Origin: Bacteroidota bacterium
Lineage (GTDB): Bacteria > Bacteroidota > Bacteroidia > Bacteroidales > Prolixibacteraceae
Assembly (NCBI GenBank): GCA_030684645.1
Contig: JAUXUF010000118.1
Span: forward strand, 1-44,247
Length of the DNA: 44,247 nucleotides
Reading direction: 5' to 3'
Positions 1 to 44,247 of this stretch are shown here, piece after piece (the first letter of the stretch is position 1; each line of letters opens with the position of its first letter). The position numbers and the translations under genes were made by a program. The notes below the pieces were generated by a model. The model ran no database searches, was not told the origin of the DNA, and was given only the letters and a program-made list of their open reading frames with translations.

Positions 1-150
1 TTTATTTCAGAAGCTCAATATGGTGACACAATTTTGTCTTATTCAGAGATTGATGTTAATGACCATTCGTTTTCTCATACTATAAAGACGCAAAGTAACA
101 ATAAGGTTTGCGCCACAGCAAAAACGAAATGGAAGGAAAGAATAAAATAA
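1..150 (+). CDS. acyl-ACP thioesterase-like protein, C-terminal part only
   Basis: An open frame enters from the left edge in frame 1 and stops at TAA 148-150, giving the last 49 residues of a protein. The residues read like the final beta-strands of a hot-dog fold acyl-[acyl-carrier-protein] thioesterase, with a GDTILSYSEI strand followed by a VCATAKTKWKER strand. Such enzymes release free fatty acids from acyl-ACP in the cytoplasm. The active-site part lies outside the window, so the assignment rests on a short C-terminal segment. Another hot-dog thioesterase subfamily is possible. Confidence 0.5.
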   Translation, partial: FISEAQYGDTILSYSEIDVNDHSFSHTIKTQSNNKVCATAKTKWKERIK

Positions 151-333
151 CCCGAATGGAATTTGCATAACCTGGGCAACGCTTACTGGGCACTTATCCT
201 GCATTCTACTATTGCTTCCAGCTTTTGCCTATCTTTTTAAAGTGTTTAAATTCGAGGTTGACGGGAACAATAATATTAGCAAAAGATTGTAAGAGAAGTA
301 TTTGAAAAGAAAAAATACATTAAAATTTATATC

Positions 334-540
334 ATGAAAAATAGAATGAGTAATACAGAGAAGTCTGAGGAAGTACTTAGCAGGAGAAAGTTTGATACAA
401 AAACATCTGATTCGCCCAATGAGCCTGAAGTAAAACAGAAGATAGTTGTAGTACCATTTCAGGAGCCAACCCGTTTATACTTTTCTTCCCCTTGCCTCCT
501 TTCCGAGATTGAAGATGATGAGGATTTTCTTAATCGGTAG
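334..540 (+). CDS. small hypothetical protein
   Basis: A 68-residue frame with an ATG start after an A-rich leader. The protein is hydrophilic, with charged N- and C-termini and a short hydrophobic stretch (IVVVPF) in the middle. No family was recognised and no signal peptide is obvious. Its last 11 bases overlap the 3' end of the convergent E1 gene, which is tolerable for a real gene but gives no positive support. It may be spurious. Confidence 0.3.
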   Translation: MKNRMSNTEKSEEVLSRRKFDTKTSDSPNEPEVKQKIVVVPFQEPTRLYFSSPCLLSEIEDDEDFLNR

Positions 541-2989
541 TGCAGCCTTCAGATGCGGTAGATACTGGCAAAGGGTAACCATTTACATCCACCTCATGCA
601 TCATTTGATAGATGTTTTCGAAAATCAATTCTACATTTGGTTTCGTGAAATATTCCCCGTCGATTCCGTAAGCCGGACGATGTTCCATGGCCGACAAAGT
701 CCGTGGGGCGGTTTCCAGGTAATTGAATACCTGCTGCTCCTGCAATACTTTTTGCATCATGTAGGCGGTGCCCCCTCCGGGAACATCTTCGTCAATAAAA
801 ATCACTTTGTTGGTCTTTTTTACCGATTTGAGAATCAGGTGATTCACATCGAAAGGCATTAGGGTTTGGACGTCAATAACTTCAACCGAAATATTTTTGA
901 TTTCCTTCAGGAGGTGAGCCGCTTTCAACGCATTATGCACATTCCATCCGTAAGTCACTACGGTTACGTCCGTTCCTTCGTGAACGATTTCAGGAACACC
1001 CAACGGTACTCTAAACTCTCCCATGTTTGATGGCAGCGGTTCTTTCAGATTATATCCTTTCAATGGTTCAATCACCAGGGCAGGATCATTTGCTTCGAGC
1101 AGGGTGTTGTAGAAACCGGCAGCCTGGGTCATGTTTCGCGGAACGCAAAGATAAATTCCCCGGAGGGAACCCAGGATGAGTTGTATGGGCGAACCCGCAT
1201 GCCATATTCCCTGCAATTGATGCCCCCTGGTTCGAATGATAAGCGGTGCTGCCTGTTTCCCTAAAGTGCGGTATTGCATACTGGCCAGATCATCGCTTAG
1301 GGTTGATTGCGCGTAGATTAAATAATCGAGGTATTGAATCTCTGCAATCGGGCGGAACCCTCTCAGTGCCAATCCGATTCCCTGTCCGATAATGGTCGTT
1401 TCCCGTATTCCGGTATCAAAAACCCGGGATGTCCCGTATTTGGCCTGCATGCCTTTCATCCCCTGGTTTACATCGCCCAGTTTTCCGGTGTCCTCTCCAA
1501 AAGTGATTAAGTTCGGGTATTTTTCGAACAGTGCATCAAAGTTCTGATTAAGAATTTGCGAACCGTTTACCTGCAATGGATTATCTGGATACTTGACAGA
1601 GACACCTTTTACCTGAAGCGCCGAATCTTTGCCTTCCCTGTAAAGGTTTGTGTTGTAAAACTTTCTGTTTTGTTCCCCGAATTTTCCGGACCATTCCATA
1701 AGTTCATTTCGTTCATGAGCGAGGCCATTTACTCCATGCATTTCAAAAAGTATCCGCTTGGCAAAACTGTAAAAAGCACGCCTGGTTGGGAATATCTTGG
1801 CTGTAAGGGTTTCAAGCTCATCCTTACAATTTAATTTTCCCAATGATTTCAGATTAATCTGATCAACAATACGGGTCAGGGATTTTATTTCCACCGAAAA
1901 ACTATCCACGTAATGTTTCCAGGCCTTATCACGCGCATTTTGAGCGGTTTTGGCAGCTCTGTTTTCAATTTCATAAAGTGTATCCTGATCAGCTTTCCCA
2001 CTTTCGAGCAACCATTTTCTAAACTGGACCAAACAATCAAACTCGTTTTCCCATGCAAGCCGGTCTTTTGATTTATAATGCTCATGCGATCCGGAGGTGG
2101 AATGCCCAAGGGGCTGGGTTACTTCCTGAATGTGAAACAATGCCGGATTTTGGGTTTGGCGGCAGTGATCAATGCCTTCTGAAAAGGTTTGCAGCAACCT
2201 GGGGTAATCCCAACCTTTGCAGGTATAAATTGAAATTCCGTTGTTCCCATTATCATTTTCAAAACCTTTTAATGCTTTTGAGATGCTTGCTTTTGTCGTT
2301 TGCAGCTCAATCGGCACACTAATTCCAAAACCGTCATCATAGACAGCCACTGCCAACGGAACCTGCATAACCGCTGCAGCATTAATCGTTTCAAAAAACA
2401 TTCCTTCTGAGGTGCTGGCATCGCCAATAGAACCAAAAGCCACTTCATTTCCATCTACATTGTTCCGAAGGTGTTTTTTCAATTCCGGATTTTGCCTTAC
2501 CATTTTTGAGGCCTGGGCAAGCCCCAGCAACCTGGGCATTTGCCCTGCGGTTGGCGAAACATCTGAAGCCGAATTGAATTGCTCCATCAGGTTTTGAATT
2601 TGACCATCGGGATTTATATTTGTTGTACTGAAATGATTGTTGAAATTTCGTCCTCCGGTTGAAGGGTTGAAATCTGTGTCTGTATCACCGTACATCATGG
2701 CAAAGAACTCTTCAGGTTTCAGTAAATCCAGCGCCAGCATAAATGTTTGGTCCCGGTAGTACCCCGATCGCCAGTCGCCTTTCCGGAATGTTTTGGCAAA
2801 TGCAACCTGGGCAAGTTCCTTACCATCTCCAAAGATTCCAAAATGTGCCCGCCCGTTGTGGACCTCCCTTCTTCCCAAAAGGCTCAACTGCCGGCTCAAA
2901 CAAACCAGGTAATAATCGTTTAATATGGTCGCTGTCATTTCTTCTTTGGTTTCCACGAGAGATGCTTTTTCAAGATACATAAGTTTCAA
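530..2989 (-). CDS. 2-oxoacid dehydrogenase E1 component, alpha and beta fused
   Basis: This 819-residue protein is the thiamine-diphosphate-dependent E1 subunit of a 2-oxoacid dehydrogenase complex (branched-chain 2-oxoacid or pyruvate type) in the cytoplasm. The first half is E1-alpha-like, with the cofactor motif starting GDASTSEG at about residue 189 and ending at VYDDGFGIS near 217-224. From about residue 475 it is E1-beta-like, with ITFGEDTGKLGDVNQG, an IGQGIGLALRG segment and a C-terminal transketolase-type domain (FIDEDVPGGG). Alpha and beta are separate genes in many bacteria, but fused forms are common in Bacteroidota. The classical GDG...NN signature is changed to GDA...DD here. 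No E2 or E3 gene is adjacent. The ATG start lies just downstream of a promoter-like sequence at 3020-3050. The exact substrate cannot be told from sequence alone. Confidence 0.88.
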   Translation of the reverse strand: MKLMYLEKASLVETKEEMTATILNDYYLVCLSRQLSLLGRREVHNGRAHFGIFGDGKELAQVAFAKTFRKGDWRSGYYRDQTFMLALDLLKPEEFFAMMYGDTDTDFNPSTGGRNFNNHFSTTNINPDGQIQNLMEQFNSASDVSPTAGQMPRLLGLAQASKMVRQNPELKKHLRNNVDGNEVAFGSIGDASTSEGMFFETINAAAVMQVPLAVAVYDDGFGISVPIELQTTKASISKALKGFENDNGNNGISIYTCKGWDYPRLLQTFSEGIDHCRQTQNPALFHIQEVTQPLGHSTSGSHEHYKSKDRLAWENEFDCLVQFRKWLLESGKADQDTLYEIENRAAKTAQNARDKAWKHYVDSFSVEIKSLTRIVDQINLKSLGKLNCKDELETLTAKIFPTRRAFYSFAKRILFEMHGVNGLAHERNELMEWSGKFGEQNRKFYNTNLYREGKDSALQVKGVSVKYPDNPLQVNGSQILNQNFDALFEKYPNLITFGEDTGKLGDVNQGMKGMQAKYGTSRVFDTGIRETTIIGQGIGLALRGFRPIAEIQYLDYLIYAQSTLSDDLASMQYRTLGKQAAPLIIRTRGHQLQGIWHAGSPIQLILGSLRGIYLCVPRNMTQAAGFYNTLLEANDPALVIEPLKGYNLKEPLPSNMGEFRVPLGVPEIVHEGTDVTVVTYGWNVHNALKAAHLLKEIKNISVEVIDVQTLMPFDVNHLILKSVKKTNKVIFIDEDVPGGGTAYMMQKVLQEQQVFNYLETAPRTLSAMEHRPAYGIDGEYFTKPNVELIFENIYQMMHEVDVNGYPLPVSTASEGCTTD

Positions 2990-3010
2990 TAGGTATTAAA
3001 ATTTCCATTG

Positions 3011-3304
3011 TTATGGCATCAAAAATAGTATTAAGCTTGTTCTGTGCAAGTATTGAGAAACCCATTCGGCCAAAAAATCGGCCAAAAGTTTAACTTTCCG
3101 CAGCCACCTGCGGAAGTTAAAGGCTGAGGCAGTCATCAGGGCATTGTTCTGGTCCCCGGTAAATCCTTTCAGGTAGTTTCTTGCCATGCGGTGGTCGTGT
3201 TTGGCATGCGAGAAGATTGGTTCAATAGCAGCCCTTCGTCGAAACCGTGTCTTTGCTGCTTGTTTCTTCAAAGCACTTAATAGCAAAAGATAATGAAATT
3301 TCAA
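3011..3304 (-). pseudogene. IS5-family transposase, C-terminal fragment
   Basis: About 85 residues are recognisable as the C-terminus of an IS5-type DDE transposase: RFRRRAAIEPIFSHAKHDHR followed by MARNYLKG and NFRRWLRKV. The E of AAIEP is the usual third catalytic acidic residue. The two catalytic aspartates and the whole N-terminal part (normally several hundred residues) are missing. Family resemblance begins at about 3270, so the ATG at 3304 is probably not a native start. No terminal inverted repeats or target duplication could be paired. This is an inactive remnant. Confidence 0.8.
3020..3050 (-). promoter_or_regulatory. candidate Bacteroidota promoter for the E1 gene
   Basis: On the minus strand, TATTTTTG (3020-3027) matches the Bacteroidota -7 consensus TAnnTTTG. 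CTTG (3047-3050) lies 19 bases upstream, where the -33 TTTG box is expected. The predicted transcript would start around 3012, about 23 bases before the ATG at 2989. The site lies inside the transposase remnant, so the IS end may supply this promoter. Confidence 0.45.
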
Positions 3305-3452
3305 ACGGAAGACTGCAAATCAACAAAAGTGGAAAATTAGAATTATCAACAGAGATAAAATCCCTTAAATAAAGGCTTAGAACTCTGCTTTTATGCAATT
3401 TGTTGATAATTCAATTCAGTATTTTACTAAAAATCGTTTATACTTGTGCCAC

Positions 3453-3660
3453 GATTGTAGGTTCGTGTGTTTTGCTTTCGCGAAACCACGATGAAAAGGG
3501 AATCCGGTGATTTGATGGTTAAATCCAACAAAAATTCCGGAGCTGTACCCGCAGCTGTAAGTCCGCAACGCGTTTCTGAAATCACTTTAGCCACTGTTGG
3601 TCAACCGACCGGCGGGAAGGCTTTCAGAAACCGGACAAGCCAGAAGACCTGCCGCAATCC
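3453..3660 (+). promoter_or_regulatory. cobalamin (B12) riboswitch upstream of nrdDGBA
   Basis: The conserved core of a B12 riboswitch is visible in order: GAAAAGGGAATCCGGTG (3492-3508), GGAGCTGTACCCGCAGCTGT (3539-3558), AGCCACTG (about 3589-3596), CGGGAAGGC (3613-3621) and GGACAAGCCAGAAGACCTGC (3633-3652). Outer stem P1 can form between GATTG (3453-3457) and CAATC (3655-3659). In this family adenosyl- or methylcobalamin binding represses expression. A 156-base stretch with hairpin potential (for example around 3671-3700) lies between the aptamer and the nrdD start and probably holds the expression platform. Confidence 0.93.
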
Positions 3661-3816
3661 GATATTTTATCAAGAAGACTTTCGGGAATAAAAGTCTGGC
3701 TGAAATCCGGAAACGCAAGCTGTTTTCTTTTTTTGAAAACCTCAGTTTACTTCCTCTTTCATCCGTTATTCCTGTTAGGCTCATGTTGAACAAACAAGAA
3801 CTAACAAAAAAATTGT

Positions 3817-5994
3817 ATGGAAACAAAAATCGTTTCAGTAGTCAAACGTGACGGGCGCATTGTTGCCTTCGATGCCGAAAAAATCACTTTCGCAATCTTT
3901 AAATCGTTAAGGGCTACCGGAAAGCCCAACCGTGAACTGGCCGTCAGGTATGCTGGTCAGGTAGTGAATAAACTTATGAAAACTTCTGACCGAAAAACGG
4001 CGCCGGCAGTTGAGGAAATTCAGGACGAAGTAGAGCGTACCCTGTTTGCCAATAGCGAATTTGAAGCGGCCAAAGCGTACATCATTTACCGCTACCAACA
4101 CCAGAATATCCGGAATACCAAGGCCATTTTCTCGAACATCGAACTGATGGAAGATTACCTCAGTTTGCGCGATTGGCGGGTGAAAGAAAGTGCCAATTCA
4201 TCCTATTCGCTACAGGGTTTGAACCAGCATATTTCTACTATGGTGAGTTCGCAGTACTGGTTGACGCAAATTTATCCTCAGGAAATTGCCGAGGCGCATA
4301 AAACAGGACGTTTCCACATTCACGACCTGGGGTTTCTCAGCGTGTACTGTGTTGGCTGGGATCTAGAAGACCTGCTCATCAGCGGTTTTCGTGGAGTGGA
4401 AGGTAAAACCCAAAGCAAACCGGCCAAACACTTGCGTACGGCCTTGGGACAAATCGTTAACTTTTTCTACACCATGCAGGGCGAAGCTGCCGGTGCACAA
4501 GCATTGTCGGGTTTCGACACTTACCTTGCTCCGTTTATCCGTTTCGATGGGCTGGACTATGCCCAAACGAAACAATGCCTTCAGGAATTCATGTTTAATA
4601 TTAATGTGCCTACCCGTGTTGGTTTTCAAACCCCGTTTACGAACATCACCCTCGACCTGGTAGTTCCGGGCAATATGAAAGATCAGCCAATCATTATTGG
4701 CGGAAAAATACAAAACGAAGTATATGGCGATTTCAAAGCCGAAATGGAACTGTTTAACCGGGCTTTTGCTGAAGTGATGCTCGAAGGCGATGCCAGCGGA
4801 AGTGTATTTTCGTTTCCGATACCAACCTACAACATCACCAAAGATTTCGACTGGGACAACCCAGCCTACGACAAAATATGGGAAATGACCGCCAAATATG
4901 GGATTCCCTACTTTTCAAATTTTGTAAATTCGGACATGAGCCCCGATGATGTACGTTCGATGTGCTGCCGTTTGCGGTTAGACAAACGCGAATTACGCAG
5001 CCGTGGCGGCGGACTGTTTGGGGCTAATCCGCTGACAGGTTCAGTGGGTGTGGTTACCATGAACCTGCCCAAACTGGGATACGAATCATCGTCGGAAGAA
5101 GACTTTTTCCAACGCCTGTCGCACCTGATGGAACTTGCTAAAAACAGTCTCGAAATTAAACGGAAAGTGATTGAACGACTCACCGGACAAGGACTTTACC
5201 CGTATTCGAAATTTTACCTTCGCCACCTGTTTAAAAAGAACGGCTGCTACTGGGACAACCATTTTTCAACCATCGGGCTAGTTGGAATGAACGAATGTTG
5301 CCTGAATTTCCTTGGTCCCGGATTGACTTCGGAAGAAGGTCATGCCTTTAGCCTGAAAGTACTCGACTTTATGCGCGAACGTTTGCAGGATTTCCAGTCG
5401 GAAACAGGCCACATCTACAACCTCGAAGCCACACCTGCCGAAGGAACTTCGTACCGCCTGGCCCGTATCGACAAAATGCAGTACCCCGACATCCTGACGG
5501 CCAATGAGCCTGCTGTAAAAGGTGGAGCAGAACCATATTACACCAACTCGACCCAACTTCCGGTCAGTTATACCGACGATTTGTTTGAAGCTCTTAGCCT
5601 TCAAGACGACCTTCAGGTAAAATATACCGGAGGAACGGTTTTCCATGCGTTTGTCGGCGAAAGCCAGTTGCCAATTGCTTCGGTCAAACAGATGATCTAC
5701 AAAATTACGCACCATTTCCGCCTGCCGTATGTGACCTTAACACCCACCTTCAGTATTTGTCCACAGCATAGTTACATCTACGGCGAGCACAAAACCTGTC
5801 CGAAATGTAAGGAGGCCGGAATAGAACAGAAATGCACTGTTTTTTCGCGAATTGTGGGGTATTTGCGCCCGGTTGACCAGTGGAACGACGGCAAACAGGA
5901 AGAGTTCCGCGAACGGAAACTGTTCGACCAGCAACATACTGAAATTAAAATAGAAGCTGGACTGGTACGCATTCCGGAAGTGGTAGAAGTATAA
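3817..5994 (+). CDS. nrdD: anaerobic (class III) ribonucleoside-triphosphate reductase
   Basis: This 725-residue glycyl-radical enzyme reduces ribonucleotides to deoxyribonucleotides without oxygen. It begins with an ATP-cone regulatory domain (KIVSVVKRDGRIVAFDAEKI). Near the C-terminus is a cysteine-rich metal site: FSICPQHSY, then TCPKCKEAG, then KCTVFSR. The glycyl-radical loop follows directly as RIVGYLRPVDQWNDGK, where the G of VGYL is the expected radical site. Length matches the family. It is the first gene of a tight four-gene run: nrdG starts 11 bases after its stop, followed by nrdB and nrdA. A B12 riboswitch lies in its leader. Class III enzymes need no B12, so repression by B12 makes sense if a class II enzyme is encoded elsewhere (inference). 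Confidence 0.95.
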   Translation: METKIVSVVKRDGRIVAFDAEKITFAIFKSLRATGKPNRELAVRYAGQVVNKLMKTSDRKTAPAVEEIQDEVERTLFANSEFEAAKAYIIYRYQHQNIRNTKAIFSNIELMEDYLSLRDWRVKESANSSYSLQGLNQHISTMVSSQYWLTQIYPQEIAEAHKTGRFHIHDLGFLSVYCVGWDLEDLLISGFRGVEGKTQSKPAKHLRTALGQIVNFFYTMQGEAAGAQALSGFDTYLAPFIRFDGLDYAQTKQCLQEFMFNINVPTRVGFQTPFTNITLDLVVPGNMKDQPIIIGGKIQNEVYGDFKAEMELFNRAFAEVMLEGDASGSVFSFPIPTYNITKDFDWDNPAYDKIWEMTAKYGIPYFSNFVNSDMSPDDVRSMCCRLRLDKRELRSRGGGLFGANPLTGSVGVVTMNLPKLGYESSSEEDFFQRLSHLMELAKNSLEIKRKVIERLTGQGLYPYSKFYLRHLFKKNGCYWDNHFSTIGLVGMNECCLNFLGPGLTSEEGHAFSLKVLDFMRERLQDFQSETGHIYNLEATPAEGTSYRLARIDKMQYPDILTANEPAVKGGAEPYYTNSTQLPVSYTDDLFEALSLQDDLQVKYTGGTVFHAFVGESQLPIASVKQMIYKITHHFRLPYVTLTPTFSICPQHSYIYGEHKTCPKCKEAGIEQKCTVFSRIVGYLRPVDQWNDGKQEEFRERKLFDQQHTEIKIEAGLVRIPEVVEV

Positions 5995-6005
5995 CCCCTT
6001 TTATT

Positions 6006-6632
6006 ATGCAGATAGGTGGTTTTGTAAAGCAAAGTCTCATAGATTATCCCGGAAAAATTGCAGCTATTGTGTTTACTCAAGGCTGCAATTTCCGCTGTGG
6101 CTATTGCCATAATCCCGGTTTAGTATTGCCCGAATTGTTTCACCAGAATCAGGCGATTTCTGTTAATGAGGTTTTGTGTTATCTGCAGGAACGAAAAGAC
6201 TGGCTCGACGGAGTGGTAGTTACTGGCGGCGAACCAACCATTCATAAGGATTTGCCGGAGTTTCTAAAAAAGATTAAAAACCTGGGTTATTTGGTAAAGT
6301 TAGATACCAACGGTTCTAATCCTTCAATGCTGGAACATATCATCAAAGAAAGCTTGGCCGATTATATTGCGATGGATATTAAAACAACATTGAATGCGAC
6401 GAATTATTCTCAAATAACAGGCATCGGTGAATCTGATGGTATTACTGAAAAGGTTATCGCTTCTATTGATATGCTTAAAAACTCCAATATCGAAACCGAG
6501 TTCCGTACTACAAAATTACCAGGCATCCATACCTCTGACATTCTTAATTTTATTTTGGATTATCTGGGCAAAAATTCACGATACACGGTAAACGACTTTC
6601 GTGATGGCGAAATCCTAAGTTCTTATAATTAA
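6006..6632 (+). CDS. nrdG: anaerobic ribonucleotide reductase activating protein (radical SAM)
   Basis: This 208-residue radical SAM activase installs the glycyl radical on NrdD using a [4Fe-4S] cluster and S-adenosylmethionine. The cluster motif CNFRCGYC gives Cys27, Cys31 and Cys34 (CX3CX2C), followed by the VVTGGEPT motif typical of activases. The N-terminus (GGFVKQSLIDYPGK) is typical of the NrdG-like group. It lies between nrdD and nrdB with gaps of 11 and 18 bases, so it is almost certainly co-transcribed under the same B12 riboswitch. Confidence 0.93.
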   Translation: MQIGGFVKQSLIDYPGKIAAIVFTQGCNFRCGYCHNPGLVLPELFHQNQAISVNEVLCYLQERKDWLDGVVVTGGEPTIHKDLPEFLKKIKNLGYLVKLDTNGSNPSMLEHIIKESLADYIAMDIKTTLNATNYSQITGIGESDGITEKVIASIDMLKNSNIETEFRTTKLPGIHTSDILNFILDYLGKNSRYTVNDFRDGEILSSYN

Positions 6633-6650
6633 CTTGAAAAACAATGTAAC

Positions 6651-7625
6651 ATGAAAAATACAAATGAATTGCTTCTGAAAGAAAACAAGGACAGGTTTGT
6701 GATTCTACCCATTAATTATCCCAAAGTATGGGAAATGTACAAAAAACACGAAGCAAGTTTTTGGACTGCCGAAGAAATTGATTTAAGCAGTGACCTTAAA
6801 GACTGGTCTGTGCTGAATGATGGGGAACGCCATTTCATATCGCGTGTATTGGCTTTTTTTGCTGCCAGCGACGGTATTGTAAACGAAAACCTTGCAGTAA
6901 ATTTTATGCGCGAAGTGCAATTACCTGAAGCCCGTTGCTTCTATGGTTTTCAGATAATGATGGAAAATATCCACTCCGAAACGTATGCACTTTTAATAGA
7001 TACATATATTTCCGACCCAAAAGAAAAAGATCTTTTATTTCATGCCATTGACACCGTGCCTGCTGTAAAGAAAAAGGCAGAATGGGCTTTACGCTGGATA
7101 GAACAGGGGAGTTTTGCTGAACGTCTCGTTGCCTTTGCTGCCGTCGAAGGCATTTTCTTCAGCGGAAGCTTCTGCTCCATTTTTTGGCTAAAAAAGCGAG
7201 GGTTAATGCCTGGGCTTACCTTTAGCAACGAATTGATTAGCCGCGACGAAGGATTGCATTGCGAATTTGCATGTCAGCTTTACAGTATGCTCACAACTAA
7301 ACTGACACAAGAACAAGTGCAAACTATTATTGGCGATGCCGTGAAAATTGAAAAAGAGTTTATTACCGATGCTTTACCCGTCGGGCTTATTGGCATGAAT
7401 GCAACCCTGATGCAGCAATACATCGAATTTGTTGCCGACCGCTGGTTAGGTGAGCTGGGATACCCGAAAATATTCAAAAGCGCCAATCCTTTCGATTTTA
7501 TGGAAATGATTTCACTCGAAGGGAAAACCAACTTTTTCGAAAAACGGGTTGGCGATTACCAAAAAGCTGGTGTAATGGCTGGCTTAAAAGAGTTACAAAC
7601 ATTTACCTTAAATGAAGATTTTTAA
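6651..7625 (+). CDS. nrdB: class I ribonucleotide reductase, beta subunit
   Basis: This 324-residue ferritin-like subunit carries the metal/radical cofactor of aerobic ribonucleotide reductase. Metal ligands can be read as D44 ([12 protein letters not shown]), E105 and H108 (ENIHSETY), with further Glu/His in EGIFFSG and [10 protein letters not shown]. Tyr112, four residues after H108, sits where the radical tyrosine is found in E. coli R2 (Tyr122), so a standard tyrosyl-radical enzyme is predicted. It lies 18 bases after nrdG and 28 bases before nrdA. In most genomes class I and class III genes are separate operons; here they appear to be one transcript. Confidence 0.95.
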
Positions 7626-7653
7626 ATCTTAAAATCCTTTAAAACATATCGCT

Positions 7654-10032
7654 ATGCAAGTAATAAAAAGAAATGGCAAAAGTGAATCGGTGAAATTCGA
7701 CAAAATTACCGCACGTATCGAAAAACTTTGCTATGGCCTTGACAGGAGGTTTGTAGATTCGATTGAGGTGGCAAGAAAAGTGATTGAAGGTATCTTTGAC
7801 GGGGTAACCACAACAGAATTAGATAACCTTGCAGCCGAAACAGCAGCATCACTCACCGTTAAACATCCTGATAATGCTTTGCTCGCCAGTCGCATTGCCG
7901 TAAGCAACCTTCATAAAAATACGGTTAAAAGTTTTTCCGGAACCATGCAAAAGCTTTACGAATATAAAGACCATAAAACGGGTAAGCCAGTACCCTTAAT
8001 TGCGCCGGATGTATGGGAAATAATCGATCAGCACTCGGAGCTGCTGGATAGCACCATTATTTACGACCGGGATTACAGCTTCGATTATTTTGGGTTTAAA
8101 ACACTGGAGAAATCATACCTTCTAAAAGTTGGAGGTAAGGTGGTTGAGCGACCACAACACATGTTTATGAGGGTGTCAGTAGGAATTCACAAAAGCGACA
8201 TTGAAAGCGCCATTAAAACTTATCATTTAATGAGTGAAAAATGGTTTACACATGCCACACCGACCCTGTTCAATGCCGGAACGCCCAAACCCCAGATGAG
8301 CAGTTGTTTTTTGCTTACCATGAAAGAAGACAGCATTGATGGTATTTACGATACACTGAAGCAAACAGCCAAAATATCACAAAGTGCAGGAGGCATTGGG
8401 CTATCTATACACAATATACGTGCTACCGGAAGTTATATTGGAGGAACCAATGGAACAAGTAATGGGATTATTCCCATGCTCAAAGTATTTAATGACACGG
8501 CACGCTATGTTGATCAGGGCGGGGGCAAGCGCAAAGGTTCTTTTGCCATATACATTGAACCCTGGCACACCGATATTTTCGATTTCCTGAATTTAAAGAA
8601 AAATCATGGAAAGGAAGAAATGCGCGCGCGCGACTTATTCTATGCCCTCTGGATACCCGACCTTTTTATGGAGCGGGTAGAAGCCAACGGCGAGTGGAGC
8701 TTGTTCTGTCCAAACGAAGCACCCGGACTTCACGAATGCTGGGGAGAACAATTTGTACAACTATACGAACGGTATGAAGCCGAAGGTAAAGCCCGTAAAA
8801 CAATCAAAGCCCAGGAACTTTGGTTTGCCATACTGGAAGCACAAATTGAAACTGGTACGCCTTACATGCTTTATAAAGATGCTGCCAACCGAAAATCGAA
8901 CCAGCAAAACCTCGGAACAATAAAAAGCTCGAACCTGTGTACTGAAATTATAGAATATACCTCGCCGGGCGAAGTGGCAGTTTGCAACCTTGCATCGCTC
9001 GCTTTGCCAAGGTTTTGTAACAATGGTAAATTCGACCACGATAAATTATACGAAGTAACCTATGAAGCAACCAAAAACCTGAACCGGATAATCGACAACA
9101 ATTATTACCCGGTGGAAGAAGCCAGAGTTTCCAATTTGCGCCATCGGCCAATTGGGATTGGCGTGCAGGGGCTGGCTGATACTTTTATTTTACTGCGATT
9201 GCCTTTTGAAAGTGACGAGGCACGTCTGTTGAACAAAGAAATATTTGAAACCATTTACTTTGCAGCCATGACCGCGAGCATGGATTTGGCGAAAATACAC
9301 GGACATTACGAAACATTCCCGGGTTCGCCTGTTTCGAAAGGCATTTTCCAATTCGATATGTGGAACGTTGAACCTTCAAAACGATGGGATTGGTACAGGT
9401 TGAAAGATGAAGTGATAAAATCCGGGGTACGGAATTCTCTTTTAATAGCCCCAATGCCAACGGCTTCCACGTCTCAAATTCTAGGTAATAACGAGTGTTT
9501 CGAGCCTTATACTTCCAACATTTATGTGCGGAGGGTTTTGAGCGGTGAATATGTGGTGGTAAACAAACATCTGCTTAAAGATTTAATAGAATTGAATTTA
9601 TGGAATGATGAGATGAAAAACAGGATTATAGCCGCAAATGGCTCTATACAAAATATCCCTGAAATACCCGAAAACCTGAAGGCAATTTATAAAACCGTTT
9701 GGGAAATAAAGCAACGCACTATTATTGATATGGCTGCCGACCGGGGAGCATTCATTTGCCAATCTCAATCGCTCAATTTATTTATTGAAACACCTAATAC
9801 AAGCAAACTCACTTCTATGCACTTTTATGCCTGGAAAAGTGGGTTAAAAACCGGCATGTATTACCTTCGGACCAAAGCTGCCACCCAGGCAGTGCAGTTT
9901 ACCGTTGAAAAGCAGGGTAGTAAAATGGAGGAACAGCTGGTTGACAAACAATTATTTAGTGAAGCAAACACAGAAACAATAATTGCTCCAACCTGCAATA
10001 TGGATGAGGGGTGTATCAGTTGTAGCGCTTAA
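7654..10032 (+). CDS. nrdA: class I ribonucleoside-diphosphate reductase, alpha subunit
   Basis: This 792-residue catalytic subunit reduces ribonucleoside diphosphates. An ATP cone is at the N-terminus ([17 protein letters not shown]). Catalytic features include the SSCFLL cysteine, the NLCTEI thiyl-radical loop, the partner cysteine in AVCNLASL, and the radical-relay YY pair in [12 protein letters not shown]. The C-terminal redox pair is CISC (Cys787/Cys790), preceded by another Cys in APTCNM. Length and motifs are standard. It is the last gene of the nrdD-G-B-A run, and the next riboswitch begins about 80 bases downstream. Confidence 0.96.
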
Positions 10033-10060
10033 AACATGCTATAAACTGATGATGATTTCT

Positions 10061-10092
10061 CTTGGTTTTTCACCTTTTTTACTCTACTTTCG
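10061..10092 (+). promoter_or_regulatory. weak candidate promoter for the metE transcript
   Basis: TACTTTCG (10085-10092) is one mismatch from TAnnTTTG, and CTTG (10061-10064) lies 20 bases upstream in the -33 position. The predicted start lies just before the second riboswitch. Both boxes are imperfect, so this is tentative. Confidence 0.3.
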
Positions 10093-10114
10093 CCACCGCG
10101 TTCATTTAAATTTT

Positions 10115-10288
10115 GGGAATAGGATACCCCGTAAAACGGGTTTAATAGGGAATCACGTTTAAATCGTGAGCTGTCGCGCAACTGTAAAGTCCAACAACAG
10201 TTTTGTAACTTAAAGCCACTGTTCTGATACCAAAATCAGAATGGGAAGGCGTTGCAAAACGGACAAGCCAGGAGACCTGTCTTATTTC
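10115..10288 (+). promoter_or_regulatory. cobalamin (B12) riboswitch upstream of metE
   Basis: The same conserved blocks as in the first riboswitch appear in order: AATAGGGAATC (10144-10154), GTGAGCTGTCGCGCAACTGT (10166-10185), AAGCCACTG (10213-10221), ATGGGAAGGC (10241-10250) and GGACAAGCCAGGAGACCTGT (10261-10280). Outer-stem pairing is plausible between AATAGG (10119-10124) and the stretch around CCTGTCTTATT (10276-10286). It lies 150 bases ahead of metE. B12 repression of metE, when the B12-dependent MetH can take over, is a well-known arrangement. Confidence 0.93.
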
Positions 10289-10437
10289 ATGAACGACAAT
10301 TACTTTCGCGGTATAGAGCAATGGTCAGGAACGAAAAAAGATATTTCTTCTTTCACATTTTCTTTCGTACACCTTTCTGTTTATTTACCCGCGTAAGCAT
10401 ATCAAAATCTAATTTTAACCCATTTAAATGTTGACTT

Positions 10438-12756
10438 ATGCTTACACACAATCTTGGCTTCCCTCGTATTGGAGCCAACCGTGAATTAAAAAAAGCTTGT
10501 GAGGCTTACTGGACCGGAAAAATTCCGCTCTGCCAACTGGAAGAAACAGGACAGGCCGAGCGCAAAAAGAACTGGCAAATCCAACAAAAATCGGGCATCG
10601 GACTGATCCCATCCAACGATTTTTCGTTTTACGATCAGGTTGCCGACTGGAGTTTTGCCCTTGGAGTTATTCCTCCCCGGTTTGCCTCCCTGAAAAACAA
10701 ACTTTCGGCACGCGACCTGTATTTTGCCCTATGCCGCGGTTACCAAAAAGACGGATTCGATGTTACTCCGCTGGAAATGACCAAATGGTTCGACACCAAC
10801 TATCATTACCTGGTACCCGAATTTGAAAAAGACCAGCATTTCACATTTTCTGATTCCAAAGTGGTTGATGAATTCAGTGAAGCCCTTTTACTCGGCATTA
10901 AAACCAAGCCTGTTCTTTTGGGGCCCCTATCGTTCCTGAAGCTCGGAAAAGCAAAGCACGAAGATTTTAATCCTCTTCAGTTGGTTTATTCTTTGCTCCC
11001 TGTTTACATCGAAATTATCGGCAAACTGGAAAATGCAGGGGCCGATTGTATCCAAATTGATGAACCATTCCTGGTAACCGATCTGACTGATTACGAACGG
11101 CAGCTTTACCGCACTACCTTCACCGAGCTGTTTGGCTCATTCCCCGGAATCCGGTTTATACTGGCCACTTATTTCGGGAGCATCAGTCACAACTTCGATG
11201 TCATTTCGCGCCTTCCGCTTGAAGTACTTCATGTCGATTTGGTTCGGGCACCTAATCAGCTGGATGGATTGCTCGAACGGATTCCATCATCGATGTCTTT
11301 ATCTCTGGGTGTGGTTGATGGTCGGAATATTTGGAAGAACAATCTGAAGTCGTCGCTTGAACTCATAAATAAAGCTGTTGAAACCTTAGGTGTTGACAGG
11401 GTTTTACTGGCGCCATCCTGTTCGTTGCTGCATGTTCCTTATGATTTGGAGAGCGAAACCGATCCCCGGGGACTTCCTTCCGAAGTGAAAAACCGGATGG
11501 CTTTTGCCGTTCAGAAATTGGATGAACTGAAAACCCTGGCTGATCTGGCTGGTAACTTTTCATCAGCCGATTCTCTCCACCAATTCAGCGAGAATGAAAA
11601 AATGCTTGCAGAATGGGCCAATTCGTCATGGGTCAGGAATGAACAAGTGAGAAAGCGTACTGGCAGTGTTCCCCGTGAATTAGAAAAAGTAAGGCGGGGA
11701 ACAGCTTTTCCGGAGCGGATTAAAAAGCAGCAGGAGTGTCTGAAACTTCCCTCGTTTCCAACCACAACCATCGGTTCGTTCCCGCAAACAGCCGAAGTGC
11801 GTAAAACCCGTCGTCGGTTCCTAAACGGTGAAATCAGTGAAGAAGAATACAATCAGTTTATCAGGAAAGAAACCGAAGCGACCATTCGCTGGCAGGAAAA
11901 AATGGGGCTTGATGTGCTGGTACATGGCGAGTTTGAACGAAACGACATGGTTGAATTTTTTGGAGAACAGCTCAACGGGTTTGCCTTCACCCAAAACGGA
12001 TGGGTGCAAAGTTACGGGTCGCGCGGGGTGAAACCTCCTGTAATTTACGGCGATGTTTCGCGCAAGAAACCAATGACTGTCGATCTGGCGGTTTATGCCC
12101 AATCGTTGACCGATAAACCAGTAAAAGGAATGCTCACCGGCCCGGTCACCATCCTGCAATGGTCGTTCGTTCGCGACGACCAACCGCGCGAATCAACAGC
12201 TACACAGATTGCACTGGCCATTCGTGACGAAGTCCTTGACCTTGAAAAAGAGGGAATTCAAATCATCCAGATTGATGAACCGGCTTTGCGCGAAGGATTG
12301 CCCCTGCAAAAAGCAGATAAACCCATTTATCTGGAATGGGCAGTCAGAGTATTCAAATTAAGCTATCTGGACGTGCGTGATGAAACGCAAATCCACACCC
12401 ACATGTGCTACGCCGAGTTTAACGACATTATTCATTCCATTGTTGAAATGGATGCCGACGTAATCAGCATTGAAACCTCTCGCTCGCAGATGGAACTTTT
12501 GGAAGCATTTGCGAAGGTGTATTATCCCAATCAGGTTGGCCCCGGAGTTTATGATATTCATTCGCCGAGGGTACCTTCGGTAGGAGAAATGTGCGACCTG
12601 ATTTATGCCGCCGCTCGCTACATTCCGGTTGAGAACCTTTGGGTAAACCCTGATTGCGGCCTGAAAACAAGAGGATGGCCCGAAACCGTTAAGGCGCTCG
12701 AAAATATGATTGAAGCCGCTAAAATACTGAGGAAGTCAGTTACTCTCAATTCGTGA
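10438..12756 (+). CDS. metE: cobalamin-independent methionine synthase
   Basis: This 772-residue enzyme transfers a methyl group from 5-methyltetrahydropteroyl-glutamate directly to homocysteine, the last step of methionine synthesis, without B12. It has two barrels. The N-terminal one starts LGFPRIGANRELKKACEAYW. The C-terminal one carries FPTTTIGSFPQT and the zinc site: His and Cys in HTHMCYAEF, Glu in ISIETSRS, and Cys in NPDCGLKTRGWPE. Length is normal for MetE. The ATG at 10438 fits the family N-terminus. It is a single gene under its own B12 riboswitch. Confidence 0.97.
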   Translation: MLTHNLGFPRIGANRELKKACEAYWTGKIPLCQLEETGQAERKKNWQIQQKSGIGLIPSNDFSFYDQVADWSFALGVIPPRFASLKNKLSARDLYFALCRGYQKDGFDVTPLEMTKWFDTNYHYLVPEFEKDQHFTFSDSKVVDEFSEALLLGIKTKPVLLGPLSFLKLGKAKHEDFNPLQLVYSLLPVYIEIIGKLENAGADCIQIDEPFLVTDLTDYERQLYRTTFTELFGSFPGIRFILATYFGSISHNFDVISRLPLEVLHVDLVRAPNQLDGLLERIPSSMSLSLGVVDGRNIWKNNLKSSLELINKAVETLGVDRVLLAPSCSLLHVPYDLESETDPRGLPSEVKNRMAFAVQKLDELKTLADLAGNFSSADSLHQFSENEKMLAEWANSSWVRNEQVRKRTGSVPRELEKVRRGTAFPERIKKQQECLKLPSFPTTTIGSFPQTAEVRKTRRRFLNGEISEEEYNQFIRKETEATIRWQEKMGLDVLVHGEFERNDMVEFFGEQLNGFAFTQNGWVQSYGSRGVKPPVIYGDVSRKKPMTVDLAVYAQSLTDKPVKGMLTGPVTILQWSFVRDDQPRESTATQIALAIRDEVLDLEKEGIQIIQIDEPALREGLPLQKADKPIYLEWAVRVFKLSYLDVRDETQIHTHMCYAEFNDIIHSIVEMDADVISIETSRSQMELLEAFAKVYYPNQVGPGVYDIHSPRVPSVGEMCDLIYAAARYIPVENLWVNPDCGLKTRGWPETVKALENMIEAAKILRKSVTLNS

Positions 12757-12779
12757 TTTTGTCTTGATAGTATTATGTA

Positions 12780-12822
12780 GCCGGACAAAAACTGAAATTC
12801 AGCTTTCAGTATTCGTGCCGGC
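12780..12822 (+). terminator. nested hairpin after metE (possible terminator)
   Basis: GCCGG (12780-12784) pairs with CCGGC (12818-12822), enclosing ACTGAAA/TTTCAGT (12791-12797 and 12804-12810). It starts 24 bases after the metE stop. There is no T-run directly after it, so it is only a weak terminator candidate. Confidence 0.35.
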
Positions 12823-12917
12823 CAATTCTGAATCAGCAGATGAACCATGTCACCAAACATCTTTCAACTGCTGTTTTTCAGGTACAACTGATTATTTTAA
12901 AATTTTCAGGACATACT

Positions 12918-13106
12918 ATGCAAGACAAGCGACCCGCATTCATTCGCTTTGACCAACGAAACGAAAAGCTCGCGGAATAATACGATGAGAAATACTCTGA
13001 GCGTCAATACACCAAAGGCAAGCTAACAGCCCGCGAACGCGTTGACATTCTTTTCGGCAACGATAGTTTTGAAGTACTGGACAAATTCCAGCCCAGCAAT
13101 TCATGG
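12918..13106 (+). pseudogene. biotin-dependent carboxyltransferase (propionyl-/methylmalonyl-CoA type), N-terminal remnant
   Basis: Read from ATG 12918, the frame gives an N-terminus with NEKLAE, a TAA stop at 12978, then KGKLTARERVDILFGNDSFE and EVLDKF. The KGKLTARERV...L...SFE..D.F pattern is the conserved start of acyl-CoA carboxylase/decarboxylase carboxyltransferase subunits (propionyl-CoA carboxylase beta or methylmalonyl-CoA decarboxylase alpha). Similarity ends near 13095, and only about 60 of the usual 510 or so residues remain. The in-frame stop and the missing body make it a decayed relic. In propionate metabolism this family acts next to the B12-dependent methylmalonyl-CoA mutase. 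Confidence 0.7.
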
Positions 13107-13241
13107 AAAATGGCTACTAATTCACTACTTTTGGTGCCTACCTTGGATGTCATATTTCTTACTTAGAAGTGTGGTAATTTCTTGTAAGATAATGATATTC
13201 AGGGTATTATTTAAATTTTAAAGAACTCGTTTTGCTGATAA

Positions 13242-13556
13242 TCAGATATTTATATTTTTGTCATGTACTAAGAATGTATTCATTAATTGTTGTTTAGTGT
13301 GCACTCCTGATTGTTTGTATTTGATTTCTCCGTTTTTGAAAATCATAAGTGTAGGAACGCTCCGAATCTGATATCGGTTAGCTACTTCCTGATTTTGATC
13401 CACATCAATTTTGATCACCCGAACCCGATCTCTAAATTCGGTTGCTACCTCTTTTAAAATGGGCGATTGCACCTTGCACGGCCCGCACCACAATGCATGA
13501 AAGTCAACGACAACTGGTTTCGTATCGCTAATAATTGATTCAAAGTTTGCTTTCAA
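13242..13556 (-). CDS. thioredoxin
   Basis: A 104-residue cytoplasmic thioredoxin with the active site WCGPCK (Cys24, Cys27) and the cis-proline segment RSVPTLMIFKNG. It reduces protein disulfides. It is the last gene of a compact minus-strand run and starts 6 bases after the ferredoxin stop. The unusual FHALWCGPC context still retains both redox cysteines. Confidence 0.93.
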   Translation of the reverse strand: MKANFESIISDTKPVVVDFHALWCGPCKVQSPILKEVATEFRDRVRVIKIDVDQNQEVANRYQIRSVPTLMIFKNGEIKYKQSGVHTKQQLMNTFLVHDKNINI

Positions 13557-13562
13557 CTTTTT

Positions 13563-14063
13563 TTAAACTTTGTATGTTAAACTTCCGTTTGGACAGGATG
13601 CCACACATTTCAGACATTTTGAACAGGTATAGCTGTCGCCCGGAGCGGTCATTTTTGATTTGTACAAACTGAATTTTGCTGGTTCCATGGCCACGATGTA
13701 GCACTGTTTATCGCAAATGCCACAGGTTTTGCAGGTATCTTCGTTCAGTTTAATCCTGAAAATGGAGTACTTATTTAAAAATCCTGAAATCCAGGCAATC
13801 GGGCATCCGATTTTGTGATATTGGTACATTTGTTTGATTTTACCATCGTCACCACCCAAACTCATCATCATTTCCATAATCAGTCCCATCGGACAAACCC
13901 ATCGACAAAAAACTTTTCCGAAGACTACTCCCATTATCGCTCCGGCCAGTACAATATACCAAAGCGAAATATTATATTTCGATATAGCCAGGTATAAAGA
14001 AACGCCCAACACCGACAAAATTATCATTCGGTTAGTAACCAATACTTTTAAAACTTTTCTCAT
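13563..14063 (-). CDS. NapH/MauN-like membrane 4Fe-4S ferredoxin protein
   Basis: A 166-residue membrane protein with one or two N-terminal transmembrane segments (about residues 14-50), a CRWVCPMG motif typical of NapH/NosR/RdxA-type electron-transfer proteins, and two ferredoxin-type clusters with motifs CKTCGICDKQC and CSKCLKCVASCP. It probably moves electrons between the quinone pool and a redox partner. It is shorter than NapH and has fewer membrane spans. It lies between the flavoprotein (24-base gap) and thioredoxin (6-base gap), suggesting a shared electron-transfer path. Confidence 0.8.
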   Translation of the reverse strand: MRKVLKVLVTNRMIILSVLGVSLYLAISKYNISLWYIVLAGAIMGVVFGKVFCRWVCPMGLIMEMMMSLGGDDGKIKQMYQYHKIGCPIAWISGFLNKYSIFRIKLNEDTCKTCGICDKQCYIVAMEPAKFSLYKSKMTAPGDSYTCSKCLKCVASCPNGSLTYKV

Positions 14064-14086
14064 TCTCTTGATTTTAGCACTAATTT

Positions 14087-15255
14087 TTACATGCCTGGCA
14101 AACGTAGAAATTTACCAACTTTGGTTAATTTGGAATAAGTTCCCCAACCTTTTTTCATCCAGTGACCAACGATTGGCATTGGGATAAGAAAAGATTTTTT
14201 ATCATTCCGAAAAACAAACGCTGCTCCATCTCCGGTATCCATCACACATAAAATATTTAACGATTCCTGATATCCTTTTCTTTTCTCTGAGCCTTTTTCA
14301 GTTTCGAGAATGTTAAACGCAGCATTTCGGCCCATTAATTCGGCAACATGACCTTGCTTGGCAATCCATTCCGGACCTTCCATGGCTGCAATGTCACCAA
14401 TGGCATAAACTTCTGAATAGCCATGCACCTGACAAAAATTATCAATCCGGATAAAACCTGCATCAGACAATGGCAAATCACTGGATTGTAAAACACGGTG
14501 GCCAGCCGATGCCGGGATAAACAAAATCAGGTCAGCATTTAGTTTTGATTCATCTTCAAAAACGATCGAATTAGGTTCAAATCCGGTAATTTTTTTACCA
14601 AACCGTTTTTCAATGTGGTATCTGTCGAACAATTTATTCAACATGGGTAAGGCATTCTGTCCCATTCTTGTACCCGGTTGCTCCATTGGCGCGAAGAAAG
14701 TCAGTTCGAAATTTTGCCTGAGTTTTTTCTTTTTCAGGAGGTTATGTATATTGAATATCAGCTCAAATGCAGGGCCTCCGCGAACTGCCGATTTATCCTT
14801 CGGATTTCCTCCAAAACCAACCGCAATCTTTCCACTTCCTTTTTCAATCAACTGATCCAATCCATCACGAATAGCCAGTGAAATTTCAGGTTTGCCGCAA
14901 ATCGAAAGGGTATTTTCAACTCCCTTGTGTTTCATTTTATCAGCGCCAAAAGCCACCACCAAATAATCGTAGCTCAAAATCTGTGTTTCACAAACCACCT
15001 GACGATCGGCGGCATGGATTTCTTTTACAGCATCAACAATGACTTCAAACGATCCTATTTCTTCCGGATGTCAGCCAGGGGTACTTTCACATCGTCAAAC
15101 TCAGCAGTTCGAACCGGAATCCAAATAGAAATTGGATAGATGTATAAATAGTCCCGGTCGGAAACCAAAGTGACTTTAAATTTTCCGCTTTTCTGCAGTT
15201 CAATGGCTGTTTGTACGCCGGCAAAACCACCGCCCAGAATGATAACTTTCTTCAT
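14087..15255 (-). pseudogene. sulfide:quinone reductase/NDH-2-like flavoprotein, frameshifted
   Basis: Two adjacent frames form one protein of about 389 residues. The first (15255-15055) has the FAD-binding start KKVIILGGGFAGVQTAIEL and ends DIRKK-stop. The second reads through from before 15055 (EIGSFEVIVDAV...) and continues with LSYDYLVVAFGA, EVYAIGDIAA and the C-terminal RLPGM. The frame changes in an A-run (minus strand, 15058-15060): one missing A would restore DIRKKIGSFEV. The second part appears as an open frame only from a GTG at 14998, so it would not be made as such. The family oxidises sulfide or NADH and passes electrons to quinone. A sequencing error, a real mutation or programmed slippage would all give this pattern. 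Confidence 0.8.
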
Positions 15256-15286
15256 CGGTTCGTTTATTAATTTTTGGTTTTTACTT

Positions 15287-17284
15287 CTATCGCTGTCTCA
15301 TCATTTGCATGATTCCACCACCGTTTTTCACGTTGGTAAAACCCATTTGCATCAAGCCTCTTTGTCCGTAAGCTGAGCGCGCTCCTGATGCACAATAAAG
15401 TGTTATTTCACGCGACTTACTTCCTAATTCGGTAACTCTCATCTGCAATTCATCCAAGGGAATATTGATTGCACCGGGATAAGCCCCTTCCACAAATTCT
15501 TCGGGGGTACGCACATCAACAACGATAGGAGAATTTACATCTTTGACCTTTTCAACTGCTTTTTTTTCAGTTGTCGAAGTTTCCTTTTCCAGAGATTTTG
15601 GCTCAACAGGTAAAAGATTAATATTTATGTCTTTAAAACCAAGGGTTCGTGCCTGGCGTTGCATTGAGGTATGTCCGCCGGAAATATTGGTTACATCTTT
15701 AAAGCCTGCGCCCAACAAGGTGCGAAGCGCCTGATGTCCTTTTTTTCCGGTTTCGTCGTAAACAATCACCGGACGGCCTTCAGGAATACTATTGATTTGT
15801 TCTGCACGAATTTCAAGAGGCAAATGAATGGCTCCTTTCACATGACTTTTTTCGAAAGCGAAAACATCGCGAACATCTACAAAAACGGGGTTTTTCCCTT
15901 CAACAAAAGCATCAAGTTCCGAAACGGTAACAGATGGACTGAAACCGGAAATCCGGTTTTCTGCGGTATATGCAGCCATGTTAATCGCGTCGTTGGCTGT
16001 TCCGATTGGTGGCGAATAGGCAAAGTCAATATCAGCCAGATCACTGAGTGTCAATTTTGCGGCTGTTGCAGTTGCAATCACATCCAGACGTTTGTCTGCA
16101 CCTTTGTATCCTGCAGTTTGTCCACCCAGAATAATTCCGGTGTTACGGTCGTAGATCAACATGGTGGTTACTGTTTCTGCACCTGGATAATAGGACGTGT
16201 GATGTTCTTTATGAACGACAACTGAATCGGCATCAAGTCCTGCAGCCCGTGCCTGCTTCAAAGAAAAACCGGTTATCCCAGCCACAGCTTCGAAAACGCG
16301 AACCACCGAAGTTCCTATTGCACCTTTGTAAGGGTGATTTCCGCCTAAAGCATTTTCAGCGGCAATCCGTCCCTGGCGGTTTGCTGGTCCAGCTAATGGA
16401 ATGCGTACCTTTTTACCGTTTACGCGATGTTCAATCTCGATCATATCGCCTGCCGCAAAAATGTCCGGATCGGAAGTTTGCAACTTTGAATTGACCAGCA
16501 ATCCACCAGCTTCTCCAATTTCGAGACCTGCGTCTTTAGCCAGCTGCAGCGTTGGACGAACGCCAATAGATAGCAAAACCATATCGGCATCCAGTATTTT
16601 CCCATTGTCAAGTTTAACCGAGCGTGAACCAATTTCGGTAACACCTGCACCTGTGTGAATACCCACACCGTATGAAAGCATTTCATACTCAATGAATCCT
16701 GCTGTTTCGGCTTCCATGATGGCCATCACATGCGGCATCATTTCCACCACATTCACGTTTAATCCTCTTTTTACCAGGGCTTCCACCATTTCGAGACCAA
16801 TAAATCCACCGCCCACAACAACAGCTGTTTTAGGTTTTTTTACTTCCAGATGATGCGAAATCTGATCCATGTCATCCAAAGTCCACAGGGTGAAAACATG
16901 GTTCTGATCGGCACCCGGTATGGTTGGTTTTATGGGCCGGCCACCCTGTGCCAATATTAATTTGGTGTATTGAAATGTTTTCTGCTCTCCGCTGCGGCTG
17001 TCAATGGTTTTCACCTGGTGCGCCGTACTGTCGATTGACGAAACGACTGTATTTATGTGTACTTCAACGTCGTATTGTTCTTTGAAACTTTCGGGACTTT
17101 GCAGGATGAGTTTCGATCTGCTTTTGATGTCTCCGCCAATGTAATACGGTAATCCGCAATTGGCAAACGAAATGTCCGGTCCGCCTTCAATCATCACAAT
17201 TTCAGCGGTTGGTGATATGCGGCGTGCTTTGGCTGCCGCGGTTGCTCCGGCGGCAACTCCTCCTATAATTAATATCTTTTCCAT
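15287..17284 (-). CDS. CoA-disulfide reductase-like flavoprotein with two C-terminal rhodanese domains
   Basis: This 665-residue protein begins with a pyridine-nucleotide disulfide oxidoreductase (KILIIGGVAAGATAAAKARR) carrying the single catalytic cysteine of CoA-disulfide reductases at Cys43 (SFANCGLPYYIGG). A dimerisation domain follows. Then come two rhodanese domains: the first, about residues 460-560, has VYDETGKKG where the active-site Cys should be, so it looks inactive; the second, about residues 580-665, keeps it in LYCASGARSA. Known CoADR-rhodanese fusions reduce CoA persulfide or polysulfide and usually carry one rhodanese domain. It sits in the thiol-redox operon, 31 bases after the flavoprotein start and 36 bases before the membrane thioredoxin. 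Confidence 0.9.
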   Translation of the reverse strand: MEKILIIGGVAAGATAAAKARRISPTAEIVMIEGGPDISFANCGLPYYIGGDIKSRSKLILQSPESFKEQYDVEVHINTVVSSIDSTAHQVKTIDSRSGEQKTFQYTKLILAQGGRPIKPTIPGADQNHVFTLWTLDDMDQISHHLEVKKPKTAVVVGGGFIGLEMVEALVKRGLNVNVVEMMPHVMAIMEAETAGFIEYEMLSYGVGIHTGAGVTEIGSRSVKLDNGKILDADMVLLSIGVRPTLQLAKDAGLEIGEAGGLLVNSKLQTSDPDIFAAGDMIEIEHRVNGKKVRIPLAGPANRQGRIAAENALGGNHPYKGAIGTSVVRVFEAVAGITGFSLKQARAAGLDADSVVVHKEHHTSYYPGAETVTTMLIYDRNTGIILGGQTAGYKGADKRLDVIATATAAKLTLSDLADIDFAYSPPIGTANDAINMAAYTAENRISGFSPSVTVSELDAFVEGKNPVFVDVRDVFAFEKSHVKGAIHLPLEIRAEQINSIPEGRPVIVYDETGKKGHQALRTLLGAGFKDVTNISGGHTSMQRQARTLGFKDININLLPVEPKSLEKETSTTEKKAVEKVKDVNSPIVVDVRTPEEFVEGAYPGAINIPLDELQMRVTELGSKSREITLYCASGARSAYGQRGLMQMGFTNVKNGGGIMQMMRQR

Positions 17285-17320
17285 ATTCTTTTCAATTTGT
17301 TTTTGAGATACTCTTTTTAA

Positions 17321-17740
17321 CTATCCTACTTTGGCTATCTCTTTCAGTAAAAAATCTTTTGATTTGATTCCAACAAAACGGTTAATTTCTTTGCCGTTTT
17401 TGAAAAGGATCAAGGTTGGAATACTCCTGACTTTAAATTGATTAGCCAGTTGCTGGTATTGCTGAATGTCAACCTTACCCACATGTGAGTTTCCATTTAA
17501 TTCTGAAGCCACATCGTTTAAAACAGGTGCCATCATTCGGCAGGGAGCGCACCAGGTAGCCCAGAAATCGACCAATACGACTTTGTTTTTAGTCTGTTGT
17601 TGAAAATTCTTTTCGGTAAGGGTCAATACTTTTGCATGGTCAGCCACCAAAGGCGTGTTTTTCATTTTCGCCATCGCGATAAAACGGAAAATAAAGATTG
17701 TGGCAACTAAAAGCCCGATTATTATCAATGTAGTTTGCAT
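17321..17740 (-). CDS. membrane-anchored thioredoxin
   Basis: A 139-residue thioredoxin with an N-terminal hydrophobic helix (residues 4-23) followed by a classical domain with WCAPC (Cys64, Cys67) and RSIPTLILFKNG. The helix would anchor the domain to the inner membrane, most likely on the periplasmic side, although the short positive segment after it leaves orientation open. It is second in the operon, 38 bases after the CX6C thioredoxin-like gene. Confidence 0.88.
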   Translation of the reverse strand: MQTTLIIIGLLVATIFIFRFIAMAKMKNTPLVADHAKVLTLTEKNFQQQTKNKVVLVDFWATWCAPCRMMAPVLNDVASELNGNSHVGKVDIQQYQQLANQFKVRSIPTLILFKNGKEINRFVGIKSKDFLLKEIAKVG

Positions 17741-17778
17741 ATTGTTCTATAATTAATTTGTTTATTTATTTGGATATA

Positions 17779-18135
17779 TTAAGCTGGTACGGTTGCGGCA
17801 AATTCCTGGTCTAGAATAGAAGTCACCTGGGTTTTGGTCTGAATGCCTGAAGTGGCTTTCATTACTTTCCCGTTTTTGTAATAAATGGTAAATGGAATTC
17901 CCATAAAACCTTTGACTTCAGGCAAATTGCGAATGACATGCGATTCAGGATTATCAAATTCCATATCATAGAAATTCACATGTTTATAATCTGCTTCCAG
18001 TTCTTCTGCAATCCGATAAACCGGAATACACATGGGCCCCATTCGTCCACAGATGATCGTTACTTGTTCGTTTTCGTTGATTATTTGTGCATGATCAGCC
18101 GCGCTTTCAATGTGTTTTAAATTGGTGTACAACAT
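17779..18135 (-). CDS. thioredoxin-like protein with CX6C in place of CXXC
   Basis: This 118-residue protein has a thioredoxin-fold pattern (VNFYDMEFDNPE, then GIPFTIYYKNGKV containing the cis-proline). The normal WCXXC is replaced by CGRMGPMC (Cys29 and Cys36). Loss of CXXC argues against ordinary disulfide reductase activity. It may bind a thiol, persulfide or metal (inference). It is the first gene of the operon, directly behind the divergent promoter region facing the Crp/Fnr regulator. Start ATG at 18135. Confidence 0.75.
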   Translation of the reverse strand: MLYTNLKHIESAADHAQIINENEQVTIICGRMGPMCIPVYRIAEELEADYKHVNFYDMEFDNPESHVIRNLPEVKGFMGIPFTIYYKNGKVMKATSGIQTKTQVTSILDQEFAATVPA

Positions 18136-18163
18136 GACTGTTTTTGTTTTAATTGTTATGACA

Positions 18164-18194
18164 CAAAACTACACTACAAAACAAGAGGATTAAA
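18164..18194 (-). promoter_or_regulatory. candidate promoter of the thiol-redox operon
   Basis: On the minus strand, TAGTTTTG (18164-18171) fits TAnnTTTG exactly, with TTTA (18191-18194) 19 bases upstream as a near-match to the -33 TTTG box. It would start transcription about 20 bases before the first gene (ATG at 18135). No clear Crp/Fnr-type palindrome was identified in the 262-base divergent region. Confidence 0.5.
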
Positions 18195-18397
18195 GATTTT
18201 CGGTGTGAAGCACATCGGCTGCTGAATTGAACTGCGACAACTTTTTTATTGATTTACATACTGAGCAGGCATAGATTGAGAGAGTATTAATTCATAAAAG
18301 ACCGGGATTTAAGACACTTCAACAATTAATAACGCAGGCTATGTCCAGTCGAAGTATAATCCTAACTTTACAGTTCTAATTCAGGAAAATAAAGTTT

Positions 18398-19093
18398 ATG
18401 AAGCCCATTCTCGAAACTGACCAGGAATTTATTTGCGATATCCAGGCGCCCTGTTTTCAAATGCTCTCGCCTGAAGAAGCCGAATTGGTAAGGGCAAGTA
18501 AAACACAGGTATTATTCCGTAAAGGTGATAACCTTACAAAGCAAGGGGCATTTGCTTCGTATGCCTTGTTTGTAATCAATGGATTGTCAAAGCAATACAT
18601 AGAAGGCGATGGCTCAAAAAATTTTAACCTGAGGATTATTAAGCCCGGTGAATTTGTTGGCCTGTCAGCAATTTTCACCAAAAATACGTTCAATTATTCT
18701 TCAGTGGCATTGACCGATTGTCAGGTTTTTTTGGTCGAAAAAGAGGCCATTACCACAGTCGTGAAGCAAAACGGACAATTCGGATTCAACATGATTAAAC
18801 GGTATTGTGAGCAAAATGCGAACCTGTTTGACACGTTGCGAACAGTAATGTACAAACAGATGAATGGACGTATTGCCGATACTTTGCTTTATATCGATGG
18901 ACTTAAGGCTGAAAATCCGGAAGTCTTTCAACTGCTTTCGCGCAAAGACATCGCCGACTTTGCCGGAATTTCGACCGAAAGTGCGGTGAAATTGTTGAAA
19001 AATTTTGAGAAAGATGGATTGATTGAATTGCATGAAAAAGACATTTCTGTTGTTAATCAAAATGGATTACTCGAAATAAGTAAAAAAGGATAA
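18398..19093 (+). CDS. Crp/Fnr-family transcriptional regulator
   Basis: This 231-residue protein has an N-terminal cyclic-nucleotide-binding-type beta barrel (LFRKGDNLTKQGAFASYALF, ISLSAIFTKNT region) and a C-terminal winged helix (LLSRKDIADFAGISTESAVK followed by LLKNFEKDGLI). The recognition helix is intact. There is no Fnr-type cluster of N-terminal cysteines, so a direct oxygen-sensing iron-sulfur cluster is unlikely. It is transcribed divergently from the thiol-redox operon and is the natural candidate for its regulator. A terminator-like hairpin follows the gene. Confidence 0.88.
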   Translation: MKPILETDQEFICDIQAPCFQMLSPEEAELVRASKTQVLFRKGDNLTKQGAFASYALFVINGLSKQYIEGDGSKNFNLRIIKPGEFVGLSAIFTKNTFNYSSVALTDCQVFLVEKEAITTVVKQNGQFGFNMIKRYCEQNANLFDTLRTVMYKQMNGRIADTLLYIDGLKAENPEVFQLLSRKDIADFAGISTESAVKLLKNFEKDGLIELHEKDISVVNQNGLLEISKKG

Positions 19094-19111
19094 GTCCAAT
19101 ATATTAAATCC

Positions 19112-19146
19112 AAAAGCTATTTGTGATCGTATTTAGCTTTTTCTTT
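19112..19146 (+). terminator. intrinsic terminator after the Crp/Fnr gene
   Basis: AAAAGCTA (19112-19119) and TAGCTTTT (19134-19141) form a perfect 8-base stem with a 14-base loop, running into a T-rich tail, 19 bases after the stop codon. Confidence 0.7.
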
Positions 19147-19157
19147 ATTCAACTGGT

Positions 19158-19367
19158 TTAGGTACCAAATGAATGAATGAATCTATTCAATGGCATGTAG
19201 CTTTCATTTCTCAAATCAAAAACTTTTTTTACATCTAGGCAAGGAATCTGATCTTGAGGTGTCAAATCATTCAATTCACAATGGATGCTTTTGGTTTGTT
19301 GGTTCGAAAGATGAATCTTGTTTGGATAATTACCGGAGAGGGTAGTTTCAATAGTGATCGAATAACA
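19158..19367 (-). other. unidentified open frame lacking a start, possible gene remnant
   Basis: About 70 codons are open on the minus strand, ending at TAA 19158-19160. The composition is protein-like (TIETTLSGNYPNKIHLSNQQ, then DQIPCLDVKKVFDLRNESYM), but no start codon precedes most of it. It could be the C-terminus of a degraded gene. Family unknown. Confidence 0.25.
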
Positions 19368-19530
19368 TCAGTTCGAAATAAGAAATACGTCTTTCAAAAG
19401 CGAGTTGCAAAGTAACAGAGTACCTAAGTACCAAAGTATTTTACGCTATTTCAGGTGCAATCAGTAATGGAATAATCAGTGTATTTCCGTTTTTCGAGGT
19501 GTTCTTATTGCTCATGTTCTTTTAGTTTAG

Positions 19531-19746
19531 TTAATTATAAATAAAAAGAGGCAAAGAAGGTTTTAAGAGAATTGGATCTTGGTCTAATGTTGTGTGATAT
19601 TTTAGCAGCATTTTATCCACATAAATATCCTGAAAGTTTGGATCACCCTCCGGTTTGATGTGTTTGGCTTTGGCAAGGATATCCTGGTGAAGCGTATGGT
19701 TGGCAAACATGAACATTTTGGCTCCAATCAAGGCTGTGTTGCTCAT
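19531..19746 (-). CDS. hypothetical protein, possibly part of a broken gene
   Basis: A 71-residue frame with ATG 19746, containing GAKMFMFANHTLHQDILAKA and KPEGDPNFQDIYVDKMLLKY. No family was recognised. Its ATG overlaps the TGA of an upstream open frame (19743-19880) in the ATGA arrangement. That upstream frame has an internal ATG at 19832 and encodes MAGGFGNYINLTNVTEIG and so on. The two frames may be coupled small genes or one gene split by a frameshift. The surrounding DNA is low in coding density. Confidence 0.35.
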   Translation of the reverse strand: MSNTALIGAKMFMFANHTLHQDILAKAKHIKPEGDPNFQDIYVDKMLLKYHTTLDQDPILLKPSLPLFIYN

Positions 19747-19935
19747 TTTTGGATTCTTTCCTCAGGAAGTTCAATCATTCCGATTTCGGTTACATTGGTA
19801 AGGTTGATATAATTTCCAAAACCTCCTGCCATGTAACCATTCCCGAAATATTTTAGGTTCAAAAAATTCAAATTAGATTTTTAAAAACTATATTTATATC
19901 CTCTTTTAAAAAACCTATTAAACTAGGACTACTAG

Positions 19936-20598
19936 ATGATAGCTAAATCAAACTTTAATAGCTTTGCCCCTATTTTTAGATTTATAGTGCTTTTTGCTTT
20001 ATTCATTATAAATGATATTGCTTTCTCACAAACTTATGGACTAAAATTTCAAAGCCACGATGTTGTTCTGGATAAAAGAACAGAATTAGATTTATCTCCT
20101 GATCAATTATTAAATTTTCGTGACGAATTCGAAATTTCATTTGACTATAGAATTGATCTTTTAAAACCGAACGATTATTCAGGGTTATTTGGTTATATTT
20201 TTAGAGTTATTTCTCTTGATAACAACAATATTGATCTCTTAATAACGCCTACCCCTGCAATAAATCTAAGTCTGGTTATTGGGAAAAACAATTCAATTAT
20301 CCAGGTTGGTTCACCAAATAAAGCTCTTGATAGTTGGCTTACGTTAATTGTAGGTTTTGTAGTTATGGAAAATGGAAAAATAGAAGGCATTAAAATCCTG
20401 AAAGGACTGGGACCAAACATCAATAGCATGGTATTCGAATCATTTTTAACCTTGCTGGGTGAGTGGAAACCTGTAAAGCTAAACAACCAGAATGTGCGTT
20501 ATTTTCAGGTATTCCCGATAAACTTCATTTATAAGGCGCAACAATTTGAATTTGCAGGGCTTGGCAAGGGTGGCATATTGCATTGGGGAGCATACTAA
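19936..20598 (+). CDS. chimeric exported protein: truncated LamG-like domain joined to a TonB C-terminal-like domain
   Basis: The 220 residues start with a signal peptide (hydrophobic 12-28, then AFSQTYGLKF). Residues 34-135 resemble the start of the LamG-like domain found in large Bacteroidota surface/Kelch proteins (LKFQSHDVVLDKRTELDLSP, FEISFDY, FGYIFRVI). That domain stops in mid-fold at about residue 135. The remainder, about 136-198, matches the TonB C-terminal pattern: a strand with GFVVMENGKIEGIKILKGLG, then GEWKPVKLNNQNV and a PINF ending. The junction is near base 20338. A functional periplasmic fusion or a recombination relic are both possible. Its stop overlaps the 3' end of convergent rhaB by 4 bases. 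Confidence 0.6.
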   Translation: MIAKSNFNSFAPIFRFIVLFALFIINDIAFSQTYGLKFQSHDVVLDKRTELDLSPDQLLNFRDEFEISFDYRIDLLKPNDYSGLFGYIFRVISLDNNNIDLLITPTPAINLSLVIGKNNSIIQVGSPNKALDSWLTLIVGFVVMENGKIEGIKILKGLGPNINSMVFESFLTLLGEWKPVKLNNQNVRYFQVFPINFIYKAQQFEFAGLGKGGILHWGAY

Positions 20599-22070
20599 AC
20601 CATTATTTTAAGGTATTGATTGTAGGCTTCATCCCAGTTGAGTTCGAATGACGGAACGAAATGAACCAGTTCAAATGAATTGGCAATAATCTGTCGTATC
20701 TCGCTGAGCGAACCAACATAACCGAGCGCTTTAGCCTGAATCAGAATATTGCCAATGGCAGTGGCCTCTGTCGGACCTGCCACAACACGCATACCAGTGG
20801 CATCGGCTGTGAGCTGGTTCAGAAAATGATTGTTGGCGCCACCGCCAATGATGTGAATCACTTCAACCGGCTGATCGGAGACCTCACGGATTTGTTCCAA
20901 TGTATATCGGTATTTCAAGGCCAGGCTATCATAAATGCAACGGATTACTTCGCCATGAGTATGTGGTGTTCCCTGTGCAGTCTGGTAGCAAAAGTCCCTG
21001 ACCGACTGAGTCATATCCTTCGGATTCAGAAACAATGTATCATCCGGATTGATCAGGAACTGAAAGGGTTCCGATTTCCGGGCCAGTTCAACCATTTCGG
21101 GCCAGGTGTAAACCGTTCCTTGTCCGTTCCAGATTCGTTGCACTTCCTGAATCAACCACATCCCCATGATGTTTTTCAGAAACCGGGTGGTGCCATCTAC
21201 CCCACCCTCATTGGTGAAATTCAGTTGAAGCGTTTGTTCGGAAACGATCGGGACCAGACTCTCGATTCCCATCAGCGACCAGGTTCCGGAACTGATGTAT
21301 GCAAAATTATTCAGGATACTGGGCACTGAAACGATTGCAGATCCTGTATCGTGGCCGGCAACAGCAATAACCGGAACAGGTTTGCTCCCGGTTTCTTCGG
21401 CAACTTCTTTCTGAATAACCCCAAGAATAGTTCCCGGAAGTATTATTTCCGGAAGTATTCCAGAGGGAATTCCTGCCTTTTCAATCAAGCCGTAATTCCA
21501 TTTGCACGTCCCCGGAACCATCATCTGACTGGTACTTGCGATTGAGAATTCACTCTTTTTTACTCCTGAAAACAAATAGTTTAGTGCATCGGGCATAAAC
21601 AAGATTGAATCGGTGATTTCGAGCAACGACGAATGATCTTTCACCATCGAGAACAACTGGAACAAACTGTTGAACTGCATCAACTGAATACCGGTCTGAG
21701 CATAAACTTCTTCCCGCGGAACAAACCGGAACAAATCGTCCATGGAGGAATCCGTGCGCGAATCCCGGTAGGCAAAGGGTAGCGACAGAATTAAACCTTC
21801 TTTGTTCAGATGCACAAAATCAACCCCCCAGGTATCAATCCCGATCGATTCAGTCTGAATTCCAAATTCCATCACACACTTTTTCAAACCGGTCTTTAAT
21901 TCATTGAATAAGCTGAAAATATTCCAGAAGTAATGTCCGTTGAGCAATTGCATCTGATTTACAAAACGATGTATTTCTGTCAATTTTAGTTTATCATCTA
22001 TCAAAGTACCCAGAATTGCACGTCCGCTGGAAGCGCCAATATCGAAGGCCAGAAAGTATCTTTTGCTCAT
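20595..22070 (-). CDS. rhaB: rhamnulokinase (FGGY carbohydrate kinase)
   Basis: A 491-residue FGGY-family kinase that phosphorylates L-rhamnulose in rhamnose breakdown. The ATPase-fold start is FLAFDIGASSGRAILG. Further family features are GIDTWGVDFVHL, the AGHDTGSAIV segment and a C-terminal HIIGGGANNHFLNQLTADAT. Length fits RhaB. The usual rhaM/rhaA/rhaD/rhaT genes are not adjacent, so it is either an isolated rha gene or related to a sugar such as fuculose. The FGGY assignment is secure and the substrate is likely. Confidence 0.85.
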   Translation of the reverse strand: MSKRYFLAFDIGASSGRAILGTLIDDKLKLTEIHRFVNQMQLLNGHYFWNIFSLFNELKTGLKKCVMEFGIQTESIGIDTWGVDFVHLNKEGLILSLPFAYRDSRTDSSMDDLFRFVPREEVYAQTGIQLMQFNSLFQLFSMVKDHSSLLEITDSILFMPDALNYLFSGVKKSEFSIASTSQMMVPGTCKWNYGLIEKAGIPSGILPEIILPGTILGVIQKEVAEETGSKPVPVIAVAGHDTGSAIVSVPSILNNFAYISSGTWSLMGIESLVPIVSEQTLQLNFTNEGGVDGTTRFLKNIMGMWLIQEVQRIWNGQGTVYTWPEMVELARKSEPFQFLINPDDTLFLNPKDMTQSVRDFCYQTAQGTPHTHGEVIRCIYDSLALKYRYTLEQIREVSDQPVEVIHIIGGGANNHFLNQLTADATGMRVVAGPTEATAIGNILIQAKALGYVGSLSEIRQIIANSFELVHFVPSFELNWDEAYNQYLKIMV

Positions 22071-22155
22071 ATTTTTAGATTCATCGTTTTATTATTAAAA
22101 ACAAAGTAAGTCACATTCTCTGAAAAGTGTATCCTGTGCAGTCCTGAAAGGAAAA

Positions 22156-22191
22156 AGTGCCTAAAGTATTTTAAAGTCCGAAGTGCCTAAA
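22156..22191. repeat. 26-base-period repeat, two units (also at 37293)
   Basis: AGTGCCTAAA occurs at 22156-22165 and 22182-22191, exactly 26 bases apart. The same word recurs at 37293 and 37319, again 26 bases apart and with a similar intervening sequence (TAAAGT...GA before the second unit). Confidence 0.7.
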
Positions 22192-22214
22192 ATTGGCAGG
22201 AAAATCCTTGCAAA

Positions 22215-22979
22215 TCACTTTACTAAGCTTTCCCCCTTCGGGGGAACGGGAAAGGGGCTTTTCATCCCCAAATGTTGATCCGCAAATTTAAGATACTGGC
22301 TCCAGTCATACATTGTCAGATCATGTTTTCCGGAGCGGATATGGTAACCGATTGTACCCATCACCGGTTGATCGACTTCAGGCATTTCCTTTACCGGAAG
22401 ACCTTGCAGACTAAGTAATTCATAGGCGGCAGAAGCGTATTTTGCCGATAGGAATTCACCTCTCGGATCGGCCCATTTGTCGCCTTCGGCGCTTGCAACA
22501 TACAACGGTCGCGGAGCAATTAAGGCCAGTAACATGTGCTGATCGACCGGTAACTGCTCTTCATTGTTGTTGTAATGGTTAAAGTTATCACAAAACCAGT
22601 GAGGAAAAGAAGTATTGATACTTCGGACAGTTTCTCCAAATGAGCGTCGCGAAAGGGCAGCGCCACCGCAACCCGATTCATTGGAAATGACCATTGCAAA
22701 CCGCTGATCGGTTGCCCCGGCCCAAAGAGCTGCTTTTCCAAGTCTTGAATGACCCAAAACTGCCACTTTTTTTGAATCAACCTGCGAATCTTTTTCCAGA
22801 CAATCCATAATCCGGGATAATCCCCAGGCCCAGGCAGCAATTGAACCCCATTCGTTTGATTTGGGCCTGGTTTGTTTATCACGGTAAAAAAACGGATGGA
22901 TACCATCAGAAAAATCATTTTTATCGGGATCGATATCTCCATAATAAACAAGAAGAAATAGAAATGAAATACCTTTCAT
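22215..22979 (-). pseudogene. CE15 glucuronoyl methylesterase-like protein, N-terminally truncated
   Basis: The 254 residues match the C-terminal two-thirds of carbohydrate esterase family 15: [12 protein letters not shown], the nucleophile motif [24 protein letters not shown], the acidic [13 protein letters not shown] segment and the catalytic-His region [11 protein letters not shown]. The N-terminal part and the signal peptide are missing, and frames upstream of 22979 carry stops. CE15 enzymes cut the ester between lignin and glucuronoxylan and need export, so this copy is probably inactive. The last dozen codons ([14 protein letters not shown]) are supplied by a GC-rich intergenic repeat. 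Confidence 0.72.
22229..22260. repeat. GC-rich dispersed hairpin repeat, copy 1
   Basis: The sequence CTTTCCCCCTTCGGGGGAAC with the following GGGAAAGGGGCTT closely matches 26365-26398 and resembles 25897-25936. The CCCCC/GGGGG arms form a hairpin. Confidence 0.7.
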
Positions 22980-23216
22980 GTTCAGGACAATTATGGTTTA
23001 GTCGATAAAGATAAAAATCTTTAATCTGATCTTTCAACATCCACGGAATATTACTTTGGAAATCGGCAAGAGAAGCAGGACCGCCAGAACAGGGAGAATA
23101 AGTTTCAATCAGCGCTGTTAAACGGTTTATCACTAAAAAAAATCCCGGCATCACTACCCTTTTCAGGAAAATGAATGCCGGAATTTCCGAATTTAATTTA
23201 ACCCTAAAACTTTAAA
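22980..23216. other. non-coding or degraded stretch
   Basis: The sequence upstream of the truncated esterase holds only short frames with no recognised family, probably decayed 5' sequence of the esterase or a neighbour. Confidence 0.3.
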
Positions 23217-24485
23217 TTATCCGATTTCGCGGGTAATGGCGATGGCTGCAATGGTTCCATCAGCAATGGCTGTAGTAATCTGGCGGTATTTCTTGCTACC
23301 CACATCTCCTACAGCAAATACCCCATCAATATTAGTACGCATATCCTCATCAGTTTGAATATAACCCCACTGATCAAGTTTTAAAATATCGCCAAACATG
23401 TCGAGATTTGGTTTCTGGCCAATGAAAATAAATATTCCGTCTGAAGTAAGCGTTTTTAATTCTTTGGTTTTCAGGTCTTCCACCTCAACGATCATTTTAT
23501 CGCCGGCCTTTTTAAAAGCCCGTGGTTCATGCTCAAACATAAAACTGATCTTCGGGTTGGCAAAAGCCTTTTCCTGGGCAGTTTTATTGGCCTGAAGCTT
23601 ATCGAACTGGTGTACAATTGTAATTTTAGAAGCGAATTTTGAAATAAAATCAGCTTCCTCTATGGCAGAATTTCCACCACCAATCACCACCACTTCCTTG
23701 TCGTGGAAATACTTGGCATCACAGGTCGCACAATACGATATGCCCTGTCCTTTAAATTCCAGTTCGCCAGGAATTCCAATCCGGTTAGGAGAAGTTCCGG
23801 TGGCAATAATAATTCGTTTGGCCTTGATTATTTCCTGTCCGTCGATGGTAATTTCCTTTTTGTCCAAATCGACATGTGTTACATCAACAGCAACTTTATA
23901 AGTGGTTCCGCAGCGTTTGGTTTGCTCCGACATGTTGTGCGATAGCATGTATCCTGGCTGAGGATCAATAAATCCGGGGTAGTTCGAAACCATGTGCGTT
24001 GTCGAAACATTTCCACCCGGCAATGCAATATCAACCAAAACCGTATCGATTTTGGCCTGGCACAAATATAATCCGGCAGTCAAACCTCCGGGGCCTGCTC
24101 CCAGAATAGCGACATCTGCCTGTACAATGGAAGGTTTCTGAGTCTTCATAATATCTGAAACCCGTTCCTTTCCGAGTACGTGTTTTAATTCACGGACAAT
24201 CTCAGAGCGTTTAACCCCACCTGTCAGGCGGCCACAAACTTCTTCACCATCCTGATAAAACAACAGGGTTGGAGATGATTGCACAATTAATTTATCAGCC
24301 AGTTCGCGATTGCCCTGGCGGAAGATTTTTACAAATTTGATTTCCTTTCCAAAGAGGGCTTCCAATCCTTCCAGTTTGGGTGCAATTGCCTCACAGGGAG
24401 GACATTCAGTTGAATAAAAATCAACCAGAATATTTCCTCCGGTCAGTACTTCCTTTTCAAAATCTGCTGCAACAATTTCTTTCAT
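23217..24485 (-). CDS. thioredoxin-thioredoxin reductase fusion
   Basis: A 422-residue fusion. Residues 1-105 are a thioredoxin domain with active site CPPC (Cys28-Cys31) in FYSTECPPCEAIAP. Residues from about 118 are an NADPH-dependent thioredoxin reductase: FAD motif GAGPGGLTAGLYL, redox motif CATC in SYCATCDAKYF, NADPH motif VIGGGNSAIEEAD and C-terminal FAVGDVGSKKYRQ. It couples NADPH to dithiol reduction in one chain. The order (thioredoxin first) is opposite to the well-known M. leprae reductase-thioredoxin fusion. Its ATG follows the radical SAM stop by 3 bases, so the two are translated together. It may recycle dithiols used in, or protected by, peptide modification (inference). Confidence 0.93.
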   Translation of the reverse strand: MKEIVAADFEKEVLTGGNILVDFYSTECPPCEAIAPKLEGLEALFGKEIKFVKIFRQGNRELADKLIVQSSPTLLFYQDGEEVCGRLTGGVKRSEIVRELKHVLGKERVSDIMKTQKPSIVQADVAILGAGPGGLTAGLYLCQAKIDTVLVDIALPGGNVSTTHMVSNYPGFIDPQPGYMLSHNMSEQTKRCGTTYKVAVDVTHVDLDKKEITIDGQEIIKAKRIIIATGTSPNRIGIPGELEFKGQGISYCATCDAKYFHDKEVVVIGGGNSAIEEADFISKFASKITIVHQFDKLQANKTAQEKAFANPKISFMFEHEPRAFKKAGDKMIVEVEDLKTKELKTLTSDGIFIFIGQKPNLDMFGDILKLDQWGYIQTDEDMRTNIDGVFAVGDVGSKKYRQITTAIADGTIAAIAITREIG

Positions 24486-24488
24486 GGT

Positions 24489-25790
24489 TTAATTATTAAA
24501 ATAGTTAGCAATACCCAGTTCCAGTAATTCGGTTACCGGACGGCAATCGGGACTGTTCAACGTTCCGCTGTAATTTTTTGCCATTGATGCACAACCACCG
24601 CCGCAAATCAGGTTCATGTTGCATGTTTGACATTTCGGGATTGATAAAACATCGCGCTCCTGCCATTCCTCAACAGCTTTCGTGTTTTTCCTGATTTCAG
24701 GATAGAAAGTACCAAGGCTTTCGCCTTTTTTTCCCACTGTGGCTGTGCAGGCATACACATTTCCGGTAAAATCGAAAGCCCATTCGGTTTTGGTACCCGT
24801 GCAGGCATCAAAAAGCGGGGCAGGCATTTCACCTTGTTCGAACAAGAATTTTGAGACTGAAAATGCCGGCTGGTGGAATTCACTGATGTGTGGAAATTTC
24901 TTCAGTAATTCGTATAAATCCTGATACAATTCGAGCCTTGAATACAGCTTTTGCTGATTAACCTGGCATTCGTGCAGTTCGTAGTTTCTGCCCAATTGCG
25001 TTTTAAATAATGAGGAAGCCGTCCAGCCTTTATCGATAGCAAACTGAGCCAAATCGGGCAAATTTTCAATATTTTGCTTATCGACCACCATGCGTAAATT
25101 AACCGGAATATTGTTTGCAATCAAAAGGTCAACTCCCCGAACGATACGATCAAAAGTAGGATCTCCACCTTTCAGGTAGCGCCGTTTGTTGTGTATTTCA
25201 CTTGTTCCGTCGAGAGTAACCTGAATTTCACGAATGTTGCTGCCTTTCAGAATCTCCATGTATTCTTCCAAATGGTAACCGTTGGTTACAGCGGCAATTT
25301 CCAGCTTGTGTTCAGTTGCCTTCCGGATGATGTATTCGATGTTTTCCTTATGGCGCGGTGCATTCAAAAAAGGCTCACCTCCAAAAAGGGTAATGTATTT
25401 TCGTCTTCCCGGAAATTCATTCAGTATATATTCAAAAAACGAGTCCGTCACTTCTCTGGACAGAGCAACCGGCAACTGTTCGTAGCCCGCCTGATAGCAA
25501 TACGAACAATCGAAATTGCAAGAATAGTTGGTCACAAAGAAGATCTGAATTTCATCTTTCTCACGATCATCCAGAAATCGAAGATATTTTTCACGAAACA
25601 GTTTTTTTTCCTGAACCGGATCGACCAGGTAACCGTTTTCGATCAGTTCCTGATTACTTTCATCAGCATTTTGCAATTGTTCGAAAGTTTCCTTGTCCAG
25701 TATATCTGCTTGGCCGGATAATGCATTCACTACGAACCAGGTATCAGAATCCTTAACTTTTGATGTGATGTTGTATTTGGAGATTTGCAT
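24489..25790 (-). CDS. radical SAM/SPASM-domain enzyme, probable peptide maturase
   Basis: This 433-residue enzyme has a canonical radical SAM cluster motif, CNFDCSYC (Cys91, Cys95, Cys98), followed by TLFGGEPFLN and VTNGYHL. A C-terminal SPASM region carries extra cluster cysteines in CQTCNMNLICGGGC (387, 390, 396, 400) and PDC (416), with a further Cys in YACTATVG. The first 80 residues (VKDSDTWFVVNALSGQADIL...) look like the N-terminal recognition/strand-helix region common in peptide-modifying SPASM enzymes. A 31-residue Cys-rich peptide gene lies 165 bases upstream on the same strand, and no sulfatase is nearby. The exact reaction (thioether, epimerisation, C-C link) cannot be told. Confidence 0.85.
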   Translation of the reverse strand: MQISKYNITSKVKDSDTWFVVNALSGQADILDKETFEQLQNADESNQELIENGYLVDPVQEKKLFREKYLRFLDDREKDEIQIFFVTNYSCNFDCSYCYQAGYEQLPVALSREVTDSFFEYILNEFPGRRKYITLFGGEPFLNAPRHKENIEYIIRKATEHKLEIAAVTNGYHLEEYMEILKGSNIREIQVTLDGTSEIHNKRRYLKGGDPTFDRIVRGVDLLIANNIPVNLRMVVDKQNIENLPDLAQFAIDKGWTASSLFKTQLGRNYELHECQVNQQKLYSRLELYQDLYELLKKFPHISEFHQPAFSVSKFLFEQGEMPAPLFDACTGTKTEWAFDFTGNVYACTATVGKKGESLGTFYPEIRKNTKAVEEWQERDVLSIPKCQTCNMNLICGGGCASMAKNYSGTLNSPDCRPVTELLELGIANYFNN

Positions 25791-25896
25791 GGAAGAATAG
25801 GTAAAACATTTTAAATCCCCTACAAGGGAACTTTAAGGCATTGTATAAATGAAATGTTCATGTAAATTTGATAGGAATGAGCCTTTGCAGCCGTCT

Positions 25897-25922
25897 CCCA
25901 GCCCTTCCGGGGAAGGGTTGGG
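25897..25922. repeat. strong hairpin between peptide gene and radical SAM gene
   Basis: CCCAGCCCTTCC/GGAAGGGTTGGG form a 12-base stem with one mismatch around a 2-base loop, part of the GC-rich dispersed repeat family. It could act as a partial terminator that lets the peptide be made in excess over the enzyme (inference). Confidence 0.6.
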
Positions 25923-25955
25923 ATAGGGCCCTTCAACCTTAAAAGGTCGGACGCC

Positions 25956-26051
25956 TTAATCGTGGCATCCGGCAATAATCTGTGATTGTTTGGCACAACA
26001 TTGTGCCTGTTTAATCTGTCCTTTTTTGTCTTTTTTTACCAGACTCTTCAT
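25956..26051 (-). CDS. 31-residue Cys-rich peptide, candidate RiPP precursor
   Basis: ATG 26051 to TAA 25956 encodes 31 residues. The first half is lysine-rich (MKSLVKKDKKGQIKQA) and resembles a short leader. The second half is a Cys-containing core, QCCAKQSQIIAGCHD (Cys18, Cys19, Cys29). No other start or frame fits. It lies directly upstream of the radical SAM/SPASM gene on the same strand and is too short for normal gene callers. Position, size, basic leader and clustered cysteines are the expected traits of a radical-SAM target peptide, though it does not match a precursor family I can name with certainty. A structural or stress peptide, or a chance frame, remains possible. Confidence 0.6.
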   Translation of the reverse strand: MKSLVKKDKKGQIKQAQCCAKQSQIIAGCHD

Positions 26052-26161
26052 AAAACTTAATTTTTGTTGATGATTAAACTATAGAGAATAAAAGTACTCA
26101 AAATGGAATTTAAATTAAATTTCGATGACTGAATACTTTCAGACTTTTCATTTTTGATAAA

Positions 26162-26177
26162 ACTTCAATTTTGAAGT
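26162..26177. promoter_or_regulatory. perfect 16-base palindrome upstream of the peptide gene
   Basis: ACTTCAATTTTGAAGT is its own reverse complement. It lies 111 bases upstream of the peptide ATG, in the region where a promoter for the peptide/radical SAM/reductase genes would be. Operator function is a guess. Confidence 0.35.
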
Positions 26178-26186
26178 CGAATTTCA

Positions 26187-26238
26187 TTCCGTCCGAAAGA
26201 TGGAAAACTCTTTTATTCATCTGCTACCGCGGACGGTT
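26187..26238 (-). repeat. 52-base REP-like element, copy 1
   Basis: The ends are conserved with 37401-37452: AACCGTCCGCG at one end and ATCTTTCGGACGGAA at the other, separated by exactly 26 non-conserved bases in both copies. The two ends contain CCGTCCG/CGGACGG inverted arms. This copy is in reverse orientation relative to the other. Confidence 0.8.
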
Positions 26239-26258
26239 GTATTGATTTCTTCTTTTTA

Positions 26259-26336
26259 CCCAGGGCGACACTCTCCCGATTCGTTCCTCTCGGAATCGCT
26301 TTGCCCTGGGGTATTGCTAAAATGCCCTTTCAGGGC
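26259..26336. repeat. REP-like double hairpin
   Basis: CCCAGGGC (26259-26266) pairs with GCCCTGGG (26303-26310), enclosing CGATTC/GAATCG (26277-26282, 26293-26298). A second hairpin, GCCC-TTTCA-GGGC, lies at 26324-26336. This style of intergenic repeat is common in Bacteroidota genomes. Confidence 0.65.
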
Positions 26337-26364
26337 GGGTATAAATGCAAATCATTGCCCAAAA

Positions 26365-26398
26365 CTTTCCCCCGTTTGGGGGAACGGGAAGGGGGCTT
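26365..26398. repeat. GC-rich dispersed hairpin repeat, copy 2
   Basis: CTTTCCCCCGTTTGGGGGAA and the following CGGGAAGGGGGCTT match copy 1 at 22229-22260 with few changes. It sits just after the methyltransferase stop codon. Confidence 0.7.
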
Positions 26399-26407
26399 CT
26401 GGAACTC

Positions 26408-27049
26408 CTAACAGCAACTATACTCATCTTTTGTAGCAGATATCGTAAAGCTCGACACTTCAATTTTCCCCTTCTGATAGGGGACACTTTCTTCAAGAAT
26501 ACGAAAATCTTTAAATCCGGTTGCTTTAACAATAGCGATGTATTCCTCTTTAGTAATTGAACCGGCCCAACATTCGGCAACAGCAACAGGATCGTTGGCA
26601 TATTCCTCCGGAACGGATTCGCTTGAATAAATATCGCTGATCACAAATCGTCCGCCGTTTTTTAGCAATCGATAGATTTCGGCCCAAATCTTAGCTTTAT
26701 TGCTAACGTGGTTAAGGGTGCAATTTGAAATAATCAAGTTGGCTACTTCATCCTCCAATTGTATTTGTTCCAAATCAGACTGAATAAACTTCACATTTTC
26801 AACACCCATTTTTATGGCTGTTGAAGTAGCTTTCCGAATCATTTCTTCAGTTACATCGATACCGTAAACAAAACCTTTTGGTCCAACTTCTTCAGCCAGA
26901 CGCAAAACATCTGTTCCTCGTCCGCTTCCCAGATCAATGCAAACTTCCCCGGTTTCTGCTTCACTTTTATCGGCTGCACCTCCACACGACAAACAGCATG
27001 TATCGTTTGCCAAAGCGGAATATCTGCCTGCTATTTCAATTGTGTTCAT
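26408..27049 (-). CDS. ArsM-like SAM-dependent methyltransferase
   Basis: A class I methyltransferase of about 213 residues, with motif I CIDLGSGRGTDVLRLAEEVG and then GIDVTEEMI. Cysteines occur where arsenite methyltransferases have them: NDTCCLSCGG near the N-terminus, SNCTLNH, and AECWAGSITKEEY. A Cys pair ends the protein (EYSCC). The protein is somewhat shorter than typical ArsM. I chose ATG 27049 over 27079 because a TATATTTG box at 27069-27076 predicts transcription starting between the two, and MNTIEIAGRYSAL is the more natural N-terminus. No arsenic genes (arsR, acr3) are adjacent. It is on the same strand as, and upstream of, the peptide/radical SAM/reductase genes. It may be arsenic detoxification or a tailoring enzyme. 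Confidence 0.8.
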   Translation of the reverse strand: MNTIEIAGRYSALANDTCCLSCGGAADKSEAETGEVCIDLGSGRGTDVLRLAEEVGPKGFVYGIDVTEEMIRKATSTAIKMGVENVKFIQSDLEQIQLEDEVANLIISNCTLNHVSNKAKIWAEIYRLLKNGGRFVISDIYSSESVPEEYANDPVAVAECWAGSITKEEYIAIVKATGFKDFRILEESVPYQKGKIEVSSFTISATKDEYSCC

Positions 27050-27068
27050 TGTCTTCAATTTTGAGGTG

Positions 27069-27076
27069 CAAATATA
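27069..27076 (-). promoter_or_regulatory. candidate -7 promoter box of the methyltransferase gene
   Basis: TATATTTG on the minus strand matches TAnnTTTG exactly. The -33 position (27096-27099) is not a good TTTG match and abuts the palindrome at 27098-27121, which may suggest regulated expression. Confidence 0.45.
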
Positions 27077-27097
27077 CACAAATTTTTTATTACATAC

Positions 27098-27121
27098 ATA
27101 TATCTATATCTTTAGATATAT
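27098..27121. promoter_or_regulatory. inverted repeat, candidate operator of the methyltransferase gene
   Basis: ATATATCTA (27098-27106) and TAGATATAT (27113-27121) are exact inverted repeats separated by 6 bases. They sit over the -33 region of the minus-strand promoter, 49 bases upstream of the chosen start. AT-rich arms of this shape are typical of ArsR/SmtB-type binding sites. No regulator gene is present in the window. Confidence 0.5.
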
Positions 27122-27592
27122 TATCTTACCAGTAAATTAACACTTCTTGTTTTCGCTCAAAAACTGGATAAGGTAGGTTGCCAAACAGAATAAACGATAT
27201 AAATTTACACCTGAATGCGATTTCAATATTCAAATCTATCTACTAATTTTCAACTTTTGATACCTGCAAGATAATTATTAATGATTAAAGGTTTACCTTT
27301 AATAGGCTGACTTCTTTAGTTCTAATTCAATACACCAATTTTAACAGAAACTAAACAGAATTGTATTTTTTCAAGTCTGTCAAGACCTTAAAATTCTTTC
27401 TTTGTTAAACGAAAAAACAGGGATTAGAAATTTAAATTGCATTTTTATGCTAAAAATTCAACGAACTAATTACTTTTGAAAATCATCCATATTGCATATT
27501 TTTTTGTTTTTTGACATATCATATTGAAACACATCATTTTAGTATATATTCGCATTTTTAAATTAAAATCAGGACAACTCTAAATTTAACTT
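27122..27592. other. AT-rich intergenic region with one palindrome
   Basis: There is no credible gene here. ATTAAAGGTTTACCTTTAAT (27284-27303) is a 20-base near-perfect palindrome with 9-base arms, about 290 bases upstream of the serine palmitoyltransferase gene. It is a possible operator. The rest is AT-rich divergent promoter sequence. Confidence 0.4.
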
Positions 27593-28795
27593 GTGGGAAT
27601 TCTAAAAGACAAACTTTCAGGCTATGACGCCCCGCAAAAAGCAATGCAGGCTGGCATCTATCCGTATTTCAGGGTAATTGAATCCGATCAGGATACTGAA
27701 GTACTTATTAATGGAAAAAGAGTTTTAATGTTTGGGTCCAATAGCTATCTTGGTCTCACCAACCATCCGAAAGTCAAGGAGGCTGCAAAAGCTGCAATTG
27801 ACAAGTATGGTTCTGGCTGTGCCGGCTCAAGGTTTCTGAACGGAACACTCGACATCCACCTCGAACTGGAAAACAAATGCGCACGGTTGGTGAACAAAGA
27901 GGCAGCTTTATGTTACAGCACCGGGTTTCAGGTAAACCTTGGAGTTGTATCTATACTTGCCGGGCGCCATGATTACCTCTTCCTCGACGAACTCGACCAT
28001 GCTTCAATCATTGAGGGCAGCAGACTTTCATTTTCTAAAGTGCTTAAATATGCCCATAACGATATGGATGCACTTGAAAGCAAATTGAAATTATGCCCAA
28101 AGGATCGTATTAAGCTGATCGTGGCAGATGGCGTTTTTTCAATGGAAGGCGACATTCTGAAACTACCTGAATTAGTAAGGCTTGCTAAAAAGTACAAGGC
28201 CTCAATAATGGTTGACGATGCTCATTCCATCGGAGTTCTCGGAAAAAACGGAGCAGGTACTGCTTCTCATTTTGGTCTGACGGATCAGGTCGATCTCATC
28301 ATGGGTACCTTTTCGAAATCATTAGCTTCTCTCGGAGGTTTTATTGCTGCTGATAAAGAGGTGATCAATTACATAAAGCATAATTCCAGATCGTTAATCT
28401 TCAGCGCCAGCATGACCCCATCGTCAACAGCTGCTGTTCTTGCCTCCATTGAAATCATGGAAAATGAACCCGAACGGATTAAGCATCTTTGGGATATGAC
28501 TGCTTTTGCTCTTGAGGGCTTTCAATCAGCTGGATTTGACACCGGCAAATCCGAAACACCGATTATTCCGCTTTTCATCCGCGACGACATTATGGCACTG
28601 AAACTCACTCAGATCTTACTGGCTGATGGAATTTTTGTAAATCCCGTGGTAGCTCCTGCTGTTCCTAAAGAAGATAGCCTGATCAGATATTCACTGATGG
28701 CCACCCATACCAAAGAACAGGTAGAAATTTCGATTGAAAAAATTTCCAAAGCCGCAAAAAAGCTGGGAATTTTGAAATTACAAACTGTTTACTGA
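27593..28795 (+). CDS. spt: serine palmitoyltransferase (alpha-oxoamine synthase)
   Basis: This 400-residue PLP enzyme condenses serine with an acyl-CoA to 3-ketosphinganine, the first step of sphingolipid synthesis. Visible features are the substrate-site FGSNSYLGLTNHP, DDAHSIGVLG (208-217) and the PLP lysine K242 in GTFSKSLASLGG. The N-terminus (YPYFRVIESDQDTEV) is characteristic of Bacteroidota serine palmitoyltransferases rather than BioF or Kbl. The start is GTG 27593, the only codon giving the conserved GILKDKLSGYD beginning. The stop TGA shares its last A with the ATG of the next gene. Sphingolipids are a hallmark of Bacteroidota membranes. Confidence 0.88.
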   Translation: MGILKDKLSGYDAPQKAMQAGIYPYFRVIESDQDTEVLINGKRVLMFGSNSYLGLTNHPKVKEAAKAAIDKYGSGCAGSRFLNGTLDIHLELENKCARLVNKEAALCYSTGFQVNLGVVSILAGRHDYLFLDELDHASIIEGSRLSFSKVLKYAHNDMDALESKLKLCPKDRIKLIVADGVFSMEGDILKLPELVRLAKKYKASIMVDDAHSIGVLGKNGAGTASHFGLTDQVDLIMGTFSKSLASLGGFIAADKEVINYIKHNSRSLIFSASMTPSSTAAVLASIEIMENEPERIKHLWDMTAFALEGFQSAGFDTGKSETPIIPLFIRDDIMALKLTQILLADGIFVNPVVAPAVPKEDSLIRYSLMATHTKEQVEISIEKISKAAKKLGILKLQTVY

Positions 28796-29604
28796 TGAAG
28801 AAAGTCATTCTCATTACAGGTATTTCATCCGGATTTGGAAAGCAGACCGCAAAGCTGCTTGCTAATGAAGGTCATATTGTTTATGGTACTGTCAGAAAAG
28901 AATCTGCACCAGATGATCGGGTACATCATCTAATAATGGACCTTACGGATAGCGAATCGATAAAAAAGGCAGTTTCAACCGTAATGGAGAATGAGGGCCG
29001 GATTGACGTTCTCATCAACAATGCAGGCATGCACAGTGGCGGCCCCATCGAGACCTCCCCAATTGAAACGATTAAACTTCAAATGGATACCAATTTTCTG
29101 GGATTGGTTCATATGACCAGGGAAGTGTTGCCAATCATGCGGAAACAGGGTGGCGGAACGATTCTAAATTTCAGTTCTATTGGCGGATTAATGGGTTTGC
29201 CGTTCCAGGCATTTTACTCTGCAGGTAAATTTGCCATCGAAGGTTTTAGTGAAGCCTTGAGGATGGAGGTCAAACAGTTTAATATCAAGGTTGTGCTGAT
29301 TAATCCCGGCGATTTTCACACCAGCAATTCGATGAACCGCAGGAATTTTCTGGCGCCAACAAACCTAAATGATCCTTACCGGGAGCAATTTGAAAAGACG
29401 TTGGCCGCCATCGAAAAAGATGAAGCCAACGGTTGGAATCCGGAAATACTTGCCAGAAGAATTGTTAAGATCGTGGAATGTAAAAATCCACGTCAGAGAT
29501 ATATTATTGCATCCTTTGAACAGAAGCTTGCTGTGACAGTAAAGTATATTTTACCTGGTAAATGGTTCAGAATGATCCTTGAGGATCATTATAAAATAGG
29601 ATAA
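28795..29604 (+). CDS. short-chain dehydrogenase/reductase, probable 3-ketosphinganine reductase
   Basis: A 269-residue classical SDR with cofactor motif TGISSGFG (8-15), NNAG (75-78), catalytic Ser in NFSSIGG (125-131) and YSAGK (Tyr141, Lys145). A hydrophobic C-terminal stretch (ILPGKWFRMIL) may contact membranes. The start codon overlaps the stop of spt by one base, indicating translational coupling. This makes reduction of 3-ketosphinganine to sphinganine the likely reaction, though SDR sequences alone do not fix the substrate. Confidence 0.8.
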   Translation: MKKVILITGISSGFGKQTAKLLANEGHIVYGTVRKESAPDDRVHHLIMDLTDSESIKKAVSTVMENEGRIDVLINNAGMHSGGPIETSPIETIKLQMDTNFLGLVHMTREVLPIMRKQGGGTILNFSSIGGLMGLPFQAFYSAGKFAIEGFSEALRMEVKQFNIKVVLINPGDFHTSNSMNRRNFLAPTNLNDPYREQFEKTLAAIEKDEANGWNPEILARRIVKIVECKNPRQRYIIASFEQKLAVTVKYILPGKWFRMILEDHYKIG

Positions 29605-29673
29605 CGAGCTGGTAGCCTAGAACAGGTTTGGCACCGGAGAACTGCTAAACATGAAGGTTTTGTAGAAGTTAAG

Positions 29674-30111
29674 CTATCTGCTGTATGACTTTTCGGCATG
29701 GCATCCAGGAAAACAAGACCCTCCGTTTTCCCTTGGAGTATATCTTATAGGTAATTCCCATTCCCCAAATTTAACCTTGTCTTCAATCAAATGTTCGTTT
29801 GGTGAAGCATGCACATTATGGCACATTATACAACTACGTTCATTCTTTCCTTTTCTGTGAACGTTATGCAAGTTCACATCGCCATTTCTGAAGTTTGTTG
29901 CTGTTGTTGTTTTTTCTAATTCAAACAGATCACTGTCATGGCATTCCCAACAAACAGCAAAAGACTCTTTTTTTGAAGGGACATAATTACCTGCCGGAAA
30001 GGTGCTTTTCAACAAGTAATTATTTGAAGAACCATGAGGTTGATGACAAACTATACAGCCGTCCTCCAAGGCTGGATGAATAACTTTACTGTTGGTGAGT
30101 AGTTTATCCAT
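29674..30111 (-). CDS. multiheme cytochrome c fragment (doubled CXXCH type)
   Basis: The 145 residues have heme motifs CIVCH, CWECH and CIMCH plus a variant CFPGCH (CX3CH) near the end, arranged as doubled-CXXCH repeats (CHQPHGSS, CHNVHASP). Such proteins carry electrons in the periplasm or outer membrane. There is no signal peptide: the ATG is followed by MDKLLTNSKVIHPALEDG, and the upstream frame is closed by a TAA. Heme attachment requires export, so this is probably the 3' part of a larger, broken gene. Confidence 0.72.
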   Translation of the reverse strand: MDKLLTNSKVIHPALEDGCIVCHQPHGSSNNYLLKSTFPAGNYVPSKKESFAVCWECHDSDLFELEKTTTATNFRNGDVNLHNVHRKGKNERSCIMCHNVHASPNEHLIEDKVKFGEWELPIRYTPRENGGSCFPGCHAEKSYSR

Positions 30112-30544
30112 ATTTAGGATTATTTAATATAACGGAGGATAATCAAGCAAGCAAAAAAACGCTGTGAATATTAAAATGGCTTCCCATGTTTAGAACTTAT
30201 TTATTCTGCTTACAAAATTGACTGACATTGAAATTGAAAAACCCAGGTTGAAATATTGTTTTGGGAAAAGTAAATGATACTTGAACAATAATTCGATAAT
30301 TCGCTTCACTTCAAAATGGATCGTTTATGCTAATTTTGGTATACTCTCTTCCCTAAACAAAATTTCATTGAAACGAAAATGCCGATGGAATAATTTTTTA
30401 AAATAACAGTCTGCCTTTTTGATTAAATCCATGAATATTATTCAATTAATTTTAAACTAATTTACTGTAAGCGAGGTTTTTATCCTGATTTCTCAGAATT
30501 ATATTATTTTCCTAAGAGGTTATGATCATATTTTTCAGGATGAA
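30112..30544. other. intergenic region, nothing recognised
   Basis: AT-rich sequence with stops in all frames and no convincing RNA gene or repeat. Confidence 0.4.
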
Positions 30545-30790
30545 GTTCCCTGTTTTTCTTCCCTTTATTCGATGTCATTATTTTTACCCGACTGGCAGTT
30601 TAAGCATTTCATCAACGTGAAAAGAGTTAAGACCGCTGTTTTCTATGACTTTGCCAAAAGCAAAGATCAGGTGCTTCCACAGTTTTTCTCATCAACCGGA
30701 TTTGACCTGACCATGGATTTCAGTTTATTTAAACAAACAGGACGAACCCATTACTTTGGATCCGCCCTGCTTGCTTGTTTCCATTCAGCA
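30545..30790 (+). pseudogene. possible outer-membrane beta-barrel C-terminal remnant
   Basis: An open plus frame contains FLPDWQFKHFINVKRVKTAV and FYDFA, then FSSTGFDLTMDFSLFKQT and FGSALL. This resembles the last strands of Bacteroidota surface barrel proteins (pattern PDW..g..v.vKR.k...FyD.....s.G.el..df.l.). It has no start region, and beyond about 30790 the sequence is antisense to dodecin. The resemblance is weak but spans two blocks in the right order. Confidence 0.35.
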
Positions 30791-30796
30791 TTCATT

Positions 30797-31012
30797 TTAA
30801 TGGTGGCCTTCAAATTTGAACGACACCTTCAGTTTAGTCCGATAGCTTTCGATTTTGCCATCTTTAATGGTCATGTCCATTGCAGCTACTTCTGCAATCC
30901 GCAGTTCGCGCAAGGTTTCGGAAGCTTTGGAAATAGCGTTTTGAGCAGCTTTTTCCCATGATTCGCTGCTTGAACCTACCAATTCAATAATTTTGTAAAC
31001 ACTGTCTGGCAT
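30797..31012 (-). CDS. dodecin (flavin-binding protein)
   Basis: 71 residues with the dodecin pattern: MPDSVYKIIELVGSSSESWE, the central WEKAAQNAI segment, and LRELRIAEVAAMDMTIKDGK. Dodecins form 12-subunit shells that store flavins in the cytoplasm. Length is exactly right. An AAAGGAG Shine-Dalgarno lies 6 bases before the ATG, unusual for Bacteroidota and supporting this start. Confidence 0.92.
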   Translation of the reverse strand: MPDSVYKIIELVGSSSESWEKAAQNAISKASETLRELRIAEVAAMDMTIKDGKIESYRTKLKVSFKFEGHH

Positions 31013-31256
31013 AATGTTCTCCTTTCGTTTTTAGTTTATGCTATTTACCGAAAAACCAGACGAACGGTTTCGTAAAACCGGGTGTTTGACAATAGTTTTC
31101 GAAGTTTACGATTAAGAAAATGAAATCCGGATCACGTTGGGTAAAATTACTCAATAGATTGAGAAAAACAACCAAAACTATTTTTCCCAAACCAAAACCC
31201 TGCGCCCGATTTTTTCTATTTTTATACCCTAAAAATCGCACTTTTTATATTATCAC

Positions 31257-33911
31257 ATGGAACTTCAGAAACTGATCCAAAAACAAAAAGACAAACTTCA
31301 AAATATCCTTGCAAAGCCAGAGCTGGCTTTGGGCGAAATCATGTTCAACAACAACGATTGCCAGGTGCTTTCGCAATCGGCAGTCCGCTTTGAGTTAATT
31401 GCAGATTCCGCGGATTCCAAGTCTCCGAAGGAATGTTCGCTTGATATTGGAGATGAGGATGTAATACCTTCGATAAATGGCGAACGTTCGGGTTGGGAAC
31501 GGGTTTCGTATGCATGCCTGCTCGAAATTGAGAACGAACTGCGGTTCCTCGACCACAAAGAACCGGTAGAGCATAAAAAATACACCCGCGAAGGGATGAT
31601 CAAGCGGGTGATGCAGGAACGCCGTATAAAAGCTGATAAGGCGAAATACCGCATAAAATGGGCCGCGAACATATACGGCGACCATTTTCTGACCAACGAA
31701 AACGGCGTAAAGTACAAAATCTTTTTGCGCGACTTCGAAAATGAAACCGGATACAGCGACAGCATGGATTCGCGCCTCAACAAATTAGGCACCACCAAGC
31801 ACATCATGTTTGCCTTTCATCAATTGAAAGATAACAAGGCGCTTTTTGCCCAATTGGATAAAACCTGCCCGTTTATCGAGGTTTTTTGTGACCCTCGGAA
31901 CAACTACAAAATAAGCTGGTTCTTCCCCCACCCGCTACCAATCGACGAACAATTACTGATTTCCCGATATTTCAAAAAGGCCACATTTATCGAGGACGAA
32001 GAATTGAAAGGCTTTCTGGGCTTTTTTGAAGAATCGGCTGATTTTCCAATGATCCATATCCGTTCCGAAGTGCGCGAAAAAGTGGAATCGGCTTTTGAAC
32101 AGGACATGCTCGAAAAATTACGGCAAAACTGGAAGCCCGACTTTTCCGACATCAATGCCGAATTATACAATTATCAGAAAGAAGGGATTGAATTCGCCTT
32201 GTTCCGTAAAGCGGCCATCATTGCCGATGAAATGGGTTTGGGAAAAACGATTCAGGCCATCGGGACTGCCGTGCTTAAAAAGCAGATATTCGGGTTCAAA
32301 AAAGTATTGGTCGTTTGCCCGGCTTCGCTTAAAGGCCAGTGGAAAAAAGAAATTGAAAAATTCAGCGAAGAAAAGGCCCTCATTGTAGAAGGGTTTCCGG
32401 ATGAACGTGAAAAACAGTACCGCGACACCGAACACTTGTTTTTCATCGTCAACTACGAGACCATCCTGCGCGACCAGCTGGCCATCAACAAAGCGGGGAT
32501 TGACCTGCTCGTTCTGGATGAAGCGCAGCGGGCCAAAAACTATGAAACAAAAACAGCGGCCTCGATCAAACGACTTGATTCCAAGCATGTTTTGATCATA
32601 ACCGGTACGCCTATCGAAAACCGGCTGATCGATATTTTTTCGATTGTCAGCATCATTGATCCCCAATTTTTTGGCCCGCTCTGGGAATTTTCTTACCAGC
32701 ACTGCCTGTTCGACCCCGAACGCCGCGACAAAATAAATGGCTATTACAACCTGCAACAGCTCCACCGAAAGCTTGGGCAAATCCTGATCAGGCGCGAAAA
32801 ACGAAAGGTACTCGATCAGTTGCCCAATGTGCAACAAACCAATATCCCTGTCAACCTTTCGCCCCTGCAAGCCGACTACCATGCTTCGTACTCAAAAGGG
32901 ATAGCCAGCATCATCCGGAAAAAGTTCCTCACCCCGTACGACTTACAAAAATTACAATTATTGCTGGCCAGCATGAGAATGGTGTGCGACTCGACCTACC
33001 TGATCGACGAAGAAACCAACGAATCGCCCAAACTGGAAGAACTAAAATACATCCTGCTCGAAAAATTGGATGTCCCGAATTCCGACCGAAAAATCATCAT
33101 TTTTTCAGAATGGGTGAAAGTCCACAAGCTGATTGGCAAGATGTTGCGAGAGAATAACATCGGGTTTGCCGAACTCAACGGTTCCGTTCCGGTGAAACTG
33201 CGTGGCGAGCTCATCAGGAAATTTGAAACCAACTCCCATTGCAAGATTTTCCTATCTACCGAAGCCGGGGGGTCCGGGCTCAACCTTCAGGTAGCCGATA
33301 CCCTGATCAATTTTGAGCTTCCGTGGAACCCCGCCAAAAAGAACCAGCGCATTGGCCGGATCGACCGTCTGGGGCAAAAAAGCAATAAGCTCACCATTTT
33401 AAATTTCATTACCCGCAATTCGATCGAACAACAAATTGCTTCCGGATTGTTGATCAAGCAAAACCTGTTCGACGGCGTACTCGACAGTTCGAGTACCACC
33501 AACTATGTCGATTTCTCAAGCAAGGGTCGTTCGCAATTCATCCAGCAACTCGAAGAGTTTATTGCTGAATCGGAAAAAATTGCGTTGGAGGATGATCTGG
33601 AAAAGGTAGTCACCTCTGTAAATGCTGCCGAAAATGTAACAGAAAAATTGCCTGAACCGGATGAAATCGACCTTTCAGAAGAAGCAATTGAAAATATTCC
33701 TGAAACTGTAAACGAAACCCAAACATCATCGCAACAAACAGTTGCAGAAGAAAAAGCGCAGGAAATTGAGCAAGTGATGAACAACGGTATGCAATTCCTT
33801 GCCGGTCTGTTCAAAATGTCAACCGGGAAAGACCTCGGTTTAAGCGGTCAATCCGTCGAAATCAATAAGGAAACAGGCGAAATCGTGATGAAATTTAAGC
33901 TGCCTGTTTAG
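31257..33911 (+). CDS. SNF2-family DEAD/DEAH-box helicase
   Basis: An 884-residue Swi2/Snf2-type ATPase. The N-terminal 300 residues are a poorly conserved domain. The helicase core begins at YNYQKEGIEF; motif I is ADEMGLGKTIQA (Lys330), motif II is VLDEAQRAKN, motif III is ITGTPIENR, motif V is STEAGGSGLNLQ and motif VI is QRIGRIDRLGQ. The C-terminal tail (from about residue 760) is acidic and low in complexity. Such proteins remodel protein-DNA or RNA polymerase complexes and also occur in defence islands, but no other defence gene lies nearby. Confidence 0.92.
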   Translation: MELQKLIQKQKDKLQNILAKPELALGEIMFNNNDCQVLSQSAVRFELIADSADSKSPKECSLDIGDEDVIPSINGERSGWERVSYACLLEIENELRFLDHKEPVEHKKYTREGMIKRVMQERRIKADKAKYRIKWAANIYGDHFLTNENGVKYKIFLRDFENETGYSDSMDSRLNKLGTTKHIMFAFHQLKDNKALFAQLDKTCPFIEVFCDPRNNYKISWFFPHPLPIDEQLLISRYFKKATFIEDEELKGFLGFFEESADFPMIHIRSEVREKVESAFEQDMLEKLRQNWKPDFSDINAELYNYQKEGIEFALFRKAAIIADEMGLGKTIQAIGTAVLKKQIFGFKKVLVVCPASLKGQWKKEIEKFSEEKALIVEGFPDEREKQYRDTEHLFFIVNYETILRDQLAINKAGIDLLVLDEAQRAKNYETKTAASIKRLDSKHVLIITGTPIENRLIDIFSIVSIIDPQFFGPLWEFSYQHCLFDPERRDKINGYYNLQQLHRKLGQILIRREKRKVLDQLPNVQQTNIPVNLSPLQADYHASYSKGIASIIRKKFLTPYDLQKLQLLLASMRMVCDSTYLIDEETNESPKLEELKYILLEKLDVPNSDRKIIIFSEWVKVHKLIGKMLRENNIGFAELNGSVPVKLRGELIRKFETNSHCKIFLSTEAGGSGLNLQVADTLINFELPWNPAKKNQRIGRIDRLGQKSNKLTILNFITRNSIEQQIASGLLIKQNLFDGVLDSSSTTNYVDFSSKGRSQFIQQLEEFIAESEKIALEDDLEKVVTSVNAAENVTEKLPEPDEIDLSEEAIENIPETVNETQTSSQQTVAEEKAQEIEQVMNNGMQFLAGLFKMSTGKDLGLSGQSVEINKETGEIVMKFKLPV

Positions 33912-33922
33912 CTCTTCATTTA

Positions 33923-33953
33923 CCCCTGACAGGGTTTGGAACCCTGTCAGGGG
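33923..33953. terminator. perfect hairpin between convergent genes
   Basis: CCCCTGACAGGGTT (33923-33936) and AACCCTGTCAGGGG (33940-33953) form a perfect 14-base stem with a 3-base loop. It lies between the convergent helicase and sugar dehydrogenase genes and can act in both directions. Lack of a T-run leaves open that it is mainly a dispersed repeat. Confidence 0.7.
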
Positions 33954-33971
33954 TGTTGTGAATTATTATTA

Positions 33972-35393
33972 TTAATTAACCGGCATCAATTTCACAATGA
34001 TACCGGGGCTTTCAACCGCAACATAAATGTACCCGTCGGGACTGATCGTCACATTGCGCACACGCCCAGCGTTTTCGAGCAATTTTTCCTGCTCGGTCAC
34101 TTTGCTACCTTCCAGATGGACACGTTCGAGGTATTTAAAGCTCAGCGATCCGTTCAGAATATCGCCTTTCCATCCCGGATAACGATCGCCAACTACAAAT
34201 TTCATGCTGCTTGGCCCAATCGAAGGAGTCCACTGGAAAACAGGCTGTTCCATTCCTTCCTTAGCGGTTTCTTTGGCAAGGATGGTTCCATCGTAATTAA
34301 TCCCGAAGGTGATAACCGGCCAGCCGTAATTATTACCTTTACCCACCAGATTGATTTCGTCACCACCACGCGGGCCATGTTCGTTGTTGTAAATCTGGCG
34401 GTTCACCGGATGAATGTCGATTCCCTGCGGATTGCGGTGTCCATAGGAATAAATGGTTGGCATGGCTCCCGGAGTGTTCACGAATGGGTTATCCGGCGGA
34501 ATGCGGCCATCGTCGAAAATGCGGTGAATCTTGCCGCAATGATTGGTCAACTTTTGTGCATTCGTCATTTCGCCACGTTCGCCTACCGAAAAGAATAAAT
34601 AACCCTGATCGTCAAAAACCATCCGGCACCCAAAATGAACCCCTTTGGTGGTATTGGGCATAGCTTTAAACAATTCCTGATGTTCGGTCAACTTGTTATC
34701 CTTTAACTTCGCCCTGAAAATGGCAGTATTCCCTCCTGCTCCATCCGGCGCTTTTTGCGAATACGAAATATAAATCCAGCCATTTTGCTGGTATTTGGGA
34801 TGCAAGACAATATCGAGCAAACCACCTTGTCCCTGTGCCATAACTTCGGGGACTCCGGAAATAATCGCTTTTAATTTACCACCGCTGAAACGGAACAATT
34901 GTCCGCTTCGTTCGGTTACCAGCATGTCGCCATCGGGTAAAAAAGCTATTCCCCAGGGCACATCCAGGCCTTTGGCAACAGTATCGATCCTGAACGACTG
35001 GTGTTTGGAGCGAACTACTGCCGGAAACTTAACCGCAACCGGAACTTCCTTCTTGTTTTTAATTTCGGTCAGGATATAATTCGAAATGGCCTTCATTTCG
35101 GCATCGGTAAACGCTTTTTCGAACGAAGGCATCCCTAATATAGGAAGTCCGTTTTTGATTACCGGGGTTAAATCATTTCCGGCACTGAACGCTTCCCAGG
35201 TGTTTCCGGCAAAACGCTCCATTTTGGCGCCATGACATCCGGCACAATATTTCAGAAAATTATCTTGAGCCGAAGGCTGTTCAGAAACGGCAACTGAATG
35301 ATTTTCAGAACCGGAAGGAGCTGATCCCTGAGAAATAATGAATAAACCAGCCAATACAAAAAGTGAAAGGCTTAGAATAACTAATGGTTTCAT
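33972..35393 (-). CDS. cytochrome c-PQQ-dependent sugar dehydrogenase fusion
   Basis: 473 residues with an N-terminal signal peptide (hydrophobic 4-20, ending near ISQGSAPS) and a class I cytochrome c domain with heme motif CAGCH (KYCAGCHGAKM), followed by an axial Met candidate in LGMPSF. From about residue 145 comes a glucose/sorbosone-dehydrogenase-type beta-propeller: LDVPWGIAFLPDGDMLVTER, GGLLDIVLHP, GYLFFSVGERG, YSYGHRNPQGID and HGPRGGDEINLV. It would oxidise sugars or other alcohols in the periplasm with PQQ and pass electrons to the attached heme. Whether the cell makes PQQ is not shown here. Confidence 0.9.
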   Translation of the reverse strand: MKPLVILSLSLFVLAGLFIISQGSAPSGSENHSVAVSEQPSAQDNFLKYCAGCHGAKMERFAGNTWEAFSAGNDLTPVIKNGLPILGMPSFEKAFTDAEMKAISNYILTEIKNKKEVPVAVKFPAVVRSKHQSFRIDTVAKGLDVPWGIAFLPDGDMLVTERSGQLFRFSGGKLKAIISGVPEVMAQGQGGLLDIVLHPKYQQNGWIYISYSQKAPDGAGGNTAIFRAKLKDNKLTEHQELFKAMPNTTKGVHFGCRMVFDDQGYLFFSVGERGEMTNAQKLTNHCGKIHRIFDDGRIPPDNPFVNTPGAMPTIYSYGHRNPQGIDIHPVNRQIYNNEHGPRGGDEINLVGKGNNYGWPVITFGINYDGTILAKETAKEGMEQPVFQWTPSIGPSSMKFVVGDRYPGWKGDILNGSLSFKYLERVHLEGSKVTEQEKLLENAGRVRNVTISPDGYIYVAVESPGIIVKLMPVN

Positions 35394-35551
35394 GGTTGGA
35401 TAGATTTTAATGTTGATGGTTTTAAAACAGCAAACCCGGCTATTTGTTGCAGGTTAGTAGAAGTTTAACCTCAACGAGGTAATGATTGGCGGGGAAATTT
35501 TTATCGGACAATAGTGTTTTGTGACCGAAAATTCCATTTTCTTTGTATTTA

Positions 35552-36145
35552 GTGGAAAATTTTCAGCTAAATATTAGACTAAAAGAAGGCAATCCTTCAG
35601 CTTACAAGGAGTTGTTTAAACAAACTTTTGCTCGTATGCTGGGTTATTGCAGGCTTTTTGTTCACGATCAAGCCCAGGCAAATGACTTGGTTCAGGAGTG
35701 TTTTGTGAAATTATGGGAAAAACGCACGACCATTAATACTTACCAATCGGTTGAAAGCTTGCTGTTTGTAATGCTCCGAAACCGATGTTTGAATTATCTT
35801 CGCGACCAAAAGCTACATACAGTCGAAAAAGACATCAACTTGTTGGAAGAAAATGAACTTCAACACCTTTACCAGTTAGATTTCGCCGGAAAAGAAGAAA
35901 AAACGCTGGAAGAAAAGTTGCTTGAATCTATTCGCAAATCAGTTGAAAAACTGCCGGAGAAACGTAAATTTGTATTCATCAAAACCAAAATTGAAGGCAA
36001 AAAAAATAAGGATGTAGCCGATGAACTGGGTATTTCGGTGAAAGCTGTCGAAAAACACCTCCATCAGGCTAAAGAACAAATCCGGAAAGAAATGCTGCTG
36101 AAATTCCCATTACTGTCAGTTTTGATTGCAATACTCCTGAAATAA
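35552..36145 (+). CDS. ECF-type RNA polymerase sigma factor
   Basis: A sigma factor of about 197 residues with region 2 (LFVHDQAQANDLVQECFVKL followed by WEKR) and region 4 (KLPEKRKFVFIKTKIEGKKN then KDVADELGISVKAVEKHL). I place the start at GTG 35552 (VENFQLNIRLKEGNPSAY); a TTG at 35543 is the alternative. It is followed by fecR, susC and susD, the classic arrangement in which it activates the transporter operon on a signal from the outer membrane. Confidence 0.9.
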   Translation: MENFQLNIRLKEGNPSAYKELFKQTFARMLGYCRLFVHDQAQANDLVQECFVKLWEKRTTINTYQSVESLLFVMLRNRCLNYLRDQKLHTVEKDINLLEENELQHLYQLDFAGKEEKTLEEKLLESIRKSVEKLPEKRKFVFIKTKIEGKKNKDVADELGISVKAVEKHLHQAKEQIRKEMLLKFPLLSVLIAILLK

Positions 36146-36300
36146 AGACCCCATGCCAGTATCAGGTCCGAAAAAAAGGCCTGAAATATCGAATGGCCAG
36201 ATTTCAAAAACCAATACCCCATCGGGAATTTCAGAACTTTTTCTTGCCCGAGGTAGGGTTTTTTAATAAATAGGGTACTACTCATGAAACAACACAATTA

Positions 36301-37311
36301 ATGAAAGCAAAAATACGAAAATATTTATCTGGAAAAAGCTTGGAAACAGAGCAAAAAGAACTTTTAGTCTGGCTCCGGAAAGACAATCATGTATCTGAAT
36401 TCCAGGCTGTGAAAAGGGAATGGAAAGATGAAATTATTCAGGAAGAACTCCCTTCAGAATATCAGCAAAACTGGTCCGAAATTCAACATACTATTCATCT
36501 GAGAACTCAGACAGAACTCTTTGTGGTACGCCGAAGCCTCAGATTTTTTCAGTATGCTGCCATTTTCATTTTGCTGATTTCGGTTCCGGCAATCATTTAC
36601 ATGACACAATTCCAAACAACCACACAAAAGCAAGAGTTAGTTTACACAACCGTAGCTGCCGATTTCGGGCAAATTTCCAAAGTAATATTACCCGACAGTA
36701 CTGTCATTTGGGTCAATTCAGGTTCGACTTTAACCTACAACAATCAGTTTTCGGCAACCAACCGGGAAATTAAACTAACAGGTGAGGCCTTTTTTAAAGT
36801 GACCAAGAATAAAGATTTGCCTTTGATTGTATCCAGCGAGGATTTGCGCATAAAAGTTCTGGGTACTGAATTTTGCGTTTCCGCATATCCTGAAGAAGAT
36901 AACATTCAGGTAGTTTTGGAAAAAGGGAAAGTTGAACTCTCTTCTTCAACACATGCTAATTTCAAGCAGGAAATGAAACCCGGAGAACTGGCCAGTTTCA
37001 ACAAAGAGAAAAAAGAGTTGACCCTTTCGACGGTTAATACCGGATTATATACTTCGTGGAAAGATGGGTTGATCAACTTTTACAACCTGCCTCTAAGCGA
37101 AGTGGTCATTAAACTGGAAAAACGTTACAATCAGAAGTTCGTGGTTGACGATGCGATTAAAAACCTTCCGTTCACCTTTACCATTAAAAATGAAAACCTA
37201 AATCATATCCTCAGTTTAATGGAGAAAATCACACCGGTTGATGCCATTCAGCACGGGAATGCGATCGAATTAAAATACAATAAATTCAAAACAGTGCCTA
37301 AAATGAACTAA
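36301..37311 (+). CDS. FecR-family anti-sigma factor
   Basis: 336 residues: an N-terminal cytoplasmic anti-sigma segment (1-80), one transmembrane helix (about 83-102), and a periplasmic FecR domain (VILPDSTVIWVNSGSTLTYN, LTGEAFFKVTKN, VLGTEFCVSAYPEE) with a C-terminal STN-interacting domain (FYNLPLSEVVIKLEKRYN). It transmits the signal from the SusC STN domain to the sigma factor upstream. The final codons (KTVPKMN and stop) fall within a dispersed 26-base repeat, so the natural C-terminus may have been altered. Confidence 0.92.
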   Translation: MKAKIRKYLSGKSLETEQKELLVWLRKDNHVSEFQAVKREWKDEIIQEELPSEYQQNWSEIQHTIHLRTQTELFVVRRSLRFFQYAAIFILLISVPAIIYMTQFQTTTQKQELVYTTVAADFGQISKVILPDSTVIWVNSGSTLTYNNQFSATNREIKLTGEAFFKVTKNKDLPLIVSSEDLRIKVLGTEFCVSAYPEEDNIQVVLEKGKVELSSSTHANFKQEMKPGELASFNKEKKELTLSTVNTGLYTSWKDGLINFYNLPLSEVVIKLEKRYNQKFVVDDAIKNLPFTFTIKNENLNHILSLMEKITPVDAIQHGNAIELKYNKFKTVPKMN

Positions 37312-37328
37312 AGTTGGAAGTGCCTAAA
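37293..37328. repeat. 26-base-period repeat, second locus
   Basis: AGTGCCTAAA occurs at 37293-37302 and 37319-37328, the same 26-base spacing as at 22156. The first unit supplies the end of the fecR coding sequence. Confidence 0.7.
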
Positions 37329-37400
37329 GTTGATCGATAACAGGCGTTTTAGCTCCGTTAGGAGCGGAATATTGGTAGCATAAATGAAAAAAGCGATAGA

Positions 37401-37452
37401 AACCGTCCGCGAAATGATGCTGAACAATGCACAAAAAATCTTTCGGACGGAA
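37401..37452 (+). repeat. 52-base REP-like element, copy 2
   Basis: AACCGTCCGCG, 26 variable bases, then ATCTTTCGGACGGAA; same length and ends as the copy at 26187-26238 in opposite orientation. A short GCTCC/GGAGC hairpin (37352-37365) precedes it. Confidence 0.8.
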
Positions 37453-37675
37453 CAAGAAAAGCCCATAAAAAAGAAGTAAGAAAAAAGACAAATAAGAAAC
37501 ATCAAAGTACCCGTTCCTGATTTCTTATTTCTCTTTCATTATTCGATATTTAAGTTATAAATAGAAAGAAAAGTCAAGTTACTGAAAATAAAAACCGGAA
37601 GGCGCGGCAACGCTTTCCGGTCAAATGCCCATCAATAAATGATGAAACTATTTATTAACAAAATCACTCAAAACT

Positions 37676-40600
37676 ATGAAAAAAAAATCGGGATTCCGAG
37701 GTTTGACACCTCCAATCTGGAACAAAAAATGTTTTAGAATTATGCGACTAACTATTCTATTCCTGTTTGCAGGCTTGTTGCAGGTTTCTGCCAGCCTTTA
37801 CAGCCAGAACACCAAGCTCAGTTTGGATTTCCGCGATACCCGTGTGGTAGATGTACTGGAAGCTATTGAGAATCAATGCGAATTCAGGTTTGCATACAGT
37901 GCCCAATACATTGACATGAACCGGAAAGTTAATATTGATGTAAAAGGTAAAAATATCGAACAAACATTGTCCCTAATTTTTGACGGTACAGATGTGAAGT
38001 ATTCGATTAATGATCGCCACATCATGCTGTTTCGGGAGGGTAATATACCCGTTGATTCCCAGCAGCAGAGGTCAGTTTTAGGTAAAATAACCGATCCTGA
38101 AGGCGCTCCTCTACCTGGGGTTTTGGTGTCAGTAAATGGAACAAACAACGGAACAATTTCTGACAATGAGGGTCACTACTCACTATCAAATGTTTCAGTG
38201 AATGCAATCATCAGATTTTCTTTTATCGGATTGAAAACCCAGGAAGTAAATTCGGGCTCCAAAAACGATTTAGATATTGTAATGGAAATAGAAACTGTCG
38301 AGATTGCTGATGTCGTGATTACTGCATTGGGTATTAAGCGGGAGAAAAAAGCGCTCGGCTATTCTGTGGGAGAGGTAAAAGGAGAAATCTTAACAGAAAC
38401 CCCTCAGAATAATGTTTTAAATGCACTTCAGGGAAAAGTTTCCGGGGTGAGAATTTCGCAAATGAACGGAACAGTGGGATCTTCGGTAAACATCATTATC
38501 AGAGGCGCAAAATCATTGAGCAATGATAATCAGCCCCTATTCGTTGTTGATGGAGTACCTGTCTCAAATACATCGACCAATTTGTATAATGGAGCCGATA
38601 TGGGTAATGCTATTTCTGACATTAACCCTGATGATATTGAGAGCGTCTCAGTCCTAAAGGGGGCAAGTGCAGCCGCTCTTTATGGCTCACGGGCCGGTAA
38701 TGGGGTCATATTAATTACAACGCGTCCTGGCCGGAAAGGTAAAAAAGGAATTGGCGTTTCGGTAAACTCTTCGACTGTATTTGATGTTATCACTGATGTT
38801 TATCCTTTTCAAACCAAATTTGGGAGCGGTAAAGCTGGAGCACATGTTCTCGAAGAAGCAGAGAATGAATCCTGGGGCGCTGTGCTGGATGTTGGTAATG
38901 AAGCGGTACAGTGGAACAGTAATGGGGCAAAAGCTCCGCTTATTTCCTATCCGAACCGCATTCAGGATTTTATGAGGACAGGATATACCCTGACCAATAA
39001 CCTGGCGGTTGACGGGAATAATGAGAAGGGGTTTTTCAGGTTATCAGTTGGTGACATGAGAAACATCGGTATGATCCCTAATACTGATTTGGACAGGAGT
39101 ACCATCAACCTCAATACACAGTATAAATTATCAGATAAACTTTCGGTCACTGCCAATATCAATTGGAATGAGTCCGGTTCCTCGAATCGAACAAATGTAA
39201 CCGGAGACGACCGGAATGATGTTGTCCGGAGTCTTTATGAAAAGGGTGCCCAGGTGAATATTCTGGATCTGAAAAATTACTGGAAACCTGGAATGGAGGG
39301 GATACAACAACTCCAAAATGCTTCGAAGCAAAATAATGCCTGGTTCGTTGCCAATGAGAATACAAATTCATTCAAAAGGGACAGGTTAATCAGTAAAGTT
39401 CAGATGGATTGGCAAATTACCAAGGAGTTGAGCCTAATGGGTCGCTTTTCAAGAGATGCTTTTACTGAGAGCCGTGAAGGTAAAAAAGCGTTCAGCACCA
39501 CCTCGAATATGACTGGATATTACAACATTTATGATTTCTATAACAAGGAAACCAATTTGGAAACAATTCTTTCATACCGAAAGAAAATTAGTAAGGATTG
39601 GAATATCAATGCCTTTGGAGCAGCCAACCGAAGATATGTTTATAACCGTGGAATCAGCAATACAGCAAGTTCACTGGTTATTCCTCAACTCTACACCATT
39701 TCGAACGGCGTTCCCGGAACAGTTACCTACAGTAGTTCCTGGTCTCAGAAAGCAGTAAATAGTGTTTATGGAATGGCTTCCATTGATTATAAGGGAATGG
39801 CATATCTTGATATCACCGGCCGTAACGACTGGTCAAGTACTCTACCTGAAGCGAACAGGTCATATTTCTATCCCTCTGCTTCCTTAAGTTTGATTATTTC
39901 AGAGATGTTTATCATGCCTGAATGGATTACTTTTGCGAAACTTCGTGCAGGTAGCGCACAGGTAGGAAATGACACCAGCCCGTATGCCTTAAATCCTTAT
40001 TTTTCAATAGGTCAGGATTGGGGAACATCTAAAGTCATGTACTTGGGAGGAAATCTTACCAATAACACCTTAAAACCAGAACGGACAACATCCAACGAAA
40101 TTGGTATTGATTTTAAATTTCTGAAAAACAGGCTTGGTTTGGAAGCTACCTATTATGAGGTTCAAAATAAGAATCAGATCCTGAACATTTCACTGCCAAT
40201 CGAATCAGGCGCTTCATCCAAATCGATCAATACAGGAAATATTGAGAACAAGGGCCTGGAGATCGGCTTGACGACAACTCCGGTTATTGCTGGAAATTTC
40301 AGATGGGATATGAATTTCACTTTTACAAAAAACAAAACCTACTTAAAAGAACTGGCCGAAGGACTTAGCAATATTGATTTTTACTCTATTGAAGGTGGAA
40401 ATGGGGTTCTACGTACAAAAGTTGGTGAATTAATGGGTGATATCTGGGAGAAGCCAATTTTAAGGGTAACCGATGCAGCTTCTCCATACTTTAATTATCC
40501 AATAGTATCCTCTTCAGGAAAATATCAATTTGATAACGACCCTTCACACATGGTTAAGATTGGAAATACTAATCAGGATTTCACCCTCGGCATTCAGCCA

Positions 40601-41275
40601 ACATTTACCTACAAAGCCTTTTCACTTTATGCCAATATCGATTGGAGCCAGGGCGGAGAATTCTATTCTAATTCCTGGATGTTTATGGATAACAATGGTG
40701 TGAATGAAAGTACCTTTGGCGGTGCGCCCTATGATAAAAACACAAGTATTGTTGAGCAGATCAGAGCGAATCCTGATGCATTCTTTGGAAACTGGGTCGG
40801 TGGACGCCTTCCGGAATATGGGGGATTTCCATGGCCAAAACCAATCCCTGCCACACGCTATGATGATGCCAGTTTTAATCCAGGAGTGCGTGAGGTCACA
40901 ACCGGAGGGGTCAAGACCTATGTGGAAAATTTAGGTGACCCGGCTACTACAGTCTGGCTGGATCCGTTTAATGCCAATCAGGCAGCCAATAGAAAAATTG
41001 TAGATAGAGCTGTGTTCAGCTCAACCTATGTTAAATTAAGAGAGATCGCCTTAACTTATCGCATTCCCAAAAACTGGATGGAGAAAATCAATATCCAACA
41101 TGCATCTGTTTCTGTTGTTGCAACTAACATTCTCGAATGGACGGAGGCTGGTATTCACATTGATCCGGAAAGGGCTTACCGGAATACGGGTAGTGGCTGG
41201 ATTCAAGGTGCTGAATATTACAACATGATGCCCTGGACAGGGTCATTAGGATTTAAGTTAAACTTTGATTTTTAA
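37676..41275 (+). CDS. SusC/RagA-family TonB-dependent outer-membrane transporter with STN domain
   Basis: 1199 residues. After a signal peptide (hydrophobic about 24-38, SLYSQNTKLS) comes an STN (secretin/TonB N-terminal) domain (LDFRDTRVVDVLEAIENQCE). It is followed by a carboxypeptidase-D-regulatory-like domain (GKITDPEGAPLPGVLVSVNG), a plug with SusC signatures (VVTALGIKREKKALGYSVGE, SVLKGASAAALYGSRAGNGV) and a beta-barrel ending LGFKLNFDF. It imports a large ligand (glycan or peptide) with SusD as the lid. The STN domain is what contacts FecR, matching the sigma/anti-sigma pair upstream. Confidence 0.95.
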   Translation: MKKKSGFRGLTPPIWNKKCFRIMRLTILFLFAGLLQVSASLYSQNTKLSLDFRDTRVVDVLEAIENQCEFRFAYSAQYIDMNRKVNIDVKGKNIEQTLSLIFDGTDVKYSINDRHIMLFREGNIPVDSQQQRSVLGKITDPEGAPLPGVLVSVNGTNNGTISDNEGHYSLSNVSVNAIIRFSFIGLKTQEVNSGSKNDLDIVMEIETVEIADVVITALGIKREKKALGYSVGEVKGEILTETPQNNVLNALQGKVSGVRISQMNGTVGSSVNIIIRGAKSLSNDNQPLFVVDGVPVSNTSTNLYNGADMGNAISDINPDDIESVSVLKGASAAALYGSRAGNGVILITTRPGRKGKKGIGVSVNSSTVFDVITDVYPFQTKFGSGKAGAHVLEEAENESWGAVLDVGNEAVQWNSNGAKAPLISYPNRIQDFMRTGYTLTNNLAVDGNNEKGFFRLSVGDMRNIGMIPNTDLDRSTINLNTQYKLSDKLSVTANINWNESGSSNRTNVTGDDRNDVVRSLYEKGAQVNILDLKNYWKPGMEGIQQLQNASKQNNAWFVANENTNSFKRDRLISKVQMDWQITKELSLMGRFSRDAFTESREGKKAFSTTSNMTGYYNIYDFYNKETNLETILSYRKKISKDWNINAFGAANRRYVYNRGISNTASSLVIPQLYTISNGVPGTVTYSSSWSQKAVNSVYGMASIDYKGMAYLDITGRNDWSSTLPEANRSYFYPSASLSLIISEMFIMPEWITFAKLRAGSAQVGNDTSPYALNPYFSIGQDWGTSKVMYLGGNLTNNTLKPERTTSNEIGIDFKFLKNRLGLEATYYEVQNKNQILNISLPIESGASSKSINTGNIENKGLEIGLTTTPVIAGNFRWDMNFTFTKNKTYLKELAEGLSNIDFYSIEGGNGVLRTKVGELMGDIWEKPILRVTDAASPYFNYPIVSSSGKYQFDNDPSHMVKIGNTNQDFTLGIQPTFTYKAFSLYANIDWSQGGEFYSNSWMFMDNNGVNESTFGGAPYDKNTSIVEQIRANPDAFFGNWVGGRLPEYGGFPWPKPIPATRYDDASFNPGVREVTTGGVKTYVENLGDPATTVWLDPFNANQAANRKIVDRAVFSSTYVKLREIALTYRIPKNWMEKINIQHASVSVVATNILEWTEAGIHIDPERAYRNTGSGWIQGAEYYNMMPWTGSLGFKLNFDF

Positions 41276-41290
41276 AAAAGGAGATTTACT

Positions 41291-42967
41291 ATGAAAACTA
41301 TAAAAATAAAGATAATAATTGTGTTTGCATTATTATTCCAGCTGACCTCCTGTCTGGATCTTAATGAGCTAAATGTGGATCCGAACAATCCTGTAAATGT
41401 CTCTTCCAATTATATTCTGACCTATGTTCTTACCGGTACTGCCAAGACCTATAAATCGTTAGGTGATCATAAAACCGGAGTGGCCGGAGTCATGCAATAC
41501 AATCAAATGGGAACCAATGATGGTATGCCTGAGGTCAACCAATATCTTTGGACCGCCGGTTCCTGGGCAGGTTATTATGATCTTTTAAGAAATGTAGAGA
41601 TTATCAATAAAAAATCCATTACCGAAGGAAACAAATTTTTTGAAGCGATATCATTAACACTCAGGGCATTTCTTTTTGGAACACTAACTGATTTATTCGG
41701 AGATATACCTTACTCAGAAAGTTTGCAAGCGACTCAGGGAATCTATTTTTCAAAGTATGATGATCAAAAAAACATCTACAAAGGAGTTCTGGAAGATCTT
41801 AAAAATGCAGAGAGTATTTTGGGCGATGCCGGGATCATCAACTACAAAATTGCTCCCAGTGCCGATCTGATGTATGCCGGAGATGCTGCCAAATGGAGAA
41901 AATTTGCCAATTCATTAAGGTTAAGATATTGTATGCGCCTGATTAACAAGAAAACAGACATGAATGCCATTGGAGTTGACCTGGTTGCCGAATTCAATGC
42001 AGCCTCTGCACAGGCATTTGTTTCGAATAGTGATGATGCTGTGGTAAATTACCTTGGTACAACCGCCTCTAATTCAGCAAAGGGAGGTTTGCTCAATACT
42101 TCCAATCCGGAGTATCAAACAAAACCGTGCAAAACTATAGTTGATAAATTAAAGACAATCAATGATCCTCGATTGCATCGCTGGGCTATCCCTGTCCAGA
42201 CCAAATGGGACTTTAATGTTTCCACAGAGAAAGATGTAATAGTAAAAAACTGGTTTGGAGAAACCTTTACGGTGAAGATCATGCCAACAACCAATACTTC
42301 ACTTGACACTTCATTATATGTTGGAATGCCAGCCAATATTGCCCTTTTCGATGCACAACAATACAACAAGGGAAACGGGCCAACATTTCCACAGCCAGAA
42401 AGAAGTCCCTACATCTCCTATCTGCATTCCAGATTCAGGGCGAACAGCGATCCATACATCAAGATGGACTTGATGATGTACAGCGAAGTGGAGTTTCTAT
42501 TGGCAGAGGCAGCACAACGCGGAGGTTTTTCTGTTTCCGGTCCGGAGGGTCATTATAAGAATGGGATCCTGGCTTCAATGAAAAGGTGGGGCATAACTGA
42601 TGGAGCCAATGGATTCAATTTCAATACATACTACAGTAATTCAAAAGTCAGTTATTCCGGTGTGTCAAACACCTTGGAAAGAATCATTGAACAAAAATGG
42701 ATTTCCTCGTGGCTGAATGTAGAATCATGGTTTGATTATCGCCGCACAGGTTACCCGGCTCTTGTCGTTGGTCCGGTTACACAATATGGCAAGGCTCTGC
42801 CATTGCGCTTTATGTACCCCGTTCCAAGTCAGGATCCAAAATATTTGGTTAATTACAATGAGGCTGTTAATAAACTGGAAACAACCAGTTTTGTTCCAAC
42901 CGGCCAAAGTAAAGATCATACTTATTCCAGAATGTGGTTACTGCAAGGTACCGGTAAACCCTGGTAA
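41291..42967 (+). CDS. SusD/RagB-family nutrient-binding lipoprotein
   Basis: 558 residues starting with a lipoprotein signal peptide (FALLFQLTSC, lipidated Cys21) and DLNELNVDPNNPVNVSSNYI, typical of the SusD-like group with a TPR-rich fold. It forms the extracellular lid on the SusC barrel. It begins 15 bases after susC. The ligand is unknown because no glycoside hydrolase, protease or sulfatase gene is adjacent. A terminator follows. Confidence 0.93.
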   Translation: MKTIKIKIIIVFALLFQLTSCLDLNELNVDPNNPVNVSSNYILTYVLTGTAKTYKSLGDHKTGVAGVMQYNQMGTNDGMPEVNQYLWTAGSWAGYYDLLRNVEIINKKSITEGNKFFEAISLTLRAFLFGTLTDLFGDIPYSESLQATQGIYFSKYDDQKNIYKGVLEDLKNAESILGDAGIINYKIAPSADLMYAGDAAKWRKFANSLRLRYCMRLINKKTDMNAIGVDLVAEFNAASAQAFVSNSDDAVVNYLGTTASNSAKGGLLNTSNPEYQTKPCKTIVDKLKTINDPRLHRWAIPVQTKWDFNVSTEKDVIVKNWFGETFTVKIMPTTNTSLDTSLYVGMPANIALFDAQQYNKGNGPTFPQPERSPYISYLHSRFRANSDPYIKMDLMMYSEVEFLLAEAAQRGGFSVSGPEGHYKNGILASMKRWGITDGANGFNFNTYYSNSKVSYSGVSNTLERIIEQKWISSWLNVESWFDYRRTGYPALVVGPVTQYGKALPLRFMYPVPSQDPKYLVNYNEAVNKLETTSFVPTGQSKDHTYSRMWLLQGTGKPW

Positions 42968-43055
42968 ATAATGATACTTCTGCAAAAACGCAGACAATTC
43001 GTTTAAAGATATTACTTTAATAGTTTAGTTAAGTTTAGTTAATTAAGTTGGTTAA

Positions 43056-43088
43056 GCTGTCCTCTCAAAAAGGGGGCAGCTTTTTTTT
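43056..43088 (+). terminator. intrinsic terminator of the susCD operon
   Basis: GCTGTCCTC (43056-43064) pairs with GGGGGCAGC (43072-43080), followed directly by eight T residues. Confidence 0.85.
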
Positions 43089-43155
43089 GATTAGAAAGCC
43101 GATCTATTATAGACTTTAGCTCTTAACTTCAGAACTCCTGACTTAGCGTAAAAAG

Positions 43156-43500
43156 CTATATCGCCATTTTGTAACACAGCCTAAGCTCTGTATCTGGATA
43201 AATAACATTTTGTTTATTCAAAATATCACATATTTCTTTTGCTGCAATGTTCTCTCTTGTTTTCTTCAGCCTGTAATCCAATCTATTGTACTCCTGGTTA
43301 ACAACTTCTAAGTCTCCATCTATTTGTTCTATTGCATGTTGTTCCATTTTATCAAAGGCATAATCCTGGCGCATATAACGAAAGAAGTTCTCTTGCGACC
43401 ACCTGGCGACCATATGAATGGCTATATCTTTCAGGTTAAGTTTTTTGTTAGTTGTCACAATGCTTGGTTGTGGTTGGTATGTGGACGGACTAAAGTCCAT
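43156..43500 (-). pseudogene. transposase-like protein, C-terminal remnant
   Basis: The frame contains PSIVTTNKKLNLKDIAIHMV and ARWSQENFFRYMRQDYAFDK, a pattern seen at the C-terminus of a family of large putative transposases (RW.QENFF.Y....ald). The tail with VVNQEYNRLDYRLKKTREN is a predicted coiled coil. Only about 110 residues remain. The apparent ATG and first residues (MDFSPSTYQ) come from a neighbouring intergenic repeat, so this is a 3' fragment. Confidence 0.6.
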
Positions 43501-43612
43501 CCTTACAATATGAATCGAGCCTACGGCTCTGAAATTTAATCCCGTAGGGATGGCTTATGTTGTAGCCCCGGACTTCGGCGTGAGCTCAGTCGAACGATTT
43601 TAATCCGGGGCC
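43482..43612. repeat. cluster of REP-like hairpins
   Basis: Four short inverted repeats lie in a row: GGACTAAAGTCC (43486-43497), GAGCC/GGCTC near 43517-43529, ATCCC-GTA-GGGAT (about 43539-43551), and CCCCGGA/TCCGGGG (43566-43572 and 43604-43610). Such chains are typical Bacteroidota intergenic repeats. Confidence 0.65.
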
Positions 43613-43699
43613 CTGTTTGGATGGATGAAATCCCTGATTCAGAGATTATTTTAAAATGTTCCAGACAGTAATTAGTTTTAAAAATTGTACATTTGAACT

Positions 43700-43897
43700 A
43701 TGAATTGGAGAGCCCACATAGAAACAAACAATCAAATTCTGCTGGGGAAGCCTGTCATAAAAGGAACTCGACTATCTGTTGAGCATATCATTAATTTGCT
43801 TGCGTCTGGTTGGACAGAGCAGCAAATCCTCGAGAATTATCCGCGGCTTTCCAAAGAAAGTTTGCAGGCAGTTTTGGGTATATTCAAGAATTTCTAA
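43700..43897 (+). CDS. DUF433-domain protein (antitoxin-like)
   Basis: 65 residues of the DUF433 family: a conserved GKPVIKGTRLSVEHIINLLA, then GWTEQQILENYPRLSKESLQ, giving a small winged-helix-like domain. DUF433 proteins often act as antitoxins paired with a PIN-like DUF5615 toxin gene directly downstream. No such gene follows here, and the C-terminus is about 8-10 residues shorter than usual. It could be an orphan or slightly truncated. Confidence 0.85.
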   Translation: MNWRAHIETNNQILLGKPVIKGTRLSVEHIINLLASGWTEQQILENYPRLSKESLQAVLGIFKNF

Positions 43898-44061
43898 TGA
43901 TATAAAATACGAAAATATGTTGACTGTAATTGGATTGAATAATATACGCCAGAGGAAATATAAATAATTTGGCAAACGAATTCCATCCCTTCTTTTCCTA
44001 AAACCTGATTTACAAAAACAGATTCTGTTCTTAATAGAATAAAATCCCATCACAAACATTA

Positions 44062-44100
44062 AAAAAAAACCTTGCCGATTCATACGACAAGGTTTTTTTT
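44062..44100. terminator. bidirectional intrinsic terminator
   Basis: An A-run plus CCTTG (44070-44074) and CAAGG (44088-44092) plus a T-run give a stem flanked by A/T tracts on both sides. An inner CG/CG pair can extend it. Confidence 0.75.
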
Positions 44101-44108
44101 GAACGTAT

Positions 44109-44128
44109 GGACAGGACATGTCCTGTCC
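44109..44128. repeat. perfect 20-base palindrome
   Basis: GGACAGGACATGTCCTGTCC is identical to its reverse complement with no spacer. It lies 8 bases after the terminator. Confidence 0.7.
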
Positions 44129-44179
44129 CTTGAGTTTGGCATTTGACTAGATAATCGAACAAATATCCTTAAAAAAATG

Positions 44180-44209
44180 AAGCAATTGGTTTATTCTGAT
44201 TGCTTTTTT
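44180..44209 (+). terminator. possible intrinsic terminator
   Basis: AAGCAAT (44180-44186) and ATTGCTT (44199-44205) form a 7-base stem with a T-run. Confidence 0.5.
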
Positions 44210-44223
44210 CATTAGATTTACAT

Positions 44224-44239
44224 CTAGTTATATAACTAG
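44224..44239. promoter_or_regulatory. perfect 16-base palindrome, possible operator
   Basis: CTAGTTATATAACTAG is its own reverse complement. AT-rich palindromes of this form are typical of MarR-like repressor sites. It probably belongs to a gene beyond the window. Confidence 0.35.
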
Positions 44240-44247
44240 TATTAACT

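Follow-up and report, generated by a model that had tools for sequence, protein, structure and literature searches.

Organization of the Locus

The window, the whole 44,247-nucleotide stretch of Bacteroidota DNA that we analyzed (contig JAUXUF010000118.1), encodes a cassette consisting of a methyltransferase, a small Cys-containing peptide, a radical SAM/SPASM enzyme, and a thioredoxin–thioredoxin reductase fusion. The features are as follows:

27097..27122, minus strand: A+T-rich dyad upstream of the methyltransferase gene, a possible operator (putative function)
26408..27049, minus strand: ArsM-related class I SAM methyltransferase of a cassette-specific subfamily, 213 aa (MNTIEIAGRY start)
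25956..26051, minus strand: precursor-like peptide, 31 aa, MKSLVKKDKKGQIKQAQCCAKQSQIIAGCHD
26007..26051, minus strand: lysine-rich, variable leader-like part of the peptide, starting M[KR][ST][LV]
25959..26006, minus strand: invariant tail (core) of the peptide, AQCCAKxSxxxxGCHD
24489..25790, minus strand: radical SAM/SPASM peptide-maturase-like enzyme, 433 aa
25551..25790, minus strand: possibly RRE-like N-terminal domain of the radical SAM enzyme, approximately residues 1 to 80
23217..24485, minus strand: thioredoxin (CPPC)–thioredoxin reductase (CATC) fusion, 422 aa
13242..18135, minus strand: separate associated operon encoding two thioredoxin-fold proteins, a CoA-disulfide reductase–rhodanese (persulfide reductase type), an SQR-like protein, a 4Fe-4S protein, and a thioredoxin

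The original prediction had placed all four cassette genes on the minus strand with the 31-aa peptide 5′ of the radical SAM gene, and we found strand and coordinates as described, including a radical SAM stop codon 3 bases before the ATG of the fusion. It also correctly put the methyltransferase upstream of the peptide, but its cassette end at 27121 lies too far out: the ATG at 27049 is the most likely start codon of the methyltransferase gene, so the longer interval takes in promoter DNA.

Conservation and Co-inheritance of the Cassette

Seventy homologous loci, every one from a metagenome-assembled genome, were compared. A peptide of 30 to 50 residues is encoded upstream of the radical SAM gene and on its strand at 64 of them; loss of the small frame beside orthologous radical SAM genes had been named beforehand as an outcome that would count against a RiPP-type reading. 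Five of the six loci lacking the peptide begin inside the enzyme gene at a contig end and one is truncated; L065, which holds an enzyme fragment from residue 96 onward with unrelated DNA upstream, was scored as a miss. The fusion is present at all 70 loci and the methyltransferase at 62; at L069 and L076 no methyltransferase was found, although the sequence 5′ of the enzyme gene extends for 1.7 and 1.2 kb, respectively. The order methyltransferase–peptide–enzyme–fusion is kept from Bacteroidota to a single Myxococcota locus, with other genes inserted at times (at L085 an extra gene sits between peptide and enzyme) and one rearrangement, L105. When ORFs were clustered, no gene besides those for the enzyme, fusion, and methyltransferase exceeded a frequency of about half the loci. 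Among 133 flanking ORFs, Pfam matches included thioredoxin (11), DUF1847 (10), rhodanese (4), and DUF302 (4).

A survey of 395 genomes from the phylum placed the peptide, the enzyme, and the cassette-type methyltransferase in the identical 6 genomes, that of the window among them, in agreement with the predicted pairing of small frame and enzyme. Among 61 relatives, the enzyme is encoded in 26; matches that take in the thioredoxin half of the fusion were obtained in 26/26 of these cassette genomes and in 0/35 of the other relatives at E ≤ 1e-60, and the peptide and the cassette-type methyltransferase each accompany the enzyme in 25/26, two of the methyltransferases being partial. Sequence comparison thus shows that the peptide, the radical SAM/SPASM enzyme, the ArsM-derived methyltransferase, and the fusion are co-inherited in several phyla. 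Spread by plasmids was considered and rejected: at E ≤ 1e-30 one remote plasmid relative was detected (30% identity, Rhodococcus rhodochrous), and neither a methyltransferase nor a thioredoxin reductase was named among its listed neighbors.

The Peptide Frame

Nine ORFs of at least 20 aa in the interval 25791 to 26410 were each used as tblastn queries (E ≤ 1e-3). The peptide frame found relatives at 64/70 loci; four ORFs overlapping the peptide DNA in other frames found 14, 18, 19, and 21 loci, and the four remaining ORFs found none. Because its frame alone finds relatives at 64/70 loci, the peptide is more than a chance reading frame. Our separate pattern search demands QCCAK...GCHD and would score a deviating tail as a miss, but none of the six misses was such a tail, and the pattern-free tblastn likewise gave 64 loci. 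Eleven of the 16 tail positions are invariant at the protein level and their codons vary synonymously; the non-Cys residues A, Q, A, K, S, G, H, and D are as invariant as the three cysteines, and the leader part is variable.

The Radical SAM/SPASM Enzyme and Its Closest Relatives

The radical SAM CxxxCxxC motif (Cys 91, 95, and 98) is invariant in 64/64, 64/64, and 65/65 aligned loci, and the cysteines of its full SPASM domain (Cys 330, 348, 387, 390, 396, 400, and 416) in 70/70. For each of the 25 NCBIfam families among the matches listed, the enzyme scores under the cut-off. Its best scores, with nearly full-length alignment, are to CefB (NF038107; 163.5 bits, cut-off 600) and TIGR04463 (131.1 bits, cut-off 525), followed by PapB (123.1 bits, cut-off 340) and the SCIFF maturase TIGR03974 (99.7 bits, cut-off 425). 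A sulfatase-maturase identity was rejected, as the original prediction required of a peptide-modifying enzyme: TIGR03942 scored 77.9 bits against a cut-off of 349.45, and the best Foldseek match was CteB (E 1.6e-17), ahead of the sulfatase maturase anSME. When the predicted fold of the N-terminal domain was searched alone, the top five matches were TbiB1–leader complexes (best E 9.4e-3), then CteB (E 0.5); no match reached E ≤ 1e-3, the top matches had TM scores of at most 0.39, and Pfam gave no PqqD match on the enzyme at E ≤ 0.01. The domain is possibly RRE-like, an assignment from modeled structure that is weak by itself. The enzyme probably modifies the peptide, and the RiPP-type reading is supported, having withstood both outcomes that had been specified against it.

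Small Cys-rich precursors beside radical SAM/SPASM enzymes are also characteristic of SCIFF/CteB (ScfB, TIGR03974) and of ranthipeptides (PapB, freyrasin), and CteB, the SCIFF thioether maturase, is the nearest solved structure. Apart from the low TIGR03974 score, the cassette differs from SCIFF in having three tail cysteines rather than six and in its regular partners, the methyltransferase and the thioredoxin–reductase fusion; relative to CefB and TIGR04463, its peptide lacks the Cys-every-fifth pattern. PQQ and mycofactocin are made from a ribosomal peptide by a radical SAM enzyme with redox partners and serve as intracellular cofactors. The cassette would resemble them in the logic of a peptide-derived intracellular redox cofactor, but no homologous accessory enzymes were noticed in it, and activity would reside in cysteine thiols rather than in groups derived from tyrosine. 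No recognizable description of the cassette appears in the excerpts of the literature among the matches listed, and surveys of radical SAM enzymes could include the family.

The Methyltransferase and the Reductase Fusion

In the translation of 26408 to 27034, methyltransferase residues Cys 17, 105, and 155 align with Cys72, 174, and 224 of CmArsM, described as its arsenic-binding cysteines (PMC3877260, excerpt). This metalloid-type triad is invariant where aligned (60/60, 62/62, and 62/62 loci). The protein thus resembles ArsM in fold and in these three cysteines, but differs in its own CC-x2-C motif at the N terminus and in its length, 213 aa in the window against open frames of about 260 to 310 codons for most other matches. 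It scored 182.5 bits with the NCBIfam ArsM model NF008823, under the cut-off of 263, in a scan that began at residue I of the same translation and left out the five residues that precede it in the likely protein. A family model gave 351 to 385 bits for complete cassette methyltransferases and at most 178 bits for other matches. ArsM names belonging to arsenosugar and arsinothricin pathways also appear in the NCBIfam scan of the protein. The window's genome contains a second, longer ArsM-like frame (G000:C51, 288 codons, 161 bits).

In the fusion, the thioredoxin cysteines 28 and 31 are present at 70/70 loci and the reductase cysteines 252 and 255 at 69/69 aligned loci. AhpF likewise has a thioredoxin-fold N terminus ahead of its reductase, and the fusion shares the CATC site with TrxB and AhpF. 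It nevertheless scores below both cut-offs (TIGR01292, 316.2 of 343.45 bits, CATC site intact; AhpF, 197.5 of 502.9), contains one thioredoxin domain, and showed no obvious peroxiredoxin partner on incidental inspection.

Regulation and the Sulfur Operon

Relatives of the window's genus carry ACATATCAAATAATCTAKATATGT-type dyads at the site matching 27097..27122. This genus-type operator is present in 7/7 genomes of the genus tested, in six of them immediately 5′ of the cassette methyltransferase gene; the G003 site lies at 105 to 128 of another contig, unplaced relative to the cassette, and G018 has one further site, with 3 mismatches, that was unread. A wider regulon in the genus was rejected: apart from the G003 and G018 sites, the operator was found in the 7 genomes at the cassette only. 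In the window itself, neither operator pattern was found.

A Paludibacter-like group carries the same operator ahead of the cassette and again ahead of a CoA-disulfide reductase/rhodanese operon, and the cassette there appears to be controlled jointly with that operon; judged from these sites, the link between cassette and sulfur operon holds only in Paludibacter-like genomes. None of the second operator sites that were read lies before recognizable ars genes. The enzyme of the linked operon has the CoADR–rhodanese domain order of the NADH-dependent persulfide reductase Npsr (PMC7969121, excerpt), and the Npsr-type enzyme is a neighbor or coregulated gene outside the cassette. The earlier suggestion of cysteine chemistry or thiol protection is consistent with the locus and gains from the operators that the cassette has in common with a persulfide-reductase-type operon in related lineages. 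At gathering scores, Rfam detected nothing at the cassette, the sole window matches being two cobalamin riboswitches. A promoter scan (10 promoter-like sites, 12.3 expected) was not decisive, nor was a terminator scan (12 terminator-like stems against a mean of 5.3 in shuffled DNA, several inside genes); the gap from peptide to enzyme contains one stem (9 pairs, 3 of them G-C) at 25833 to 25813 on the minus strand.

Alternative Explanations

The cassette could belong to a metalloid pathway acting on arsenic, or on antimony or selenium, in which the metalloid is bound to the three thiols of the peptide and receives methyl groups from the ArsM-like enzyme, thioredoxin and its reductase give electrons, and the radical SAM enzyme either preorganizes the peptide or bonds the metalloid to carbon. 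ArsM cycles draw electrons from thioredoxin and its reductase, ArsM has radical SAM partners in the arsenosugar and arsinothricin pathways, and the aligned, invariant cysteine triad also speaks for such a pathway. We nevertheless consider it unlikely: no arsenic-resistance family was matched by Pfam in more than 1 of the 133 neighbor ORFs, the genome has its second ArsM-like frame, the methyltransferase is below the ArsM cut-off, and the shared operator points to a sulfur operon, with no recognizable ars genes behind the second sites read. A further alternative, in which the peptide stays unmodified and serves the radical SAM enzyme as a subunit or chaperone, some other protein being the true substrate, would account for its shortness and for invariant residues that could make a binding face. 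It is improbable given the three invariant cysteines, the variable leader, the possibly RRE-like domain, the kinship of the enzyme with peptide thioether maturases, and the lack, among the ORF clusters, of any further gene common to more than roughly half the loci.

Several characterized radical SAM RiPPs are antimicrobials, and together with SCIFF-derived peptides, linked to quorum sensing in the title of a reference listed in PMC8326336, they are precedents for an exported antimicrobial or signaling product. Such a role is still less probable here, as the tail is near-invariant across phyla where antimicrobial cores are variable, transporter and peptidase families each had fewer than 2 Pfam matches among the 133 neighbor ORFs, and the cassette has a dedicated thioredoxin–reductase fusion; for SCIFF, wide conservation in Clostridia has been read as evidence that the peptides are not antimicrobials (PMC8326336, excerpt). 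The position of the peptide just 5′ of the radical SAM gene, its adjacent Cys codons, the intervening stem, and the excess of stems in the region would suit a regulatory leader, either a cysteine-codon attenuator or a translational coupler. We regard this as very improbable, since non-Cys residues are equally invariant while codons vary, and an attenuator would not fit at 8/64 loci because the peptide stop lies at most 20 bases before the matched start of the enzyme.

Proposed Function

We favor, with a probability of roughly 0.6 on present sequence evidence, a dedicated RiPP-type cassette that makes an intracellular thiol helper and has a thioredoxin system of its own to keep it reduced. The possibly RRE-like N-terminal domain would bind the leader, M[KR]S[LV], and the tail would be where the radical SAM enzyme acts; a first guess, by analogy with the Cys32–Thr37 or Cys32–Thr34 thioether of SCIFF, is a thioether from Cys18 or Cys19 to Ser23 that would leave free thiols, including Cys29. 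As no cassette-owned exporter or peptidase was seen, the product would remain in the cell and act there as a thiol helper, with electrons passing from NADPH through thioredoxin reductase and thioredoxin to keep it reduced. The methyltransferase, its triad intact, would methylate either the peptide itself or a thiophilic atom carried on it (sulfane sulfur, or As/Se). Apparent joint control with the CoA-disulfide reductase/rhodanese operon in the Paludibacter-like group makes reactive-sulfur or thiol stress the likeliest setting, and the peptide would serve to handle either reactive sulfur or some thiophilic metalloid.

More tentatively, and with doubt prevailing, the product may be a new kind of low-molecular-weight thiol cofactor of ribosomal origin, namely a tri-cysteine peptide with radical-made crosslinks that has NADPH–thioredoxin recycling and a metalloid-type methyltransferase of its own. 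Peptide-derived redox cofactors are rare, PQQ and mycofactocin being the examples, and we know of no ribosomal peptide that is a dedicated, enzymatically recycled thiol. If the proposal is true, at least four named phyla would use the thiol cofactor in the chemistry of reactive sulfur (or of arsenic/selenium). Strict co-inheritance and a nearly invariant 16-residue tail offer a well-defined set for reconstitution, comprising substrate, maturase, methyltransferase, and reductase, and the cassette could connect the handling of sulfur or metalloids with radical SAM peptide chemistry.

Layout and distribution of the cassette

The four genes lie in the window in the predicted arrangement, all on the minus strand:

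23217-24485, minus strand: thioredoxin-thioredoxin reductase fusion, 422 aa
24489-25790, minus strand: radical SAM/SPASM enzyme
25956-26051, minus strand: peptide, 31 aa
26408-27049, minus strand: ArsM-related methyltransferase, 213 aa (start probably at 27049)

A pattern-based search with the radical SAM protein, covering close relatives only in one genome from each of 84,980 species, recovered 70 cassette loci, every one from a metagenome-assembled genome. Of these loci, 64 encode an almost full-length enzyme, and record titles place them in Bacteroidota (57), Spirochaetota (5), Ignavibacteriota (1), and Myxococcota (1), mis-binning being possible for phyla represented by a single bin. In a tree of the enzyme, metagenome-assembled genomes of Prolixibacteraceae and Bacteroidetes lie closest to the window; the five Spirochaetota sequences cluster together, and the Myxococcota sequence (L109) forms a long outer branch. 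Two genomes of the window's genus (G001 and G016) carry copies only 58-61% identical, compared with 79-88% in the other matching members; transfer or mis-binning therefore occurs. Another member, G020 (97% complete), has no match to the enzyme, peptide, cassette-type methyltransferase, or fusion, a natural absence for comparison.

A conserved tri-cysteine peptide

The expectation that the peptide would recur beside homologous radical SAM genes was borne out: 64 of the 70 loci have it upstream of the enzyme gene, and tblastn likewise recovers it in 64. Of the six loci that lack it, five (L111, L112, L114, L115, and L116) begin within the enzyme gene at the end of a contig; in the sixth, L065, the enzyme lacks its first 95 residues and the upstream DNA is unrelated. 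The last 16 residues of the 64 peptides read AQCCAKxSxxxxGCHD, with D terminal and 11 invariant positions (A, Q, C, C, A, K, S, G, C, H, and D), of which QCCAK and GCHD are fixed by the peptide-finding expression itself; among loci with upstream DNA, L065 alone falls outside that expression. Codons of the tail vary among peptides (e.g., TGT/TGC 34/30; GCC/GCT/GCA/GCG 25/20/16/3); ahead of the tail, the sequence varies apart from M[KR][ST][LV] and an abundance of lysines (31 sequences compared). Nine ORFs of at least 20 codons were compared as controls in the same intergenic DNA: the peptide frame alone matches 64 loci, frames overlapping it match 14-21, and the remainder match none. On this conservation, the peptide is real and not a chance ORF. 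Searches with it against NCBIfam (E ≤ 0.1) and Pfam (E ≤ 0.01) found no matching model. In L085 and L087, a gene that reads as DUF302-like (cluster 17) lies between the peptide and radical SAM genes.

The radical SAM enzyme

Wherever a locus aligns at the radical SAM and SPASM cysteines, all of them are present. Comparison with SPASM families agreed with the original prediction, the best NCBIfam scores being to peptide maturases; the enzyme is far below cut-off for all 25 families listed of the 76 matched. The structure closest to its AlphaFold model (pLDDT 89) is CteB (5why; E 1.6e-17), followed by anSME, BlsE, ChlB, and SuiB. For the isolated N-terminal 86 residues (pLDDT 90), the five best matches are leader-peptide-bound TbiB1, an RRE protein (E 9.4e-3 to 0.1, TM ≤ 0.39), and the sixth is a CteB chain (E 0.5). 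These matches between structures and a predicted model, which fall below a strict threshold, favor a leader-recognizing RRE domain.

Co-inheritance of the four genes

By tblastn, the fusion is present in all 70 loci and the methyltransferase in 62, being absent from L065, the five cut loci, L069, and L076. The fusion is a single ORF of at least 400 codons in 66/70 loci; it is in several pieces in L074 and runs off the contig in L075. The 66 fused ORFs read have CPPC (53) or CAPC (13) at the thioredoxin site and CATC at the reductase site in every case.

Among 61 related genomes, including the window's, 26 encode the enzyme (E ≤ 1e-30), and 25 of these have the peptide at E 3e-4 or better. Outside the 26, there are only four weak peptide matches (E 0.26-0.90); in two cassette genomes the peptide is joined by a further weak match (E 0.047 and 0.79). 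The thioredoxin half of the fusion is matched in the same 26 genomes and no others (E ≤ 1e-60), and matches in the rest cover the reductase half only. A cassette-type methyltransferase occurs in 25/26 (359-385 bits; two partial ones 263 and 183), all non-cassette matches scoring ≤165 bits. In a comparison of 395 genomes from the phylum, that of the window among them, peptide (E ≤ 0.01), enzyme (E ≤ 1e-80), and cassette-type methyltransferase (351-379 bits) all occur in one and the same set of six; methyltransferase matches at E ≤ 1e-30 occur in 192, the best outside the six cassette proteins reaching 178 bits. The longer non-cassette matches are taken for putative ordinary ArsM types. The three large proteins show correlated pairwise distances (Pearson 0.85-0.93, 57 sequences), for which common genome ancestry alone could suffice.

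Cysteines of the methyltransferase

In an alignment with CmArsM (4fr0), methyltransferase Cys 17, 105, and 155 occupy the positions of Cys72, 174, and 224, reported as arsenic-binding residues (PMC3877260), and are kept in 60/60, 62/62, and 62/62 aligned loci. Cys13 and Cys14 are kept in 60/60 and Cys32 in 59/60. Additional cysteines occupy one of two places and seldom both, namely the tail of the methyltransferase (often SCC) and the leader of the peptide (SCC, CGC, or CAC): among 62 loci, tail only 29, leader only 19, both 5, and neither 9, a count in which the L061 tail, read out of frame, is unreliable. The leader form belongs largely to one clade, so few events may be involved. This split hints that methyltransferase and peptide may work together.

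Neighboring genes and regulation

A Pfam search covered 133 of 181 flanking ORFs from 26 loci: thioredoxin (11), DUF1847 (10), rhodanese (4), and DUF302 (4) recur, and no arsenic-resistance, transporter, or peptidase family has two members among the 133. A thioredoxin-cluster gene, in L070 a thioredoxin, lies between methyltransferase and peptide in L070, L071, and L113. A DUF1847 protein is found in 35/70 loci by tblastn, between enzyme and fusion or past the fusion (e.g., L047:7306-7863); none was seen at the window's cassette. This protein is Cys-rich, with Cys 77, 103, 124, and 147 nearly invariant.

The operator-like pattern GTGATACTATTGTAATTTA (≤3 mismatches) precedes the methyltransferase in 27/70 loci, mostly of a Paludibacter-like group, and is often doubled, with copies 22-24 bases apart. 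Eight loci have it again, a few kilobases away, in front of a gene for a thioredoxin or a CoA-disulfide reductase-rhodanese. Twelve genomes selected for a cassette site, cassette sites thus being present by selection, contain 17 sites with ≤1 mismatch: 10 at the cassette, 6 at CoA-disulfide reductase/rhodanese operons (two known beforehand from the loci, four new), and 1 elsewhere. Two-mismatch sites number 11 (cassette 4, others 7), and the reversed control pattern gave 3 matches. Persulfide reductase activity is described for characterized CoA-disulfide reductases that carry a rhodanese domain (PMC7969121). The window has such an operon:

13242-18135, cassette strand: CoA-disulfide reductase/rhodanese-type operon, ~5 kb from the cassette

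Relatives of the window's genus have a different dyad, found in seven genomes at the cassette only, besides one unplaced and one unread site; neither operator pattern was found in the window. Co-regulation with the sulfur operon is therefore indicated by sequence in the Paludibacter-like group and would extend to the window by inference.

A stand-alone protein (cluster 4), mostly 142-197 aa, is encoded divergently beside the cassette in 20 loci (e.g., L155:988-1416, L147:987-1415, L161:1596-2030, and L148:986-1417) and, in three genomes read, next to the co-regulated operon for CoA-disulfide reductase as well. An IS1595-type zinc ribbon was found in four scanned neighbors of this type, perhaps a domesticated transposase domain serving as a regulator.

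Other elements of the window

3442-3670: cobalamin riboswitch (Rfam)
10105-10298: cobalamin riboswitch (Rfam)
26346-26398: G+C-rich element in the methyltransferase-peptide gap
22209-22260: copy of that element, 83% identical, ~4 kb away

One riboswitch precedes an apparent anaerobic ribonucleotide reductase set and the other a MetE-like gene (names by reading); with these putative identities, the pair looks like B12 control over B12-independent enzymes. The G+C-rich elements are perhaps REP-like repeats, outside the cassette proper.

Alternative readings and a proposed pathway

The cassette might instead act on arsenic, and we keep this as a rival because the methyltransferase cysteine triad is intact; against it, the window's genome has a second ArsM-like frame, the flanking-ORF scan revealed no ars neighbors, and the operator leads to a sulfur operon. 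The peptide could alternatively be an attenuator, given one terminator-like stem between it and the enzyme in the window, but this is unlikely because the two lie ≤20 bases apart in 8/64 loci.

Radical SAM RiPP cassettes are a known kind, into which the window's cassette falls. As the original prediction supposed, no description of this set of partners was found in the literature searched, and surveys may list it. Sequence comparison establishes that the four genes are inherited together, that the tri-cysteine tail is invariant, and that the catalytic motifs are intact. In the RiPP pathway that we propose, the RRE-like domain would bind the leader and the enzyme would radically modify the tail. 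Our first guess is a Cys18/Cys19-Ser23 thioether, because the five-residue Cys18-Ser23 spacing equals that of the Cys32-Thr37 thioether described for SCIFF (PMC8326336). The product would be retained in the cell and reduced by the fusion, and the methyltransferase would methylate the peptide or its cargo.
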